A stretch of 44,606 nucleotides of DNA from Butyrivibrio sp. (GTDB taxonomy: Bacteria > Bacillota > Clostridia > Lachnospirales > Lachnospiraceae): NCBI RefSeq assembly GCF_017433805.1, contig NZ_JAFRGN010000020.1:71514-116119 (forward strand). The letters are read 5' to 3'. The position numbers and the translations under genes were made by a program. Shown here in pieces: positions 1 through 44,606 of the stretch; position 1 is the first letter of the stretch, and each line of letters begins with the position of its first letter. The notes under the pieces were generated by a model. It did no database searches. It saw nothing but the letters and a program-made list of their open reading frames with translations, and had not been told where the DNA came from.

Positions 1-2
1 TT

Positions 3-224
3 CTGTATGTTCTCTATATTATGAGAGCATCCCTGCAGGGCCTCGGCAATACACTGGTTCCAATGATCTCAAGCTTTGGACAGCTTATCATGAGAGTATT
101 CTGCGCAGTTGTCCTCACCCTATTCATAGGCTACAAGGGCATCTTTTACGGCGAGATTACCGCCTGGATCCTGGCAGACCTCATCCTCATCTTCACATAT
201 TTTTTAAGTGTGAAAAAACAGTGA
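3..224 (+). CDS. MATE-family efflux transporter, C-terminal fragment
   Basis: The reading frame is already open at the window edge and ends at 224, so only about the last 73 residues of a membrane transporter are present. The text YVLYIMRASLQGLGNTLVPM followed by two hydrophobic segments is typical of the last helices of MATE (multi-antimicrobial extrusion) proteins, which export drugs or metabolites with Na+ or H+ antiport. The C-terminus ends in a short charged tail (SVKKQ). The internal ATG at 21 is not a gene start. Substrate cannot be told. Confidence 0.8.
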   Translation: MYVLYIMRASLQGLGNTLVPMISSFGQLIMRVFCAVVLTLFIGYKGIFYGEITAWILADLILIFTYFLSVKKQ

Positions 225-306
225 ATCGATGGAAAAATAGTTTTAAGAGTGTATAATGGATTTTCGTGTTGTTTTTTAAAAAATAAATTGTAAGTGAGGA
301 AAATCC

Positions 307-1029
307 ATGAATAACCTGTTGTACATCTATGAAGAAGTTTGTGATCTCGTCGAGGAGAAAGAGATCGAGCTATATGAAAGGGAGGATGCGCAGGACAAAT
401 TCATCTGCCAGTTTGCAAAGGGTGGATCATCACTACACGTTAAGACTATTATGCAGAGCAGATTCGTGCTCTATGCTACAGAGAAGGATTTCAACCTTAT
501 AAAGAAAAAGTCTGATGAGGCCGGAACAGGCATCGTTCTGAAAGAGAGCAAGAAAGAGGAAATCGAGCTTATTGTTTCCCAGTATGAGGAAGTTGGCAGT
601 AAGGCTATGCTCTTTATCAGAAACGGTAACAAGGGCCTTCTTAATAACCCTGAGGAAAAAAAGCTTCCTCATGTAATCTACTTTTTTACCAATGAAAATC
701 TTGAGTTCGTCCTCGATTGTATCAAAGAGGGACTTGCAATCAAAGAGAAGGCAACAAAGAGTAAGAGCGTAGCAGCCAGAGGCGTTACAGGAACTATGAT
801 CAAAAGAACTGTAGTAGCGCCTAAGCCTAAGCTTCCTGAGCTTACTGATGATGAGATCAGAGAGGCTATTCCTGAGGGCTGTGAGGTTTCTCATGTTAAG
901 TATGGAACAGGCGTAGTTAAGTCAGTTCTTGAGGGCAAGATCAAGGTTCTTTTTGAGGATTCTGTAGAGAAAATTTTTGCAGGTTCCCTTTGTGTAAATA
1001 AAAAAATATTAACAGTATTAAACGTTTAA
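307..1029 (+). CDS. Unknown protein with UvrD/PcrA-tail-like C-terminal domain
   Basis: A 240-residue soluble protein; the ATG at 307 follows GTGAGGAA with good spacing. Residues about 1-165 are mixed alpha/beta with no motif I recognise. Residues about 188-236 contain VSHVKYGTGVV and KIKVLFEDSVEKIFA, a pattern resembling the small Tudor-like tail of UvrD/PcrA helicases (V.H.kfG.G.v followed by I.V.F), which in those proteins contacts RNA polymerase. No helicase domain is present. Between the two parts lies a basic linker (KEKATKSKSVAARG, near residues 147-160). Function unknown; the tail suggests binding to nucleic acid machinery, which is inference only. Confidence 0.7.
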   Translation: MNNLLYIYEEVCDLVEEKEIELYEREDAQDKFICQFAKGGSSLHVKTIMQSRFVLYATEKDFNLIKKKSDEAGTGIVLKESKKEEIELIVSQYEEVGSKAMLFIRNGNKGLLNNPEEKKLPHVIYFFTNENLEFVLDCIKEGLAIKEKATKSKSVAARGVTGTMIKRTVVAPKPKLPELTDDEIREAIPEGCEVSHVKYGTGVVKSVLEGKIKVLFEDSVEKIFAGSLCVNKKILTVLNV

Positions 1030-1037
1030 GTTATAAT
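1009..1037 (+). promoter_or_regulatory. Sigma-A-type promoter of the GGDEF gene
   Basis: TTAACA at 1009-1014 and TATAAT at 1032-1037 are separated by 17 bp. The -35 box lies inside the last codons of the preceding gene and the start codon follows at 1101, so the diguanylate cyclase can be transcribed separately from its upstream neighbour. Confidence 0.6.
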
Positions 1038-1100
1038 GTTATCAACTAAAAACTATAGTAAAAAGTTGTTTTGAAAGAATATTTGCAAGGGGGGACGGGT

Positions 1101-2408
1101 ATGATAAACAAGGCACTCGAGGATTATACCGCTGAGGATTTGCTAATTCTTTTAAACGAGAATGTTGATGCTATAGTTATGGTTGATACGACGGATAAGA
1201 AGTATAGAGCTATAACACGCAAGAACATTTTCGTAGATTTGTTGGATGAGACGGGGGATTACGACGATCTGATACAGAAACTATGGTTTCATCTAGATAA
1301 TTCCCAGGAAGAAATAACAGAAGATTATAAGGCATTCATTGCATACTATGGCGAATTTAAGGGTAAGTACAGCAGAAGACTCAAGGTCTTTTTGGAAGGT
1401 AATACCGCGCCATATGTTATTCAGATGAATGTATATCCAATTGAAGGTACGGACAAGTACGTATTTGCTATGGATGTTCTTGATGATGAAGAGGTTGTTG
1501 AGGATATTATGACCACTAGAAAGGTCAATACTATCCAGAATACATATCTTTTCTCTATGTTTGTTGATCTTGTTAAGGATTCGACCAGCAGTATCAGTGT
1601 AACTGAGATATCAGAAGACACGATCAAGTCCAGTATCAAGTACTCACAGTGGCGACTTATGACTGTCAATATGATATGGCCTGATGATCAGGAGCAGTTT
1701 CTTAAGTTGACAGATCCTGAGTACTTAAGGGCCAATCTTGACCAGGGACACACTAATACCTTTGACTGCATGATGAAGAATCTTGAGGGAACTTATATCT
1801 GGGTTAAGCTGATATTTAGCAGAGTTCAGACCTTAAGCGACAAGGATTTCAAGTTTGTCTTCATGGTTCAGGATATTAATGATGATGTCATGGAGCGTAT
1901 GGCTACGCTCAAGAAGTACGAGGAGCTCGTACTGGTTGATCCTCTTACAGGTCTTTTCAATCATGGAGGAATCAAGACAGAGATTCAGAACGCCATCAAT
2001 ATCTATCAGAATGGCGGCGATACAATATCTCTGATGATGATCGACCTTGATAATTTCAAGAAGATCAATGATAACTATGGACATTCTGTTGGAGATGCAA
2101 CTCTTAAGGCTCTTGCAGACATGCTTAAGAGCTTTGCTCAGGACAAGCATGCATCTGTAGGCAGATGGGGCGGAGAAGAGTTCGTTACTGTTCTTAGCGG
2201 CGTTTCAGATGATGAGGCCCTTGAGTATGCAGAAGATCTCAGGAAGACTGTTGCAGCAGCGGATTTTGGAGAGGCTGGACACATTACCTGTTCAGTTGGA
2301 ATTAGCCAGCTTGGCGATGATGATTCTTTTGATGATCTGTTCAATCGTATGGACAAGGCGATGTATTCTTCCAAGACTGCAGGCAGAAACAGGGTTACAG
2401 TTCTGTAA
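1101..2408 (+). CDS. PAS-GGDEF diguanylate cyclase
   Basis: A 435-residue cytoplasmic protein predicted to make cyclic di-GMP from two GTP. The start at 1101 is chosen because AAGGGGGG precedes it; an in-frame codon at 1071 has no ribosome binding site. The N-terminal half looks like two PAS-type sensor folds (about residues 10-130 and 165-265; the second contains WPDDQEQF). The GGDEF domain runs from DPLTGLFN (about residue 280) to the end, with GGEEF at residues 357-361 and the late motif KTAGRNRV. The four residues at the usual I-site position are DKHA rather than RxxD, so feedback inhibition by c-di-GMP is probably absent. No transmembrane segments are seen, so the signal is likely intracellular. 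Confidence 0.93.
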   Translation: MINKALEDYTAEDLLILLNENVDAIVMVDTTDKKYRAITRKNIFVDLLDETGDYDDLIQKLWFHLDNSQEEITEDYKAFIAYYGEFKGKYSRRLKVFLEGNTAPYVIQMNVYPIEGTDKYVFAMDVLDDEEVVEDIMTTRKVNTIQNTYLFSMFVDLVKDSTSSISVTEISEDTIKSSIKYSQWRLMTVNMIWPDDQEQFLKLTDPEYLRANLDQGHTNTFDCMMKNLEGTYIWVKLIFSRVQTLSDKDFKFVFMVQDINDDVMERMATLKKYEELVLVDPLTGLFNHGGIKTEIQNAINIYQNGGDTISLMMIDLDNFKKINDNYGHSVGDATLKALADMLKSFAQDKHASVGRWGGEEFVTVLSGVSDDEALEYAEDLRKTVAAADFGEAGHITCSVGISQLGDDDSFDDLFNRMDKAMYSSKTAGRNRVTVL

Positions 2409-2459
2409 AGTAGCAATAATTGGCTTGTTTATGACAATATTGTTTTGGAGTTTATAAGG

Positions 2460-2502
2460 CTCAATGTGTTACATTTTTATATGTGACGCATTGAGTTTTT
2501 TT
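2460..2502 (+). terminator. Rho-independent terminator after the GGDEF gene
   Basis: A 15-bp stem (CTCAATGTGTTACAT at 2460-2474 with its partner at 2481-2495, two G-U pairs) closes a 6-nt loop and is followed by seven T. It separates the cyclase gene from the GH51 gene. Confidence 0.9.
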
Positions 2503-2528
2503 GATGCTTGCGCATATTTGTTTATAAA
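2501..2528 (+). promoter_or_regulatory. Possible promoter of the GH51 gene
   Basis: TTGATG at 2501-2506 and TATAAA at 2523-2528 with 16 bp between. The boxes begin right after the terminator stem and lie 29 bp before the start codon. No clear operator is visible around it. The match is moderate. Confidence 0.4.
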
Positions 2529-2556
2529 AGATATTGGGGATTTGGAGGTATGACAA

Positions 2557-4155
2557 ATGGCACAGAATGCTAAGGTTACAGTGCACCCTGCCTACAAAGT
2601 GGGTGACATTTCAGATAGGCTGTTTTCAGCTTTTTTGGAGCCGATTGGAACTATGGTTAATGGAACCATGTTCAATCCCAAGCATCCAACAGCTGATGAA
2701 CAGGGCTTTAGAAGGGACTTCATCGATGCTCTTAAGAAAACTAAGGTTCCAGCTGTAAGACTTCCCGGTGGTAACTTCGTTTCTGCCTGGCAGTGGAAGG
2801 ATTCTATTGGACCAAGGGATCAGAGAAAGGTTCATCTTGATCCGGCTTGGCACCAGTATATTCTCAATGATGTTGGACACGACGAGTATCTTCAGTGGGC
2901 TCAGAAGGTAGGAACAGAAGCTCTTTATACTGTTAATATGGGAACAGGAACCATTCAGGATGCAATGGATCTTGTAGAATACACTAATCACGAGGGTGGA
3001 ACCTACTGGTCAGACCTTCGTAAAAAGAATGGTCATGAGGATCCATACAATGTTAAGATGTGGTACCTCGGCAACGAGATGGATGGCCCATGGCAGCTTG
3101 GTGCCTGGGACAAGAATCCTGAAGGCTACGGCCACAAGGTTTTGGAGACTTCCAAGGCTATCAAGTGGATTGATGAGACAATAGAGACTGCAGTATGCGG
3201 ATCTTCAGCTCCTTTCATGGAGGGCTTCCCAGAGTGGGATGAGTCAGTTCTTAACAAGTGCTACGACGTTGTCGACTATGTATCAGTTCATCACTATCAC
3301 AGTGCACCTCCCGGAGATATCAAGGCTCTTCTTGGCGGCGCTTTATACTACGAAGATTTCATTAATAATGAAGTTGCTATGATCGATTACGTGGCTTCCA
3401 AGCACAGATCACCTAAGAAGGTCATGATCTCTTTTGATGAGTATGGTGCAATGATCAGACCTAATATGCCACTTCACCCTGGCTATGGCAGATACAACAT
3501 GGCTAGAAACCACTATCGTTTCGACCCTGAGAGAAGATATATTCTGCACGATCCTGACAACATGCCAGAGCGTCAGTTCCCTGGTGGAGATATGCTTCAT
3601 GCGCTTTCTATGGCATCAGTTCAGTTGGCACTTCTTCGTCATGCTGACAGAGTTAAGATTGGCTGTATGACTGGCGGACTTCCAGCTCTTGCAGCATCCA
3701 ACCATGACCATGTATGGAGATCAGCTTCTCACTACGTATTCATGCAGCTCCTTGAGTACGCTAAGGGAGTTTCTCTTGATACCAAGGTTGAGAGTGAGAC
3801 CTACGATATGCCTGGCTATGCTATCGAGGATACTTCACAGTACACAGGTAAAGAGGGCGTTAACTTCATCGATGCAGCAAGTGCCTGGGATGAGGACAAC
3901 AAGAGAGTTACTGTATTTGTTATTAACAGAAACGAGGAGACTGAGTATCCTCTCACAGTAGATCTCAAGGGCTTTGCCGGCTACAAGCCTGTGGCAGCAT
4001 ATAAGCTTCATACAGATGATATGGACCTCAAGAATACATATGAGGACGACGAGAAGCTTATTCCGGTAAAAGAGGAAGACTATACCTTTGAAGATGGCGA
4101 GCTTAAGCTTCATGTTAAACCACTTTCCTGGAATGTGTATGTATTTGAAGCGTAA
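2557..4155 (+). CDS. abfA: GH51 alpha-L-arabinofuranosidase, intracellular
   Basis: A 532-residue glycoside hydrolase family 51 enzyme that removes terminal alpha-L-arabinofuranosyl units from arabino-oligosaccharides by a retaining mechanism. GNEMDGPWQ carries the acid/base (E174) and ISFDEYG carries the nucleophile (E295), both in a (beta/alpha)8 barrel; the C-terminal ~150 residues form the usual beta-sandwich. There is no signal peptide, so it works in the cytoplasm on imported oligomers. The start at 2557 has GGAGG nine bases upstream; an ATG at 2550 is out of frame. It stands alone here, 11 kb from the arabinan locus at 13.3-20.4 kb, but should act downstream of it. Confidence 0.95.
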   Translation: MAQNAKVTVHPAYKVGDISDRLFSAFLEPIGTMVNGTMFNPKHPTADEQGFRRDFIDALKKTKVPAVRLPGGNFVSAWQWKDSIGPRDQRKVHLDPAWHQYILNDVGHDEYLQWAQKVGTEALYTVNMGTGTIQDAMDLVEYTNHEGGTYWSDLRKKNGHEDPYNVKMWYLGNEMDGPWQLGAWDKNPEGYGHKVLETSKAIKWIDETIETAVCGSSAPFMEGFPEWDESVLNKCYDVVDYVSVHHYHSAPPGDIKALLGGALYYEDFINNEVAMIDYVASKHRSPKKVMISFDEYGAMIRPNMPLHPGYGRYNMARNHYRFDPERRYILHDPDNMPERQFPGGDMLHALSMASVQLALLRHADRVKIGCMTGGLPALAASNHDHVWRSASHYVFMQLLEYAKGVSLDTKVESETYDMPGYAIEDTSQYTGKEGVNFIDAASAWDEDNKRVTVFVINRNEETEYPLTVDLKGFAGYKPVAAYKLHTDDMDLKNTYEDDEKLIPVKEEDYTFEDGELKLHVKPLSWNVYVFEA

Positions 4156-4232
4156 GAATAGCTTCTTGCAAAAAAGAAATATACTGTTAGAATAGACGTA
4201 CTATATTCATGAAAAGAAAGGGCTATATTGTA

Positions 4233-4829
4233 ATGAATATTTACGTTGATTTTGACGATTGCCTCTGCGAGACTGCAAGGCACTTTACCATCCTTGTAAA
4301 GGAACTTTTTGACAAGGACGTTCCATATGAGGATATAAACTTTTTCGACCTTCAGAAATCTTTTGAACTTACAAAAGAGCAGTATGATCATATGATGATC
4401 GAGGCTCATAAACCGGAGGCTCTCCTTAGCTATGAGGAGACTCCGGGAGCTTCTGATACCATCAACAGCTGGATTGATGCAGGTCACAATGTGTCAATCA
4501 TCACAGGCCGCCCATACAGTGCCTATGAGCCATCAAGACTTTGGCTTGATCAGCATGGTATGGAGCGTGTTAAACTCTACTGCTTTAATAAGTACGGACG
4601 CGACAGTTTTATTAAGAATAGTGAATTCAGCCTTGAGCTTGAGGACTACTACAAGATGCATTTTGACTATGCAGTAGAGGACTCACCTCTGGCTTTCAAG
4701 TTCTTTGATCATATGCCTGACCTTAAGATCATGGTCTTTGATAGGCCATGGAACAGACAGGCAGAGCTACCAGGAAGTGGCTATAAACGATGCACTGGCT
4801 GGGATGTGATCAGGAAGAATGTAGTATAA
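4233..4829 (+). CDS. HAD-family 5'-nucleotidase-like protein (NT5C type)
   Basis: A protein of 198 residues of the haloacid dehalogenase superfamily. The start at 4233 follows AAGAAAGGG; the longer form from 4209 lacks a ribosome binding site. Motif I is YVDFDDCLCET (nucleophile D5 and D7), motif II is IITGRP, and an acidic motif IV-like AVEDSPLAF follows. The spacing and the DDxxCET pattern resemble 5'(3')-deoxyribonucleotidases (NT5C) and their uncharacterised bacterial relatives. The likely reaction is dephosphorylation of a nucleotide or similar small phosphate ester; the substrate is not known. Confidence 0.75.
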   Translation: MNIYVDFDDCLCETARHFTILVKELFDKDVPYEDINFFDLQKSFELTKEQYDHMMIEAHKPEALLSYEETPGASDTINSWIDAGHNVSIITGRPYSAYEPSRLWLDQHGMERVKLYCFNKYGRDSFIKNSEFSLELEDYYKMHFDYAVEDSPLAFKFFDHMPDLKIMVFDRPWNRQAELPGSGYKRCTGWDVIRKNVV

Positions 4830-4856
4830 TATAAGAAAACTACAGGGGGACATACT

Positions 4857-5543
4857 ATGACACTTAATGATCTGGAGCAGATTCTTTTTGAACATCAGGA
4901 TATTCCATACGCAGATTTTACTGCCAAACTTATTCCCAATGTACCAAGAGAGAATTTCATAGGTATTCGTTTCCCAGAATACAAGAAGATCGCTAAGCAG
5001 ATTAAGGATGACCCTGTTGTCCCTGAATTTATGGCAACCCTTCCTCATAAATGGTTTGAGGAAAACTGCCTTCATATGACGCTTATAAACCAGATCAAGG
5101 ACTATGATAAGTGTATAGAAGAGCTTGAGAAATTCATGCCCTATATAGACAACTGGTCTGTCAATGATACAGTTAAGCCCGTATGTTTTAAAAAGCATAG
5201 GGGAGAACTTATTGAGAGAGTTCAGAAATGGATAGCATCCGATGCACCCTACACCCGCCGTTGCGGGATGAGGGTACTGATGGCCAACTATCTGGGTGAG
5301 GACTTCAAACCTGAATACCTGGACCTTCCAGCTGACCTTAGATCGGATGAATATTATGTCAATATGATGACTGCCTGGCTCTTTGCAGAAGCGCTGGTCA
5401 AGCAGTGGGATACAGCTATTACTTACATTGAGACTCACAGACTTGATCCCTGGACACATAATAAGGCAATCCAGAAGGCCTGCGAGAGCTATCGTATTTC
5501 TGATGAGCGCAAGAGCTATCTCAGAACACTTAAGGTTAAGTGA
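4857..5543 (+). CDS. AlkD-family DNA alkylation repair glycosylase
   Basis: A 228-residue all-helical HEAT-like repeat protein of the DNA alkylation repair family. W100 and D104 in DNWSVND and W174 in MMTAWLFAEAL match the W-x3-D pair and second Trp that in Bacillus cereus AlkD recognise and help excise 3- and 7-alkylpurines. The length fits the family. It begins 27 bp after the HAD gene with AGGGGGA before the ATG, so the two are probably co-transcribed. The exact lesion range cannot be read from sequence. Confidence 0.9.
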   Translation: MTLNDLEQILFEHQDIPYADFTAKLIPNVPRENFIGIRFPEYKKIAKQIKDDPVVPEFMATLPHKWFEENCLHMTLINQIKDYDKCIEELEKFMPYIDNWSVNDTVKPVCFKKHRGELIERVQKWIASDAPYTRRCGMRVLMANYLGEDFKPEYLDLPADLRSDEYYVNMMTAWLFAEALVKQWDTAITYIETHRLDPWTHNKAIQKACESYRISDERKSYLRTLKVK

Positions 5544-5662
5544 TTAAAGAGCTATTCCTTCATAAAAGTTGATAACAATATAATAGCAAAAAAGATATTC
5601 TATATAAAGTTTACACAGCTCTTTTTACAAATAATTAATGACATGGTAATATTGATGCTGCT

Positions 5663-7483
5663 ATGAATATTTTAAATGTTGAAAACGTATCTAAATCATA
5701 TATGTCTAAGCCTGTCCTTTCCGGGATATCAGTAGGAATCAACGACACAGACAAGATCGGTGTTGTTGGTACTAACGGAACAGGTAAATCGACTCTTTTA
5801 TCAATTATCGCAGGGGTTACAGAGCCAGATAGTGGCCAGGTTGTTGTCAGCAATGGCCTTCGCATTTCATATCTTCCTCAGAACCCTGTTTTTGATATGA
5901 ATAAGACTCTTCTTCAGAACATCACAGACCAGATCTATGCTGGTGGCAATCACTGGGATAAGATGGGCGAGATCAAGGCTAATCTGTCTAAGTTTGGAAT
6001 CGATGATCCTGAGTGTAGTCCAGCTATTTTATCAGGTGGACAGAAGAAAAGAGCTGCTCTAGTTGCTGCTATTATGACGCCTTCAGATCTTCTGATACTG
6101 GATGAGCCTACTAACCATCTGGAGTCTGATATGATCGAGTGGCTGGAGGATTTCCTGCAGCACTTCAGGGGCGCGCTCCTCATGATCACTCACGACAGAT
6201 ATTTCCTTGATGAAGTAACTAACCAAATTCTGGAAATTGATAAGAGCAGTGTGTATCGCTATGAGGCCAATTATTCAGGCTTCCTTGAACTTAAGCAGCA
6301 AAGGCTGGACTACGAGCAGGCAGCAGAGCGCAAGGCACAGGCTCTTTACCGCAAGGATCTTGCATGGATGCTAAGAGGTGCCAGAGCTCGTTCTACCAAA
6401 CAGAAAGCTCACATTCAGAGATTTGAAGCTCTTCGCGACAGACAAAGGCCTGAGGAAGAGAGACAGATTGAGCTGTCATCACTTCCTACCAGAATGGGTA
6501 ATAAGACCATTATTCTGGAGGGGATTTCCAAGTCCTACGAGGGTAAAGAGCTCTTTGCAGACTTTTCCTATACCTTCAATAAGCTTGATAGAATCGGAAT
6601 CATCGGCCCTAATGGCTGTGGTAAATCAACACTTCTTAAGTGTATCGTTGGCCTTGAAACACCAGATACAGGAACAGTAGAAATAGGACAGACCATCAAG
6701 ATAGGCTACTTTGGTCAGGAGAATGAGGCCCTCGATGAGGGTAAAAGAGTTATCGATTACATCAAGGATACAGCTGAGTTTATCAGAACAGCTGAGGGAC
6801 TTACTTCTGCATCTGTAATGTGTGAGAGATTTCTTTTTACCCCTGAAATGCAGTATGCACCAATATCCAAGCTCTCAGGCGGCGAGAAGAGAAGACTGTA
6901 TCTTTTAAGAGTTCTTATGGAACAGCCTAATGTAATTATTCTGGATGAGCCTACCAACGATCTTGACATTCAGACTCTGCGTATTCTGGAGGACTATCTG
7001 GACGGCTTTGCAGGAATCATTATCACTGTCAGCCACGACAGATATTTCCTAGATAGGGTAGTAACCAGGATATTTGCCTTTGAGGGTGATACGAGTTTGT
7101 ATCAGAGCGAGGGCGGTTATTCAGATTACCTTGTTCATAAGAAGGCACTGGAAGATGCTCAGACTGGAGCTGGTAGTGTAAATGCAGGCAGCAAGGCGCT
7201 GCAGGAGGATGATAAGACTTCCAAGGGCAAGTACCGTGCTCCACGAGAGAAGACCAAGCTCTCTTTTAAAGAACAGCAGGAGTACGACAATATCGAGGCT
7301 GAGATCGAGCAGCTTGAGGAAAAGAGCGCAGAGCTTGAAACTCAGATTGCAGAAGCAGCTACAGATTATCCAAGGCTCATGGCTCTTAGCAAAGAAAAAG
7401 AAGAGGTTGATGCTGAGATAGAGCGCAAGATGGACCGATATGTAGAGCTGCAGGAAATGGTGGACAGCTTTCAGGGTAAATAG
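5663..7483 (+). CDS. ABC-F family ATPase (Uup/EttA-like)
   Basis: A 606-residue protein with two ABC ATPase domains and no membrane segments. Domain 1: Walker A GTNGTGKST, signature LSGGQKKR, Walker B LLILDEPTNHLE. Domain 2: GPNGCGKST, LSGGEKRR, VIILDEPTNDLD. A charged inter-domain linker (about residues 205-270) and a C-terminal coiled coil (about residues 525-606) complete the ABC-F plan. These proteins bind the ribosome and relieve stalling or confer resistance to ribosome-targeting drugs; some, like Uup, influence DNA structures. The C-terminal coiled coil favours a Uup-like assignment. The ribosome binding site is weak, so the start is less certain than the identity. Confidence 0.93.
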   Translation: MNILNVENVSKSYMSKPVLSGISVGINDTDKIGVVGTNGTGKSTLLSIIAGVTEPDSGQVVVSNGLRISYLPQNPVFDMNKTLLQNITDQIYAGGNHWDKMGEIKANLSKFGIDDPECSPAILSGGQKKRAALVAAIMTPSDLLILDEPTNHLESDMIEWLEDFLQHFRGALLMITHDRYFLDEVTNQILEIDKSSVYRYEANYSGFLELKQQRLDYEQAAERKAQALYRKDLAWMLRGARARSTKQKAHIQRFEALRDRQRPEEERQIELSSLPTRMGNKTIILEGISKSYEGKELFADFSYTFNKLDRIGIIGPNGCGKSTLLKCIVGLETPDTGTVEIGQTIKIGYFGQENEALDEGKRVIDYIKDTAEFIRTAEGLTSASVMCERFLFTPEMQYAPISKLSGGEKRRLYLLRVLMEQPNVIILDEPTNDLDIQTLRILEDYLDGFAGIIITVSHDRYFLDRVVTRIFAFEGDTSLYQSEGGYSDYLVHKKALEDAQTGAGSVNAGSKALQEDDKTSKGKYRAPREKTKLSFKEQQEYDNIEAEIEQLEEKSAELETQIAEAATDYPRLMALSKEKEEVDAEIERKMDRYVELQEMVDSFQGK

Positions 7484-7588
7484 GCTTTTATACTTTTTTA
7501 ACAATAGTTATAAACGTAAAATGGTACAATTATATTGTGTGGCACTAGCTAGATAACTAGAAATTAGTGCAGAGGAGGAGAAATACAA

Positions 7589-10500
7589 ATGTACCATTTT
7601 ATGAAACGATCTATTTCGTGTGTTTTGGTAAGCGCTATGTTAGCTGGTAGTGTTCTCGTAAGCTGCGGAAGCGCGCAGGGACCGACGAGAAAAGTCGACC
7701 AGATAGTTGCCAAAATGTCTATGGATGAGAAAATCTCTCAGATGATAATTCCCGCGATCAGAACCTGGAATGAAGAAAATGTGACAGATCTTTCTGCAGT
7801 ACCTGAGCTTAAGGAAGCTTTACAAAAGCATCAGTATGGCGGAATCATTCTGTTTGGAGCAAATATCAAAGGCGCAGAGCAGGTTACAAGACTTATTGAT
7901 GATCTGCAGACCAACAATCTTCAGAATCAGACGGCTTCTACACATATCCCGTATCTGACTCCTGTTGATGAGGAGGGCGGTATCGTAATCCGCTTAAATA
8001 CTGGAACAAGAATGAATGGAAATATGGCAATTGGCGCTACAGCAGATTCTACCGCCAATGCTGAGACTACAGGCCGAATTCTTGGTGAAGAGCTGGCGGC
8101 AGTTGGCTTTAACACCGATTATGCACCGGATATCGATGTTAACAATAATCCATCGAATCCTGTTATAGGCACCAGGTCTTTTTCCGACGATCCGGAACTT
8201 GTGGCTACACTTGGAAGTGCCTATGCCAAGGGACTCGCGGCTAGCAACATCATCGCAACCTATAAGCATTTCCCAGGCCACGGAGATACAGCGGTGGATA
8301 GCCATATAGGAACACCTTCTGTTGAAAAGACCTATGAAGAGCTTAAGGCAACAGAGCTGGTTCCATTCAAAAAAGTCATAGAAAACGGCGCTGACATGAT
8401 AATGACAGCCCATATCACATATCCTCTGATCGATGAGGAAAAGACCTTTGGAGATGGCACAAAGGGCTTCTACCCGGCAACCATGTCCAAGAAGATGATC
8501 ACAGACATCCTCAGAACAGACCTTGGTTTTAACGGAGTGGTTGTAACTGATGCTCTTGAAATGGATGCGATCCGCACAGCCGGTCTTGTACCAGGTGAGG
8601 AAAATTCCACTGAATATTGGATAAACATTGCTAAAGAGGTTATAAATGCAGGCGTTGACATGCTTCTTTTGCCTGTGGATATGAATAATCCTGAGGCTGT
8701 AACTTTTTATGATGACTATATTGCAGGTATTGCGTCCAAGGTTAAGTCTCGTGAGATCAGCAAGGCCAGGATTGATGAGAGTGTTAAGCGTATTCTGACA
8801 CTTAAGGCTAAATACGGAATATACGATCTAGATGGAAATCAGGGCGAGGCTACTAGCGTTGAGGACCGCGTGGCAAGGAGCAAAGAGGTAGTTGGCTCCA
8901 AGGCTCATCACGATACTGAGATGGAAATCGCAAGACAGGCTATAACCGTAGTGAAGAACGATAACAATACGCTTCCAATAACTGGATCTACCAAGAAGGT
9001 CTTTTTCCTGGGAAGACAGGCTGGAGATGCTACAGCAATAAATCTGGCGGCAGATGAGCTGATGGCCGAGGGCCTTATAGACGATGATGCGACAGTTTCA
9101 GTTGATTATTACTACGATTCATCGGCAGATGTTAAGCTTCACTATACAGATGAGGTAAAAGAGAAGGTTTCTGCGGCGGACGTTGTTGTAGGCTTTTCCT
9201 ATGCATCAGGAAACGCAGCTCTTGATAAAGAAAATCCGCAGTACATAGCAGTTACCAGTGCTATAGAGGATACTCACAAGGCAGGTGGCAAGTTTGTTCT
9301 GATCAGTGAGAACCTTCCTTATGACGCTGCTATCTATCAGGATGCGGATGCAATTGTCCTGGCATATCTAGGCTCTGGACTAAATGTTGATCCTACCAAG
9401 GACAAAGAGAGCGAAACAGGAATGACAGCCAGAAACGCTAACATTGTGGCTGCCATCAAGACAGCCTTTGGCGCCAATGCTCCTAAGGGACATCTTCCTG
9501 TAAATGTTCCTGTTGTGGAAGAACAGGCAGATGGAACGCTGAAGTATGGAGATAGTTTTTTATATGAAAGAGGCTTCGGACTTTCTTTTGAGGACAATGC
9601 TAACGTAAGCGCCCTTAGGGAATACTGGACAGAAGGGGCAGAACCGGCAGAGAGCCTTAGAAACTACGTAACTAAGATTACTGATAAGAGCGATACTGCC
9701 AACTATATTCCTAAGGAAGATCGAATCGCAGTGTTCGACATGGATGGAACCCTTACCTGCGAGACTTTCTATACCTACTATGACACTATGATGTTCATCA
9801 AATACTGCCTGGAGGATCACCCTGAGAGAGTATCTGATGAGCTTAAGGCAGCAGCAAAAGAGATAAAGCCTGGATATACAGCTGGAGAAGAGCTTGCAAG
9901 AAACTTTGCCAGGGCCTTTGCTGGAATGACGGTTGAAGAGCTCTACGACTATGCTGTGGAATTTGGTCAGAAGGAAACTGACAGCTTCCAGAACATGCGC
10001 TACATCGATGGTTTCTACCTTCCAATGGTAGAGGTGGTCAAATACCTCTATGACAATGATTTTACCATCTATGTTATCAGCGGAACTGAGCGTACAACTA
10101 CAAGAGCTATCGTAGCTAATTCACCTATCAGCGAGTATGTTTCGCCAGCCCATGTTATTGGTACAGAGTTTGAGGTCAAGGTAAAGGGCTATGAAGATGT
10201 TTCTTCCAACATGGACTTTAAGTACAAGAACGGCGACGAGCTTGTTATTACAGGAGAATTCATACAAAAGAACTTAAATGCCAATAAGTCCATCTGGATT
10301 GAAAGAGAAATCGGGCAGCGCCCAGTGCTTGCTTTTGGTAACAGTGGAAGTGATACAAGTATGATGAACTATGTACTTGATGACAGGAACCCTTACCCAT
10401 CACAGGCGTACATGATCGTAGCTGATGACGCCGTTCGTGAATGGGGCGCTCAGAACTGGGAAGAGAAGTCTGCTTCCTATAGAGAGCAGGGCTATGTGCC

Positions 10501-10603
10501 TATCTCAATGAAGAATGATTTCCTCAAGATCTATCCTGACACTATCAAGAGATCTGAAGTGCAGTATGTGGAGGAAGAAGAGGAAGCTGAAGACGCAGCT
10601 TAA
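7589..10603 (+). CDS. GH3 N-acetylhexosaminidase (NagZ-like) lipoprotein fused to a HAD phosphatase
   Basis: A 1004-residue surface lipoprotein; the start follows AGAGGAGGAG. Residues 1-26 are a lipoprotein signal ending in LVSC (C26). Residues about 35-410 are a GH3 barrel of the NagZ type: KHFPGHGDT at 226-234, the Asp-His dyad D237/H239 and nucleophile D321 in VVTDALEMD. Residues about 440-660 resemble the second GH3 domain. From about residue 700 a HAD phosphatase follows: AVFDMDGTLT (D717, D719), VISGTE and GNSGSD, resembling phosphoserine-phosphatase-like enzymes. NagZ-type enzymes cleave beta-GlcNAc, for example in peptidoglycan fragments. The pairing suggests one exported protein that both cuts a glycan and removes phosphate, which is inference. 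It ends in an acidic tail (EEEEEAEDAA). Confidence 0.9.
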   Translation: MYHFMKRSISCVLVSAMLAGSVLVSCGSAQGPTRKVDQIVAKMSMDEKISQMIIPAIRTWNEENVTDLSAVPELKEALQKHQYGGIILFGANIKGAEQVTRLIDDLQTNNLQNQTASTHIPYLTPVDEEGGIVIRLNTGTRMNGNMAIGATADSTANAETTGRILGEELAAVGFNTDYAPDIDVNNNPSNPVIGTRSFSDDPELVATLGSAYAKGLAASNIIATYKHFPGHGDTAVDSHIGTPSVEKTYEELKATELVPFKKVIENGADMIMTAHITYPLIDEEKTFGDGTKGFYPATMSKKMITDILRTDLGFNGVVVTDALEMDAIRTAGLVPGEENSTEYWINIAKEVINAGVDMLLLPVDMNNPEAVTFYDDYIAGIASKVKSREISKARIDESVKRILTLKAKYGIYDLDGNQGEATSVEDRVARSKEVVGSKAHHDTEMEIARQAITVVKNDNNTLPITGSTKKVFFLGRQAGDATAINLAADELMAEGLIDDDATVSVDYYYDSSADVKLHYTDEVKEKVSAADVVVGFSYASGNAALDKENPQYIAVTSAIEDTHKAGGKFVLISENLPYDAAIYQDADAIVLAYLGSGLNVDPTKDKESETGMTARNANIVAAIKTAFGANAPKGHLPVNVPVVEEQADGTLKYGDSFLYERGFGLSFEDNANVSALREYWTEGAEPAESLRNYVTKITDKSDTANYIPKEDRIAVFDMDGTLTCETFYTYYDTMMFIKYCLEDHPERVSDELKAAAKEIKPGYTAGEELARNFARAFAGMTVEELYDYAVEFGQKETDSFQNMRYIDGFYLPMVEVVKYLYDNDFTIYVISGTERTTTRAIVANSPISEYVSPAHVIGTEFEVKVKGYEDVSSNMDFKYKNGDELVITGEFIQKNLNANKSIWIEREIGQRPVLAFGNSGSDTSMMNYVLDDRNPYPSQAYMIVADDAVREWGAQNWEEKSASYREQGYVPISMKNDFLKIYPDTIKRSEVQYVEEEEEAEDAA

Positions 10604-10649
10604 ATATAAACTAAGGTTGATGTCGATTGTATGTAAAGGAGACTTTAGT

Positions 10650-11690
10650 ATGAAGAAAAAAGTTACAGTAATAGTTATGACTCTGATGATGGCATTTATC
10701 TTTTTGTGTCCGGCGAAGATCACCGCCAAGGCTGTAAAGGTGCTTCCTTTTACCAGCCCTATTGATTATTCACAAGCTGGGAACTGGCTGTATGACGGAG
10801 CTTATCCGGAAAATGAGGTGGATGTCTTTATGATCGCACCTACAGTAGACATTTTCAGCGAGAGCAACTGCGCTATAACTCCTGAGTATAGAACAAACTT
10901 CAGAAATGCGATGAATCAGCAGCAGGCTCTTTATGCTAAGACAGCAAGGATATATGCGCCATATTACAGACAGGCATCTATCAAAGTTTATGAAATGACG
11001 GATCCTGTAGCCAAGGAGCAGGCTATGAAGAATGCCTATATGGATGTGTCTGCAGCATTTAAGTATTATCTGGAACACAAGAATAATGGAAGACCACTTA
11101 TGCTTGCGGGCTTTTCTCAGGGAGCTGATATGTGCTACAGACTACTGGAAGAGTACTATGGTGGGGACAGCGAAAGAGCCGTGAGTCTTAGGAATAATCT
11201 GATAGCAGTTTATGCCATTGGCTGGAATATGACAGAGGATATGATATCCAAATACCCACAGATAGTTCCTGCAAAGGGCGAGACAGATACTGGCGTTGTC
11301 ATAAGCTTTGACTGCGAAGATGGTAATGTAACTGATACGATCATCACTCCTAAGGGCACCAAGGCTATATCCATAAATCCACTTAACTGGAGAACAGACA
11401 GCGTTGTTGCGGATAAGAGCCTCAATAAAGGATTTGTCATGCAGGACAGCGCAACAGGTGCAATCCTGTCAGTTGAGCCTGGTAAGTACGGCGCCTACAT
11501 TGATCCTCAGAGGGGCACGCTCATAGTTACCGGAATTGATTCAGCTGCATTTCCACCTATCCTGGATGTTTTCCCACAGGGAAGCCTTCACATATATGAC
11601 AATTTCCTGTTCTTTGTAAATCTTCAGGAGAATATTCAAAAGAGAACAGAAGCTTATATGCAAAAAAAAGCAGCTTCAAATGCAGCTTAA
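10650..11690 (+). CDS. Secreted DUF3089 alpha/beta hydrolase
   Basis: A 346-residue protein with an N-terminal signal sequence (MKKKVTVIVMTLMMAF, then AKA). The start at 10650 has AAAGGAG eight bases upstream; a longer frame from 10515 overlaps the preceding gene and is not used. VDVFMIAPTVD and MLAGFSQGAD are hallmarks of the DUF3089 family, with the serine of GFSQGA as likely nucleophile of an alpha/beta hydrolase. The substrate is unknown, probably an ester. It follows the GH3-HAD gene by 46 bp and likely forms an exported unit with it. Confidence 0.85.
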   Translation: MKKKVTVIVMTLMMAFIFLCPAKITAKAVKVLPFTSPIDYSQAGNWLYDGAYPENEVDVFMIAPTVDIFSESNCAITPEYRTNFRNAMNQQQALYAKTARIYAPYYRQASIKVYEMTDPVAKEQAMKNAYMDVSAAFKYYLEHKNNGRPLMLAGFSQGADMCYRLLEEYYGGDSERAVSLRNNLIAVYAIGWNMTEDMISKYPQIVPAKGETDTGVVISFDCEDGNVTDTIITPKGTKAISINPLNWRTDSVVADKSLNKGFVMQDSATGAILSVEPGKYGAYIDPQRGTLIVTGIDSAAFPPILDVFPQGSLHIYDNFLFFVNLQENIQKRTEAYMQKKAASNAA

Positions 11691-11716
11691 GTAGTAGAGA
11701 TAATAGGAGAAAAAAC

Positions 11717-12091
11717 ATGAGACTTATCTTAAACATTTTGTGGATTGTTTTTGGTGGTTTTTTGAGTGCTTTTGGATGGCTCTTTATGGGACTTATCTGG
11801 TGCATTACTGTGGTCGGTATTCCGGTCGGAGTACAGTGTTTTAAGCTCGCATCGATCTCACTTAATCCTTTTGGAAAAGAAATAGTGTATGATGGCGGCG
11901 CTGGCTCTTTTATCCTCAATGTAATATGGGTGCTGGTATCAGGATGGGAACTTGCCCTTGGAAATTTCCTTCTGGGGTGCCTTCTCTGCGTTACAATCAT
12001 TGGAATTCCGTGGGGCAGGCAGTACTTCAAGATTGCTAAGGTTGCACTAATGCCTTTCGGAGCACAGGTTATAAGGACACATATATTCTGA
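11717..12091 (+). CDS. YccF-domain inner membrane protein
   Basis: A 124-residue membrane protein made of two similar halves, each containing a hydrophobic stretch followed by a G-I-P motif (VVGIPVGVQCFKLA and IIGIPWGRQYFKIA) and an N/MPFG motif (SLNPFGKE, ALMPFGAQ). This duplicated pattern is the YccF (DUF307) domain. Biochemical role is not established. It sits 26 bp after the DUF3089 gene with AGGAGAA before the ATG and is followed by a terminator, so it is probably last in that operon. Confidence 0.88.
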   Translation: MRLILNILWIVFGGFLSAFGWLFMGLIWCITVVGIPVGVQCFKLASISLNPFGKEIVYDGGAGSFILNVIWVLVSGWELALGNFLLGCLLCVTIIGIPWGRQYFKIAKVALMPFGAQVIRTHIF

Positions 12092-12120
12092 TATAGTAAA
12101 AATGCGTAAAACAAGATATA

Positions 12121-12156
12121 TGGCGACTGCTCATTGCGTAGCGGCCGCCATTTTTT
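12121..12156 (+). terminator. Rho-independent terminator after yccF-like gene
   Basis: TGGCG-A-CTGCT at 12121-12131 pairs with AGCGG-C-CGCCA at 12140-12150 (one mismatch, one G-U) and is followed by six T. Confidence 0.8.
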
Positions 12157-12238
12157 ACGTATATTTAATAATCATATAATTATAAAAGGTGTAGAATTAG
12201 TAGTGGATTGAAAAAATGAAAATATTGAGGGGGAAAAC

Positions 12239-13165
12239 ATGAGAAAATCTAATCTTTTGGTGATGTCATGTCTGTTAGCAGTGATGGCTACTGGATGTGG
12301 CAGCAACATTAGTGAGTCAAATACTGCTGAGGCAGAGGCTGTTGCAGAGACAAATACAGAGGCAAATGCAGAGCCTGTGGCAGAAGCAAACGTAGATCAG
12401 ACAAGCGATTCAGCTGAGAATTCCGAAGTAACAGAACAGACAGCAGATACAGAAGGCTATGAATCCTCACCTTTTCTTTTATGGGAACATGAGGGCTATG
12501 TAGACGAGTGCGTAGGCTATTCATGGCAGGATGAGTTCAAAGACTGTGACTACGACGGCGACGGACAGACAGACCGAGTAAGCCGTAGCTGGCAGCAGGA
12601 TGATGAGACAGCTATATACACTATTGAGTTTGGTAATGGTGACAAGCTCGTTACTCCGGTTGGCTGGGAGACAGGCTTCCCACATGTTCAGTCAGGTGAT
12701 CTTGACTCAGATGGTGTAAAAGAAATTCTTGTAACTCTTTCCTATGACACCAGCACAGATCCATATTCCTTCGGCGATATGTGGCTCTTTGACAAGGACG
12801 AAGCATCAAGAGAGTATAAGGAAGTTGAGCTTCCTCTTGCCAAGACAGAAAATGGTGGCAAGGGCTATGAAGTAGAATATGATAAGCCGGAAGACGGCAA
12901 GATTACCTTCAATGTCAAGGAAGCAGGTCTTTCCATGACAGAAGAAGTCGGTGATGATTACCTTTCTAACTGGTGGTCAGATGATTATACATCAGAGACA
13001 AGGGTTGTGTACTATGCTGAGATAAATGGAACTGATAGCCCGGTTCTTAGATGCTACATCGAGCCAATTCACAGATGGCCACTTGAACTTGGTTTTAACC
13101 TCAATTATAACAACGGCAAGTATGAAGCTGGATATATTGAGATAGATGACCCATATACACCATAA
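12239..13165 (+). CDS. Lipoprotein of unknown function with FG-GAP/EF-hand-like acidic repeats
   Basis: A 308-residue lipoprotein: signal peptide with lipobox ATGC (C20), then a low-complexity Ala/Glu/Thr spacer (about residues 22-75), then a globular domain. Two acidic loops, DCDYDGDGQTD and DLDSDGVKEIL, have the D-x-D-x-D-G spacing of calcium-binding VCBS/FG-GAP or dockerin-like loops. GAGGGGG precedes the ATG. It is bracketed by terminators and is probably its own transcription unit. No enzymatic motif is seen; a surface role with calcium binding is inference. Confidence 0.75.
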   Translation: MRKSNLLVMSCLLAVMATGCGSNISESNTAEAEAVAETNTEANAEPVAEANVDQTSDSAENSEVTEQTADTEGYESSPFLLWEHEGYVDECVGYSWQDEFKDCDYDGDGQTDRVSRSWQQDDETAIYTIEFGNGDKLVTPVGWETGFPHVQSGDLDSDGVKEILVTLSYDTSTDPYSFGDMWLFDKDEASREYKEVELPLAKTENGGKGYEVEYDKPEDGKITFNVKEAGLSMTEEVGDDYLSNWWSDDYTSETRVVYYAEINGTDSPVLRCYIEPIHRWPLELGFNLNYNNGKYEAGYIEIDDPYTP

Positions 13166-13177
13166 GATATATCGAGA

Positions 13178-13208
13178 CGGCAGATCAGAAATGATCTGCT
13201 GTTTTTTT
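13178..13208 (+). terminator. Rho-independent terminator
   Basis: CGGCAGATCA pairs with TGATCTGCTG across a GAAA loop (10-bp stem, one G-U pair) and seven T follow at 13202-13208. It insulates the arabinan locus from upstream transcription. Confidence 0.92.
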
Positions 13209-13306
13209 GTTAATCCATTAATTATTATAGATTTACAAAAAGTAGTTTATGTTTTTGTTTAAAACGACAAAAATATAAAATATTTAAGGAAAATCAAAAA
13301 TAACCA

Positions 13307-13335
13307 TTGACTACCATATGGGGTGTTAGTAAAAT
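13307..13335 (+). promoter_or_regulatory. Sigma-A promoter of the arabino-oligosaccharide ABC operon
   Basis: TTGACT (13307-13312), 17 bp, TAAAAT (13330-13335), a near-consensus pair about 50 bp before the binding-protein start codon. The expected transcript start is near 13342, immediately at the left arm of an inverted repeat. Confidence 0.75.
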
Positions 13336-13341
13336 TGCTAC

Positions 13342-13368
13342 ATAAGTTACACGTAAACGCAAACTTAT
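13342..13368 (+). promoter_or_regulatory. Inverted repeat at the transcript start of the ABC operon, candidate operator or leader hairpin
   Basis: ATAAGTT at 13342-13348 and AACTTAT at 13362-13368 are exact inverted repeats separated by 13 nt that contain CGTAAACGC. The position, between the expected +1 and the AGGAGG at 13371, suits either a repressor site or an RNA hairpin affecting ribosome access. The ArsR-type protein encoded at 16797 is a candidate ligand. Regulation is inference. Confidence 0.4.
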
Positions 13369-13383
13369 TTAGGAGGATTGACT

Positions 13384-14859
13384 ATGAAAAGAAGGGTTTT
13401 AAGTTCTGTATTGGCTATGCTTGTTGGTGCTTCTGCACTAATGGGATGCTCAACGACAACTGTTGAGGAAGCAGGGGAAGCTTCAGGCGACAATCAGGCA
13501 GCTCAGGCTACCGAGGCAACTAATGAGACAGAGTCTTCTTCAACAACTCTTACCGGAGAAGGTGAGGAGACACTTCATGTATTTCTGTACATGCAGGAAC
13601 ATGAGAAAGAGATCTACCAGAAACTTATAGATCAGTTCGTAGAGGAACACAAAGATAAGGTTAAAGAAATAGTATTCGAAGTAACTACTCAGGATGAGTA
13701 CAATCAGAAGATGATTGCCAGCATGACAGCAGGTGATATGCCGGATGTATTCTATGTTGGACCTGCAGCAGTTCGCTCATATGTAGATAATGGTTACATC
13801 ATGCCACTTGATCAGTACGTTGATGATGCTACAATCTCCAGTATCTGGGGAACAACACAGGAAATCTACCGTTATGACGGCAAGAACATTGGAAGCGGTT
13901 CTCTTTACGCATTCCCTAAGGATCTTTCCTGTTTCGCGTTTGCTTATAACCAGGATCTGTTTGATGCAGCCGGACTTGACTATCCAGATCCTAACAAGCC
14001 ATACACTTACGATGAATTCGTAGAAGTATGTAAGGCACTTACAAAGGACACTGATGGCGATGGAGAAATTGATCAGTGGGGCGTTGCTAATGCTGACCAG
14101 TGGGGAATGACTCCTTTCCTTTATTCAAACGGAGTTAAGTTCCTTAATGATGATATGACAAAGGTTAACGTTGCTAACAACAAGCAGCTCATCGAGGCTC
14201 TTACATTCTACACAGATCTTACAAAGAATGGTCTTACACCTTCAGTTGAGCAGGATACAGCTCTTGGCGGATACCAGAGATGGCTTGATGGACAGGTTGC
14301 TTTCTATGCATGTGGTACATGGGATGTAGCAGCATTCATGGATGACAACACATTCCCATATAAGTGGAATCTTTGCGGATGGCCTGTAGGACCTTCTGGT
14401 GATGGAAGATCACACACATGGATGGGATCAGTTGGTTACTGTGTATCAGCAACAACCAAGTATCCTGACCTTTGCGCTGAACTCGTTGCTAAGCTTTCAA
14501 CAGATGCTGATGGACAGAGAGCTGTTTCCGGAATCACAACTGGAGCTTCTATCCAGCTTCCTAACATCGTTGACCTTGCTTATGGCGAATTCAAGGATGC
14601 AGTAAACAATGGCACAGTTCCTTATGCATCAAATGTAGATGTTATCTTCGGATACTTCGACGGCAATGATCACTATGCAGCAGCTCTTCAGGAGATGGAT
14701 TACACATACAACTCTGAGTGGTTCACACCATTCTGGTCAGGTGTATTCAATATCAAGAACGGCGACATTTCTGTAGAGGATTATGTAGCACAGGTTGAGC
14801 CTGAGATGCAGGCAGCTCTTGACGAAGCTATCGAGCTCCAGAATTCAGCTACAAAGTAA
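13384..14859 (+). CDS. Sugar ABC transporter substrate-binding lipoprotein (family 1)
   Basis: A 491-residue extracellular solute-binding lipoprotein. The start at 13384 follows AGGAGG by seven bases; the TTG six bases earlier is too close. The signal ends in lipobox LMGC (C22), followed by a Glu/Ala/Thr linker (to about residue 55). The mature part has the family 1 binding-protein pattern: TVEVTTQDEYNQK-like segment, MTAGDMPDVFYVGP, and DTDGDGEIDQWG, a calcium-loop-like acidic segment. It should deliver oligosaccharides to the two permeases that follow; arabino-oligosaccharides are suggested by the GH43 genes downstream. Codons are strongly biased, suggesting high expression. Confidence 0.92.
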   Translation: MKRRVLSSVLAMLVGASALMGCSTTTVEEAGEASGDNQAAQATEATNETESSSTTLTGEGEETLHVFLYMQEHEKEIYQKLIDQFVEEHKDKVKEIVFEVTTQDEYNQKMIASMTAGDMPDVFYVGPAAVRSYVDNGYIMPLDQYVDDATISSIWGTTQEIYRYDGKNIGSGSLYAFPKDLSCFAFAYNQDLFDAAGLDYPDPNKPYTYDEFVEVCKALTKDTDGDGEIDQWGVANADQWGMTPFLYSNGVKFLNDDMTKVNVANNKQLIEALTFYTDLTKNGLTPSVEQDTALGGYQRWLDGQVAFYACGTWDVAAFMDDNTFPYKWNLCGWPVGPSGDGRSHTWMGSVGYCVSATTKYPDLCAELVAKLSTDADGQRAVSGITTGASIQLPNIVDLAYGEFKDAVNNGTVPYASNVDVIFGYFDGNDHYAAALQEMDYTYNSEWFTPFWSGVFNIKNGDISVEDYVAQVEPEMQAALDEAIELQNSATK

Positions 14860-14878
14860 TAAATTTTTGACTACTATA

Positions 14879-14913
14879 GAGCCCCTCTTCAAGACTGGAG
14901 GGGCTCGTATTTT
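14879..14913 (+). terminator. Hairpin between binding-protein and permease genes (attenuator-like)
   Basis: GAGCCCCTC at 14879-14887 pairs perfectly with GAGGGGCTC at 14898-14906 and is followed by GTATTTT. The U tract is short, so it probably causes partial termination or protects the 3' end of the binding-protein message, giving more binding protein than permease, as is common in CUT1 operons. Confidence 0.7.
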
Positions 14914-14938
14914 AAGAAAGCAAAAGGAGAGCAGTAGT

Positions 14939-15859
14939 ATGGCATCTCATAAAAGAGTTAAGACTAAAATGTCTGCCATGGCTAAAAGAGAAGAGCGCTG
15001 GGCGTGGCTTTTTATAGCTTCCCCATTCCTGGGCTTCATGCTTTTCATGGCATACCCAATTGTCTTCGCAGTTATAGCCAGTGCCAGCAAATGGACAGGC
15101 ATAAACTCCCTTTGGGGAAATATGGTAGGCTTTGGTAACTATATCAAGATTTTATCTGATGTTAAGTTCTGGAGAGCGATGGGCACCACCATTATCTATA
15201 TGATCGGTATTCCTATAGGAATGATTCTTGGAATGCTGGTAGCTATGGGACTTAACAGGAAGATCCCTGGCAAAAGAGTTCTCACAACAATGTACTATGT
15301 ACCTGTAGTTTCATCACTTGTTGCGGTTTCTATTCTTTGGGCATGGGTATTCAACTATGATTACGGCCTTTTGAATGGAATCTACAAGTTCCTCACAGGA
15401 ACACATGGCCCTAACTGGCTTGGTGATGAAGTAATGGTAAAGATATCCCTTATCATCTTCATGGTATGGAAGGGACTTGGAGGAACTATTATTCTCTACC
15501 TTGCAGGACTTCAGAATATTCCAAGAGATTATTATGAGGCAGCCATGATCGACGGAGCAGGAAGCATTGCCAAGTTTATGAACATTACACTTCCTCTTTT
15601 GTCACCGGTAACCTTTTATGTTCTTATCACCTCACTTATTGGAGGTTTCCAGGTATTCGTAGAAGTCCAGGTTATGACTCCTTCGGGCGGTCCTAACTAT
15701 TCGTCTGCGACAGTAGTATTCTATCTGTTTGAAAAAGCCTTTACTAACGGACAGCTTGGATACGGAAGTGCAGTAGCAGTTATTCTTGCGATCATTATCT
15801 TCATTATTACTGCCATCAATTTCTGGGGACAGGATAAATGGGTTAAGACTATAGATTAA
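14939..15859 (+). CDS. Sugar ABC transporter permease 1 (MalF-like)
   Basis: A 306-residue CUT1-family permease with about six transmembrane segments. The start at 14939 follows AAAGGAGA; an open frame extends upstream to 14795 but overlaps the binding-protein gene. The cytoplasmic EAA loop YYEAAMIDGAGSIAKF, which docks onto the ABC ATPase, is present near residue 200. It pairs with the next permease to form the channel. No ATPase gene lies in the cluster. Confidence 0.94.
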   Translation: MASHKRVKTKMSAMAKREERWAWLFIASPFLGFMLFMAYPIVFAVIASASKWTGINSLWGNMVGFGNYIKILSDVKFWRAMGTTIIYMIGIPIGMILGMLVAMGLNRKIPGKRVLTTMYYVPVVSSLVAVSILWAWVFNYDYGLLNGIYKFLTGTHGPNWLGDEVMVKISLIIFMVWKGLGGTIILYLAGLQNIPRDYYEAAMIDGAGSIAKFMNITLPLLSPVTFYVLITSLIGGFQVFVEVQVMTPSGGPNYSSATVVFYLFEKAFTNGQLGYGSAVAVILAIIIFIITAINFWGQDKWVKTID

Positions 15860-15872
15860 GGAGGTGAGACAT

Positions 15873-16763
15873 TTGGACGTAGCAATTAAGAAAAAACGTG
15901 GAAATAAAGACTATCAGACTGACCGTGTCTTATCTTCAAAAGAAAAATTCTGGAATATTGTAATATTTATAGTGCTGGCTCTTTTTGCATTTACAATGGT
16001 GTTCCCTCTCATTTATATGGTAGCTACATCATTCATGACCAAGAACCAGATTTTATCAGGCTCACTTACAATCATCCCAGATCCAGTTCTCATTGGTAAG
16101 TATTCGGAAGTGCTTAAAAAAGGCCAGTTCGTAACTGGTATCTTCAATACTATTAAGGTAGAAATACCTGTACTTATTATCGGTGGTTTTACATCATCAT
16201 TGGCAGCATTTGCATTTGCCAAAATGAATTTCAGAGGTAAGAACATCCTGTTTATGGCATTACTTGCAACAATCATGATCCCTTTTGCGGTAGTTATGAT
16301 TCCTCAGTATGTTCTTTTTACCAAGCTTCATTGGACTAATTCACTTGCTCCACTTATTATTCCAGGATGCTTTGGAAATATCAGTATGATATTCTTCCTC
16401 AGACAGAATCTTTACAGTATTCCTTCAGAACTGATGGACGCTGCCAAGATTGATGGATGCAATTACTTTGGAATTTACTACAAGATTTTCCTTCCTCTTA
16501 TGAAGGGTGCCCTTGGAACTCAGCTTATGCTATGGTTCATGGGAATCTGGAATGATTATCTTGCACCAACTATTTTCCTTAGAAGCGAGAGAAACTGGAC
16601 TCTTCAGGTTGTTATCAGATCTTTTAACTCATATTATGCGATACAGAGTGACTATGCGCTTATCATGGCTGCATCAGTTATTGCTATGTTGCCGACACTT
16701 GTACTGTTCTTCCTGTTCCAGAGAGTTATTATTGAGTCCATAGCCATAAGTGGAATAAAATAA
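15873..16763 (+). CDS. Sugar ABC transporter permease 2 (MalG-like)
   Basis: A 296-residue CUT1 permease, partner of the preceding gene. The likely start is TTG at 15873, eight bases after GGAGG; the GTG at 15864 overlaps that site. There are six hydrophobic segments, and the EAA loop reads DAAKIDGCNYFGIYYKIFLP. It begins 13 bp after the previous stop, so the genes are tightly coupled. The rare TTG start may tune its translation. Confidence 0.93.
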   Translation: MDVAIKKKRGNKDYQTDRVLSSKEKFWNIVIFIVLALFAFTMVFPLIYMVATSFMTKNQILSGSLTIIPDPVLIGKYSEVLKKGQFVTGIFNTIKVEIPVLIIGGFTSSLAAFAFAKMNFRGKNILFMALLATIMIPFAVVMIPQYVLFTKLHWTNSLAPLIIPGCFGNISMIFFLRQNLYSIPSELMDAAKIDGCNYFGIYYKIFLPLMKGALGTQLMLWFMGIWNDYLAPTIFLRSERNWTLQVVIRSFNSYYAIQSDYALIMAASVIAMLPTLVLFFLFQRVIIESIAISGIK

Positions 16764-16796
16764 GATATAAACTATTAGGATTGAGGAAAAGATATT

Positions 16797-17723
16797 ATGT
16801 TACATATTAAATCTCTCGATGAAGCAAGGAATGTATTTAAGGCCCTTGGCTCAGATATACGTATTGAGATAGTTAAGGTCCTTTTAAATGAAAGTGGGCT
16901 TAGCATGAATGAGCTTGCGGAGCGACTTAACATTACTAATGGAGCGCTTACAAGCCATATCAAGAAACTAGAGGAAACCGGAATTGTCATGGTTTCGTCG
17001 GATGCGACAGGACATGGCAATCAGAAGGTGTGCTCAGTTCATCTTGATAAGATTCTCTTTGAGCTTCAGGATAAGCCACAGAATGAAAACATTTATACAT
17101 CTGATATTAAGGTTGGACATTTTTCGGATTTCTCTGTGTATCCGACTTGTGGTCTTGCATCAGGTAACAGGCTGATTGGAGAGGTTGATGACAACAGGTA
17201 TTTTGCTCATCCTGACAGATATGAGGCAGATATTCTCTGGTTTACCAGAGGCTTTGTAGAATATACAATCCCTAATTTTGTTCCTCATAATCAGGTGATT
17301 GATGAGATATGCATTTCTGTAGAGCTCAGTTCAGAAGCGCCTGGAGTTAATAATGTTTGGCCTTCAGATATTTATTTCTATTTGAATGAGACACTTCTTG
17401 GAACCTGGATTTCTCCTGGAGATTATGGAGACGTAAAGGGTATTTTCACACCAGACTGGTGGTTCCCTAACTGGAATCAGTATGGACTGCTCAAGATGAT
17501 AGTGGTCAATCACAAAGGAACCTTCATAGATGGACTTAAGATTTCAGATGTGAACATAGATCAGTTTGGCCTGACACCCAAGAGCCTTATTAAATTCAAA
17601 CTTGAAGTACCTGAGAATGCCGAGCATGTAGGAGGGCTTACTATTTTCGGAAAAGGATTTGGTAACTACAATCAGGACATTATAGTCAAGATGGCTTATA
17701 GTCCAAAAGAACTGATAATATGA
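16797..17723 (+). CDS. ArsR-type winged-helix regulator with large C-terminal ligand-domain candidate
   Basis: A 308-residue regulator. Residues about 5-90 form a winged helix of the ArsR type: VFKALGSDIRIEIVKVLL, then the recognition region LNITNGALTSHIKKLEETG. No cysteine pair for metal sensing is visible in the helix. Residues about 100-308 are a separate, mostly beta domain with many aromatics (WFTRGFVEYTIPNF, DWWFPNWNQYG), suggesting a jelly-roll or carbohydrate-binding fold. Classical ArsR proteins are about 100 residues, so two thirds of this protein are extra. Set between the permease and GH43 genes, it is likely the local sugar-responsive regulator; that role is inference. Confidence 0.8.
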   Translation: MLHIKSLDEARNVFKALGSDIRIEIVKVLLNESGLSMNELAERLNITNGALTSHIKKLEETGIVMVSSDATGHGNQKVCSVHLDKILFELQDKPQNENIYTSDIKVGHFSDFSVYPTCGLASGNRLIGEVDDNRYFAHPDRYEADILWFTRGFVEYTIPNFVPHNQVIDEICISVELSSEAPGVNNVWPSDIYFYLNETLLGTWISPGDYGDVKGIFTPDWWFPNWNQYGLLKMIVVNHKGTFIDGLKISDVNIDQFGLTPKSLIKFKLEVPENAEHVGGLTIFGKGFGNYNQDIIVKMAYSPKELII

Positions 17724-17732
17724 TAGCTTAAG

Positions 17733-17772
17733 CGCCGCGCCTTTTCATAAATACAGATGAGACGCGGCGTTT
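17733..17772 (+). terminator. GC-rich hairpin after the regulator gene
   Basis: CGCCGCG at 17733-17739 pairs with CGCGGCG at 17763-17769, with further pairing inside (TCAT/ATGA). Only three T follow, so it is either a weak terminator or a processing/stability hairpin between the regulator and GH43 genes. Confidence 0.55.
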
Positions 17773-17799
17773 ATTAAAGACAGCAGGAGAGATGTTTTA

Positions 17800-19443
17800 A
17801 TGATAAAAAAGCTAAAAAGACCTGCAGCATTTTTTTTGACTGCGGGATTACTGATAAATACAATTACCGGATGCGGTAGTAGTGCATCCAACCCAAATGG
17901 GAGCGAAGCTACGGCAGAAGGGAGTGAAGCTACTGTGGAAGCAAGCGAAGCAAATGTGGAAGAAATGAATTTTGATGCTGACATGTCTCAGATAGAGACA
18001 GGAAGTCTTAACGCAGGATCTTCAGTTCATGATCCCTCTATAGTAGTAACAGATGATAAGTATTACATTGTTGGAACTCATATGACCTTTGCCTACTCAG
18101 ATGACCTTAGGAAATGGACAATCAAGGGAAATGGCTACTCAGCTACTAACATGATATTCGGAGATCTTTTCAGTGACGAAAGTGGAGATGTATTTAAGTT
18201 CACTGGTAAAAAAGATAGCGTGGTTCCTACAGATGATAAAAAGTGCCACCTGTGGGCACCTGATATTATTTATAACAAGGCTAATGGCTTATACTACATG
18301 TACTACTGCACCTCATCTACCTGGAACGCATCAACTCTGGAGTTTGCTACTTCTGAGACTATAGATGGCAAGTATGAGTATGGTAAAAGCCTCATTTATT
18401 CCGGACTGACAAGATACAACATTGATGAGACAAACGTCTGTGACTATGTAGACAAGGATTATGCACTTAAGAATTACGTCAAGCTTGATGGAACCTATAA
18501 CTTCAATGAATATCCTAACGCCCTTGACCCTGCAGTATTTTACGACAAGGACGGCAAAATGTGGATGGTATATGGCTCCTGGAGCGGAGGTATTTTCCTT
18601 CTTCAAATCGATGAGTCAACTGGCGATGTCATCCACCCTGAGGCAGATCCTGATAACAACGTAGATGCTTACTACGGTAAAAAACTGTTAGGCGGCGGAC
18701 ACAAATCTATTGAGGGACCTTATATTCTCTATGATCCAGACAGTGATTACTATTATCTTTTTGTTTCTTATGGTGGATTGACAAGTGATGGTGGCTACCA
18801 GATAAGAGTATTCAGATCCAAAGAGGTTGATGGCGATTATCTTGATATGAACGATAAAAAGCCTGATTTCTATGACAACGATCATTCAGGCTTTGGCCTT
18901 AAGATAAGTGGAAATCACATGCTTCCATCCCTTGAAACTGCCTATAAGGCCACAGGCCACAACTCAGCCATGATAGACAAGGATGGCCGAAAATATGTAG
19001 TCTATCATACAAGATTCGAAGGAAAGGGAGAGTACTTTGAGCCAAGAGCCAGACAGTATTTCTTAAACGAAGAGGGCTGGCCGGTAATGCTTCCATACAT
19101 TACAAATGGCGAGACGATTTCTGAAAGTGGCTATACAGCTGATGAAATAGCAGGCAGATACTACCTTGAGGAACTTGGACTTGATATCAGTGGCGGTTAC
19201 AAGGATCCTTCGATTATTTATCTGGGAAAAGATGGAAAGGTATACAGTAAGGCTTCTGATGACACGATTTCAGAGGGAACTTATACAGTTACTGATGGAA
19301 AATACTATGTTCATATATCCATTGATGGTATAGAATATAGCGGTGTCTTTTGCAAGCAGCTTGATGAAAGTGGACGAGAAGTATTTGTCTTTTCCGCCTG
19401 CGGACAGAACAAGACAATATATGGTGTTAAATACAGTGAATAA
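17800..19443 (+). CDS. GH43 endo-alpha-1,5-L-arabinanase lipoprotein (Abn2-like)
   Basis: A 547-residue surface lipoprotein that should cut alpha-1,5-arabinan by inversion. Signal peptide with lipobox ITGC (C25) is followed by three imperfect repeats of GSEAT(A/V)E type as a linker. The GH43 five-bladed propeller spans about residues 70-440: catalytic base D78 in VHDPSI, the pKa-modulating Asp in ALDPAVFYD, the acid Glu in SIEGPYI and the GHNSAM motif. A C-terminal beta domain (about residues 445-547) matches the plan of Bacillus Abn2. AGGAGAG precedes the ATG. Surface location suits the first step of arabinan use, upstream of the ABC importer. Confidence 0.92.
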   Translation: MIKKLKRPAAFFLTAGLLINTITGCGSSASNPNGSEATAEGSEATVEASEANVEEMNFDADMSQIETGSLNAGSSVHDPSIVVTDDKYYIVGTHMTFAYSDDLRKWTIKGNGYSATNMIFGDLFSDESGDVFKFTGKKDSVVPTDDKKCHLWAPDIIYNKANGLYYMYYCTSSTWNASTLEFATSETIDGKYEYGKSLIYSGLTRYNIDETNVCDYVDKDYALKNYVKLDGTYNFNEYPNALDPAVFYDKDGKMWMVYGSWSGGIFLLQIDESTGDVIHPEADPDNNVDAYYGKKLLGGGHKSIEGPYILYDPDSDYYYLFVSYGGLTSDGGYQIRVFRSKEVDGDYLDMNDKKPDFYDNDHSGFGLKISGNHMLPSLETAYKATGHNSAMIDKDGRKYVVYHTRFEGKGEYFEPRARQYFLNEEGWPVMLPYITNGETISESGYTADEIAGRYYLEELGLDISGGYKDPSIIYLGKDGKVYSKASDDTISEGTYTVTDGKYYVHISIDGIEYSGVFCKQLDESGREVFVFSACGQNKTIYGVKYSE

Positions 19444-19464
19444 AACTTTTTTGTGAGGAGAATT

Positions 19465-20448
19465 ATGATTGAAACCAGACCCAGAAATGGAGTGATTACA
19501 GAGTATAACAAACCTTTTATAGAGCAGAGAGCAGATCCATATGTGTACAGACATACAGATGGATGCTACTATTTCACAGCATCTGTTCCAGACTACGATA
19601 AGATTGTACTTAGGAGGAGCGATACACTTACAGGCCTTCAGAGCGCTGAGGAAAAGACAATCTGGCTTAAACACGAGTCAGGAGATATGTCCAAACACAT
19701 TTGGGCGCCTGAGCTTCACTATCTTGATGGCAGGTTCTATATTTATTTTGCTGCATCAAGAGAAGAGGAAAAATGGAGACTTCGCCCATACATATTGGAG
19801 TGTCAGGGCCAGGATCCTATGAATAATCCATGGGTGGAGAAAGGTATGATCCAGGCAAGCGATAATGATATCTATTCCTTTAGGGCATTCAGCCTTGACT
19901 CAACTATCCTGGAGCACAAAGGTGAGTATTACTACATCTGGGCTGAGAAAGTCAGTGTTGGTGTCGGAATATCCAACCTCTATATCGCCAGAATGGAGTC
20001 TCCAACTAAGCTTGCGACTGAGCAGATTCTTTTGACAACGCCTGATTATGATTGGGAGAGAGTAGATATCTGGGTTAATGAGGGTCCCGCAATACTCAAA
20101 AAAGATGGTAAAATATTCCTGACATATTCTGCCAGCGCTACAGGCGAATGCTATTGCATGGGTATGCTCAGCATTGATGAGGACGCGGATATCCTTGATC
20201 CAAGAGCATGGAAAAAGGAGAAAAAGCCTATCCTTTCTTCTGACAGAGAAAAAGGCTTCTACGGCCCGGGCCACAACAGCTTCACTAAGCTTCCCGATGG
20301 AAGAGATGTTTGCGTATTCCACGCAAGAACCTATCTTGAAATCAAGGGAGATCCACTCTACGATCCAAATAGGCACACCATGCTCATGGAAGTTAAGTGG
20401 GATGAAAATGGCTGGCCAGTATTTGACTACAACAACGTAATACACTAA
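19465..20448 (+). CDS. GH43 exo-alpha-1,5-L-arabinofuranosidase-like enzyme, intracellular
   Basis: A 327-residue single-domain GH43 protein without signal peptide. The ATG at 19465 follows GAGGAG. Catalytic residues by motif: D24 in RADPYVYRH (base), D145 in FSLDSTILE (pKa modulator), E206 in WVNEGPAIL (acid), and GPGHNSF late in the propeller. The pattern resembles GH43 subfamily 26 exo-arabinofuranosidases that release arabinose from arabino-oligosaccharides. It lies 21 bp after the endo-arabinanase gene, so the surface and cytoplasmic steps are co-expressed. Confidence 0.9.
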   Translation: MIETRPRNGVITEYNKPFIEQRADPYVYRHTDGCYYFTASVPDYDKIVLRRSDTLTGLQSAEEKTIWLKHESGDMSKHIWAPELHYLDGRFYIYFAASREEEKWRLRPYILECQGQDPMNNPWVEKGMIQASDNDIYSFRAFSLDSTILEHKGEYYYIWAEKVSVGVGISNLYIARMESPTKLATEQILLTTPDYDWERVDIWVNEGPAILKKDGKIFLTYSASATGECYCMGMLSIDEDADILDPRAWKKEKKPILSSDREKGFYGPGHNSFTKLPDGRDVCVFHARTYLEIKGDPLYDPNRHTMLMEVKWDENGWPVFDYNNVIH

Positions 20449-20449
20449 A

Positions 20450-20478
20450 TGGACCATGGGGACGGGGTTAGTGGTCCA
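20450..20478. repeat. Dispersed palindromic repeat, copy A
   Basis: A 29-bp unit beginning TGGACC and ending GGTCCA with the core GGGGACGGGGTTAGT. It starts two bases after the GH43 stop codon and lies before the next gene on the same strand. It matches six other units in this window (copies B1, B2, C, D, E, F). Confidence 0.9.
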
Positions 20479-20501
20479 AAATTGAAATGGGGGAATAGCT
20501 T

Positions 20502-21629
20502 ATGACTAGAAGACCTGCGCCTACAGGCGAATACGCAGTTGGAACAATGACCTACACAGTTTATGACGACAGAGACGAAGTTCTGGCACCTGGCACCAAG
20601 AGAAGCATTCCTGCCAGAGTGTATTATCCGGTAGACAAGGCTTCGATTCAGGGCATGAATAAGCTAAGATACATGTCTCCGGAAATGGCCAAAGCTCTCA
20701 AAAAGTACATGCACGCTCCAATCAACTATGAAAAGAGCGAGGCAGCAGGAGAAAACTTTTCTGAATGCTATGAGAATGCACCAAAGGTAGCTGATAACAG
20801 GTTTCCACTTATAATGTTCAGCCACGGTCTTGGTTCATATAGAGAAGCTAATTCTTTTCTCTGCATTGAGCTTGCTTCCCATGGATATGTGGTTATCTCT
20901 GTGGGGCATCCTTATGATGGCATCTGCACTGAACTTGATGATGGAACCAAAGTCGAATTTAGTAAGGAATGCAGTAAGAGACAGTACGAGCCCTTCTGGC
21001 CAGGTGTATTCAGCATTCTCAAGCTCACTAAGACTAAGGGAACAGATAGAGAACTGGCAGAGAAATTTGATGTTCTCCAGAAGAAATATTGTAAATTCAT
21101 CAATTCCAGAATTGATGAGTGGGTAAAAGATACACTTTCTGCCCTTAAATATGCAAAGGAAAACCTTGCAGACATAATCGACTTTGAATGTGGAGTAGGA
21201 GTTTCAGGTCATTCTCTTGGAGGCGCTACAGCATATATGCTCTGTCTTGAAAACGATGAGTTTGTCTGCGGAGCTAACATAGACGGAGCACTCTTTGGTA
21301 ATAACATGGGCAAGACTCAGAATAGGCCTTTTGTTCAGATCAGCTGTCAGGCGAATCGCAATGCTGAGACAAGAGCTTTTATAGATCATTCAGCGCCTGT
21401 AATCGGCGCGGTATTCCAGAAGATGCAGCATCTGGGCTTTTCAGATATGAAGCACCTGATCCCGGTTAAGGCCATAGTTGGAGCATTGGATGCGGATGTT
21501 ATGCATGAGAATATTTGCAAGCTCCACTTAGAGCTCTTTGATACATATCTTAAGAAAAACAAAGACCACCCTGAAGTGCAGGGAAATGAATTTATTCAGA
21601 TAAAACAGTATCAGCCTGATGTACAATGA
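20502..21629 (+). CDS. Alpha/beta hydrolase, PAF-acetylhydrolase/dienelactone-hydrolase type
   Basis: A 375-residue serine hydrolase without signal peptide. FPLIMFSHGLGSYRE forms the oxyanion-side strand-turn and VSGHSLGGAT carries the nucleophile S238. The overall pattern (ARVYYPV near the N-terminus, long insertion between residues 145 and 225) resembles platelet-activating-factor acetylhydrolase-like esterases. AATGGGGGAA precedes the ATG. It follows the GH43 gene and copy A, so it may be read with the arabinan genes, for example to remove acyl or feruloyl groups from imported oligomers; that substrate is speculative. Confidence 0.8.
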   Translation: MTRRPAPTGEYAVGTMTYTVYDDRDEVLAPGTKRSIPARVYYPVDKASIQGMNKLRYMSPEMAKALKKYMHAPINYEKSEAAGENFSECYENAPKVADNRFPLIMFSHGLGSYREANSFLCIELASHGYVVISVGHPYDGICTELDDGTKVEFSKECSKRQYEPFWPGVFSILKLTKTKGTDRELAEKFDVLQKKYCKFINSRIDEWVKDTLSALKYAKENLADIIDFECGVGVSGHSLGGATAYMLCLENDEFVCGANIDGALFGNNMGKTQNRPFVQISCQANRNAETRAFIDHSAPVIGAVFQKMQHLGFSDMKHLIPVKAIVGALDADVMHENICKLHLELFDTYLKKNKDHPEVQGNEFIQIKQYQPDVQ

Positions 21630-21638
21630 TTCAAAAAA

Positions 21639-21667
21639 TGGACCTGAGGGACGGGGTTGGTAGACCA
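21639..21667. repeat. Dispersed palindromic repeat, copy B1
   Basis: A 29-bp unit (TGGACC ... GGGACGGGGTTGGT ... GACCA) starting 10 bases after the hydrolase stop codon. It is arranged head to head with copy B2, and the two together form one long hairpin. Confidence 0.9.
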
Positions 21668-21672
21668 AAAAA

Positions 21673-21701
21673 TGGTCCACCAACCCCGTCCCCTAGGTCC
21701 A
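21673..21701. repeat. Dispersed palindromic repeat, copy B2 (inverted to B1)
   Basis: A 29-bp unit in the opposite orientation (TGGTCC ... CCAACCCCGTCCCC ... GGTCCA). With B1 it makes an almost perfect inverted repeat with a five-base spacer between two convergent genes, followed by AAAATTATTTT. The pair can act as a two-way terminator. Confidence 0.9.
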
Positions 21702-21709
21702 AAATTATT

Positions 21710-23251
21710 TTAGCCAAGCTGTGCGTATTCTTCTTTTGTGAAGAACTGAGTTGACTTAAGATACTTAGGAATGTTCTTGGATTCGCCGTTGATTCTGATA
21801 TCAGCGTGCTTGTGAGCAATCTCAAGTACATATTCATTCGCATCTGTAGGAAGCTTACCTACGATAGTCACTCTGATCTTGAGATAGTCATCAAGCTCGG
21901 CAATATCAAACAGAGATAAGAATCTCTTACATCTGCCCTTGAAAGAAATCTCCGGATCAAGGTTATCGAGGTTAGTGTTGTTGAACTCGAATACAACATT
22001 AAGCCATCCATCTTCCATGTAGAGTGCTGTGTCGCAGAACTCCTCAACATATTCTCTGTTCTGGCTTGCTCTGGAGATTCTGGAGAATTCTTCAAGCTCG
22101 TCTACAAATGTCAGGAAAGAATCCGCGTTAATTGACCTGATCTGGTAACTGTCACTTGTGTGGTTTGAAATAGAAGCCAGAATATCATGAAGAGCATGCG
22201 CTTTAGCGGTATAAATTGGAAGAAAAGTTTCAGGTCTGCAGTAATCAACATCCTGAAAAGCCTGTAAATTCTTCATGAGAAGAAATGCGCTCATGATACC
22301 GTGCTGGTACGCCTCGAAATCATTGTAATAGCTGACCCTCTGCCTAAATGAAGGATGGAAAACAAAATCAGGCTCAAAGGTATCCTTAATTATCTCTTTT
22401 TCTTCATCTGTAACTGTCTCAATGATAGGAGCAATCTTGTTGATTTCATGATTACTGTAGCTATCAGCAAATATTTTACTGATGACAGCTAGTGCTTCCG
22501 GAGATGCATCATCCTTGATACGTATGTTTGTAATGCTTTCTCTTGCGATGAAATCAATGAACTGATTTACAAATTCCTGCTGAATATTCTCGTACTCAAA
22601 TGAGAAGTTATCAAAGTTATGAATTGCAAAATAAGGAAGCACCTTATTCATACTCTTATTGATCTTCTCAATCTTTTTAAGAGGGTAACCAAGATCATGA
22701 GTAAGGGCTGCAATACATCTGACAGAGTCGCGCAGCTTATTTAAATCATACAATATGCTCAAATTTTTCTTGAGTCTCTGATTATCAGCCATACTAAGAA
22801 TGTTCAGCTTATCAGCCATAAGTTCCATAACCTTGAGTGCATCGTATTCCTCACGCTCAAGCTGGTATAACATTGTAAATTCAGGCTGGTTGTAGAGATA
22901 CTCGCCCAGGAAATATACCCACAGGCAGTGCAGAGTATGATCTCTGTAGAATGAGTCAGAAGCGAAGATAAGTTCCTCGAACTCAACATAAGAATCAAAA
23001 TACTTAAAGATTTTGTCGTAACCCTTCTTGTTAGGGGATATGTAGCTCATAGCACCCTCAAACAGCTTCTTCCACAGAACAACTGCAATCTGAATTTTGC
23101 TGTTCATCTTGGATTCAACGATCAGCTGCTCAAGAGCTTTCCTGATATCCGCCTTAAGTTCTGGCTTCCCCTGCAGGAAAAGAACTTCATCTTTTTCCAT
23201 GCGTTCCAGATAGTACCGCATCACGGTTTTTTCATCAATAAAATGTTCCAC
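21710..23251 (-). CDS. Large HD-domain-like protein of unknown function
   Basis: A 513-residue soluble, mostly helical protein. The likely start is GTG at 23251 with GGGAGG eight bases upstream; an upstream extension to 23314 lacks such a site. Several His/Asp motifs are consistent with an HD phosphohydrolase fold: YRDHTLHCLW, IAALTHDLGYPLKK (the HD doublet), EAYQHGIMSAF and AKAHALHDI. HD proteins hydrolyse nucleotides or cyclic nucleotides using a bound metal, but no subfamily is recognised here. The C-terminal 120 residues look like a separate alpha/beta domain. It is monocistronic and divergent from the next membrane-protein gene. Confidence 0.75.
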   Translation of the reverse strand: MEHFIDEKTVMRYYLERMEKDEVLFLQGKPELKADIRKALEQLIVESKMNSKIQIAVVLWKKLFEGAMSYISPNKKGYDKIFKYFDSYVEFEELIFASDSFYRDHTLHCLWVYFLGEYLYNQPEFTMLYQLEREEYDALKVMELMADKLNILSMADNQRLKKNLSILYDLNKLRDSVRCIAALTHDLGYPLKKIEKINKSMNKVLPYFAIHNFDNFSFEYENIQQEFVNQFIDFIARESITNIRIKDDASPEALAVISKIFADSYSNHEINKIAPIIETVTDEEKEIIKDTFEPDFVFHPSFRQRVSYYNDFEAYQHGIMSAFLLMKNLQAFQDVDYCRPETFLPIYTAKAHALHDILASISNHTSDSYQIRSINADSFLTFVDELEEFSRISRASQNREYVEEFCDTALYMEDGWLNVVFEFNNTNLDNLDPEISFKGRCKRFLSLFDIAELDDYLKIRVTIVGKLPTDANEYVLEIAHKHADIRINGESKNIPKYLKSTQFFTKEEYAQLG

Positions 23252-23404
23252 GACGTGTTCCTCCCAACAAATACTTAATATCACTACTTTAGCGGATTTT
23301 GGCCTGATGAGCAATCATAAATATTGGGATTTATGCTGTTTTCGTACATTTTTTTTACCAAATACATTGTAAGAGTGCTTTAATTAGTATAGGAGGCGAA
23401 GATA

Positions 23405-24103
23405 ATGACATCTAAATCAAAAGAAAAACCATTAGGAATGAGAATAGGAGAGAATGTGTTCTGCATCGGATACCTCGTATTTGCGCTGGTTGCAGAAATT
23501 ATATTCTGCACAAGGTATTTGAACACAGGTAGTCTGATGGCTCAATTATGTATGGTCATGACATTTCTCCTTGGCGGAGGCGATGCATTCCACCTGATTC
23601 CCAGGATTGTATATAACTTCAAGGGAGAAACTTCGGATAGAGGCCAGCAGAGGAAAAGAGAATTCTGGCTAGGCCTTGGAAATCTTGTTTCATCCATCAC
23701 CATGACAGTTTTCTATATTTTCTTTTTCATGGTAATGGCAATGAAACATGGAATGAACGATGCATATTCAATTATGCCAGATAAATTCAGTCTGTTTATA
23801 GTGCTAGTTGTACTTGCTGTGATCAGAATTGTTCTCTGCTTGTTCCCTCAGAATCACTGGTTTTCCAAGGATCATGAGACAAATTGGGGGCTCTATAGGA
23901 ACATTCCATTTGTCATTATGGGCGTGATCACAGTTTGTTACCTCATTATAGTGTATCAGGAGTGGCTGCTTGCAATCCTCGTAACGGTGAGCTTTGTCTG
24001 TTATATGGTCGTAGTCCTCGGCGCCAGGAAAAAGCCAATGCTTGGCATGATGATGATTCCCAAGACTGTGTGCTATATTTGGATGATAGCGCTGTTTTTA
24101 TAA
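23405..24103 (+). CDS. Multi-spanning membrane protein, unknown
   Basis: A 232-residue protein with about seven hydrophobic segments and a positively charged start (TSKSKEKPLG). A conspicuous segment FLLGGGDAFHLIPRI lies in the second or third helix. AGGAGG precedes the ATG by eight bases. No family is recognised. It is divergent from the HD-domain gene and has the short membrane protein at 24242 downstream. Confidence 0.7.
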   Translation: MTSKSKEKPLGMRIGENVFCIGYLVFALVAEIIFCTRYLNTGSLMAQLCMVMTFLLGGGDAFHLIPRIVYNFKGETSDRGQQRKREFWLGLGNLVSSITMTVFYIFFFMVMAMKHGMNDAYSIMPDKFSLFIVLVVLAVIRIVLCLFPQNHWFSKDHETNWGLYRNIPFVIMGVITVCYLIIVYQEWLLAILVTVSFVCYMVVVLGARKKPMLGMMMIPKTVCYIWMIALFL

Positions 24104-24241
24104 GAAACATTCTGGCAAAATACGGATATGTATTTTGCACAATTAGATATTTTTGTCAGTTACACCTCGATCTATAATTTTTTCATCAGATACATGAACA
24201 CATGTTATTAGTATGAAAGAGAAATCCAGGAGGTGGAGCTT

Positions 24242-24454
24242 ATGATGACAATTATGTTTCTTATTTTTTTCTTCATGATTTTCGGTAAACTTGCTGGCTT
24301 CGCATTCCGAGCTACATGGGGAATCATGAAAATGATGTTCTACTTTATTTTCCTTCCTTTTATTATCGTAGGATTGGTAATGGGTGGACTTCTTTATATC
24401 GCATTTCCAATCTTGTTGGTGGTTGGACTGTTTAGCCTTTTGAAGACTGCATAA
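24242..24454 (+). CDS. Small hydrophobic membrane protein
   Basis: A 70-residue protein that is almost entirely hydrophobic, with two or three transmembrane segments and a short charged break. The ATG at 24242 is eight bases after AGGAGG; a GTG at 24233 overlaps that site. It contains the repeated aliphatic pattern seen in bacterial small membrane proteins but no known family motif. A terminator follows directly. Confidence 0.65.
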   Translation: MMTIMFLIFFFMIFGKLAGFAFRATWGIMKMMFYFIFLPFIIVGLVMGGLLYIAFPILLVVGLFSLLKTA

Positions 24455-24470
24455 GAGTAAGAGCATATAG

Positions 24471-24515
24471 AAGCACTTCCGTGATTCGTGTAATACGATG
24501 ACCGGAAGTGCTTTT
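24471..24515 (+). terminator. Rho-independent terminator
   Basis: AAGCACTTCCG at 24471-24481 pairs with CGGAAGTGCTT at 24503-24513, an 11-bp perfect stem, followed by TTGTTTG. Confidence 0.85.
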
Positions 24516-24805
24516 GTTTGGTGGGGAATTGAAGTATTAAATCATACGCAAATGCCAAGAATATGGATTTGCGGCTAATGGCTTTTGGGGACAAAATCAA
24601 GATTGTTTAGCCGCAGAAGCGTAATTTGACATCAATAGGCTAACAGGACACATTTAATCAGATAAAATAACAAATTTGTTAAAGTATATTGACAGAGTCC
24701 ATCCAAAAGATGAATGATAATTAAAAGGCCCATGTTAGGGTTAGGTAGATATTGACTTAAACATGGCATTATTGGGGAAATAATTAAAAAAGAAGGAGAA
24801 CGGGT
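24516..24805. other. Intergenic stretch without a supported gene
   Basis: About 290 bases lie between the terminator and the nitroreductase gene. No open frame with a ribosome binding site is seen. A TTGACA at 24689 has no convincing -10 at 16-18 bp. AAGGAG just before 24806 belongs to the nitroreductase gene. Confidence 0.6.
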
Positions 24806-25330
24806 ATGAACGAAGTATTGAAGGTGTTGGAAACAAGAAGAAGCTGCAGAAACTTTAAGCCTGACATGGTCAAGAAGGAAGAGCTTGATGCCGTTATCAA
24901 GGCTGGAACCTTTGCACCAACAGGCATGGGCAAGCAGAGCCCTATCATCATCGCAGTTACTGACAAGGAATTCAGAGACAAGCTTTCTGATGAGAACAGG
25001 AAGATCGCGGGTCTCAACGAAGGCGCAGATCCATTCTATGGAGCGCCAGTTGTTCTGATCGTGCTCGCTGACAAGAGCGTTCCTACTTACCAGTATGATG
25101 GATCACTCGTACTTGGAAATCTCTTGAATGCAGCAGAGAGTCTCGGCCTTGCGAGCATTTGGATTCACAGAGCTAAGGAAGAGTTTGAATCTGACTTTGG
25201 AAAAGAGCTGCTTAAGAAGCTTGGCATTGAGGGTGACTACGAAGGAATCGGCCACTGTGCTCTTGGCTATGCAGCTGGACCTGCTAACAACGCAGCTCCA
25301 AGAAAAAACAATTACGTATACTATGTATAA
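24806..25330 (+). CDS. Nitroreductase-family FMN oxidoreductase
   Basis: A 174-residue flavoprotein of the nitroreductase superfamily. The N-terminal LETRRSCRNFKPD is the FMN-phosphate-binding start of the family, KAGTFAPTGMGKQSP the second motif, and NLLNAAESLGLASIWI plus GHCALGYAA the later conserved segments. Members use NAD(P)H to reduce nitro compounds, quinones or flavins; the real substrate is unknown. AGAAGGAG precedes the ATG. It appears to be a single-gene unit, closed by a hairpin. Confidence 0.93.
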   Translation: MNEVLKVLETRRSCRNFKPDMVKKEELDAVIKAGTFAPTGMGKQSPIIIAVTDKEFRDKLSDENRKIAGLNEGADPFYGAPVVLIVLADKSVPTYQYDGSLVLGNLLNAAESLGLASIWIHRAKEEFESDFGKELLKKLGIEGDYEGIGHCALGYAAGPANNAAPRKNNYVYYV

Positions 25331-25331
25331 T

Positions 25332-25379
25332 AAAAAAAGTACCGCCACCGGGAGCCTGCCGCAGTGACGGTACCTTATC
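25332..25379 (-). terminator. Hairpin with A/T flanks after the nitroreductase gene (possibly two-way)
   Basis: GTACCG at 25339-25344 pairs with CGGTAC at 25368-25373, with further inner pairing. Seven A precede it, giving a T tract on the minus strand, and a weak T-rich run (TTATCTTTT) follows on the plus strand. Confidence 0.6.
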
Positions 25380-25527
25380 TTTTAGGAAGATTGTTCATCT
25401 GTTATCTTCCTCCTTTCTAATATCTATATCGGATTATAACTGAATATCATTAGCTTAAAAATCATAAAATTTGCAAAATAATCCAGTTTATTTCAAAATG
25501 GGAATATAGATAAAGAATTAGCTAAAT

Positions 25528-25833
25528 ATGGGGGAAGACGTGTATTCTAAGATTATTCTATGCTTAAGTGAAAAAGAAGACGAAGTTCTAGGCAAACAGA
25601 TTTCAATGTTAAAAGAAAGACATCATGCTGAAATTGTGAGAATTAGCTATAGTGACGCGGCTGATTATATTGCCAGCTGCGAGTCAGAAGCTCTTTTTAT
25701 AAGTGATGATGACAAACTCTTGTCAGATGCCAAGGATAGGGGAATTGCCACAAATGATCCTCAGAAGATGAAGGAGGCCTACAACAAGGCAATGGAAATG
25801 CTGAAGGCTATGGGGATGAATGGCGCGAGGTAA
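25528..25833 (+). CDS. Small protein of unknown function
   Basis: A 101-residue acidic protein with the pattern of a small alpha/beta fold: KIILCLSEKEDE, AEIVRISYSDAADYI, EALFISDDDKLLSDAKDRGIA. The middle reads like a receiver-like or HAD-like tracking of short strands, but no catalytic set is complete. The start is uncertain because no good ribosome binding site precedes 25528. Its last codons overlap the ribosome binding site of the next gene, so it is likely the first of three co-transcribed small genes. Confidence 0.55.
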   Translation: MGEDVYSKIILCLSEKEDEVLGKQISMLKERHHAEIVRISYSDAADYIASCESEALFISDDDKLLSDAKDRGIATNDPQKMKEAYNKAMEMLKAMGMNGAR

Positions 25834-25839
25834 GTGCTT

Positions 25840-26061
25840 ATGAGATCCATTCTTATCAAGGATACAACCAAAGAAGAACGCGAACAGATAGTAAAGGCGT
25901 CACTTGATTGTGGTGGCGGCTGTGAGAACTGTTCATCATGCTGGCTTGGCGGTGGAAGTCCATGGGATATTTATCAGGACTATATTGATGGTAAAAAAGA
26001 GATTCGAGAGATCAACCAGGAGTACATGGAAAAGTATCGTCAGGACAGGCAGATACATTAA
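25840..26061 (+). CDS. Small four-cysteine protein, paralogue 1
   Basis: A 73-residue protein. ATG 25840 follows GAGG located at the end of the upstream gene. The core DCGGGCENCSSCW has spacing C-x3-C-x2-C-x2-C, then a helical tail with WDIYQDYIDGKKE and INQEYMEKY. The next gene has the same cysteine spacing and tail pattern. Four closely spaced cysteines suggest binding of zinc or an iron-sulfur cluster. No family name is recognised. Confidence 0.65.
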   Translation: MRSILIKDTTKEEREQIVKASLDCGGGCENCSSCWLGGGSPWDIYQDYIDGKKEIREINQEYMEKYRQDRQIH

Positions 26062-26070
26062 GGAGAAACT

Positions 26071-26268
26071 ATGGGGAATCCGCCAGAAATAGCAGAATCA
26101 ACAATTGAAGAACGCAGAGCTTTCATAAAAGAGAGATTTCCATGCATTGCTGACTGTGATATGTGCGGCCTTTGTAAAGTATTTCATGGGAAAGATGCCC
26201 AGACTGCTTATGCAGACTACATTCAGGGCAGCAGGTCTTTTCAGGAAGTTTCACAAGATTACAGATGA
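26071..26268 (+). CDS. Small four-cysteine protein, paralogue 2
   Basis: A 65-residue protein ten bases after its paralogue, with AAGGAGA before the ATG. It contains PCIADCDMCGLCK, again C-x3-C-x2-C-x2-C, and the tail AYADYIQGSRSFQEVSQDY, which aligns with the tail of paralogue 1 (Y-x-DYI-x-G). Shared spacing and tail show an old tandem duplication. The metal or partner is unknown. Confidence 0.65.
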   Translation: MGNPPEIAESTIEERRAFIKERFPCIADCDMCGLCKVFHGKDAQTAYADYIQGSRSFQEVSQDYR

Positions 26269-26467
26269 GCGCAGGTGTTTACAGTGATATCGCTCTTATC
26301 GAAGAATATAAGAAGCAAAATCACTAACTATCTCTATTTCGCAGAATTAGTGAAATAAAAAGCCCTTAAATTCTGATATTTATGTAGATTTGTCTATAAG
26401 TCTCAAATATAATGATATCATCAACCAAAACATAAAAAAAATATAAAGATAATTGGAGGTACATGAT

Positions 26468-26707
26468 ATGGGACTTATTTGGGGACTTATTCTTGGTGCA
26501 ATCGCTGGATACATTGCTAGCAGACTTATGAATGAGAAGTCAGGAACAATCAAGAACATTCTTCTTGGTGTTGGTGGTGGATTTGTAGGAGGCCTGGTAT
26601 TTAAGCTTATCGGCTTCACATCCTCAGGAATCATCGGTAGCCTTATCGTTTCAACAGTAGGTGCTTGCATCTGCATCTGGCTTGGCAGAAAACTTTTTGC
26701 AAAATAA
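26468..26707 (+). CDS. GlsB/YeaQ/YmgE family small membrane protein
   Basis: A 79-residue membrane protein with three hydrophobic helices rich in glycine: GLIWGLILGAIAGYIASRLM, then LLGVGGGFVGGLVF and a third. This Gly-rich three-helix layout is the transglycosylase-associated/GlsB family, often linked to envelope stress. ATG 26468 is eight bases after GGAGG; the TTG at 26453 overlaps that site. Confidence 0.9.
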   Translation: MGLIWGLILGAIAGYIASRLMNEKSGTIKNILLGVGGGFVGGLVFKLIGFTSSGIIGSLIVSTVGACICIWLGRKLFAK

Positions 26708-26714
26708 GACATTA

Positions 26715-26750
26715 GAGCTCTTATCTATAAACTAGATGAGAGCTCATTTT
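26715..26750 (+). terminator. Rho-independent terminator
   Basis: GAGCTCTTATCTA pairs with TAGATGAGAGCTC (13 bp, one G-U) across a five-base loop, followed by ATTTTA. Confidence 0.85.
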
Positions 26751-26830
26751 AGGTAATTGCGAAACTCAGTAAAAGTTTAGATGTAACCTTAACAAAAGCA
26801 TTCTGGAACGCTTTTTTTAGTTGGTAAGCC

Positions 26831-27064
26831 CTATGCTATGAGGGGCTTGAGGCTTCTGATGCATTCATGGTGATGAATCTTGTAGGTATTATCCCATTCT
26901 TCAGTTCCGCGGAGGACGCCTGGATAAGCACGAAGATTCTTCTCAGGATAGATGTGTATCATTCGTCCACATGAAGAATCGGTACATGGAATGCCATCTG
27001 CGTTAACTTTGCAATCAGGATATTTGATGCCGGATCTGGAATTGATCGAAATCACGAAAATCAC
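26831..27064 (-). pseudogene. Transposase remnant (C-terminal part)
   Basis: The minus strand encodes about 77 residues resembling the C-terminal part of DDE transposases found in Clostridia: PCTDSSCGRMIHIYPEKNLR, then YPGVLRGTEEWDNTYK. Intact relatives continue with a V-E-R-x-I-N-H type segment, here degraded to HHHECIRSL and a stop. The upstream catalytic part is missing and no ribosome binding site is evident, so it is a dead fragment. The assignment rests on remembered family resemblance. Confidence 0.55.
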
Positions 27065-27199
27065 GAAAATACGTAATTTTTATAACTGCCAATTGCATAC
27101 TATATATTTTATTGGTATACTTCTTTTTGGTGATATCACTTCTGCCGGCGCTGTGATATTGCCTAAACTGACAATTAAGTATTGGAGAAGGGGTATATT

Positions 27200-28846
27200 A
27201 TGTTCAAGAAAAAGAGCGTTTTTGTTTCCGCGTTATTAGTAGTAGCAATGTCTTTTAACATGATCTCATTCAATTCTTTTGCTGAAGAAGTGCCCGGTCA
27301 AGAGAATGCAACAATCGCCCCCGATGAGGAGAACGCAACTATCGATTCTGATGAGGAGAACACAGCAATTACTTCTGATGAGGAGTCTGAAGTAACATAC
27401 GTGCTGCCAGAGGCGCCCGAAGAAGAGACGGAAGTTTTCCCTGAAGAGCCTGTTGCAGCAGAAGAATCTGCAGATTCCGGATACAAGGTTACATTTGCTC
27501 TCCTTGAAGATTGGGGAGATGGATACAATGCAGGTGTTACTATCGAGAATACGAGCGATAGGGTTATCGAAGACTGGAAACTGAGCATGGCTTATGACGC
27601 TCCAGATTTTACAACAATCTGGAACGGCGTTGTAGAAAGCCATGAAAACGGCGTGTTTGTTATTAATAACTGCGGCTGGAATCAGGATATTCCTGTTGGC
27701 GGATCTGTATTCTTTGGGTTCAGCGTTGGTGCAGCTTTTAATGGCGAACCCACTGATTTTAAAAACCTGAATACCAAGAAAGATACGCAAGAAGAAGACT
27801 ACACAGTCACTTATGAAGTTATAGCAGACTGGGGGATAGGCTTCACAGGCCAAGTAACTATCACGAACAATACTGACAAGACTATTGAGGACTGGGGACT
27901 TGAATTTGATTTTGCCAACGAAATCACACAGATATGGAACGGCATTATCGAACAGCACGAGAACGGAAGATATGTTATAAAGAATGCAGTTTACAATCAG
28001 AATATTCCGGCAGGAGAATCTGTATCTTTTGGATTCAACGTAGTTGCTCCCTGGGATAATCCGGATGTTACAGTAGATTCCTCCGCGCAGATAAATGACT
28101 ATGTGCTGACAAAGTATTCAGAAGAGGCTGAAGCACTTATTCTCGCAATCTATGGACGTGTTATACATGCTGTAAACGGATCTTCAATTGAAGGTGCTGT
28201 TGTAAGGCTTCGTGAAGGTAAAGACAATCAGGAAGGTGACTTCATTGCAGAAGCAGTCTCAACTGAAAATGGAGATGTACAGTTTGCTGTAAAGGAAGGA
28301 GATTACACTGCAGAAGTATCAATCGATGGTTTCATTACCGGATACTTTAACGTTACCGCAGTGGAGCAGGAATCAATAGAAACTGTAGTAATGGCTATTT
28401 CACCGGTGCTTCCTGAAGGACAGTACAGAATAGTACTCACATGGAATCCTACGCCCAAAGATCTGGATTCGCATCTGGATATTTATGGGGAGGATGGTGG
28501 AAAGGTCGCCAGCGTTTACTACGGAAATAAAAAACTTAGCAGCAGCGGCGAAGTTGTAGCAACTTTAGATGTTGATAATAGAGGCGGATTAGGACCGGAA
28601 ACTATAACTATAGATATCGACAACGAATATTTTAAAGGAAAAACGCTTAAGTATGTTGTCAATAACTTCAGCGGCAAACCTGTGATAGCAGAATCAGGAG
28701 CAACCGTCAACGCATACAAGGGAAGCGTTCTTGTGGACACATTTGAAGTTCCTGCAAGCGGCAGCGGTAATGCATGGTATGTATTTGATATTGACGCAGA
28801 TGGGGTTCATGAAGTGAACAAATTGATTCAATTCAGTAATAGATAA
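27200..28846 (+). CDS. Secreted tandem-CBM2 protein with C-terminal YfaP/DUF2135-like domain, no catalytic domain
   Basis: A 548-residue exported protein; ATG 27200 follows AGAAGGGG. Signal peptide to about residue 28 (SFAEE), then three near-repeats of DEEN(A/T) type and a Glu/Pro-rich linker. Two family 2 carbohydrate-binding modules follow (about residues 88-175 and 195-275); both carry DWG-x-G, T-I-E-D-W-type and IWNG(V/I) segments with the exposed tryptophans that bind cellulose or xylan. Next comes a carboxypeptidase-regulatory-like beta sandwich (about 308-370), then a domain with RIVLTW and DLDSHLDIYGEDGG resembling DUF2135/YfaP. There is no hydrolase domain or sortase motif. It may tether cells or partner enzymes to plant fibre (inference). 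Confidence 0.85.
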   Translation: MFKKKSVFVSALLVVAMSFNMISFNSFAEEVPGQENATIAPDEENATIDSDEENTAITSDEESEVTYVLPEAPEEETEVFPEEPVAAEESADSGYKVTFALLEDWGDGYNAGVTIENTSDRVIEDWKLSMAYDAPDFTTIWNGVVESHENGVFVINNCGWNQDIPVGGSVFFGFSVGAAFNGEPTDFKNLNTKKDTQEEDYTVTYEVIADWGIGFTGQVTITNNTDKTIEDWGLEFDFANEITQIWNGIIEQHENGRYVIKNAVYNQNIPAGESVSFGFNVVAPWDNPDVTVDSSAQINDYVLTKYSEEAEALILAIYGRVIHAVNGSSIEGAVVRLREGKDNQEGDFIAEAVSTENGDVQFAVKEGDYTAEVSIDGFITGYFNVTAVEQESIETVVMAISPVLPEGQYRIVLTWNPTPKDLDSHLDIYGEDGGKVASVYYGNKKLSSSGEVVATLDVDNRGGLGPETITIDIDNEYFKGKTLKYVVNNFSGKPVIAESGATVNAYKGSVLVDTFEVPASGSGNAWYVFDIDADGVHEVNKLIQFSNR

Positions 28847-28939
28847 GACTTTAAGGGGGGCTGTCGCACTAAGTGAGCCGGAAAAAGAGACAAGGTTCAT
28901 TATAAAATTTTAAGAATTAGCATGAATACAGTAATTATG

Positions 28940-28977
28940 GGAAGTGTACTTATTTTTTCTGGTACACTTCCTTTTTT
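28940..28977 (+). terminator. Rho-independent terminator
   Basis: GGAAGTGTAC at 28940-28949 pairs perfectly with GTACACTTCC at 28962-28971, followed by six T. It ends the CBM2 gene transcript. Confidence 0.92.
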
Positions 28978-29053
28978 CAATGTTTCTTTAAGATTGAAAT
29001 GTTATCTTATGCTGGCAACGAAGAACAAATGAAAGAAAAGAGGTTGACATTTA

Positions 29054-29100
29054 GTACCAGTCACGTTGATCTGCAATTCATCGTGGCTGGTACTTTTCTT
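29054..29100 (+). terminator. Stem-loop of the CCAG/CTGG terminator family, copy 1
   Basis: GTACCAGTCACG at 29054-29065 pairs with CGTGGCTGGTAC at 29082-29093 (one G-U), followed by TTTTCTTT. No gene stop lies directly upstream; together with the terminator at 28940 it fills the 305-base gap after the CBM2 gene, which holds no supported gene. It is one of five related stem-loops in this window. Confidence 0.75.
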
Positions 29101-29151
29101 TGGCTTGGAAAAGACTTAAACTATATCAAAACAGCATGTTTGGGGGAAACT

Positions 29152-29649
29152 ATGACCGGCGAAGAAATGAAGGAAATCCTTCTATCAAATGATGATTTCG
29201 AAGTATGGAAGTGTGCATTCGAGGTATTAAGGCTATCTACAGCCAATCCAGCGGAAAGATGGGAGACTTTGCAGCCGCTACGTGAAGCGCTTCCTCAGAT
29301 AAAAGAGAATATCCCAAAGCGCGACTTTAACACAGGCGAGGCCATGAAAAGAGCCTGCAAGTTCATCGAGGAAGCCAACGACCACGACTGTATGTGTCAG
29401 CACGCCTTCAGCATACAAGCACACGCCATGCTCCTTAGTAAAAGTTACGGATTCAAGCTACTCGACGGAGAGCATGTCAACCAAGAAGATAGAATTATCT
29501 CCAACATAATAAGATGTCCTAATTGCGGTAAGTATTACCTCGTTAAGACTCAGAACACGGGCTATCATTACGATCCCAGTACCCATACCAACATAACAGA
29601 AGAGCAGGCGAAAAGACTTCTTGAGGAGTGGGGAAAAGAGAAAGCGTAA
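29152..29649 (+). CDS. Unknown protein with C-terminal zinc-ribbon-like pair
   Basis: A 165-residue protein. The start at 29152 has GGGGGAA just upstream; the open frame continues to 28999 but would cross a terminator-like stem-loop. The body is helical (MKEILLSNDDFEVWKCAFEV). C-terminal IIRCPNCGKYYLVKT provides one CxxC pair, and MCQH earlier may supply other ligands. The end overlaps the ribosome-binding region of the cupin gene. No family is recognised. Confidence 0.6.
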   Translation: MTGEEMKEILLSNDDFEVWKCAFEVLRLSTANPAERWETLQPLREALPQIKENIPKRDFNTGEAMKRACKFIEEANDHDCMCQHAFSIQAHAMLLSKSYGFKLLDGEHVNQEDRIISNIIRCPNCGKYYLVKTQNTGYHYDPSTHTNITEEQAKRLLEEWGKEKA

Positions 29650-29662
29650 ACGGGAGAAAGAG

Positions 29663-30154
29663 ATGGAAGTGATGGACAGAATCAGCGAATTAAAAGAATA
29701 TTACAAGCTTCAGGCCCATCCTGAGGGAGGATACTTTTGTGAGTGCTATACTTCTAAGGCTCCTGGTTCAGGAAGACCCTATGCAGGAAGTATATATTTT
29801 CTCTTGGAAAAGGATGGTGTATCTCACTTCCATCAGATAGACTGCGAGGAGATATGGTATTACCACGAAGGCTGTGGTATGAAAATTACAGTGATCACAG
29901 AGCAGGGCGTATCAGAATATGTTTTGGGAAAAGATATAGAGAAAGGCCAAAATGTAATGGTGGTCATTCCCAAAGGAGCTATTTTCGCAGCTGTGAATCT
30001 GGATAGTACTGACTATACTTTTGTTTCTTGCGTGACATCTCCACAGTTTACATATGACGGATTCAGACTTGTAGGGAAAAGAGAGATAAAAGAGTTATGT
30101 AATGATGTGTCAGATGATGTTTTGACACTTGCGTTTGAAGATGACGAAATATAG
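29663..30154 (+). CDS. Cupin-fold DUF985 protein
   Basis: A 163-residue protein of the DUF985 cupin family. Diagnostic features are HPEGGYFCECYTS near the N-terminus, IYFLLEKDGVSHFHQI, the EEIWYYHEG segment and a C-terminal VTSPQFTYDGFRL. The His and Glu residues sit where cupins bind a metal. GGGAGA precedes ATG 29663; a second ATG nine bases later is possible. It lies 13 bp after the zinc-ribbon gene, so the two are co-transcribed. The enzymatic role of the family is not established. Confidence 0.87.
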   Translation: MEVMDRISELKEYYKLQAHPEGGYFCECYTSKAPGSGRPYAGSIYFLLEKDGVSHFHQIDCEEIWYYHEGCGMKITVITEQGVSEYVLGKDIEKGQNVMVVIPKGAIFAAVNLDSTDYTFVSCVTSPQFTYDGFRLVGKREIKELCNDVSDDVLTLAFEDDEI

Positions 30155-30168
30155 ATATCGAATAATAT

Positions 30169-30216
30169 TGTACCAGCCATTGTAATATATAAAACACGAT
30201 GGTTGGTACATTTTTT
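30169..30216 (+). terminator. Stem-loop of the CCAG/CTGG terminator family, copy 2
   Basis: TGTACCAGCCAT at 30169-30180 pairs with ATGGTTGGTACA at 30199-30210 (one G-U), followed by six T. It lies 15 bases after the cupin stop codon. Confidence 0.88.
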
Positions 30217-30294
30217 GTGCTTCTTTATGTTATAATGACAATGTGTTATCGTAAATACACAAGGCATTGAAACTACTTATCTGGAGGAAGTTCC

Positions 30295-30555
30295 ATGAAA
30301 AAGCAGATTGAGAAATACATGAAAAGAAAAAGACGTGAACATATTTGGAAGCTTATTAAGAGTAATTTCCCACTTATACTTGCAGCATTAGTAGTTATTA
30401 CGGGCCTAATCACAATTAAGATTTTAAAGAAAGTAGCAAAGAAAAAAGTTAAGAAAAAAATCAAGGAATCTATAAAAAACGCAGCTAAGACAAGATACCA
30501 AGAACGCTTTTATGATGATGAGGAAATGACAGAATGCGCTCAGAAGAAGATATAA
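30295..30555 (+). CDS. Small basic single-pass membrane protein
   Basis: An 86-residue protein with a lysine/arginine-rich start (KKQIEKYMKRKRREH), one transmembrane helix (about residues 27-42) and a second very basic stretch (KKVAKKKVKKKIKESIK). The charge on both sides makes orientation unclear. GGAGG precedes the ATG. Its last 22 bases overlap the next small gene, indicating translational coupling. No family is recognised. Confidence 0.65.
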   Translation: MKKQIEKYMKRKRREHIWKLIKSNFPLILAALVVITGLITIKILKKVAKKKVKKKIKESIKNAAKTRYQERFYDDEEMTECAQKKI

Positions 30556-30713
30556 GGAAAAAGCTAAACGACGAGATAGACTATTACCTTACATGTCCTA
30601 AGTTCTCTGTGGAAGAACATGCCCACAATGTCACCATGCTTGCCTGGGTACTTGATATATCAGATAACAAGCTGAGCGATATGATAAGAGAATCGGAAGC
30701 TGAGTTTGGATAA
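30534..30713 (+). CDS. Small 59-residue protein overlapping its upstream partner
   Basis: A short gene in a different frame: ATG 30534 follows GAGGA by nine bases and TAA ends at 30713. The protein starts MRSEEDIRKKLNDEID, contains YLTCPKFSVEEHAHN and ends ESEAEFG; it is acidic and probably helical, in contrast to the basic partner it overlaps by 22 bases. A stem-loop terminator follows 14 bases after the stop codon, which supports it as the true end of the unit. Function unknown. Confidence 0.55.
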   Translation: MRSEEDIRKKLNDEIDYYLTCPKFSVEEHAHNVTMLAWVLDISDNKLSDMIRESEAEFG

Positions 30714-30727
30714 TAGAGAATAATTAT

Positions 30728-30769
30728 GTGCCAGACATTGAGTCAAAACGCTCAGTGGCTGGCACTTTC
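30728..30769 (+). terminator. Stem-loop of the CCAG/CTGG terminator family, copy 3
   Basis: GTGCCAGACATTGAG at 30728-30742 pairs with CTCAGTGGCTGGCAC at 30751-30765 with one mismatch and one G-U, followed by TTTC. It sits directly after the 59-residue gene. Confidence 0.8.
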
Positions 30770-30843
30770 TATGTGGAAGAGTTATATTAATTTTTATATG
30801 AAAAAAGTATCGGATAATTTACATGAATCTTGATGGGGGGAAA

Positions 30844-31905
30844 ATGAATAACATAATATTAGACACAAATGCGTTTGTATACCTGATTGATTATGAGTTA
30901 GGAATAAAAGACAACATAACTATCGAAAAAAATGTTGTAGATCCAAAGAAACTACATGAGGCTTGCACAACAGCACATTCTCTGTATATTACAAGTCAGA
31001 CGTTATATGAATTATTTTGGCAAAGTATGGAATTAGGTAATGTGGAAATCTTTGCTATACAATATGATCAGATTGCTAAAATAAGAAAAAAATATGGAAT
31101 AGGCTTTTCAGTTCTGAATTCACGTGATTGCGTATTTGATATGAGTAGATTTGCTAGATGCTATAAGTCTAGATCTCTTGATGAGAACGAATGGGTTGAG
31201 AAAAAGAGATTATATGAAAAAGAAGTTCTTTCGCATATTATCGCTGCAGTGTATGGTTTGCCACTTGCTACGATATTAACAAATTTACCAATAAATTTTC
31301 ACCAGGACTTCTTTAAATCTTTGACTGAGTTTATTGAAAAAGAATTAGATGGTTTTTCTAGTAGATATTATGATTTGTCAGCTGCAACTAGGCCCACCAA
31401 TAAGGACTATGATGCTTTGATTAACACGATACTTTTAACTGCATGGGAAGCAACATTTGAATTGATCAATGAGGTTCTTAAGCAAAATGGCTTTGACACT
31501 ATTTATATTCCGGATAAGTCTGCTACAAGTAGTGCTGATTATATAACAACCCTGCTAAAAAAGAATAAGCAGCGTGGGTTTTCTGATCTTGATGAAGTAC
31601 TAAATAATGATCTGGATAATTATATGCTAGGTCTGAAAAGCAGATACAACTTAAACGATGTGTCGGTTCTATTTATGAGACGTTTGATTCTACGATGTGC
31701 CAAAGAAAAGGTAAAACTTAGGAAAAATGATGGATTAGATTATACGATTGTTTCATGTTTGGATGTGAAAGAAATCAAAAATGAAACAGGTATAGATTTT
31801 GATAAAGAAAATACTTTCCTTTTAACCTTTGACAATAACTTGTACCAATACATTAAAGAAACAAATCTGATGTACAATAACGCATTTTATGATGGATTAT
31901 TATGA
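30844..31905 (+). CDS. PIN-domain-like protein
   Basis: A 353-residue protein; GGGGGG lies upstream of ATG 30844. It opens with NIILDTNAFVYLID, the D-T-N motif of PIN ribonucleases, and near the C-terminus has GLDYTIVSCLDV and LLTFDNNLYQYI, which fit the later acidic positions. The 230 residues between are a long helical insertion not found in small VapC toxins. The stretch is visibly AT-richer than its neighbours, with more A-ending codons, suggesting recent acquisition. The following small gene overlaps or abuts it, as in toxin-antitoxin or defence pairs; that reading is inference. RNA cleavage activity is not proven. Confidence 0.65.
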   Translation: MNNIILDTNAFVYLIDYELGIKDNITIEKNVVDPKKLHEACTTAHSLYITSQTLYELFWQSMELGNVEIFAIQYDQIAKIRKKYGIGFSVLNSRDCVFDMSRFARCYKSRSLDENEWVEKKRLYEKEVLSHIIAAVYGLPLATILTNLPINFHQDFFKSLTEFIEKELDGFSSRYYDLSAATRPTNKDYDALINTILLTAWEATFELINEVLKQNGFDTIYIPDKSATSSADYITTLLKKNKQRGFSDLDEVLNNDLDNYMLGLKSRYNLNDVSVLFMRRLILRCAKEKVKLRKNDGLDYTIVSCLDVKEIKNETGIDFDKENTFLLTFDNNLYQYIKETNLMYNNAFYDGLL

Positions 31906-31942
31906 ATGCACTTGTGTTAGCTTATGGAGGGACAAATCTAAA

Positions 31943-32254
31943 ATGCAGACTATCGTAGTAGTTCTTGATTCAAAGAAAATGAGCAATCCTGATTTGGATA
32001 TATGTTATCGTTTGCCGGAACAGATAGAAGAATTTACAGATGGTTCGATCAAAGATAACGGCAATGAATATCTTTCTAGTACAGAGCTTGGGATATGGCT
32101 TGAAACGGACGATGCTGAAACAAATGTAGAACGTCTTATTGATTTCATAAGGACTAATAAGGTTCTTGATAATGACCTATCAGGTGTAGCAGAGATTTTT
32201 ATATCAGAAGATGACTGTGCTGATCTTGATAATTGCCGGAAAATATTTCCGTAA
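31943..32254 (+). CDS. Small acidic partner of the PIN-like protein, unknown
   Basis: A 103-residue acidic protein. ATG 31943 follows TGGAGGGA; the in-frame ATG at 31889 overlaps the previous gene and lacks a site. It begins MQTIVVVLDSKKMSNPDLD and contains GIWLETDDAETNVERLIDF and ISEDDCADLDN. The acidic, compact, alpha/beta layout resembles bacterial immunity or antitoxin-like proteins, but no family is recognised. It lies 37 bases after the PIN-like gene and shares its AT-rich composition. Confidence 0.6.
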   Translation: MQTIVVVLDSKKMSNPDLDICYRLPEQIEEFTDGSIKDNGNEYLSSTELGIWLETDDAETNVERLIDFIRTNKVLDNDLSGVAEIFISEDDCADLDNCRKIFP

Positions 32255-32282
32255 GGCGTATTATCCAGGATAAAAAAGCTAT

Positions 32283-32329
32283 GTACCAGTTGCTGTGAGG
32301 AGAAGTTTACAGTGGCTGGTAACTTTTTT
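32283..32329 (+). terminator. Stem-loop of the CCAG/CTGG terminator family, copy 4
   Basis: TGTACCAGTTGCTGTGA at 32282-32298 pairs imperfectly with TTACAGTGGCTGGTAAC at 32307-32323, followed by six T. It closes the PIN-like two-gene unit. Confidence 0.8.
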
Positions 32330-32448
32330 CCCTAATCTGACAAATTAGATCCATCTAATTAACGCATACTAACATGTATATCTTTTTTGCCATGATTTAT
32401 CCTTATCTTAAGATGGTAACAAGTATCTTCCCGAAGGAGGCAGAAACT

Positions 32449-32862
32449 ATGACAGGAGCTATTGATAGAAGAGAGATAAATGAAGCTATAAATGCTGCGG
32501 ACGATGCACTCATTCATCTGCAAAGTGCGAGGAAGTGTCTTAATAGTGCAGGGAACTGGGGACTTCTTGATATGTTTGGTGGAGATTGGATTACCGGCCT
32601 TATCAAACATGGAAAGATGTCCAAAGCAGAAAGTGAGATAGAAGAAGCCAGATATGCACTTCAGAGATTTAGCAAGGAACTTCGCGATGTACAGGGCGTG
32701 TCATCGATACATATTAACGACTTTTTGACGTTCGCGGACTTTTTCTTTGACGGGTTTGTGGCTGATGTGCTTGTGCAGTCCAAGATTAGTAATGCCAAGA
32801 AACAGTGCGATGATGCTATACGACAGGTTGAGCAGATCAAAAGCAAACTTGAAAGAATGTAA
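32449..32862 (+). CDS. Conserved hypothetical helical protein
   Basis: A 137-residue helical protein. ATG 32449 follows GAAGGAGG; an upstream in-frame codon at 32374 has no site. The segment NWGLLDMFGGDWITGLIKHG between two long amphipathic helices is a pattern I have seen in a widespread uncharacterised Firmicutes family (helix, W-x3-D-x2-GG, K-H-x-K, helix). The C-terminal third (KISNAKKQCDDAIRQVEQIK) is coiled-coil-like. It is followed after 28 bases by a membrane protein gene. Confidence 0.65.
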   Translation: MTGAIDRREINEAINAADDALIHLQSARKCLNSAGNWGLLDMFGGDWITGLIKHGKMSKAESEIEEARYALQRFSKELRDVQGVSSIHINDFLTFADFFFDGFVADVLVQSKISNAKKQCDDAIRQVEQIKSKLERM

Positions 32863-32890
32863 AAATACATAGGGGAAACATAGGGGGAAT

Positions 32891-33610
32891 ATGTTGAGAC
32901 AGCCATTATCAAAGCCTGTATTATATATCTTTATTATTGTTGCAACCATTTTGCTGCCAGTAGTATACAAGCTGGGGATGGCGTATATAGATGCATCTCT
33001 GGATCAGCACGGACATGGTATTGATGGCGTAGGAGCTGCTATTTTTGCTGTTCTTGTGTTTAAGATCATGGCGTTTGCTGCTATCGGTATATATATTATT
33101 ATGGTGGCTAAGATAGTTCAGGGATGTCTGCATTATAAAGAAGTGCCAAATATTCTGATTGTGATTCCGTTTATACCGATACTTCTGCAGATGGCGTATA
33201 ACGGCTATACCACGTACCAAAGTAGCAGGGTGCAAGCCTCTTACACAGTAGAAGACTATGTTGTGGAGGTTAAGCAAAACCTGCCACGTTACATGCATAA
33301 TGTAGATGGTAAACAAGCTATTTACGCATACGATTACATAAGCTCCTGTGTAGCAGAAGATTCCTACTGGCTTACTTATAGACTTAGGTTCGACCAGGGT
33401 AAAAGAAAAGCCATAATAGATGAAGCTATTCCAGTACTGATGAAGGATTTGGAAAAGAAAGATCTTTGCGCTTGTAAATTCTATGATGGTAAGGATCACT
33501 ATTTTTTTACCGAGATGGAATACTGGGAATATAGGGATGATTTGGACTTGCTCACTGTAAAGTTCACTCATGAAGATGAGCCTTGTCAACTGACCATTTC
33601 TTACAATTAA
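32891..33610 (+). CDS. Membrane protein of unknown function
   Basis: A 239-residue protein with three transmembrane helices in the first 105 residues and a soluble C-terminal domain (about 110-239) containing YTVEDYVVEVKQNL and YDYISSCVAEDSYWLTYRLRF. GGGGGAA precedes the ATG. The soluble part would face either side; no known domain is recognised. It probably shares a transcript with the helical protein upstream. Confidence 0.6.
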   Translation: MLRQPLSKPVLYIFIIVATILLPVVYKLGMAYIDASLDQHGHGIDGVGAAIFAVLVFKIMAFAAIGIYIIMVAKIVQGCLHYKEVPNILIVIPFIPILLQMAYNGYTTYQSSRVQASYTVEDYVVEVKQNLPRYMHNVDGKQAIYAYDYISSCVAEDSYWLTYRLRFDQGKRKAIIDEAIPVLMKDLEKKDLCACKFYDGKDHYFFTEMEYWEYRDDLDLLTVKFTHEDEPCQLTISYN

Positions 33611-33642
33611 TAGCTTTGATGATAATTTGGATAAGGTGATTT

Positions 33643-34239
33643 ATGGAAATATTAAACAGCGCTGCTGATATTAAAATTTATAACTATAAGGACAGGACAG
33701 TTCACTCTGAGAAAGGTCTTGTCCTTTTTAGAAAAGAAAAAGACAATTTCATTATTGCGAGTTTAGGAGAAGAGTGCGAGAAGTACCGAATGGATTTGTC
33801 AGATCCGGACAACTATGTTCTGGTAGCTCCTTTTTCTCTTGGAGTAATAGCAGATTACCCTGTGGCAGAAAAGCTCCTTAAATATTTGCTTAATAAGTAT
33901 GTACATACTTCCGGAGGTAAGAGGCGTCTATTTAAAAGAGCTGACAGAGTTCTGTTATTCCTTCATGAGCCATGTGGCCCTGTAGACTTAAAGGCTTATG
34001 AGGATATTATGATGCTATTAGGTTATAAAGATGTTCACATGATTACGGCCAAGACAGATCTGGGCGGGCTTTCTGTAGAGGAAGCCATCTGGAACATGGA
34101 AGAAGCACAAGGGAAGAAGTTCGACTGTGCAATAGAGATCACAAAGAACAATCCGTATGAATACGCGAAGTATTCATATGAACAGCTGCTGGAGGACTTT
34201 AAACGATGGGGAGTTGAGCCAGCGGAGGTAATAAAGTAG
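33643..34239 (+). CDS. Degenerate MreB/actin-like protein, N-terminal half only
   Basis: A 198-residue protein. The segment APFSLGVIADYPVAEKLLKY matches the conserved MreB region PL-x-D-G-V-I-A-D-F-x-V-T-E-x-M-L-x-Y, followed by RADRVLLFLHEPCGPVDLKA (MreB: vvicvP-x-gxTxVEr) and a GYKDVHMITA strand. Before it, DIKIYNYKDRTVHSEKGLVL aligns with the first MreB beta hairpin, but the DLGT phosphate loop is replaced and the C-terminal ATP-binding half is absent. MreB is normally about 340 residues. It therefore probably cannot bind ATP or polymerise like MreB. AAGGTGA precedes the ATG. Confidence 0.6.
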   Translation: MEILNSAADIKIYNYKDRTVHSEKGLVLFRKEKDNFIIASLGEECEKYRMDLSDPDNYVLVAPFSLGVIADYPVAEKLLKYLLNKYVHTSGGKRRLFKRADRVLLFLHEPCGPVDLKAYEDIMMLLGYKDVHMITAKTDLGGLSVEEAIWNMEEAQGKKFDCAIEITKNNPYEYAKYSYEQLLEDFKRWGVEPAEVIK

Positions 34240-34408
34240 ATTTATCTACCTTAAGAAAATCTTAATAAATTTCGATGGTAAATCTTAAGAATTTCCTGTT
34301 AGGATAGTTTTCGGCGGCTTTTGCCGACTATCAAAACATCTGTATTATTCTAGGATTCATAGGCATTCTCGCCAGATTAATCCCAAATAACAGAAACAAC
34401 AGGAGGAT

Positions 34409-35347
34409 ATGTTGAAAGAAGATATTAAAGAACCATCGAAAGAAACAAAGAAACTAAGTTATAAGGATGCATCTGGTGAAATTCAGTATACGCTTAGAAG
34501 TGACATTGTTTTTCACTATACGATGCAGAAATCGGATAAGGCGTTGCTGGGACTGGTGTGTGCCTTGAGAGGGATAAAGCCTACGGATGTTAAGAGCATT
34601 CTGGTTGAGAATCCCATAGACCTTAACAATATCGGCAAAGAGTCGGTTATGGACTTGAAACTTACACTAAACAGCGGAGTTATCATGAATATTGAACTTC
34701 AGATGTACACGGATAAGTTCTGGATTCCTAGGTCAATCCTATACATGTGTAGGGCATTTGACTGTATCAAAGAGGGGGATGATTACTCCAAGCTTAAAAA
34801 GACGGTTCATTACTGTATCACTGATCAGGACTTGTTTAATGCCGAGCCAGAGTTTTATGCTAAATACGCTCTTTTGAACAAAAGAACTTATGAACAATAC
34901 TCTGACATGATTGGCATAAACGTGCTACAATTACAGTATCTAGAATTGGCAACACAGGAAGATGTTGACAATGATCTTGTTTACTGGGCTAAGCTTTTTA
35001 AAGCAAACACCTGGGAGGAAATCCAAACTCTTGTGCAGGAGCGAGAAGATTTAGCGGAGGTGGCAGATATGATTCTTGAACTAAACACTGATAATCAGGC
35101 AAAAGAGATTCTTGAAGGTCAGCGTAGATACAGAGAACAGATGGCAAGTCAGTATGCTGCCGGCTGCATCGATACAGAAGAAAAGTATCGGGTTAAGCTT
35201 GAAGAAAAAGATAAGGTAATTGAAGAGAAAGATAAAAGGCTCGAAGCAAAAGATGAGGTAATAGAAGAGCAAGGTAAGGAGCTGGATGCTGCGAATCAGA
35301 CAATAGCTGATCTGAGAAAGCAACTCGAAGAACTGAAGAAGAAATGA
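34409..35347 (+). CDS. Rpn/PD-(D/E)XK nuclease family transposase-like protein
   Basis: A 312-residue protein of the PD-(D/E)XK nuclease-type transposase family (Rpn-like). The N-terminal RSDIVFHYTMQKSDKALL and the core SVMDLKLTLNSGVIMNIELQ show the conserved Asp and the E-x-Q that stands in for E-x-K in this family; further on, ILYMCRAFDCIKEGDDYSKL is typical. Residues about 262-312 form a coiled coil with repeated EEKDK(V/R) heptads. AGGAGG precedes the ATG. Many Lachnospiraceae genomes hold many copies; the biological role (mobile element, phage defence or DNA exchange) is unsettled. Confidence 0.85.
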   Translation: MLKEDIKEPSKETKKLSYKDASGEIQYTLRSDIVFHYTMQKSDKALLGLVCALRGIKPTDVKSILVENPIDLNNIGKESVMDLKLTLNSGVIMNIELQMYTDKFWIPRSILYMCRAFDCIKEGDDYSKLKKTVHYCITDQDLFNAEPEFYAKYALLNKRTYEQYSDMIGINVLQLQYLELATQEDVDNDLVYWAKLFKANTWEEIQTLVQEREDLAEVADMILELNTDNQAKEILEGQRRYREQMASQYAAGCIDTEEKYRVKLEEKDKVIEEKDKRLEAKDEVIEEQGKELDAANQTIADLRKQLEELKKK

Positions 35348-35354
35348 TAAGTAG

Positions 35355-35384
35355 TCCCTCGTGCAAACGCATGAGGGATTTTTT
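35355..35384 (+). terminator. Rho-independent terminator
   Basis: TCCCTCGTGC pairs with GCATGAGGGA (one G-U) across an AAAC loop and is followed by six T. Confidence 0.92.
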
Positions 35385-35454
35385 ATTGAATCCAAGTTAT
35401 CGAAAGTGGAGTATACTATATTAAAATATTAAGCAGTTTTATAGGAGACAAGTT

Positions 35455-35925
35455 ATGATGATGGATCCTTACAAGGTTCTGGGAGTGGCGCCGGGAGCTT
35501 CAGAAGAAGAGATTAAAAAAGCGCATAGACGTCTTGCCAAGAAGTATCATCCTGACCTTAATCCAGGGGATAAGGCGGCAGCAGAGAAGATGAACGAGAT
35601 AAATGCTGCATATGATATCTTGACAAGGCCTGGTGCTGAGAGATACAGACAGACTTATTCTAATACATATGCACATACAACTAGCCAGACCTACGCTGAG
35701 AAGGAAGAGAATCCTTTTGAAGGCTACGGAACATACTGGCGTTGGACTACGAAGGATTTTAATAATGATGATCTTAAGCCGGAAGATGGCTGGTATACAT
35801 GGAATAACTGGACTGGCTGGAACAGGACTCCTGTTCGTGGAGGTTCTCTTTTCATAAAGGTTCTGAGATTTATCATTATCATGCAGATTTTGTCGATGTT
35901 GTTCAGGATGTTTCTGTTTTTCTAA
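35455..35925 (+). CDS. J-domain protein with C-terminal membrane helix
   Basis: A 156-residue protein. Residues 3-60 are a J domain with [20 protein letters not shown] and the YHPDLNPG segment containing the HPD tripeptide that triggers DnaK ATPase. There is no Gly/Phe or zinc-finger region. A tryptophan-rich middle ([19 protein letters not shown]) leads to a hydrophobic C-terminal helix (about residues 128-156), so it probably recruits DnaK at the membrane. AGGAGA precedes the ATG. Confidence 0.88.
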
Positions 35926-35972
35926 AGACATAAGAAGCAGTGTGGAAAATGAAATAAAGAAAAATAGTTTCC

Positions 35973-36000
35973 TTGTAAATTGATAAACATGTGATACAAT
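35973..36000 (+). promoter_or_regulatory. Probable promoter of the Pr6Pr gene
   Basis: TTGTAA (35973-35978), 16 bp, TACAAT (35995-36000), located 42 bases before the start codon at 36042. Confidence 0.5.
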
Positions 36001-36041
36001 CATATTGCTAACAATGTAATGTGTTTTTTTGAGGTATCATT

Positions 36042-36728
36042 ATGAATAATTTATCAGTAAAACAGAGAAATATTAGTAGTGTATTAAAGGTTATCGTTAT
36101 TCTTTCAGCCCTGATTGGCACATTCCTAAGTGCATATGCTGGAAGACATTCTTTTATGGGCGGATCAAGGGTGTTTATGTATTTCACAATCCAGTCCAAT
36201 ATTGCTATAGCTGTTATCTGTGCCATAGGTCTTTTCCTGATGGCCAAAGATAAAGCAGCTAGCAGTGCATGGTACGTGATCAAGTTTGTGGGAACTGTGG
36301 CTATAACGCTCACAGGAGTTGTGTTCTGTTTCGTGCTAGCACCTACAATGGGAGTATACGCGTGGAACATACAGAATATTTTGACTCACGTTGTAGTACC
36401 AGTCGTGGCGGTTGTGGATTTCTTTGTAATAGCACCAAGTGCCAGAATTCAGAAGAAAAATGTGTTCTTTGTAATTATTCCACCTATTCTCTATGCGATT
36501 TATGCAGGTATCGGCTATGTCAACGGATGGGAGTTTGCGGATGGCATCAACTATCCATATTTCTTCCTGAACTGGGGAAGCCCTGCTGGCGCATTTGGAT
36601 TTACCAGCGAATTACCATTCATGGGTAGTGCTTGGTGGATTTTGGTTCTTCTTTTGTTTTTGATTATCGTTGGATATTGCTATCTTGCGGTGGCTGATTT
36701 AATGTATAAGAAGTGCAAGAATAAATAA
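36042..36728 (+). CDS. Pr6Pr family membrane protein
   Basis: A 228-residue protein with six or so transmembrane segments. The YFTIQSN motif (about residue 46) and the THVVVPVVAVVDFF and INYPYFFLN segments are typical of the Pr6Pr / FAR-17a-AIG1-like family. Relatives in eukaryotes include AIG1-type lipid hydrolases with Thr and His catalytic residues, but bacterial members are not characterised. AIP-like regulation is not evident. TTGAGG precedes the ATG. MIF and YwaF genes follow closely. Confidence 0.85.
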   Translation: MNNLSVKQRNISSVLKVIVILSALIGTFLSAYAGRHSFMGGSRVFMYFTIQSNIAIAVICAIGLFLMAKDKAASSAWYVIKFVGTVAITLTGVVFCFVLAPTMGVYAWNIQNILTHVVVPVVAVVDFFVIAPSARIQKKNVFFVIIPPILYAIYAGIGYVNGWEFADGINYPYFFLNWGSPAGAFGFTSELPFMGSAWWILVLLLFLIIVGYCYLAVADLMYKKCKNK

Positions 36729-36752
36729 TTATAGGTAAGGAGGGGGTATATT

Positions 36753-37097
36753 ATGCCATTTATTGATTCAAAGGTAAGTGTAAAGACATCACCTGAGCAG
36801 AGAAAAGAGATCAAGGAAAGGCTTGGACAGGCGATCGCGCTGCTTCCTGGAAAGAGCGAGAGCTGGCTGATGATCGATCTTGCAGATGAGCAGGAGATGT
36901 ATTTCAGGGGCGATGGCAGCGAGCCAACTGCTTTTATCGGTGTAAACATCTATGGAGATCCAAATCCAAGTGCATTTGATAAGCTGACAGCTGAGCTTAC
37001 CAAGATTTATGGTGAAGTACTGGGAATTAGTCCTGACCACATTTATGTTAAGTACGCCACAACACACGACTGGGGATGGAATGGAAGCAATTTCTGA
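36753..37097 (+). CDS. MIF-like tautomerase
   Basis: A 114-residue protein of the macrophage migration inhibitory factor family, a trimeric tautomerase fold. The second residue is proline, which becomes the catalytic N-terminal Pro after Met removal. GKSESWLMIDLADEQEMYF, the central segment, and DWGWNGSNF at the C-terminus are family hallmarks. AAGGAGG precedes the ATG. Its last 17 bases overlap the next gene. Bacterial substrates are unknown; a role at a host interface is sometimes proposed for gut organisms. Confidence 0.92.
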   Translation: MPFIDSKVSVKTSPEQRKEIKERLGQAIALLPGKSESWLMIDLADEQEMYFRGDGSEPTAFIGVNIYGDPNPSAFDKLTAELTKIYGEVLGISPDHIYVKYATTHDWGWNGSNF

Positions 37098-37857
37098 ATA
37101 TTTTTGGAAGCAGGAAGATGACATACCAGCAGAGCTGGGATATCCGCTTTTTGGAACAGAGCATCTTATGAGTATTGCTATTACACTCATTGCAGTAGGA
37201 GCTGTAATAGCAATATTTAAGCGCATGGATGGAAAAAGACGCGTCTGGTTTTTGAAGTTGATTCCTGTTATTATGGTATTTCTTGAGCTTTTCAAAGATC
37301 TTTTTCTGGTCAGTGTTCATAGATTTGGAATTGGATATCTGCCGCTTCATGTGTGCAGTATAGGGATATTTGTATTTCTTTTACGGGAGTATCTTCCATG
37401 GAAGAGAGCCAAAGAGGTGTTCGGTGAAATCGCGTATGTGCTGATCATGCCTGCATCTATTGCTGCTCTGATATTTGCTGACTGGACAGAGCTGTATCCG
37501 GTTTGGAATTTCATAAACTTACACAGCTATGTCTGGCATGGAGCGTTGGTTCTTTACCCATTGCTGTTATTGATCAACGGGGATATTCTTCCGTCAATAA
37601 GGCATATTCATTGGAGTGTGCTATTTCTTTTGATTGTTGTTCCACCAATTTATATTTTTGATAAGCTAACTGGATGTAATTACTTTTTTGTGAATCGCCC
37701 TGTTGAGGGAAGTCCTCTTGAGTGGTGGGCGTTTGTTTTAGGAAACCCGGGGTATCTTGTGGGCTACGCGCTCATGGTGCTTGTGGTGCTGGTGATTGTG
37801 TATCTGGTAACGGGGTTAGTACTGAATAGGCCAAATGGTCCTAGGGGACGGGGTTAG
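37081..37857 (+). CDS. YwaF/TIGR02206 family membrane protein with repeat-derived C-terminus
   Basis: A 258-residue protein with six to seven transmembrane segments. FGTEHLMSIAITL, YLPLHVCSIGIFVFL and NLHSYVWHGALVLYPLLLL are typical of the TIGR02206 (YwaF) family. ATG 37081 overlaps the MIF gene by 17 bases and GGGGATGG lies just upstream, so translation is coupled. The last seven codons and the stop lie inside repeat copy C, adding a NGPRGRG-type tail unlike the rest of the protein. Function of the family is unknown. Confidence 0.85.
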   Translation: MEAISEYFWKQEDDIPAELGYPLFGTEHLMSIAITLIAVGAVIAIFKRMDGKRRVWFLKLIPVIMVFLELFKDLFLVSVHRFGIGYLPLHVCSIGIFVFLLREYLPWKRAKEVFGEIAYVLIMPASIAALIFADWTELYPVWNFINLHSYVWHGALVLYPLLLLINGDILPSIRHIHWSVLFLLIVVPPIYIFDKLTGCNYFFVNRPVEGSPLEWWAFVLGNPGYLVGYALMVLVVLVIVYLVTGLVLNRPNGPRGRG

Positions 37858-37864
37858 TGGACCA
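37836..37864. repeat. Dispersed palindromic repeat, copy C
   Basis: A 29-bp unit, TGGTCC ... GGGGACGGGGTTAGT ... GGACCA, overlapping the 3' end of the YwaF-like gene. The TAG within GGGGTTAGT is the stop codon of that gene. Confidence 0.9.
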
Positions 37865-37881
37865 TTTATAGGAGAAAAAAC

Positions 37882-38259
37882 ATGTTTTTTATAATGGGAA
37901 TTACAGATGGCAGGAAGGATTTTGCTTTTAATCAGCTGATTACCTGCGCCATTTGCGGGAAATATGGACGTTTCAACGTTTTCATGACGTATACGGTGTT
38001 ATCTCTTTTCTTTATCCCGACGATCAAGTGGAACAAGCATTACTATGTGCAGACAAGCTGCTGTGGAACTGTTTATGAGCTTGACCCGGAAATTGGCAAA
38101 ATGATTGCAAGAGGGGAAGAAGTGGAGATATTACCAAGTCATCTGACTCAGGTAAGTAGCGGAAGAGGGTTTACTACAGGATACAAGAGATGCAGACAGT
38201 GCGGATATGAGACGACAGAGGACTTTGACTTTTGTCCTAAGTGTGGAACGAGGTTTTGA
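37882..38259 (+). CDS. Zinc-ribbon protein
   Basis: A 125-residue protein with two metal-binding halves: ITCAICGKYGRF with TSCCGTVYEL near the N-terminus, and RCRQCGYETTEDFDFCPKCG at the C-terminus (two CxxC pairs). Between the N-terminal pairs is a hydrophobic stretch VFMTYTVLSLFFIPTIKW. This fits small zinc-ribbon proteins of the zinc_ribbon_15 type. AGGAGAA precedes the ATG. The role is unknown. Confidence 0.85.
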   Translation: MFFIMGITDGRKDFAFNQLITCAICGKYGRFNVFMTYTVLSLFFIPTIKWNKHYYVQTSCCGTVYELDPEIGKMIARGEEVEILPSHLTQVSSGRGFTTGYKRCRQCGYETTEDFDFCPKCGTRF

Positions 38260-38277
38260 TAACAGTTAGGAGTAGTT

Positions 38278-38721
38278 GTGGAGTTAATTGTTAAGCGCTT
38301 TGATGAGCTCAGTACTACGGAGCTGTATGAGATATTGAAGACGAGGTCTGAAATCTTCGTCTTGGAGCAGGAATGTCTGTATCAGGATCTTGATGATAAA
38401 GATCAGGATGCAGTGCATGTTTTTTGCTGGAATTCAAATCGCAGAGTTGCCGGTTGCCTTCGGGTGTTCATGAGGGATGCTGAGAAGGGTGTGGTTCAGA
38501 TTGGAAGAGTGGTTACTCTTGAACATGGCAAGGGAATAGGCGGAGAGCTTCTTCACAGAGGTGTAGAGGTTGCAAAAGAGTTTTTCAAAGCCCAAAAGAT
38601 ATATCTTGAAGCCCAGGTTTATGCTATTGGTTACTATGCGAAGGAAGGCTTTGAGGTGGCTTCTTACGAGTTCATGGAGGATGGGATTCCTCATGTGAAG
38701 ATGGAAAAAGAGATTATATAA
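38278..38721 (+). CDS. ElaA-like GNAT N-acetyltransferase
   Basis: A 147-residue acetyltransferase with a GTG start five bases after AGGAG. The ElaA signature is visible: YEILKTRSEIFVLEQECLYQ followed by DLDDKDQDAVH. The acetyl-CoA loop is RVVTLEHGKGIGGELL, with the usual R/Q-x-x-G-x-G spacing, and YYAKEGFEVASYEFMEDGIP is the family end. The substrate is not known. Confidence 0.92.
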   Translation: MELIVKRFDELSTTELYEILKTRSEIFVLEQECLYQDLDDKDQDAVHVFCWNSNRRVAGCLRVFMRDAEKGVVQIGRVVTLEHGKGIGGELLHRGVEVAKEFFKAQKIYLEAQVYAIGYYAKEGFEVASYEFMEDGIPHVKMEKEII

Positions 38722-38733
38722 TTAGGAGCGATT

Positions 38734-39273
38734 ATGAATATTGTTGTATATTGTGGTTCCAGTAGTGGAATTGGTGAGCATTACCTGGAATCTGCCAGAA
38801 CTTTAGGAAAATGGATTGGCGAAAGTGGTAATACTCTTGTATATGGCGGAGCAAGCAAAGGACTCATGGGTGCTGTCAGCGATGCAACTTTGGAAGCTGG
38901 TGGAAAAGTAATTGGTGTTCTGCCGGATGTTCCTCAGATACAGGCGAGAAGACATCCGGGGCTTACTGAGTATATTGATACTCCTTCGATGGCTGAGAGA
39001 AAGGCCAAGATGATCGAGCTTGCAGATGCTTTTGTAGCACTTCCTGGCGGAATCGGCACTTTGGACGAACTGACAGATGTCATGTCTCTTTCAAGCCTGG
39101 ACATAACAACCTGTCCGATAGTTCTTTTTGATACAGATGGATACTACCAGCCTTTCAAAGCTGTGATCAGGAATGTTATCGAGAATGGTTTTGGACAGAA
39201 AGAGTATTTTTCCAGAATGCTCTTTTCCGAGGATATAAAAGAGATAGCGGAGTTTATAACTGGTAAGTACTGA
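38734..39273 (+). CDS. LOG family nucleoside-5'-monophosphate phosphoribohydrolase
   Basis: A 179-residue Rossmann-fold protein of the LOG/TIGR00730 family. VVYCGSSSG, LVYGGASKGLMGAVSDA and the catalytic PGGIGTLDE motif are all intact, as are the ERKAKM residues just before it. LOG enzymes split a nucleoside monophosphate (such as a cytokinin ribotide or AMP) into base and ribose phosphate. TTAGGAG precedes the ATG, 12 bases after the ElaA-like gene. Confidence 0.94.
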   Translation: MNIVVYCGSSSGIGEHYLESARTLGKWIGESGNTLVYGGASKGLMGAVSDATLEAGGKVIGVLPDVPQIQARRHPGLTEYIDTPSMAERKAKMIELADAFVALPGGIGTLDELTDVMSLSSLDITTCPIVLFDTDGYYQPFKAVIRNVIENGFGQKEYFSRMLFSEDIKEIAEFITGKY

Positions 39274-39298
39274 ATGAGGTTGTAGGGATAAAAAATAC

Positions 39299-39327
39299 TT
39301 ACACAGATTTTTATTTTCTGTTATAAT
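39299..39327 (+). promoter_or_regulatory. Sigma-A promoter of the DUF2798 gene
   Basis: TTACAC (39299-39304), 17 bp, TATAAT (39322-39327). The transcript would have a leader of about 110 bases before the ATG at 39446, long enough to hold regulation, though no known riboswitch is recognised. Confidence 0.65.
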
Positions 39328-39445
39328 CTCCAATTGCTAACGAAAAAATATTGAAGATTTCAAGGTATTATTGGAAACGCACATCCTGGCTGGGTGATAA
39401 CGAACAACACGGAGGTCTTCCCATTTAAGAAAGAGAGGAACCCCT

Positions 39446-39931
39446 ATGTTACCACAGAGCAAATTACAGGATGTGTTTTTTACTGCCTTTATGGCATTCG
39501 TCATGGTCTATGCCATGATCTGCTACAACATTTCACTTAATGCCCACGGCCTTCAGAACTTTGTTTTTCTGGCTGCTTTTAAAGAGATGATCATTATGTG
39601 GCCTATCGCAGTAGCGCTGGAGATTATTTTTGTTGGAAAGCTTGCACAGAAGCTGGCTTTCAGATTTGTTACTCCAGGCAAGGATCCTATGATAATGATC
39701 GTACTTGCCATTTCATCAATGTCAGTATGCCTTATGTGCCCACTTATGAGCCTTGCAGCAACTATTCTTTTCAAGGATGCAGGTAGTGAGTTCGTGGCTG
39801 TGTGGCTTCAGACTACAGCTTTTAACTTCCCTATGGCTCTTTGCTGGCAGATCTTTTTCGCAGGTCCGCTTGTAAGGAATGTTTTCGGACTTGTTATGAG
39901 AGCTATTGGTAAGGGAAAAGAGAATAATTAA
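39446..39931 (+). CDS. DUF2798 membrane protein
   Basis: A 161-residue protein with four transmembrane helices. FTAFMAFVMVYAMICYN and FKEMIIMWPIAVALEIIFVG followed later by VAVWLQTTAFNFPMALCWQ match a duplicated DUF2798 pattern. Function unknown. GAGAGGAA precedes the ATG. Its stop codon abuts repeat copy D. Confidence 0.82.
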   Translation: MLPQSKLQDVFFTAFMAFVMVYAMICYNISLNAHGLQNFVFLAAFKEMIIMWPIAVALEIIFVGKLAQKLAFRFVTPGKDPMIMIVLAISSMSVCLMCPLMSLAATILFKDAGSEFVAVWLQTTAFNFPMALCWQIFFAGPLVRNVFGLVMRAIGKGKENN

Positions 39932-39960
39932 TGGACCACTAACCCCGTCCCCCTAGTCCA
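39932..39960. repeat. Dispersed palindromic repeat, copy D
   Basis: A 29-bp unit, TGGACCACTAACCCCGTCCC and on to AGTCCA, beginning at the base after the TAA stop of the DUF2798 gene. It is identical over all 29 bases to copy E, 1951 bases away. Confidence 0.92.
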
Positions 39961-39979
39961 AAATGGGATGGGGTATTTT

Positions 39980-41053
39980 TTAGTTGTTTTCATAAGCCTC
40001 ATATTTTTCATTGAGCCAGACTGTGAAGTCCTGGTAGATTTCGGAAAATTCTTTTCCATAAGCTTCTTGCGTCATGGTCATGAGATCTTTGTTTAAGTTT
40101 GCCATGACAGTGTTAAGGCCATAGGTCTCGGCAAGGTATGCAGTGATGCAGCCGGCTTCCTGGTAGGAGCAGTCGTTGGCGTGCATATTCTGCTGCATTT
40201 CTTCGGTTCTGGTCACTATGTCAAGATTGATATTTTGATAATTGTGGCCGATGTACTCCCCATTTGCGAAAGGGAGTGTCATTGAGTAATAAAAGTTTTT
40301 TATTTCAAGGCAGTCTTCTTCTGCATTCCAGAATTCAGATTCCCTGAGGACTTCCAGATATTCCTCGGGTGCGGAGTAATTAGCTTTTTTGCACATCCTG
40401 TTTTCACAGACAAGCATTGAAATATATTCGGCGATACCTTCTGAAGTAAAGGCATATTTGTTGGGCACATCAGTGTACACAGAGGTCAGGTAATGCACAT
40501 ATTCGTGAAGGAGCGAAGCTTCAGCCTGCTTCCAGTCACCAAATACCTTTATGAAGTGGCTGACGGGATGGCAATAGGCTCCAGCCCTGTCTGAGATTTC
40601 AGCCTTTTTGCAAAAATCTGTATAGATTTCAACTGGCGCTACTTCCTCGTGAATGTAGTCTTTAAGGACATCCCTCGCATCAGCGAAGTCCGCATCCTGC
40701 ATGGTTAGGATCTCTTCGAGCCCTGCAAAAAAATTTTCTTCGCCCATAAGCTCTATATCATCAGCGGCAAGGTACCAGATAGCGGACTGAGTCTTTACAA
40801 CATAAGGATAGGTTTTTCTTTTGGTTGTGTCAGTTGAAGCATTTTCTTCTAAAGGGAAACTGGCTAAGATTCGGACTGTATCGCTTGCAATTTCTTCTGT
40901 AAACTGTGAGCTTTCGATTGTAACTGTATCTGTAGTCTGTGCGTATTCGCCAGGAACTTCTTTGTTTGTGTTATTTGTAGCATTTTCGCAGCCAGCCATG
41001 CTGATCGCAGCCGCCAGAATGATACTTATATAGTTAAGCTTTTTAATCTTCAT
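39980..41053 (-). CDS. HExxH zinc-metallopeptidase-like lipoprotein
   Basis: A 357-residue lipoprotein. I prefer the ATG at 41053 because it places a compact signal peptide before lipobox MAGC; an in-frame ATG lies 18 bases upstream at 41071. The zinc motif is LLHEYVHYLTS (H-E-x-x-H) and the third ligand is probably the glutamate of SEGIAEYIS about 25 residues later, the gluzincin arrangement. A spacer rich in Thr/Ser/Glu follows the lipobox. It probably cleaves peptides at the cell surface. It lies antisense to its neighbours, with copy D near its 3' end. Confidence 0.8.
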   Translation of the reverse strand: MKIKKLNYISIILAAAISMAGCENATNNTNKEVPGEYAQTTDTVTIESSQFTEEIASDTVRILASFPLEENASTDTTKRKTYPYVVKTQSAIWYLAADDIELMGEENFFAGLEEILTMQDADFADARDVLKDYIHEEVAPVEIYTDFCKKAEISDRAGAYCHPVSHFIKVFGDWKQAEASLLHEYVHYLTSVYTDVPNKYAFTSEGIAEYISMLVCENRMCKKANYSAPEEYLEVLRESEFWNAEEDCLEIKNFYYSMTLPFANGEYIGHNYQNINLDIVTRTEEMQQNMHANDCSYQEAGCITAYLAETYGLNTVMANLNKDLMTMTQEAYGKEFSEIYQDFTVWLNEKYEAYENN

Positions 41054-41218
41054 TGTCGTGCTCTTTTCCATAGAATGTCGTACTGTACTATCTTAGAATA
41101 AAATCCGCTGCTTGTGAATATGCTTATAGCCCATGGAATGGGCATTGCACTTTGAGGTACAATGGAATAAGCTAAAAAAATTGAATAAAGCGGATGTTGT
41201 TGGATTGAGGAGAAGATT

Positions 41219-41893
41219 ATGAGCAGATTAAGGGTATGTCTTGGGCATATTTCAGAGGTCTTTTTGTATGAATATTACTGCCTGGGGGATAACGAATACG
41301 AAATTTCAGATGATGATACACTGACGCCTCATAAGGAGCGAGCCAAAGAGTTGCTTCTTGCTGGCGATTACGACAAGGCTCAGCAGGAATGGATCAATGC
41401 CCATCTTGAAAATCCTGTAGATATGGAGGCAATTCTGGGGATAATCCTGTGTTGTAAACAGCTTGGTGATTCTGAAGGGGAGTATTCTTACACGACGGAG
41501 TCATATAATTACTGTTGCACCAGGGCCGAGCTTGCAGCTTATTACAGGAATCTTGGTTGGTACTATCTGGAGAAGTATAAACCAGAGGTCTCGGCAGCAT
41601 GCTATTTATATAGCAAATATTTTGAGGAATCCCAGCAGGCCGATGCAGAGTTGGAGTTCCTTGAGAAGGCTATCGGTAAAAAAGTTTCCGAGAAAAATAC
41701 TGATCAGATACAGAAGATTCTAGATGATAATGGCATTCCTACCAAGGCTAATCCGGTTACGCTGGCTCTTTTGTACAAGGCTGCTCAGGAGGCTGATGAG
41801 ACTGGCGATACGCAGCAGGCTCTAGACTGCTATAGAATGGTCTATGATCTGACTGGCGATGAAGAGATAGAGAGAATAATTATGGACCACTAA
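41219..41893 (+). CDS. TPR-like repeat protein whose end lies in repeat copy E
   Basis: A 224-residue helical protein with several tetratricopeptide-like pairs: RAKELLLAGDYDKAQQEWINA, YYRNLGWYYLEKYKPEVSAA and LALLYKAAQEADETGDTQQAL-type segments. TPRs mediate protein contacts. TTGAGGAG precedes the ATG. The last codons ATG GAC CAC TAA are the first bases of repeat copy E, so the native C-terminus was probably replaced or shortened when the repeat arrived. The partner is unknown. Confidence 0.7.
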   Translation: MSRLRVCLGHISEVFLYEYYCLGDNEYEISDDDTLTPHKERAKELLLAGDYDKAQQEWINAHLENPVDMEAILGIILCCKQLGDSEGEYSYTTESYNYCCTRAELAAYYRNLGWYYLEKYKPEVSAACYLYSKYFEESQQADAELEFLEKAIGKKVSEKNTDQIQKILDDNGIPTKANPVTLALLYKAAQEADETGDTQQALDCYRMVYDLTGDEEIERIIMDH

Positions 41894-41911
41894 CCCCGTC
41901 CCCCTAGTCCA
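41883..41911. repeat. Dispersed palindromic repeat, copy E
   Basis: A 29-bp unit identical to copy D. It supplies the stop codon of the TPR gene on its left and directly abuts a truncated TipAS-type reading frame on its right. Confidence 0.92.
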
Positions 41912-41914
41912 TAG

Positions 41915-42250
41915 TGGGGAAATACTCCTGCCTACAAGGAGTACGCCGAGAAGAGTAAGAACTGGACAAAAGAGCATGAGAGCGGCCTTATGGCAGATTT
42001 TTCCAAGCTCTTTGAAGAGTTCGGCGCGATGAAAGAGATGGATCCAGCATCAAAAGAGGTCCAGGCTCAGGTTAAGAAGGTGCAGGATTTTATTACAGAG
42101 AATATGTACACCTGCACAGATGAGATTCTATACGGCCTCGGTACTGGCTACGTTGCTGGAGGCGAGATGACTGAGAACATCGAGAAGATGGGCGGCAAAG
42201 GAACTGCCGAGTTTATTTTCAAGGCTATTAAGGTCTATTGCGGAAGGTGA
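41915..42250 (+). pseudogene. 5'-truncated MerR/TipA-type regulator (TipAS domain remnant)
   Basis: An open frame starts right after repeat copy E with WGNTPAYKEYAEKSKNW, which is the middle of a TipAS ligand-binding domain (compare RWG-x-T-x-A-Y), and runs to the normal TipAS end (YGLGTGYVAGGEMTENIE, then FKAIKVYC). The MerR helix-turn-helix and the first TipAS helices are missing. An internal ATG at 41990 could give 86 residues, but it has no convincing ribosome binding site. TipAS domains bind peptide antibiotics; this copy should be inactive. Confidence 0.75.
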
Positions 42251-42293
42251 TAAGGTTATCGCTTTGGCTAATATGGGAGGGTAACGCGATTTT

Positions 42294-42338
42294 GTGCCAG
42301 TTACTGTGAACAATCATTCACAGTGGCTGGCACTTTTT
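42294..42338 (+). terminator. Stem-loop of the CCAG/CTGG terminator family, copy 5
   Basis: GTGCCAGTTACTGTGAA at 42294-42310 pairs with TTCACAGTGGCTGGCAC at 42317-42333 (17 bp, two G-U pairs) around a six-base loop, followed by five T. It is the strongest copy and follows the TipAS remnant. Confidence 0.92.
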
Positions 42339-42402
42339 GGTACAATAGAAAGAGTTAAGTGTCCTGGTATGAAATAGATAGCTTTTAGGGAGTGATGATT
42401 TT

Positions 42403-42963
42403 ATGACAGATGATCAGATGGAATTGTTTGAGGGGAGACCTTCTGGCTGCGATGGACGTTTGCCGAGGGAAGTGCGAGTATACGACTTCCTGGATGAGCT
42501 TGGAATAGAGTATGGAAGAGTAGATCATGAGCCAGCTACAACTATGGAAGCATGTGAAGAGGTGGACAAGGCACTGGGAACGTTGATGTGCAAGAATCTC
42601 TTTTTGTGTAACAGGCAGAAGACCAGGTTCTATCTGCTTCTCATGCCAGGGGACAAGAAGTTCAAGACCAAGGAGTTATCAAATCAGATAAATTCAGCAA
42701 GGCTGTCTTTTGCCGAGGCAGAGGATATGTTGAAGTACCTTGATATCGAGCCAGGAGCAGTAAGTGTGATGGGACTTATGAATGACAAGGGGCATGAAGT
42801 GCAGCTCTTGGTGGATGAGGATGTCAAGGCGGCAGAGTATTTTGGATGTCATCCATGTGTGTGCACATCTAGTTTGAAGATTAAGACGGCTGATATTTTT
42901 GAGAAATTCCTGTCAGCGGTTGGTCATGAGCCGCAGACAGTGCACCTTATAGGGGAAGATTGA
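42403..42963 (+). CDS. YbaK/ProX-type aminoacyl-tRNA editing protein
   Basis: A 186-residue free-standing editing domain related to the prolyl-tRNA synthetase insertion domain (PrdX/ProXp). VYDFLDELGIEYGRVDHEPA, the TLMCKNLFLCNRQKTRFYLL strand pair with a conserved lysine, and AVSVMGLMNDKGHEVQLLVD follow the family pattern. Such proteins remove alanine wrongly attached to tRNA-Pro. The ATG at 42403 follows TAGGGAGTGATGATTTT. The start has an 18-residue leader not typical of the family. Confidence 0.87.
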   Translation: MTDDQMELFEGRPSGCDGRLPREVRVYDFLDELGIEYGRVDHEPATTMEACEEVDKALGTLMCKNLFLCNRQKTRFYLLLMPGDKKFKTKELSNQINSARLSFAEAEDMLKYLDIEPGAVSVMGLMNDKGHEVQLLVDEDVKAAEYFGCHPCVCTSSLKIKTADIFEKFLSAVGHEPQTVHLIGED

Positions 42964-42984
42964 TAATATAGGAGGAGAAAGGGA

Positions 42985-43302
42985 ATGGCAACAGCAAAAA
43001 CGACAACTAAAAAGGAAACTGCAAAAACTAGCACAGCGAAGAAGACTACTACTGCGAAGAAGCCGACAGCAGCTAAGACTTCTACAGCGAAGAAACCAGC
43101 TGCTTCTAAATCAACTGGTTCATCAGTTAAGGTGACAGCAGCAGAGAAGAAGCTTCTCGAGCTCTACAGAGCAGCGGATGCCGATACCAAGAAGGCTGCT
43201 GTAGCTCTTTTGAAGGGGGAGAAATCTCAGCTTAGTGGAATTCTGGATTCAATCCTGGAGAACAAGGCTATTATGAACACAGTGACAAGCTTGTTTAAGT
43301 AA
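42985..43302 (+). CDS. Histone-H1-like lysine/alanine/threonine-rich protein
   Basis: A 105-residue basic protein. Residues 1-45 are a disordered tail made of TAKK(T/P)-type repeats, strongly resembling eukaryotic histone H1 tails and bacterial Hc1/AlgP-like proteins. Residues about 48-105 form a compact helical domain (VTAAEKKLLELYRAADADTK). The tail likely binds DNA or RNA without sequence preference; the ordered part may be a dimer or a regulator-like fold. AGGAGGAG precedes the ATG. No specific family is recognised. Confidence 0.75.
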   Translation: MATAKTTTKKETAKTSTAKKTTTAKKPTAAKTSTAKKPAASKSTGSSVKVTAAEKKLLELYRAADADTKKAAVALLKGEKSQLSGILDSILENKAIMNTVTSLFK

Positions 43303-43380
43303 TTGGTCGGGAATATAGATGATTTGTGACAGAAATCCATTTGAACAATATTTCTAGAGGAATAATGAAGGGGAGAATTT

Positions 43381-43848
43381 ATGAAAAAGAGATTTTTAGT
43401 GTTAGCGTTTAGTATGGCATTAGCTTTGACCGGATGCAGCGCAGGTGATGGTAAAGAGGTTGGTGTGAACAAGGAACCAATTTCAGCTGTGGAGGCAGCA
43501 CAGGCAGTCGAATCGAAAGAAACCACTGCCGCGGAGGAAGCCAAGCCTACATACGATACAATTACCCAGGAGCAGGCGCTTGAGGCGGTAAAGAACTATT
43601 GCATTGCTAATAACCCAGATCTGGAGAGCATGCTGGGATCAGACGATTATACTGTTTATTTTGATGTATCCATTAGTGAAGCGGATGAGATAGTTGTCTT
43701 GTTTAGATCCTATACCGGAGCTCAGATTCGTTATTATGTCGATAAGTCTACCGGGGAAGTGTACGTTACGGAGCTTGTTCCAGGCATTATAGACGAGGAA
43801 CAGAGAACGGAAGAGACTTTCAATATCAGAGACTATATGGATAAGTAA
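43381..43848 (+). CDS. PepSY-like lipoprotein
   Basis: A 155-residue lipoprotein: signal peptide ending in LTGC (C19), a Glu/Ala-rich linker to about residue 57, then a small domain with ITQEQALEAVKNYC and IRYYVDKSTGEVYVTEL, the helix plus strand pattern of PepSY-type domains. These often act as inhibitory or chaperone-like surface domains. GAAGGGGAGAA precedes the ATG. The stop is 12 bases before the next gene. Confidence 0.7.
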   Translation: MKKRFLVLAFSMALALTGCSAGDGKEVGVNKEPISAVEAAQAVESKETTAAEEAKPTYDTITQEQALEAVKNYCIANNPDLESMLGSDDYTVYFDVSISEADEIVVLFRSYTGAQIRYYVDKSTGEVYVTELVPGIIDEEQRTEETFNIRDYMDK

Positions 43849-43860
43849 TTGAGGTGACCT

Positions 43861-44412
43861 ATGATTCTTTTTGTTAATGGTTGTGTCCGTGAGTGTTCAC
43901 GAACACTCATACTAGCCAAGCGCTTATTGAGTACTCTAGAAGGTGAGATACAGGAAGTCAAGCTGGAAAAAGTGAAATTTCCTGTTGTGAATGAGGCGTT
44001 TATAAATCATCGAGATGAACTTAAGAGTTTAGGGAAGTTTGATGATCCGATGTTTGATCTTGCCAGGGATTTTGCGAGTGCAGATTCAATTGTAATAGCT
44101 GCGCCATATTATGACTTGTCTTTTCCTGCAATGCTCAAGCAATACTTTGAGCAGATAAATGTCGTGGGACTGACCTTTACTTATACGGAGTCCGGAATGC
44201 CACAAGGACTCTGCAAAGCCAAGAAGCTGTACTACGTAACAACTGCTGGCGGACCTATTCTGTCTGATGAGCTGGGAGTCGGCTATGTGAAGGCACTTGC
44301 CAACACATTTTATGGTATCAATGAGGTTTATCAGATGAAGGCTGAGTGTCTGGATGTTATCGGCGCGGATGTTGAGGCAATCCTCGATGGTGCAAAAGCT
44401 GAGCGTGGGTAA
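43861..44412 (+). CDS. Flavodoxin-fold NAD(P)H quinone oxidoreductase-like protein
   Basis: A 183-residue protein of the flavodoxin-2/AzoR-like type. ILFVNGCVRECSRTLILAK is the FMN-phosphate loop region, ADSIVIAAPYYDLSFPAMLK the family P-x-Y/W segment, and YYVTTAGGPI the third. It probably reduces quinones or azo compounds with NAD(P)H. GAGGTGA overlaps the short gap after the lipoprotein gene. The stop codon sits two bases before repeat copy F. Confidence 0.88.
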   Translation: MILFVNGCVRECSRTLILAKRLLSTLEGEIQEVKLEKVKFPVVNEAFINHRDELKSLGKFDDPMFDLARDFASADSIVIAAPYYDLSFPAMLKQYFEQINVVGLTFTYTESGMPQGLCKAKKLYYVTTAGGPILSDELGVGYVKALANTFYGINEVYQMKAECLDVIGADVEAILDGAKAERG

Positions 44413-44414
44413 AA

Positions 44415-44443
44415 TGGACCACTAACCCCGTCCCCCAGGACCA
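44415..44443. repeat. Dispersed palindromic repeat, copy F
   Basis: A 29-bp unit, TGGACCACTAACCCCGTCCC and on to GGACCA, two bases after the stop codon of the flavodoxin-fold gene. It has the clearest terminal inverted repeats (TGG and CCA outer, GACC/GGAC inner). Confidence 0.92.
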
Positions 44444-44522
44444 AAATATTGAGCCGGTGAGAACTATGAACAGGGGTCTGTCAAGTAAACAAGTTAAATA
44501 AACAAATTAAGCATAGAAAAAA

Positions 44523-44556
44523 GGTGATCACTTCATAGGATGTGGTCACCCTTTTT
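44523..44556. terminator. Two-way hairpin near the window end
   Basis: GGTGATCAC at 44523-44531 pairs with GTGGTCACC at 44542-44550 (one G-U), with A-rich sequence before and CTTTTT after. It can terminate in both directions, probably between the flavodoxin-fold gene and an unseen minus-strand gene. Confidence 0.7.
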
Positions 44557-44606
44557 GATTATCGAGATTATATTCAGCTTGCAATGATGACGGCCTTAGC
44601 TGTCAC

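Follow-up and report, generated by a model that had tools for sequence, protein, structure and literature searches.

A gene of Butyrivibrio sp., a rumen-type bacterium, encodes one protein in which two surface lipoproteins of familiar kinds, a NagZ-type GH3 glycosidase and an exported-type HAD phosphatase, are joined. The fusion is probably genuine and specific to this lineage; in relatives the two parts are separate, and here they would stand side by side at the cell wall. The gene lies in a stretch of 44,606 nucleotides, referred to below as the window.

Architecture of the protein

The open reading frame runs uninterrupted from ATG to TAA at 7589-10603 on the + strand and encodes 1004 amino acids. 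Three Pfam domains are recognized in the product, and all three matches pass the curated cut-offs: Glyco_hydro_3, Glyco_hydro_3_C and HAD (PF12710, residues 714-926, 5.4e-11). The residues C26, K226, H227, D237, H239, D321, D717, D719, S831, K900, N918, and D922 are in place, with VISGTE starting at residue 829 and GNSGSD at residue 917. These domain matches and this residue set are not due to chance. An earlier note on this DNA had described an exported lipoprotein with an unbroken frame, a lipobox cysteine at C26, a GH3 catalytic set, and a complete HAD set; the reading frame, the residues and the Pfam matches bear out each of these points, and export is supported by a signal peptide ending in the lipobox LVSC. 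Only the proposed start of the HAD module near residue 700 has to be corrected, to about residue 676. A scan for promoters and terminators was uninformative (10 promoter-like sites versus 10.4 expected). The features are as follows:

7572..7580, + strand: ribosome-binding-site-like GAGGAGGAG (read from the sequence)
7589..10603, + strand: GH3-HAD fusion lipoprotein, 1004 aa (ORF call, Pfam)
7589..7666, + strand: signal peptide with lipobox LVSC, Cys26 (read from the sequence)
7721..8803, + strand: GH3 N-terminal catalytic domain, residues 45-405 (Pfam PF00933, 3.5e-85)
8297..8305, + strand: NagZ-type Asp237/His239 acid-base dyad, KHFPGHGDTAVDSH (alignment, sequence read)
8549..8551, + strand: GH3 nucleophile Asp321 (alignment, sequence read)
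8942..9586, + strand: GH3 C-terminal domain, residues 452-666, YbbD-like (Pfam PF01915, 6.4e-9)
9593..9613, + strand: junction of GH3 end and mature HAD start, residues 669-675 (alignment with stand-alone relatives)
9614..10600, + strand: exported-type HAD phosphatase module, residues 676-1004 (Pfam, model, fold match)
9728-10366, + strand: Pfam HAD core (Pfam)
9737..9751, + strand: HAD motif I DMDGT, D717 and D719 (alignment, sequence read)
10079..10081, + strand: HAD motif II Ser831 (alignment, sequence read)
10286..10288, + strand: HAD motif III Lys900 (alignment, sequence read)
10337..10354, + strand: HAD motif IV GNSGSD, N918 and D922 (alignment, sequence read)
10650..11690, + strand: DUF3089 alpha/beta-hydrolase gene with a signal-peptide-like start, judged by eye (Pfam PF11288, 1.3e-45)

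The GH3 half

The closest solved relative of the GH3 half is Bacillus subtilis YbbD (NagZ; PDB 3bmx, 3lk6, 4gyj; 1.9e-110), a PDB-named lipoprotein and two-domain GH3 enzyme that aligns over residues 28-660, the match to 3bmx spanning both GH3 domains. Unlike the GH3-HAD protein, YbbD has no phosphatase domain. Enzymes of the NagZ/YbbD type are marked by an Asp-His dyad within KH(F)PGHGxxxxDSH. The motif KHFPGHGDT..DSH also appears in the alignment of the GH3 half with YbbD, and D237, H239, and D321 are invariant in a seven-row GH3 alignment. With the dyad, the nucleophile D321, a YbbD-like second domain and the lipobox C26 all present, the earlier assignment to the NagZ type stands. The best NCBIfam match of the protein, NF003740, scores 180.2 bits, under its cut-off of 207; since only residues 73-367 are matched by this model of 340 positions, the shortfall bars the NF003740 name but not the YbbD-type reading. 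In a protein probably tethered to the outside of the membrane, the GH3 half would remove non-reducing-end GlcNAc from peptidoglycan turnover fragments, presumably by the usual two-step chemistry with D321 as nucleophile and D237/H239 as acid-base pair.

The gene sits amid an arabinan cluster. That cluster was considered as the pathway of the gene and dropped, given the NagZ dyad and the nearest solved relatives, which are NagZ/YbbD.

The HAD half

All 33 sequences of the family alignment A1 agree at D717, D719, S831, K900, N918, and D922, which confirms an intact phosphatase motif set. The PF12710 match reaches 43.7 bits against a curated cut-off of 27; TIGR01488 (HAD-IB subfamily) scores 15.9 bits, below its NCBIfam cut-off of 45. 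The predicted structure of the module has a pLDDT of 90.5 and a pTM of 0.90. It had been supposed that HAD phosphatases of this type are usually cytoplasmic, but the HAD half belongs to a family that is itself exported. In the proposed mechanism, D717 would act as nucleophile, with Mg2+, to hydrolyze small phosphomonoesters at the wall, phospho-amino-alcohols or sugar phosphates being the candidate substrates.

Among solved chains whose function has been assigned, the nearest is phosphorylcholine phosphatase (PchP) of Pseudomonas aeruginosa (PDB 4as2/4as3), the second-best match by both fold and profile, at 20% identity. The HAD half is related to PchP in fold and sequence; absence from the list of fold matches was not used as evidence on membership. 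PchP differs in carrying GDTPDSD where the HAD half has GNSGSD and in not being fused to a glycosidase, and the substrate match between the two is putative. The invariant E725 aligns with E43 of the PchP alkylammonium site and C724 with E42, in a pairing that adjoins a four-residue insertion and leaves Y82-Y84 unplaced. Another solved chain, the Planctomyces limnophilus HAD hydrolase 4ovy (its title gives no function), is a 310-residue chain with no glycosidase.

MupP, according to passages of PMC5371407, is likewise a HAD phosphatase and dephosphorylates an amino sugar of the wall, MurNAc-6-phosphate. It belongs, however, to a Pseudomonas recycling pathway and its candidates are annotated there as HAD_2, whereas the HAD half described here is of the PF12710 kind and exported. 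Membership in HAD_2 and the MupP type was rejected, as the HAD half scores 15.9 bits against HAD_2 (PF13419), below the cut-off of 23.8.

Junction and rarity of the fusion

At the junction, the GH3 sequence continues exactly where its closest relatives end, and the HAD sequence starts just after its relatives' lipobox cysteine. The join is in frame, and both the GH3 stop and the HAD signal peptide are missing. Because the GH3 end meets the mature HAD start in this way, a sequencing error is unlikely; moreover, no repeat of at least 14 bases occurs in 9300-9900, and the fusion lies in the interior of a long contig. Frameshift and chimera were dropped, given the junction alignment and the lack of repeats. 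An assembly or sequencing artefact uniting two genes is thus very improbable, even though the parts are separate genes in the relatives examined and the join is held by one assembly, the only one of its species compared. The earlier note had named separate genes and a sequencing error together as what would speak against a real fusion; the former was found, and the junction speaks against the latter.

The join appears to be real but uncommon and lineage-specific: both halves share one frame in 1 of the 79 genomes of the genus, that of the window. As a single genome carries it, the fusion does not demonstrate selection for the joined form. Co-occurrence of the HAD family with a YbbD-like GH3 (E < 1e-80) does not exceed chance in the genus (p = 1.0). 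With the close-GH3 set and the window genome left out, p is 0.075, or 0.035 with partial HADs, values that ignore relatedness. The contig coordinates of the nearest HAD relative, L022, coincide with those of a match in genome G327, where no YbbD-like GH3 is found at E < 1e-80. GC3 is unequal between the two halves (0.409 and 0.482). The GC3 difference, the case of L022 and G327, the lack of co-occurrence, and the HAD fusions with no link to the wall (next section) were weighed against the reading of a lineage-specific fusion at the wall.

Fusion partners of relatives

Of 163 rows with a HAD match, 127 were retained after short matches and duplicates had been removed; one further analysis took 121 of these 127. 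HAD relatives are fused to LysM, YkuD, VanX-like M15, VanY, and glucose-1-phosphatase-like domains, and wall-active or wall-binding partners occur in 11 of 35 extended HAD forms, a count that includes the form from the window and covers the HAD family alone. Judging by these matches, the HAD family is joined with cell-wall proteins several times. Partners with no link to the wall are acetolactate decarboxylase and the glucose-1-phosphatase-like histidine acid phosphatase, the latter present in 19/127 rows by BLAST and confirmed by Pfam in both scanned HAD relatives, L024 and L031; the closest solved chain to this domain is 6rmr (8.2e-81).

Relatives of the GH3 half, some of them distant, are fused to NamZ, S66, GH25, and the glucose-1-phosphatase-like type. 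The last arrangement occurs in two proteins from Lachnospiraceae metagenome assemblies, L009 (Pfam) and L018 (BLAST). There the same type of GH3 lipoprotein, 68% identical, also carries a C-terminally fused phosphatase, but this enzyme is glucose-1-phosphatase-like, unrelated to the HAD half, and shares 44% identity with the L024 domain. The relatives of each half include fusions with enzymes that act on peptidoglycan or with domains that bind it, which makes a cell-wall setting for the GH3-HAD protein likely, in support of what the earlier note had suggested. A phosphorylated aminosugar glycan as substrate of both halves, also suggested there, is a putative one: PchP is the nearest solved chain of assigned function, and the genome has no MurQ above the family cut-off.

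Gene neighborhood and genome context

The DUF3089 gene starts 46 bases past the GH3-HAD stop, has an RBS-like AGGAG at 10637-10641, and is possibly cotranscribed with it. Its proposed role in completing an enzymatic set was not upheld, and it was dropped as a conserved partner: among L001-L110 and among L001-L083 plus L140-L179, DUF3089 relatives lie beside either half only at loci of the window and its own genome. Conserved neighbors were also dropped as a functional clue, the commonest family being near 7/83 HAD anchors and 4/30 GH3 anchors, and a YkuD-type gene near 4/83 HAD anchors; these counts are over loci, some of which represent the same genome twice. Of the 79 genomes of the genus, 9 have a MurQ above the family cut-off; that of the window has none. 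LicD occurs in all 47 near-complete genomes (68/79 overall) and the HAD family in 29 of the 47; co-occurrence with LicD or MurQ was therefore abandoned as a clue. The window genome carries four genes of the LicD family, one of them immediately next to a nucleotidyltransferase/CobD-like decarboxylase fusion, and also a WecG/TagA-family glycosyltransferase.

Possible substrates of the HAD half

Three accounts of the HAD substrate are alternatives within the fusion reading and overlap with it. The HAD half may be a broad phosphate-scavenging acid phosphatase, its many fusions reflecting anchoring and co-secretion only. The repeated glucose-1-phosphatase-like partners of HAD relatives, and those of the GH3 relatives in L009 and L018, fit this account, which is possible though somewhat unlikely; scavenging alone would not favor the wall partners counted in the HAD family. 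A phosphorylcholine/phosphoethanolamine-type phosphatase, salvaging both phosphate and the amino alcohol of surface polymers or rumen lipids, with GH3 as an unrelated passenger, is rather unlikely. The match to PchP, which also acts on phosphorylethanolamine (passages of PMC3170909), the E725-E43 pairing and the LicD-family genes argue for it. Against it are the low identity, the adjoining insertion, the ubiquity of LicD, which leaves no correlation with the HAD family, and the VanY, M15, and YkuD fusions, which it does not explain.

In the remaining account, the two halves work in sequence, GH3 exposing and HAD dephosphorylating MurNAc-6-phosphate or GlcNAc-6-phosphate ends where teichoic-acid-like polymers had been attached to peptidoglycan. 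The existence of MupP, the wall partners of both halves and the WecG/TagA-family gene are in its favor. This account is nonetheless quite improbable, since among the solved structures compared no listed sugar phosphatase comes as near to the HAD half as phosphorylcholine phosphatase does, and since the HAD half falls short of the HAD_2 cut-off and is accompanied neither by a MurQ above the family cut-off nor by a conserved neighborhood. In the preferred reading, that of a lineage-specific fusion, the two sites probably lie side by side with no hand-over of one substrate between them, and the gain would be co-anchoring and co-expression.

Significance

What appears new is that two surface enzymes of familiar types, one sugar-trimming and one probably phosphate-removing, are joined in one protein. 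A general role, recurrent in rumen Lachnospiraceae, can be proposed only speculatively and is unlikely as it stands: an exported phosphatase would be brought to peptidoglycan by whichever wall enzyme or binder is available (GH3 NagZ, LysM, L,D-transpeptidase, VanX, VanY) to dephosphorylate the wall surface, and here GlcNAc trimming and phosphate removal from wall/teichoic-acid attachment points would be coupled in one chain. If true, such coupling would suggest that wall turnover includes a dephosphorylation step; a literature search of titles, abstracts, and passages, with subscription journals mostly outside its scope, found no such step. Through the GH3-HAD protein, a family of surface phosphatases with no assigned substrate gains a functional context; because the family is joined again and again with proteins that act on or bind peptidoglycan, a phosphomonoester linked to the wall can be tested directly as its substrate.

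Domain Organization of the Fusion Protein

The open reading frame at 7589-10603 (+) is uninterrupted over its whole length in the translation of the window and encodes a 1004-aa lipoprotein, in which a GH3 half is followed, from about residue 676, by a HAD half. All three domain matches listed here score over their curated cut-offs.

7572-7580, + strand: GAGGAGGAG, directly upstream of the frame
Residues 45-405: Glyco_hydro_3 (Pfam, 3.5e-85)
Residues 452-666: Glyco_hydro_3_C (Pfam, 6.4e-9)
Residues 714-926: HAD, PF12710 (Pfam, 5.4e-11)

The residues that the earlier note had picked out (C26, D237, H239, D321, D717, D719, VISGTE, and GNSGSD) were confirmed at their positions in the translation, and the HAD motif set is made complete by K900, as the family alignment shows. 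The best solved relatives of the GH3 half are Bacillus subtilis YbbD/NagZ (3bmx, 1.9e-110, residues 28-660), while its top NCBIfam match, NF003740 (beta-N-acetylhexosaminidase), reaches 180.2 bits and thus stays below the cut-off of 207. Because it carries the Asp-His dyad, the nucleophile, and the lipobox, the GH3 half is classed, by sequence, as a YbbD-type enzyme.

Junction between the Two Halves

The three nearest GH3 relatives in the alignment terminate at LYERGFGLTY, LYERGFGITY, or LYERGFGITD. The window protein runs through the same point (LYERGFGLSF-EDNANVS-ALREYW), and the matching LTQYW or LSEYW of the stand-alone HAD proteins L022 and L020 lies a few residues past the lipobox cysteine. 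GH3 ends and HAD starts thus align at the junction: a mature GH3 is joined to a mature HAD, and neither the stop codon of the former nor the signal peptide of the latter is left. The possibility raised in the earlier note, that the join is a sequencing error, is unlikely in view of this alignment, the lack of repeats of at least 14 bases in 9300-9900, and the position of the gene inside contig C14 (79.1-82.1 kb, with at least 34 kb of contig to its right). The GC content on the two sides of the junction is 0.452 vs. 0.447, and GC3 is 0.409 on the GH3 side and 0.482 on the HAD side.

Distribution of the Fusion and of Its Halves

Among 79 genomes of the genus, a match across residues 1-1004 was obtained in the window's own genome only. 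Close GH3 proteins (68-76% identity) occur in 14 other genomes in frames of 635-736 aa, with no room for a HAD domain, and the longest other frame with a HAD match has at most 832 aa. Both halves were found in one frame in none of the 79 named loci (best 80 of 245 candidates). The single-chain arrangement described in the earlier note was found in the window's genome only; in the relatives examined, the halves lie in separate genes.

The HAD family, an exported PF12710-type phosphatase module, was detected in 47 of the 79 genomes (E up to 1e-20), three of which (G313, G363, and G372) contain, by our own reading, partial copies only. With the window's genome counted each time, it was present in 23 of 299 genomes of the family sample (E up to 1e-3), 33/392 of the order sample, and 9/398 of the phylum sample. 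The sister of the fusion's HAD is the stand-alone L022 (86% identical; quick tree, SH-aLRT support only), and the genome that holds it by matching coordinates, G327, lacks YbbD-like GH3 proteins at E below 1e-80. The window's genome yielded no further HAD of this type, and its three other GH3 matches are 26-34% identical. Across the genus, the HAD co-occurs with any YbbD-like GH3 (E below 1e-80) no more often than expected by chance (p = 1.0). For the close GH3s, p is 0.045 if the window genome is included and 0.075 if it is left out; counting partial HADs as well lowers these values to 0.020 and 0.035, respectively. All of these p values ignore relatedness.

Fusion Partners of the HAD and GH3 Relatives

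Partners in 127 distinct HAD rows, labeled by BLAST and selected for their resemblance to the window protein
Stand-alone: 92, three of these 5'-cut
C-terminal His_Phos_2-type domain: 19 (Pfam-confirmed in L024, L031)
N-terminal LysM: 4 (Pfam-confirmed in L069, L070, L161)
YkuD: 2 (Pfam-confirmed in L048, L160)
M15: 2 (Pfam-confirmed in L164)
Segment resembling the VanY-C39 part of L104: 2 (VanY, C39 Pfam-confirmed in L104)
Acetolactate decarboxylase: 1 (Pfam-confirmed in L055)
GH3: 1, the window's own protein
Other N-terminal extension: 4, membrane-spanning by eye in three

The remaining labels, including those of fragment L172 and of L217, are BLAST-based. The His_Phos_2 domain is glucose-1-phosphatase-like (6rmr, 8.2e-81). 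In L162, L163, and L166, the HAD stands behind an N-terminal part of ~220-250 residues, membrane-spanning by eye, and that of L163, the sole one scanned, has no Pfam match. The acetolactate decarboxylase-HAD protein (L055:262-2121) has a lipobox at its start.

A tree of 121 of the 127 rows has long end branches on 14, including the YkuD row L160. On this tree, wall-related HAD fusions seem to have arisen more than once, since LysM, YkuD, M15, and VanY each require two label changes; but, with the 14 long branches and the 10 changes for His_Phos_2, gain and loss of partners may both be common. Any enrichment of wall partners is no more than suggestive, because the rows were picked as relatives of the window protein and their partners were not set against those of a control family.

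Relatives of the GH3 half in the 68-71% identity range are joined to His_Phos_2 (L009, L018), prephenate dehydratase (L005), or DUF5648 (L013), and those in the 36-41% range to S66 LD-carboxypeptidase (L154), NamZ (L155), or GH25 (L157). With the window's HAD fusion and the His_Phos_2 fusions taken together, this GH3 type is thus joined to two unrelated phosphatases. The L005 lipoprotein (7896-10790) is an exported form of a normally internal biosynthetic enzyme; a prephenate dehydratase-domain gene also lies directly 3' of a HAD-histidine phosphatase gene (L059:10192-11178). The GH3-NamZ (exo-muramidase) chain (L155:3987-6848) is an all-in-one pair of peptidoglycan exo-enzymes. At L019:1232-4870, a GH3 gene is split into two pieces ~1.5 kb apart, as if by insertion.

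Genomic Context and Possible Role

The fusion gene is surrounded by an arabinan-use cluster (window 2557-4155 and 13378-20448), with an alpha-L-arabinofuranosidase, a sugar ABC transporter, and two GH43 proteins among its members. Close by lies a further gene:

10650-11690: DUF3089 gene, with its own RBS-like site upstream

DUF3089 is mentioned for a rumen esterase, Est10 (PMC4431682). The proposal that this gene completes a set with the fusion was not borne out: outside the window and the genome it comes from, no DUF3089 relatives were found near GH3 or HAD in L001-L110, nor in L001-L083 plus L140-L179.

Elsewhere in the genome, a stretch of ~40 kb on contig C29 holds four genes of the LicD family together with a glycosyltransferase of the WecG/TagA family. 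There, a LicD gene immediately precedes one for a 604-aa nucleotidyltransferase/CobD-like phosphoamino-acid decarboxylase protein (L226:2202-4804; the CobD-like domain scores below its curated cut-off), which could make a CDP-amino-alcohol, possibly for surface decoration. These genes make it probable that a phosphorylated surface polymer is produced by the cell. Since 47/47 near-complete genomes of the genus have LicD, its presence does not single out the HAD. No MurQ over the family cut-off was found in the window's genome.

No description of the GH3-HAD arrangement was found among the listed papers on MurNAc-6-phosphate, teichoic acid, NagZ/NamZ, and GH3-HAD fusions, a search that covered only a minority of subscription journals. 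MupP shows that a HAD enzyme is able to act on MurNAc-6-P (PMC5371407), and in Listeria work (PMC4858229) YbbD was employed as a glucosaminidase on wall fragments. Most likely, the protein acts through two activities tethered at the wall; that these are coupled on a phosphorylated wall sugar is only a possibility. The protein combines two surface enzymes of known kinds in one chain, an unusual arrangement found in one of the examined genomes.
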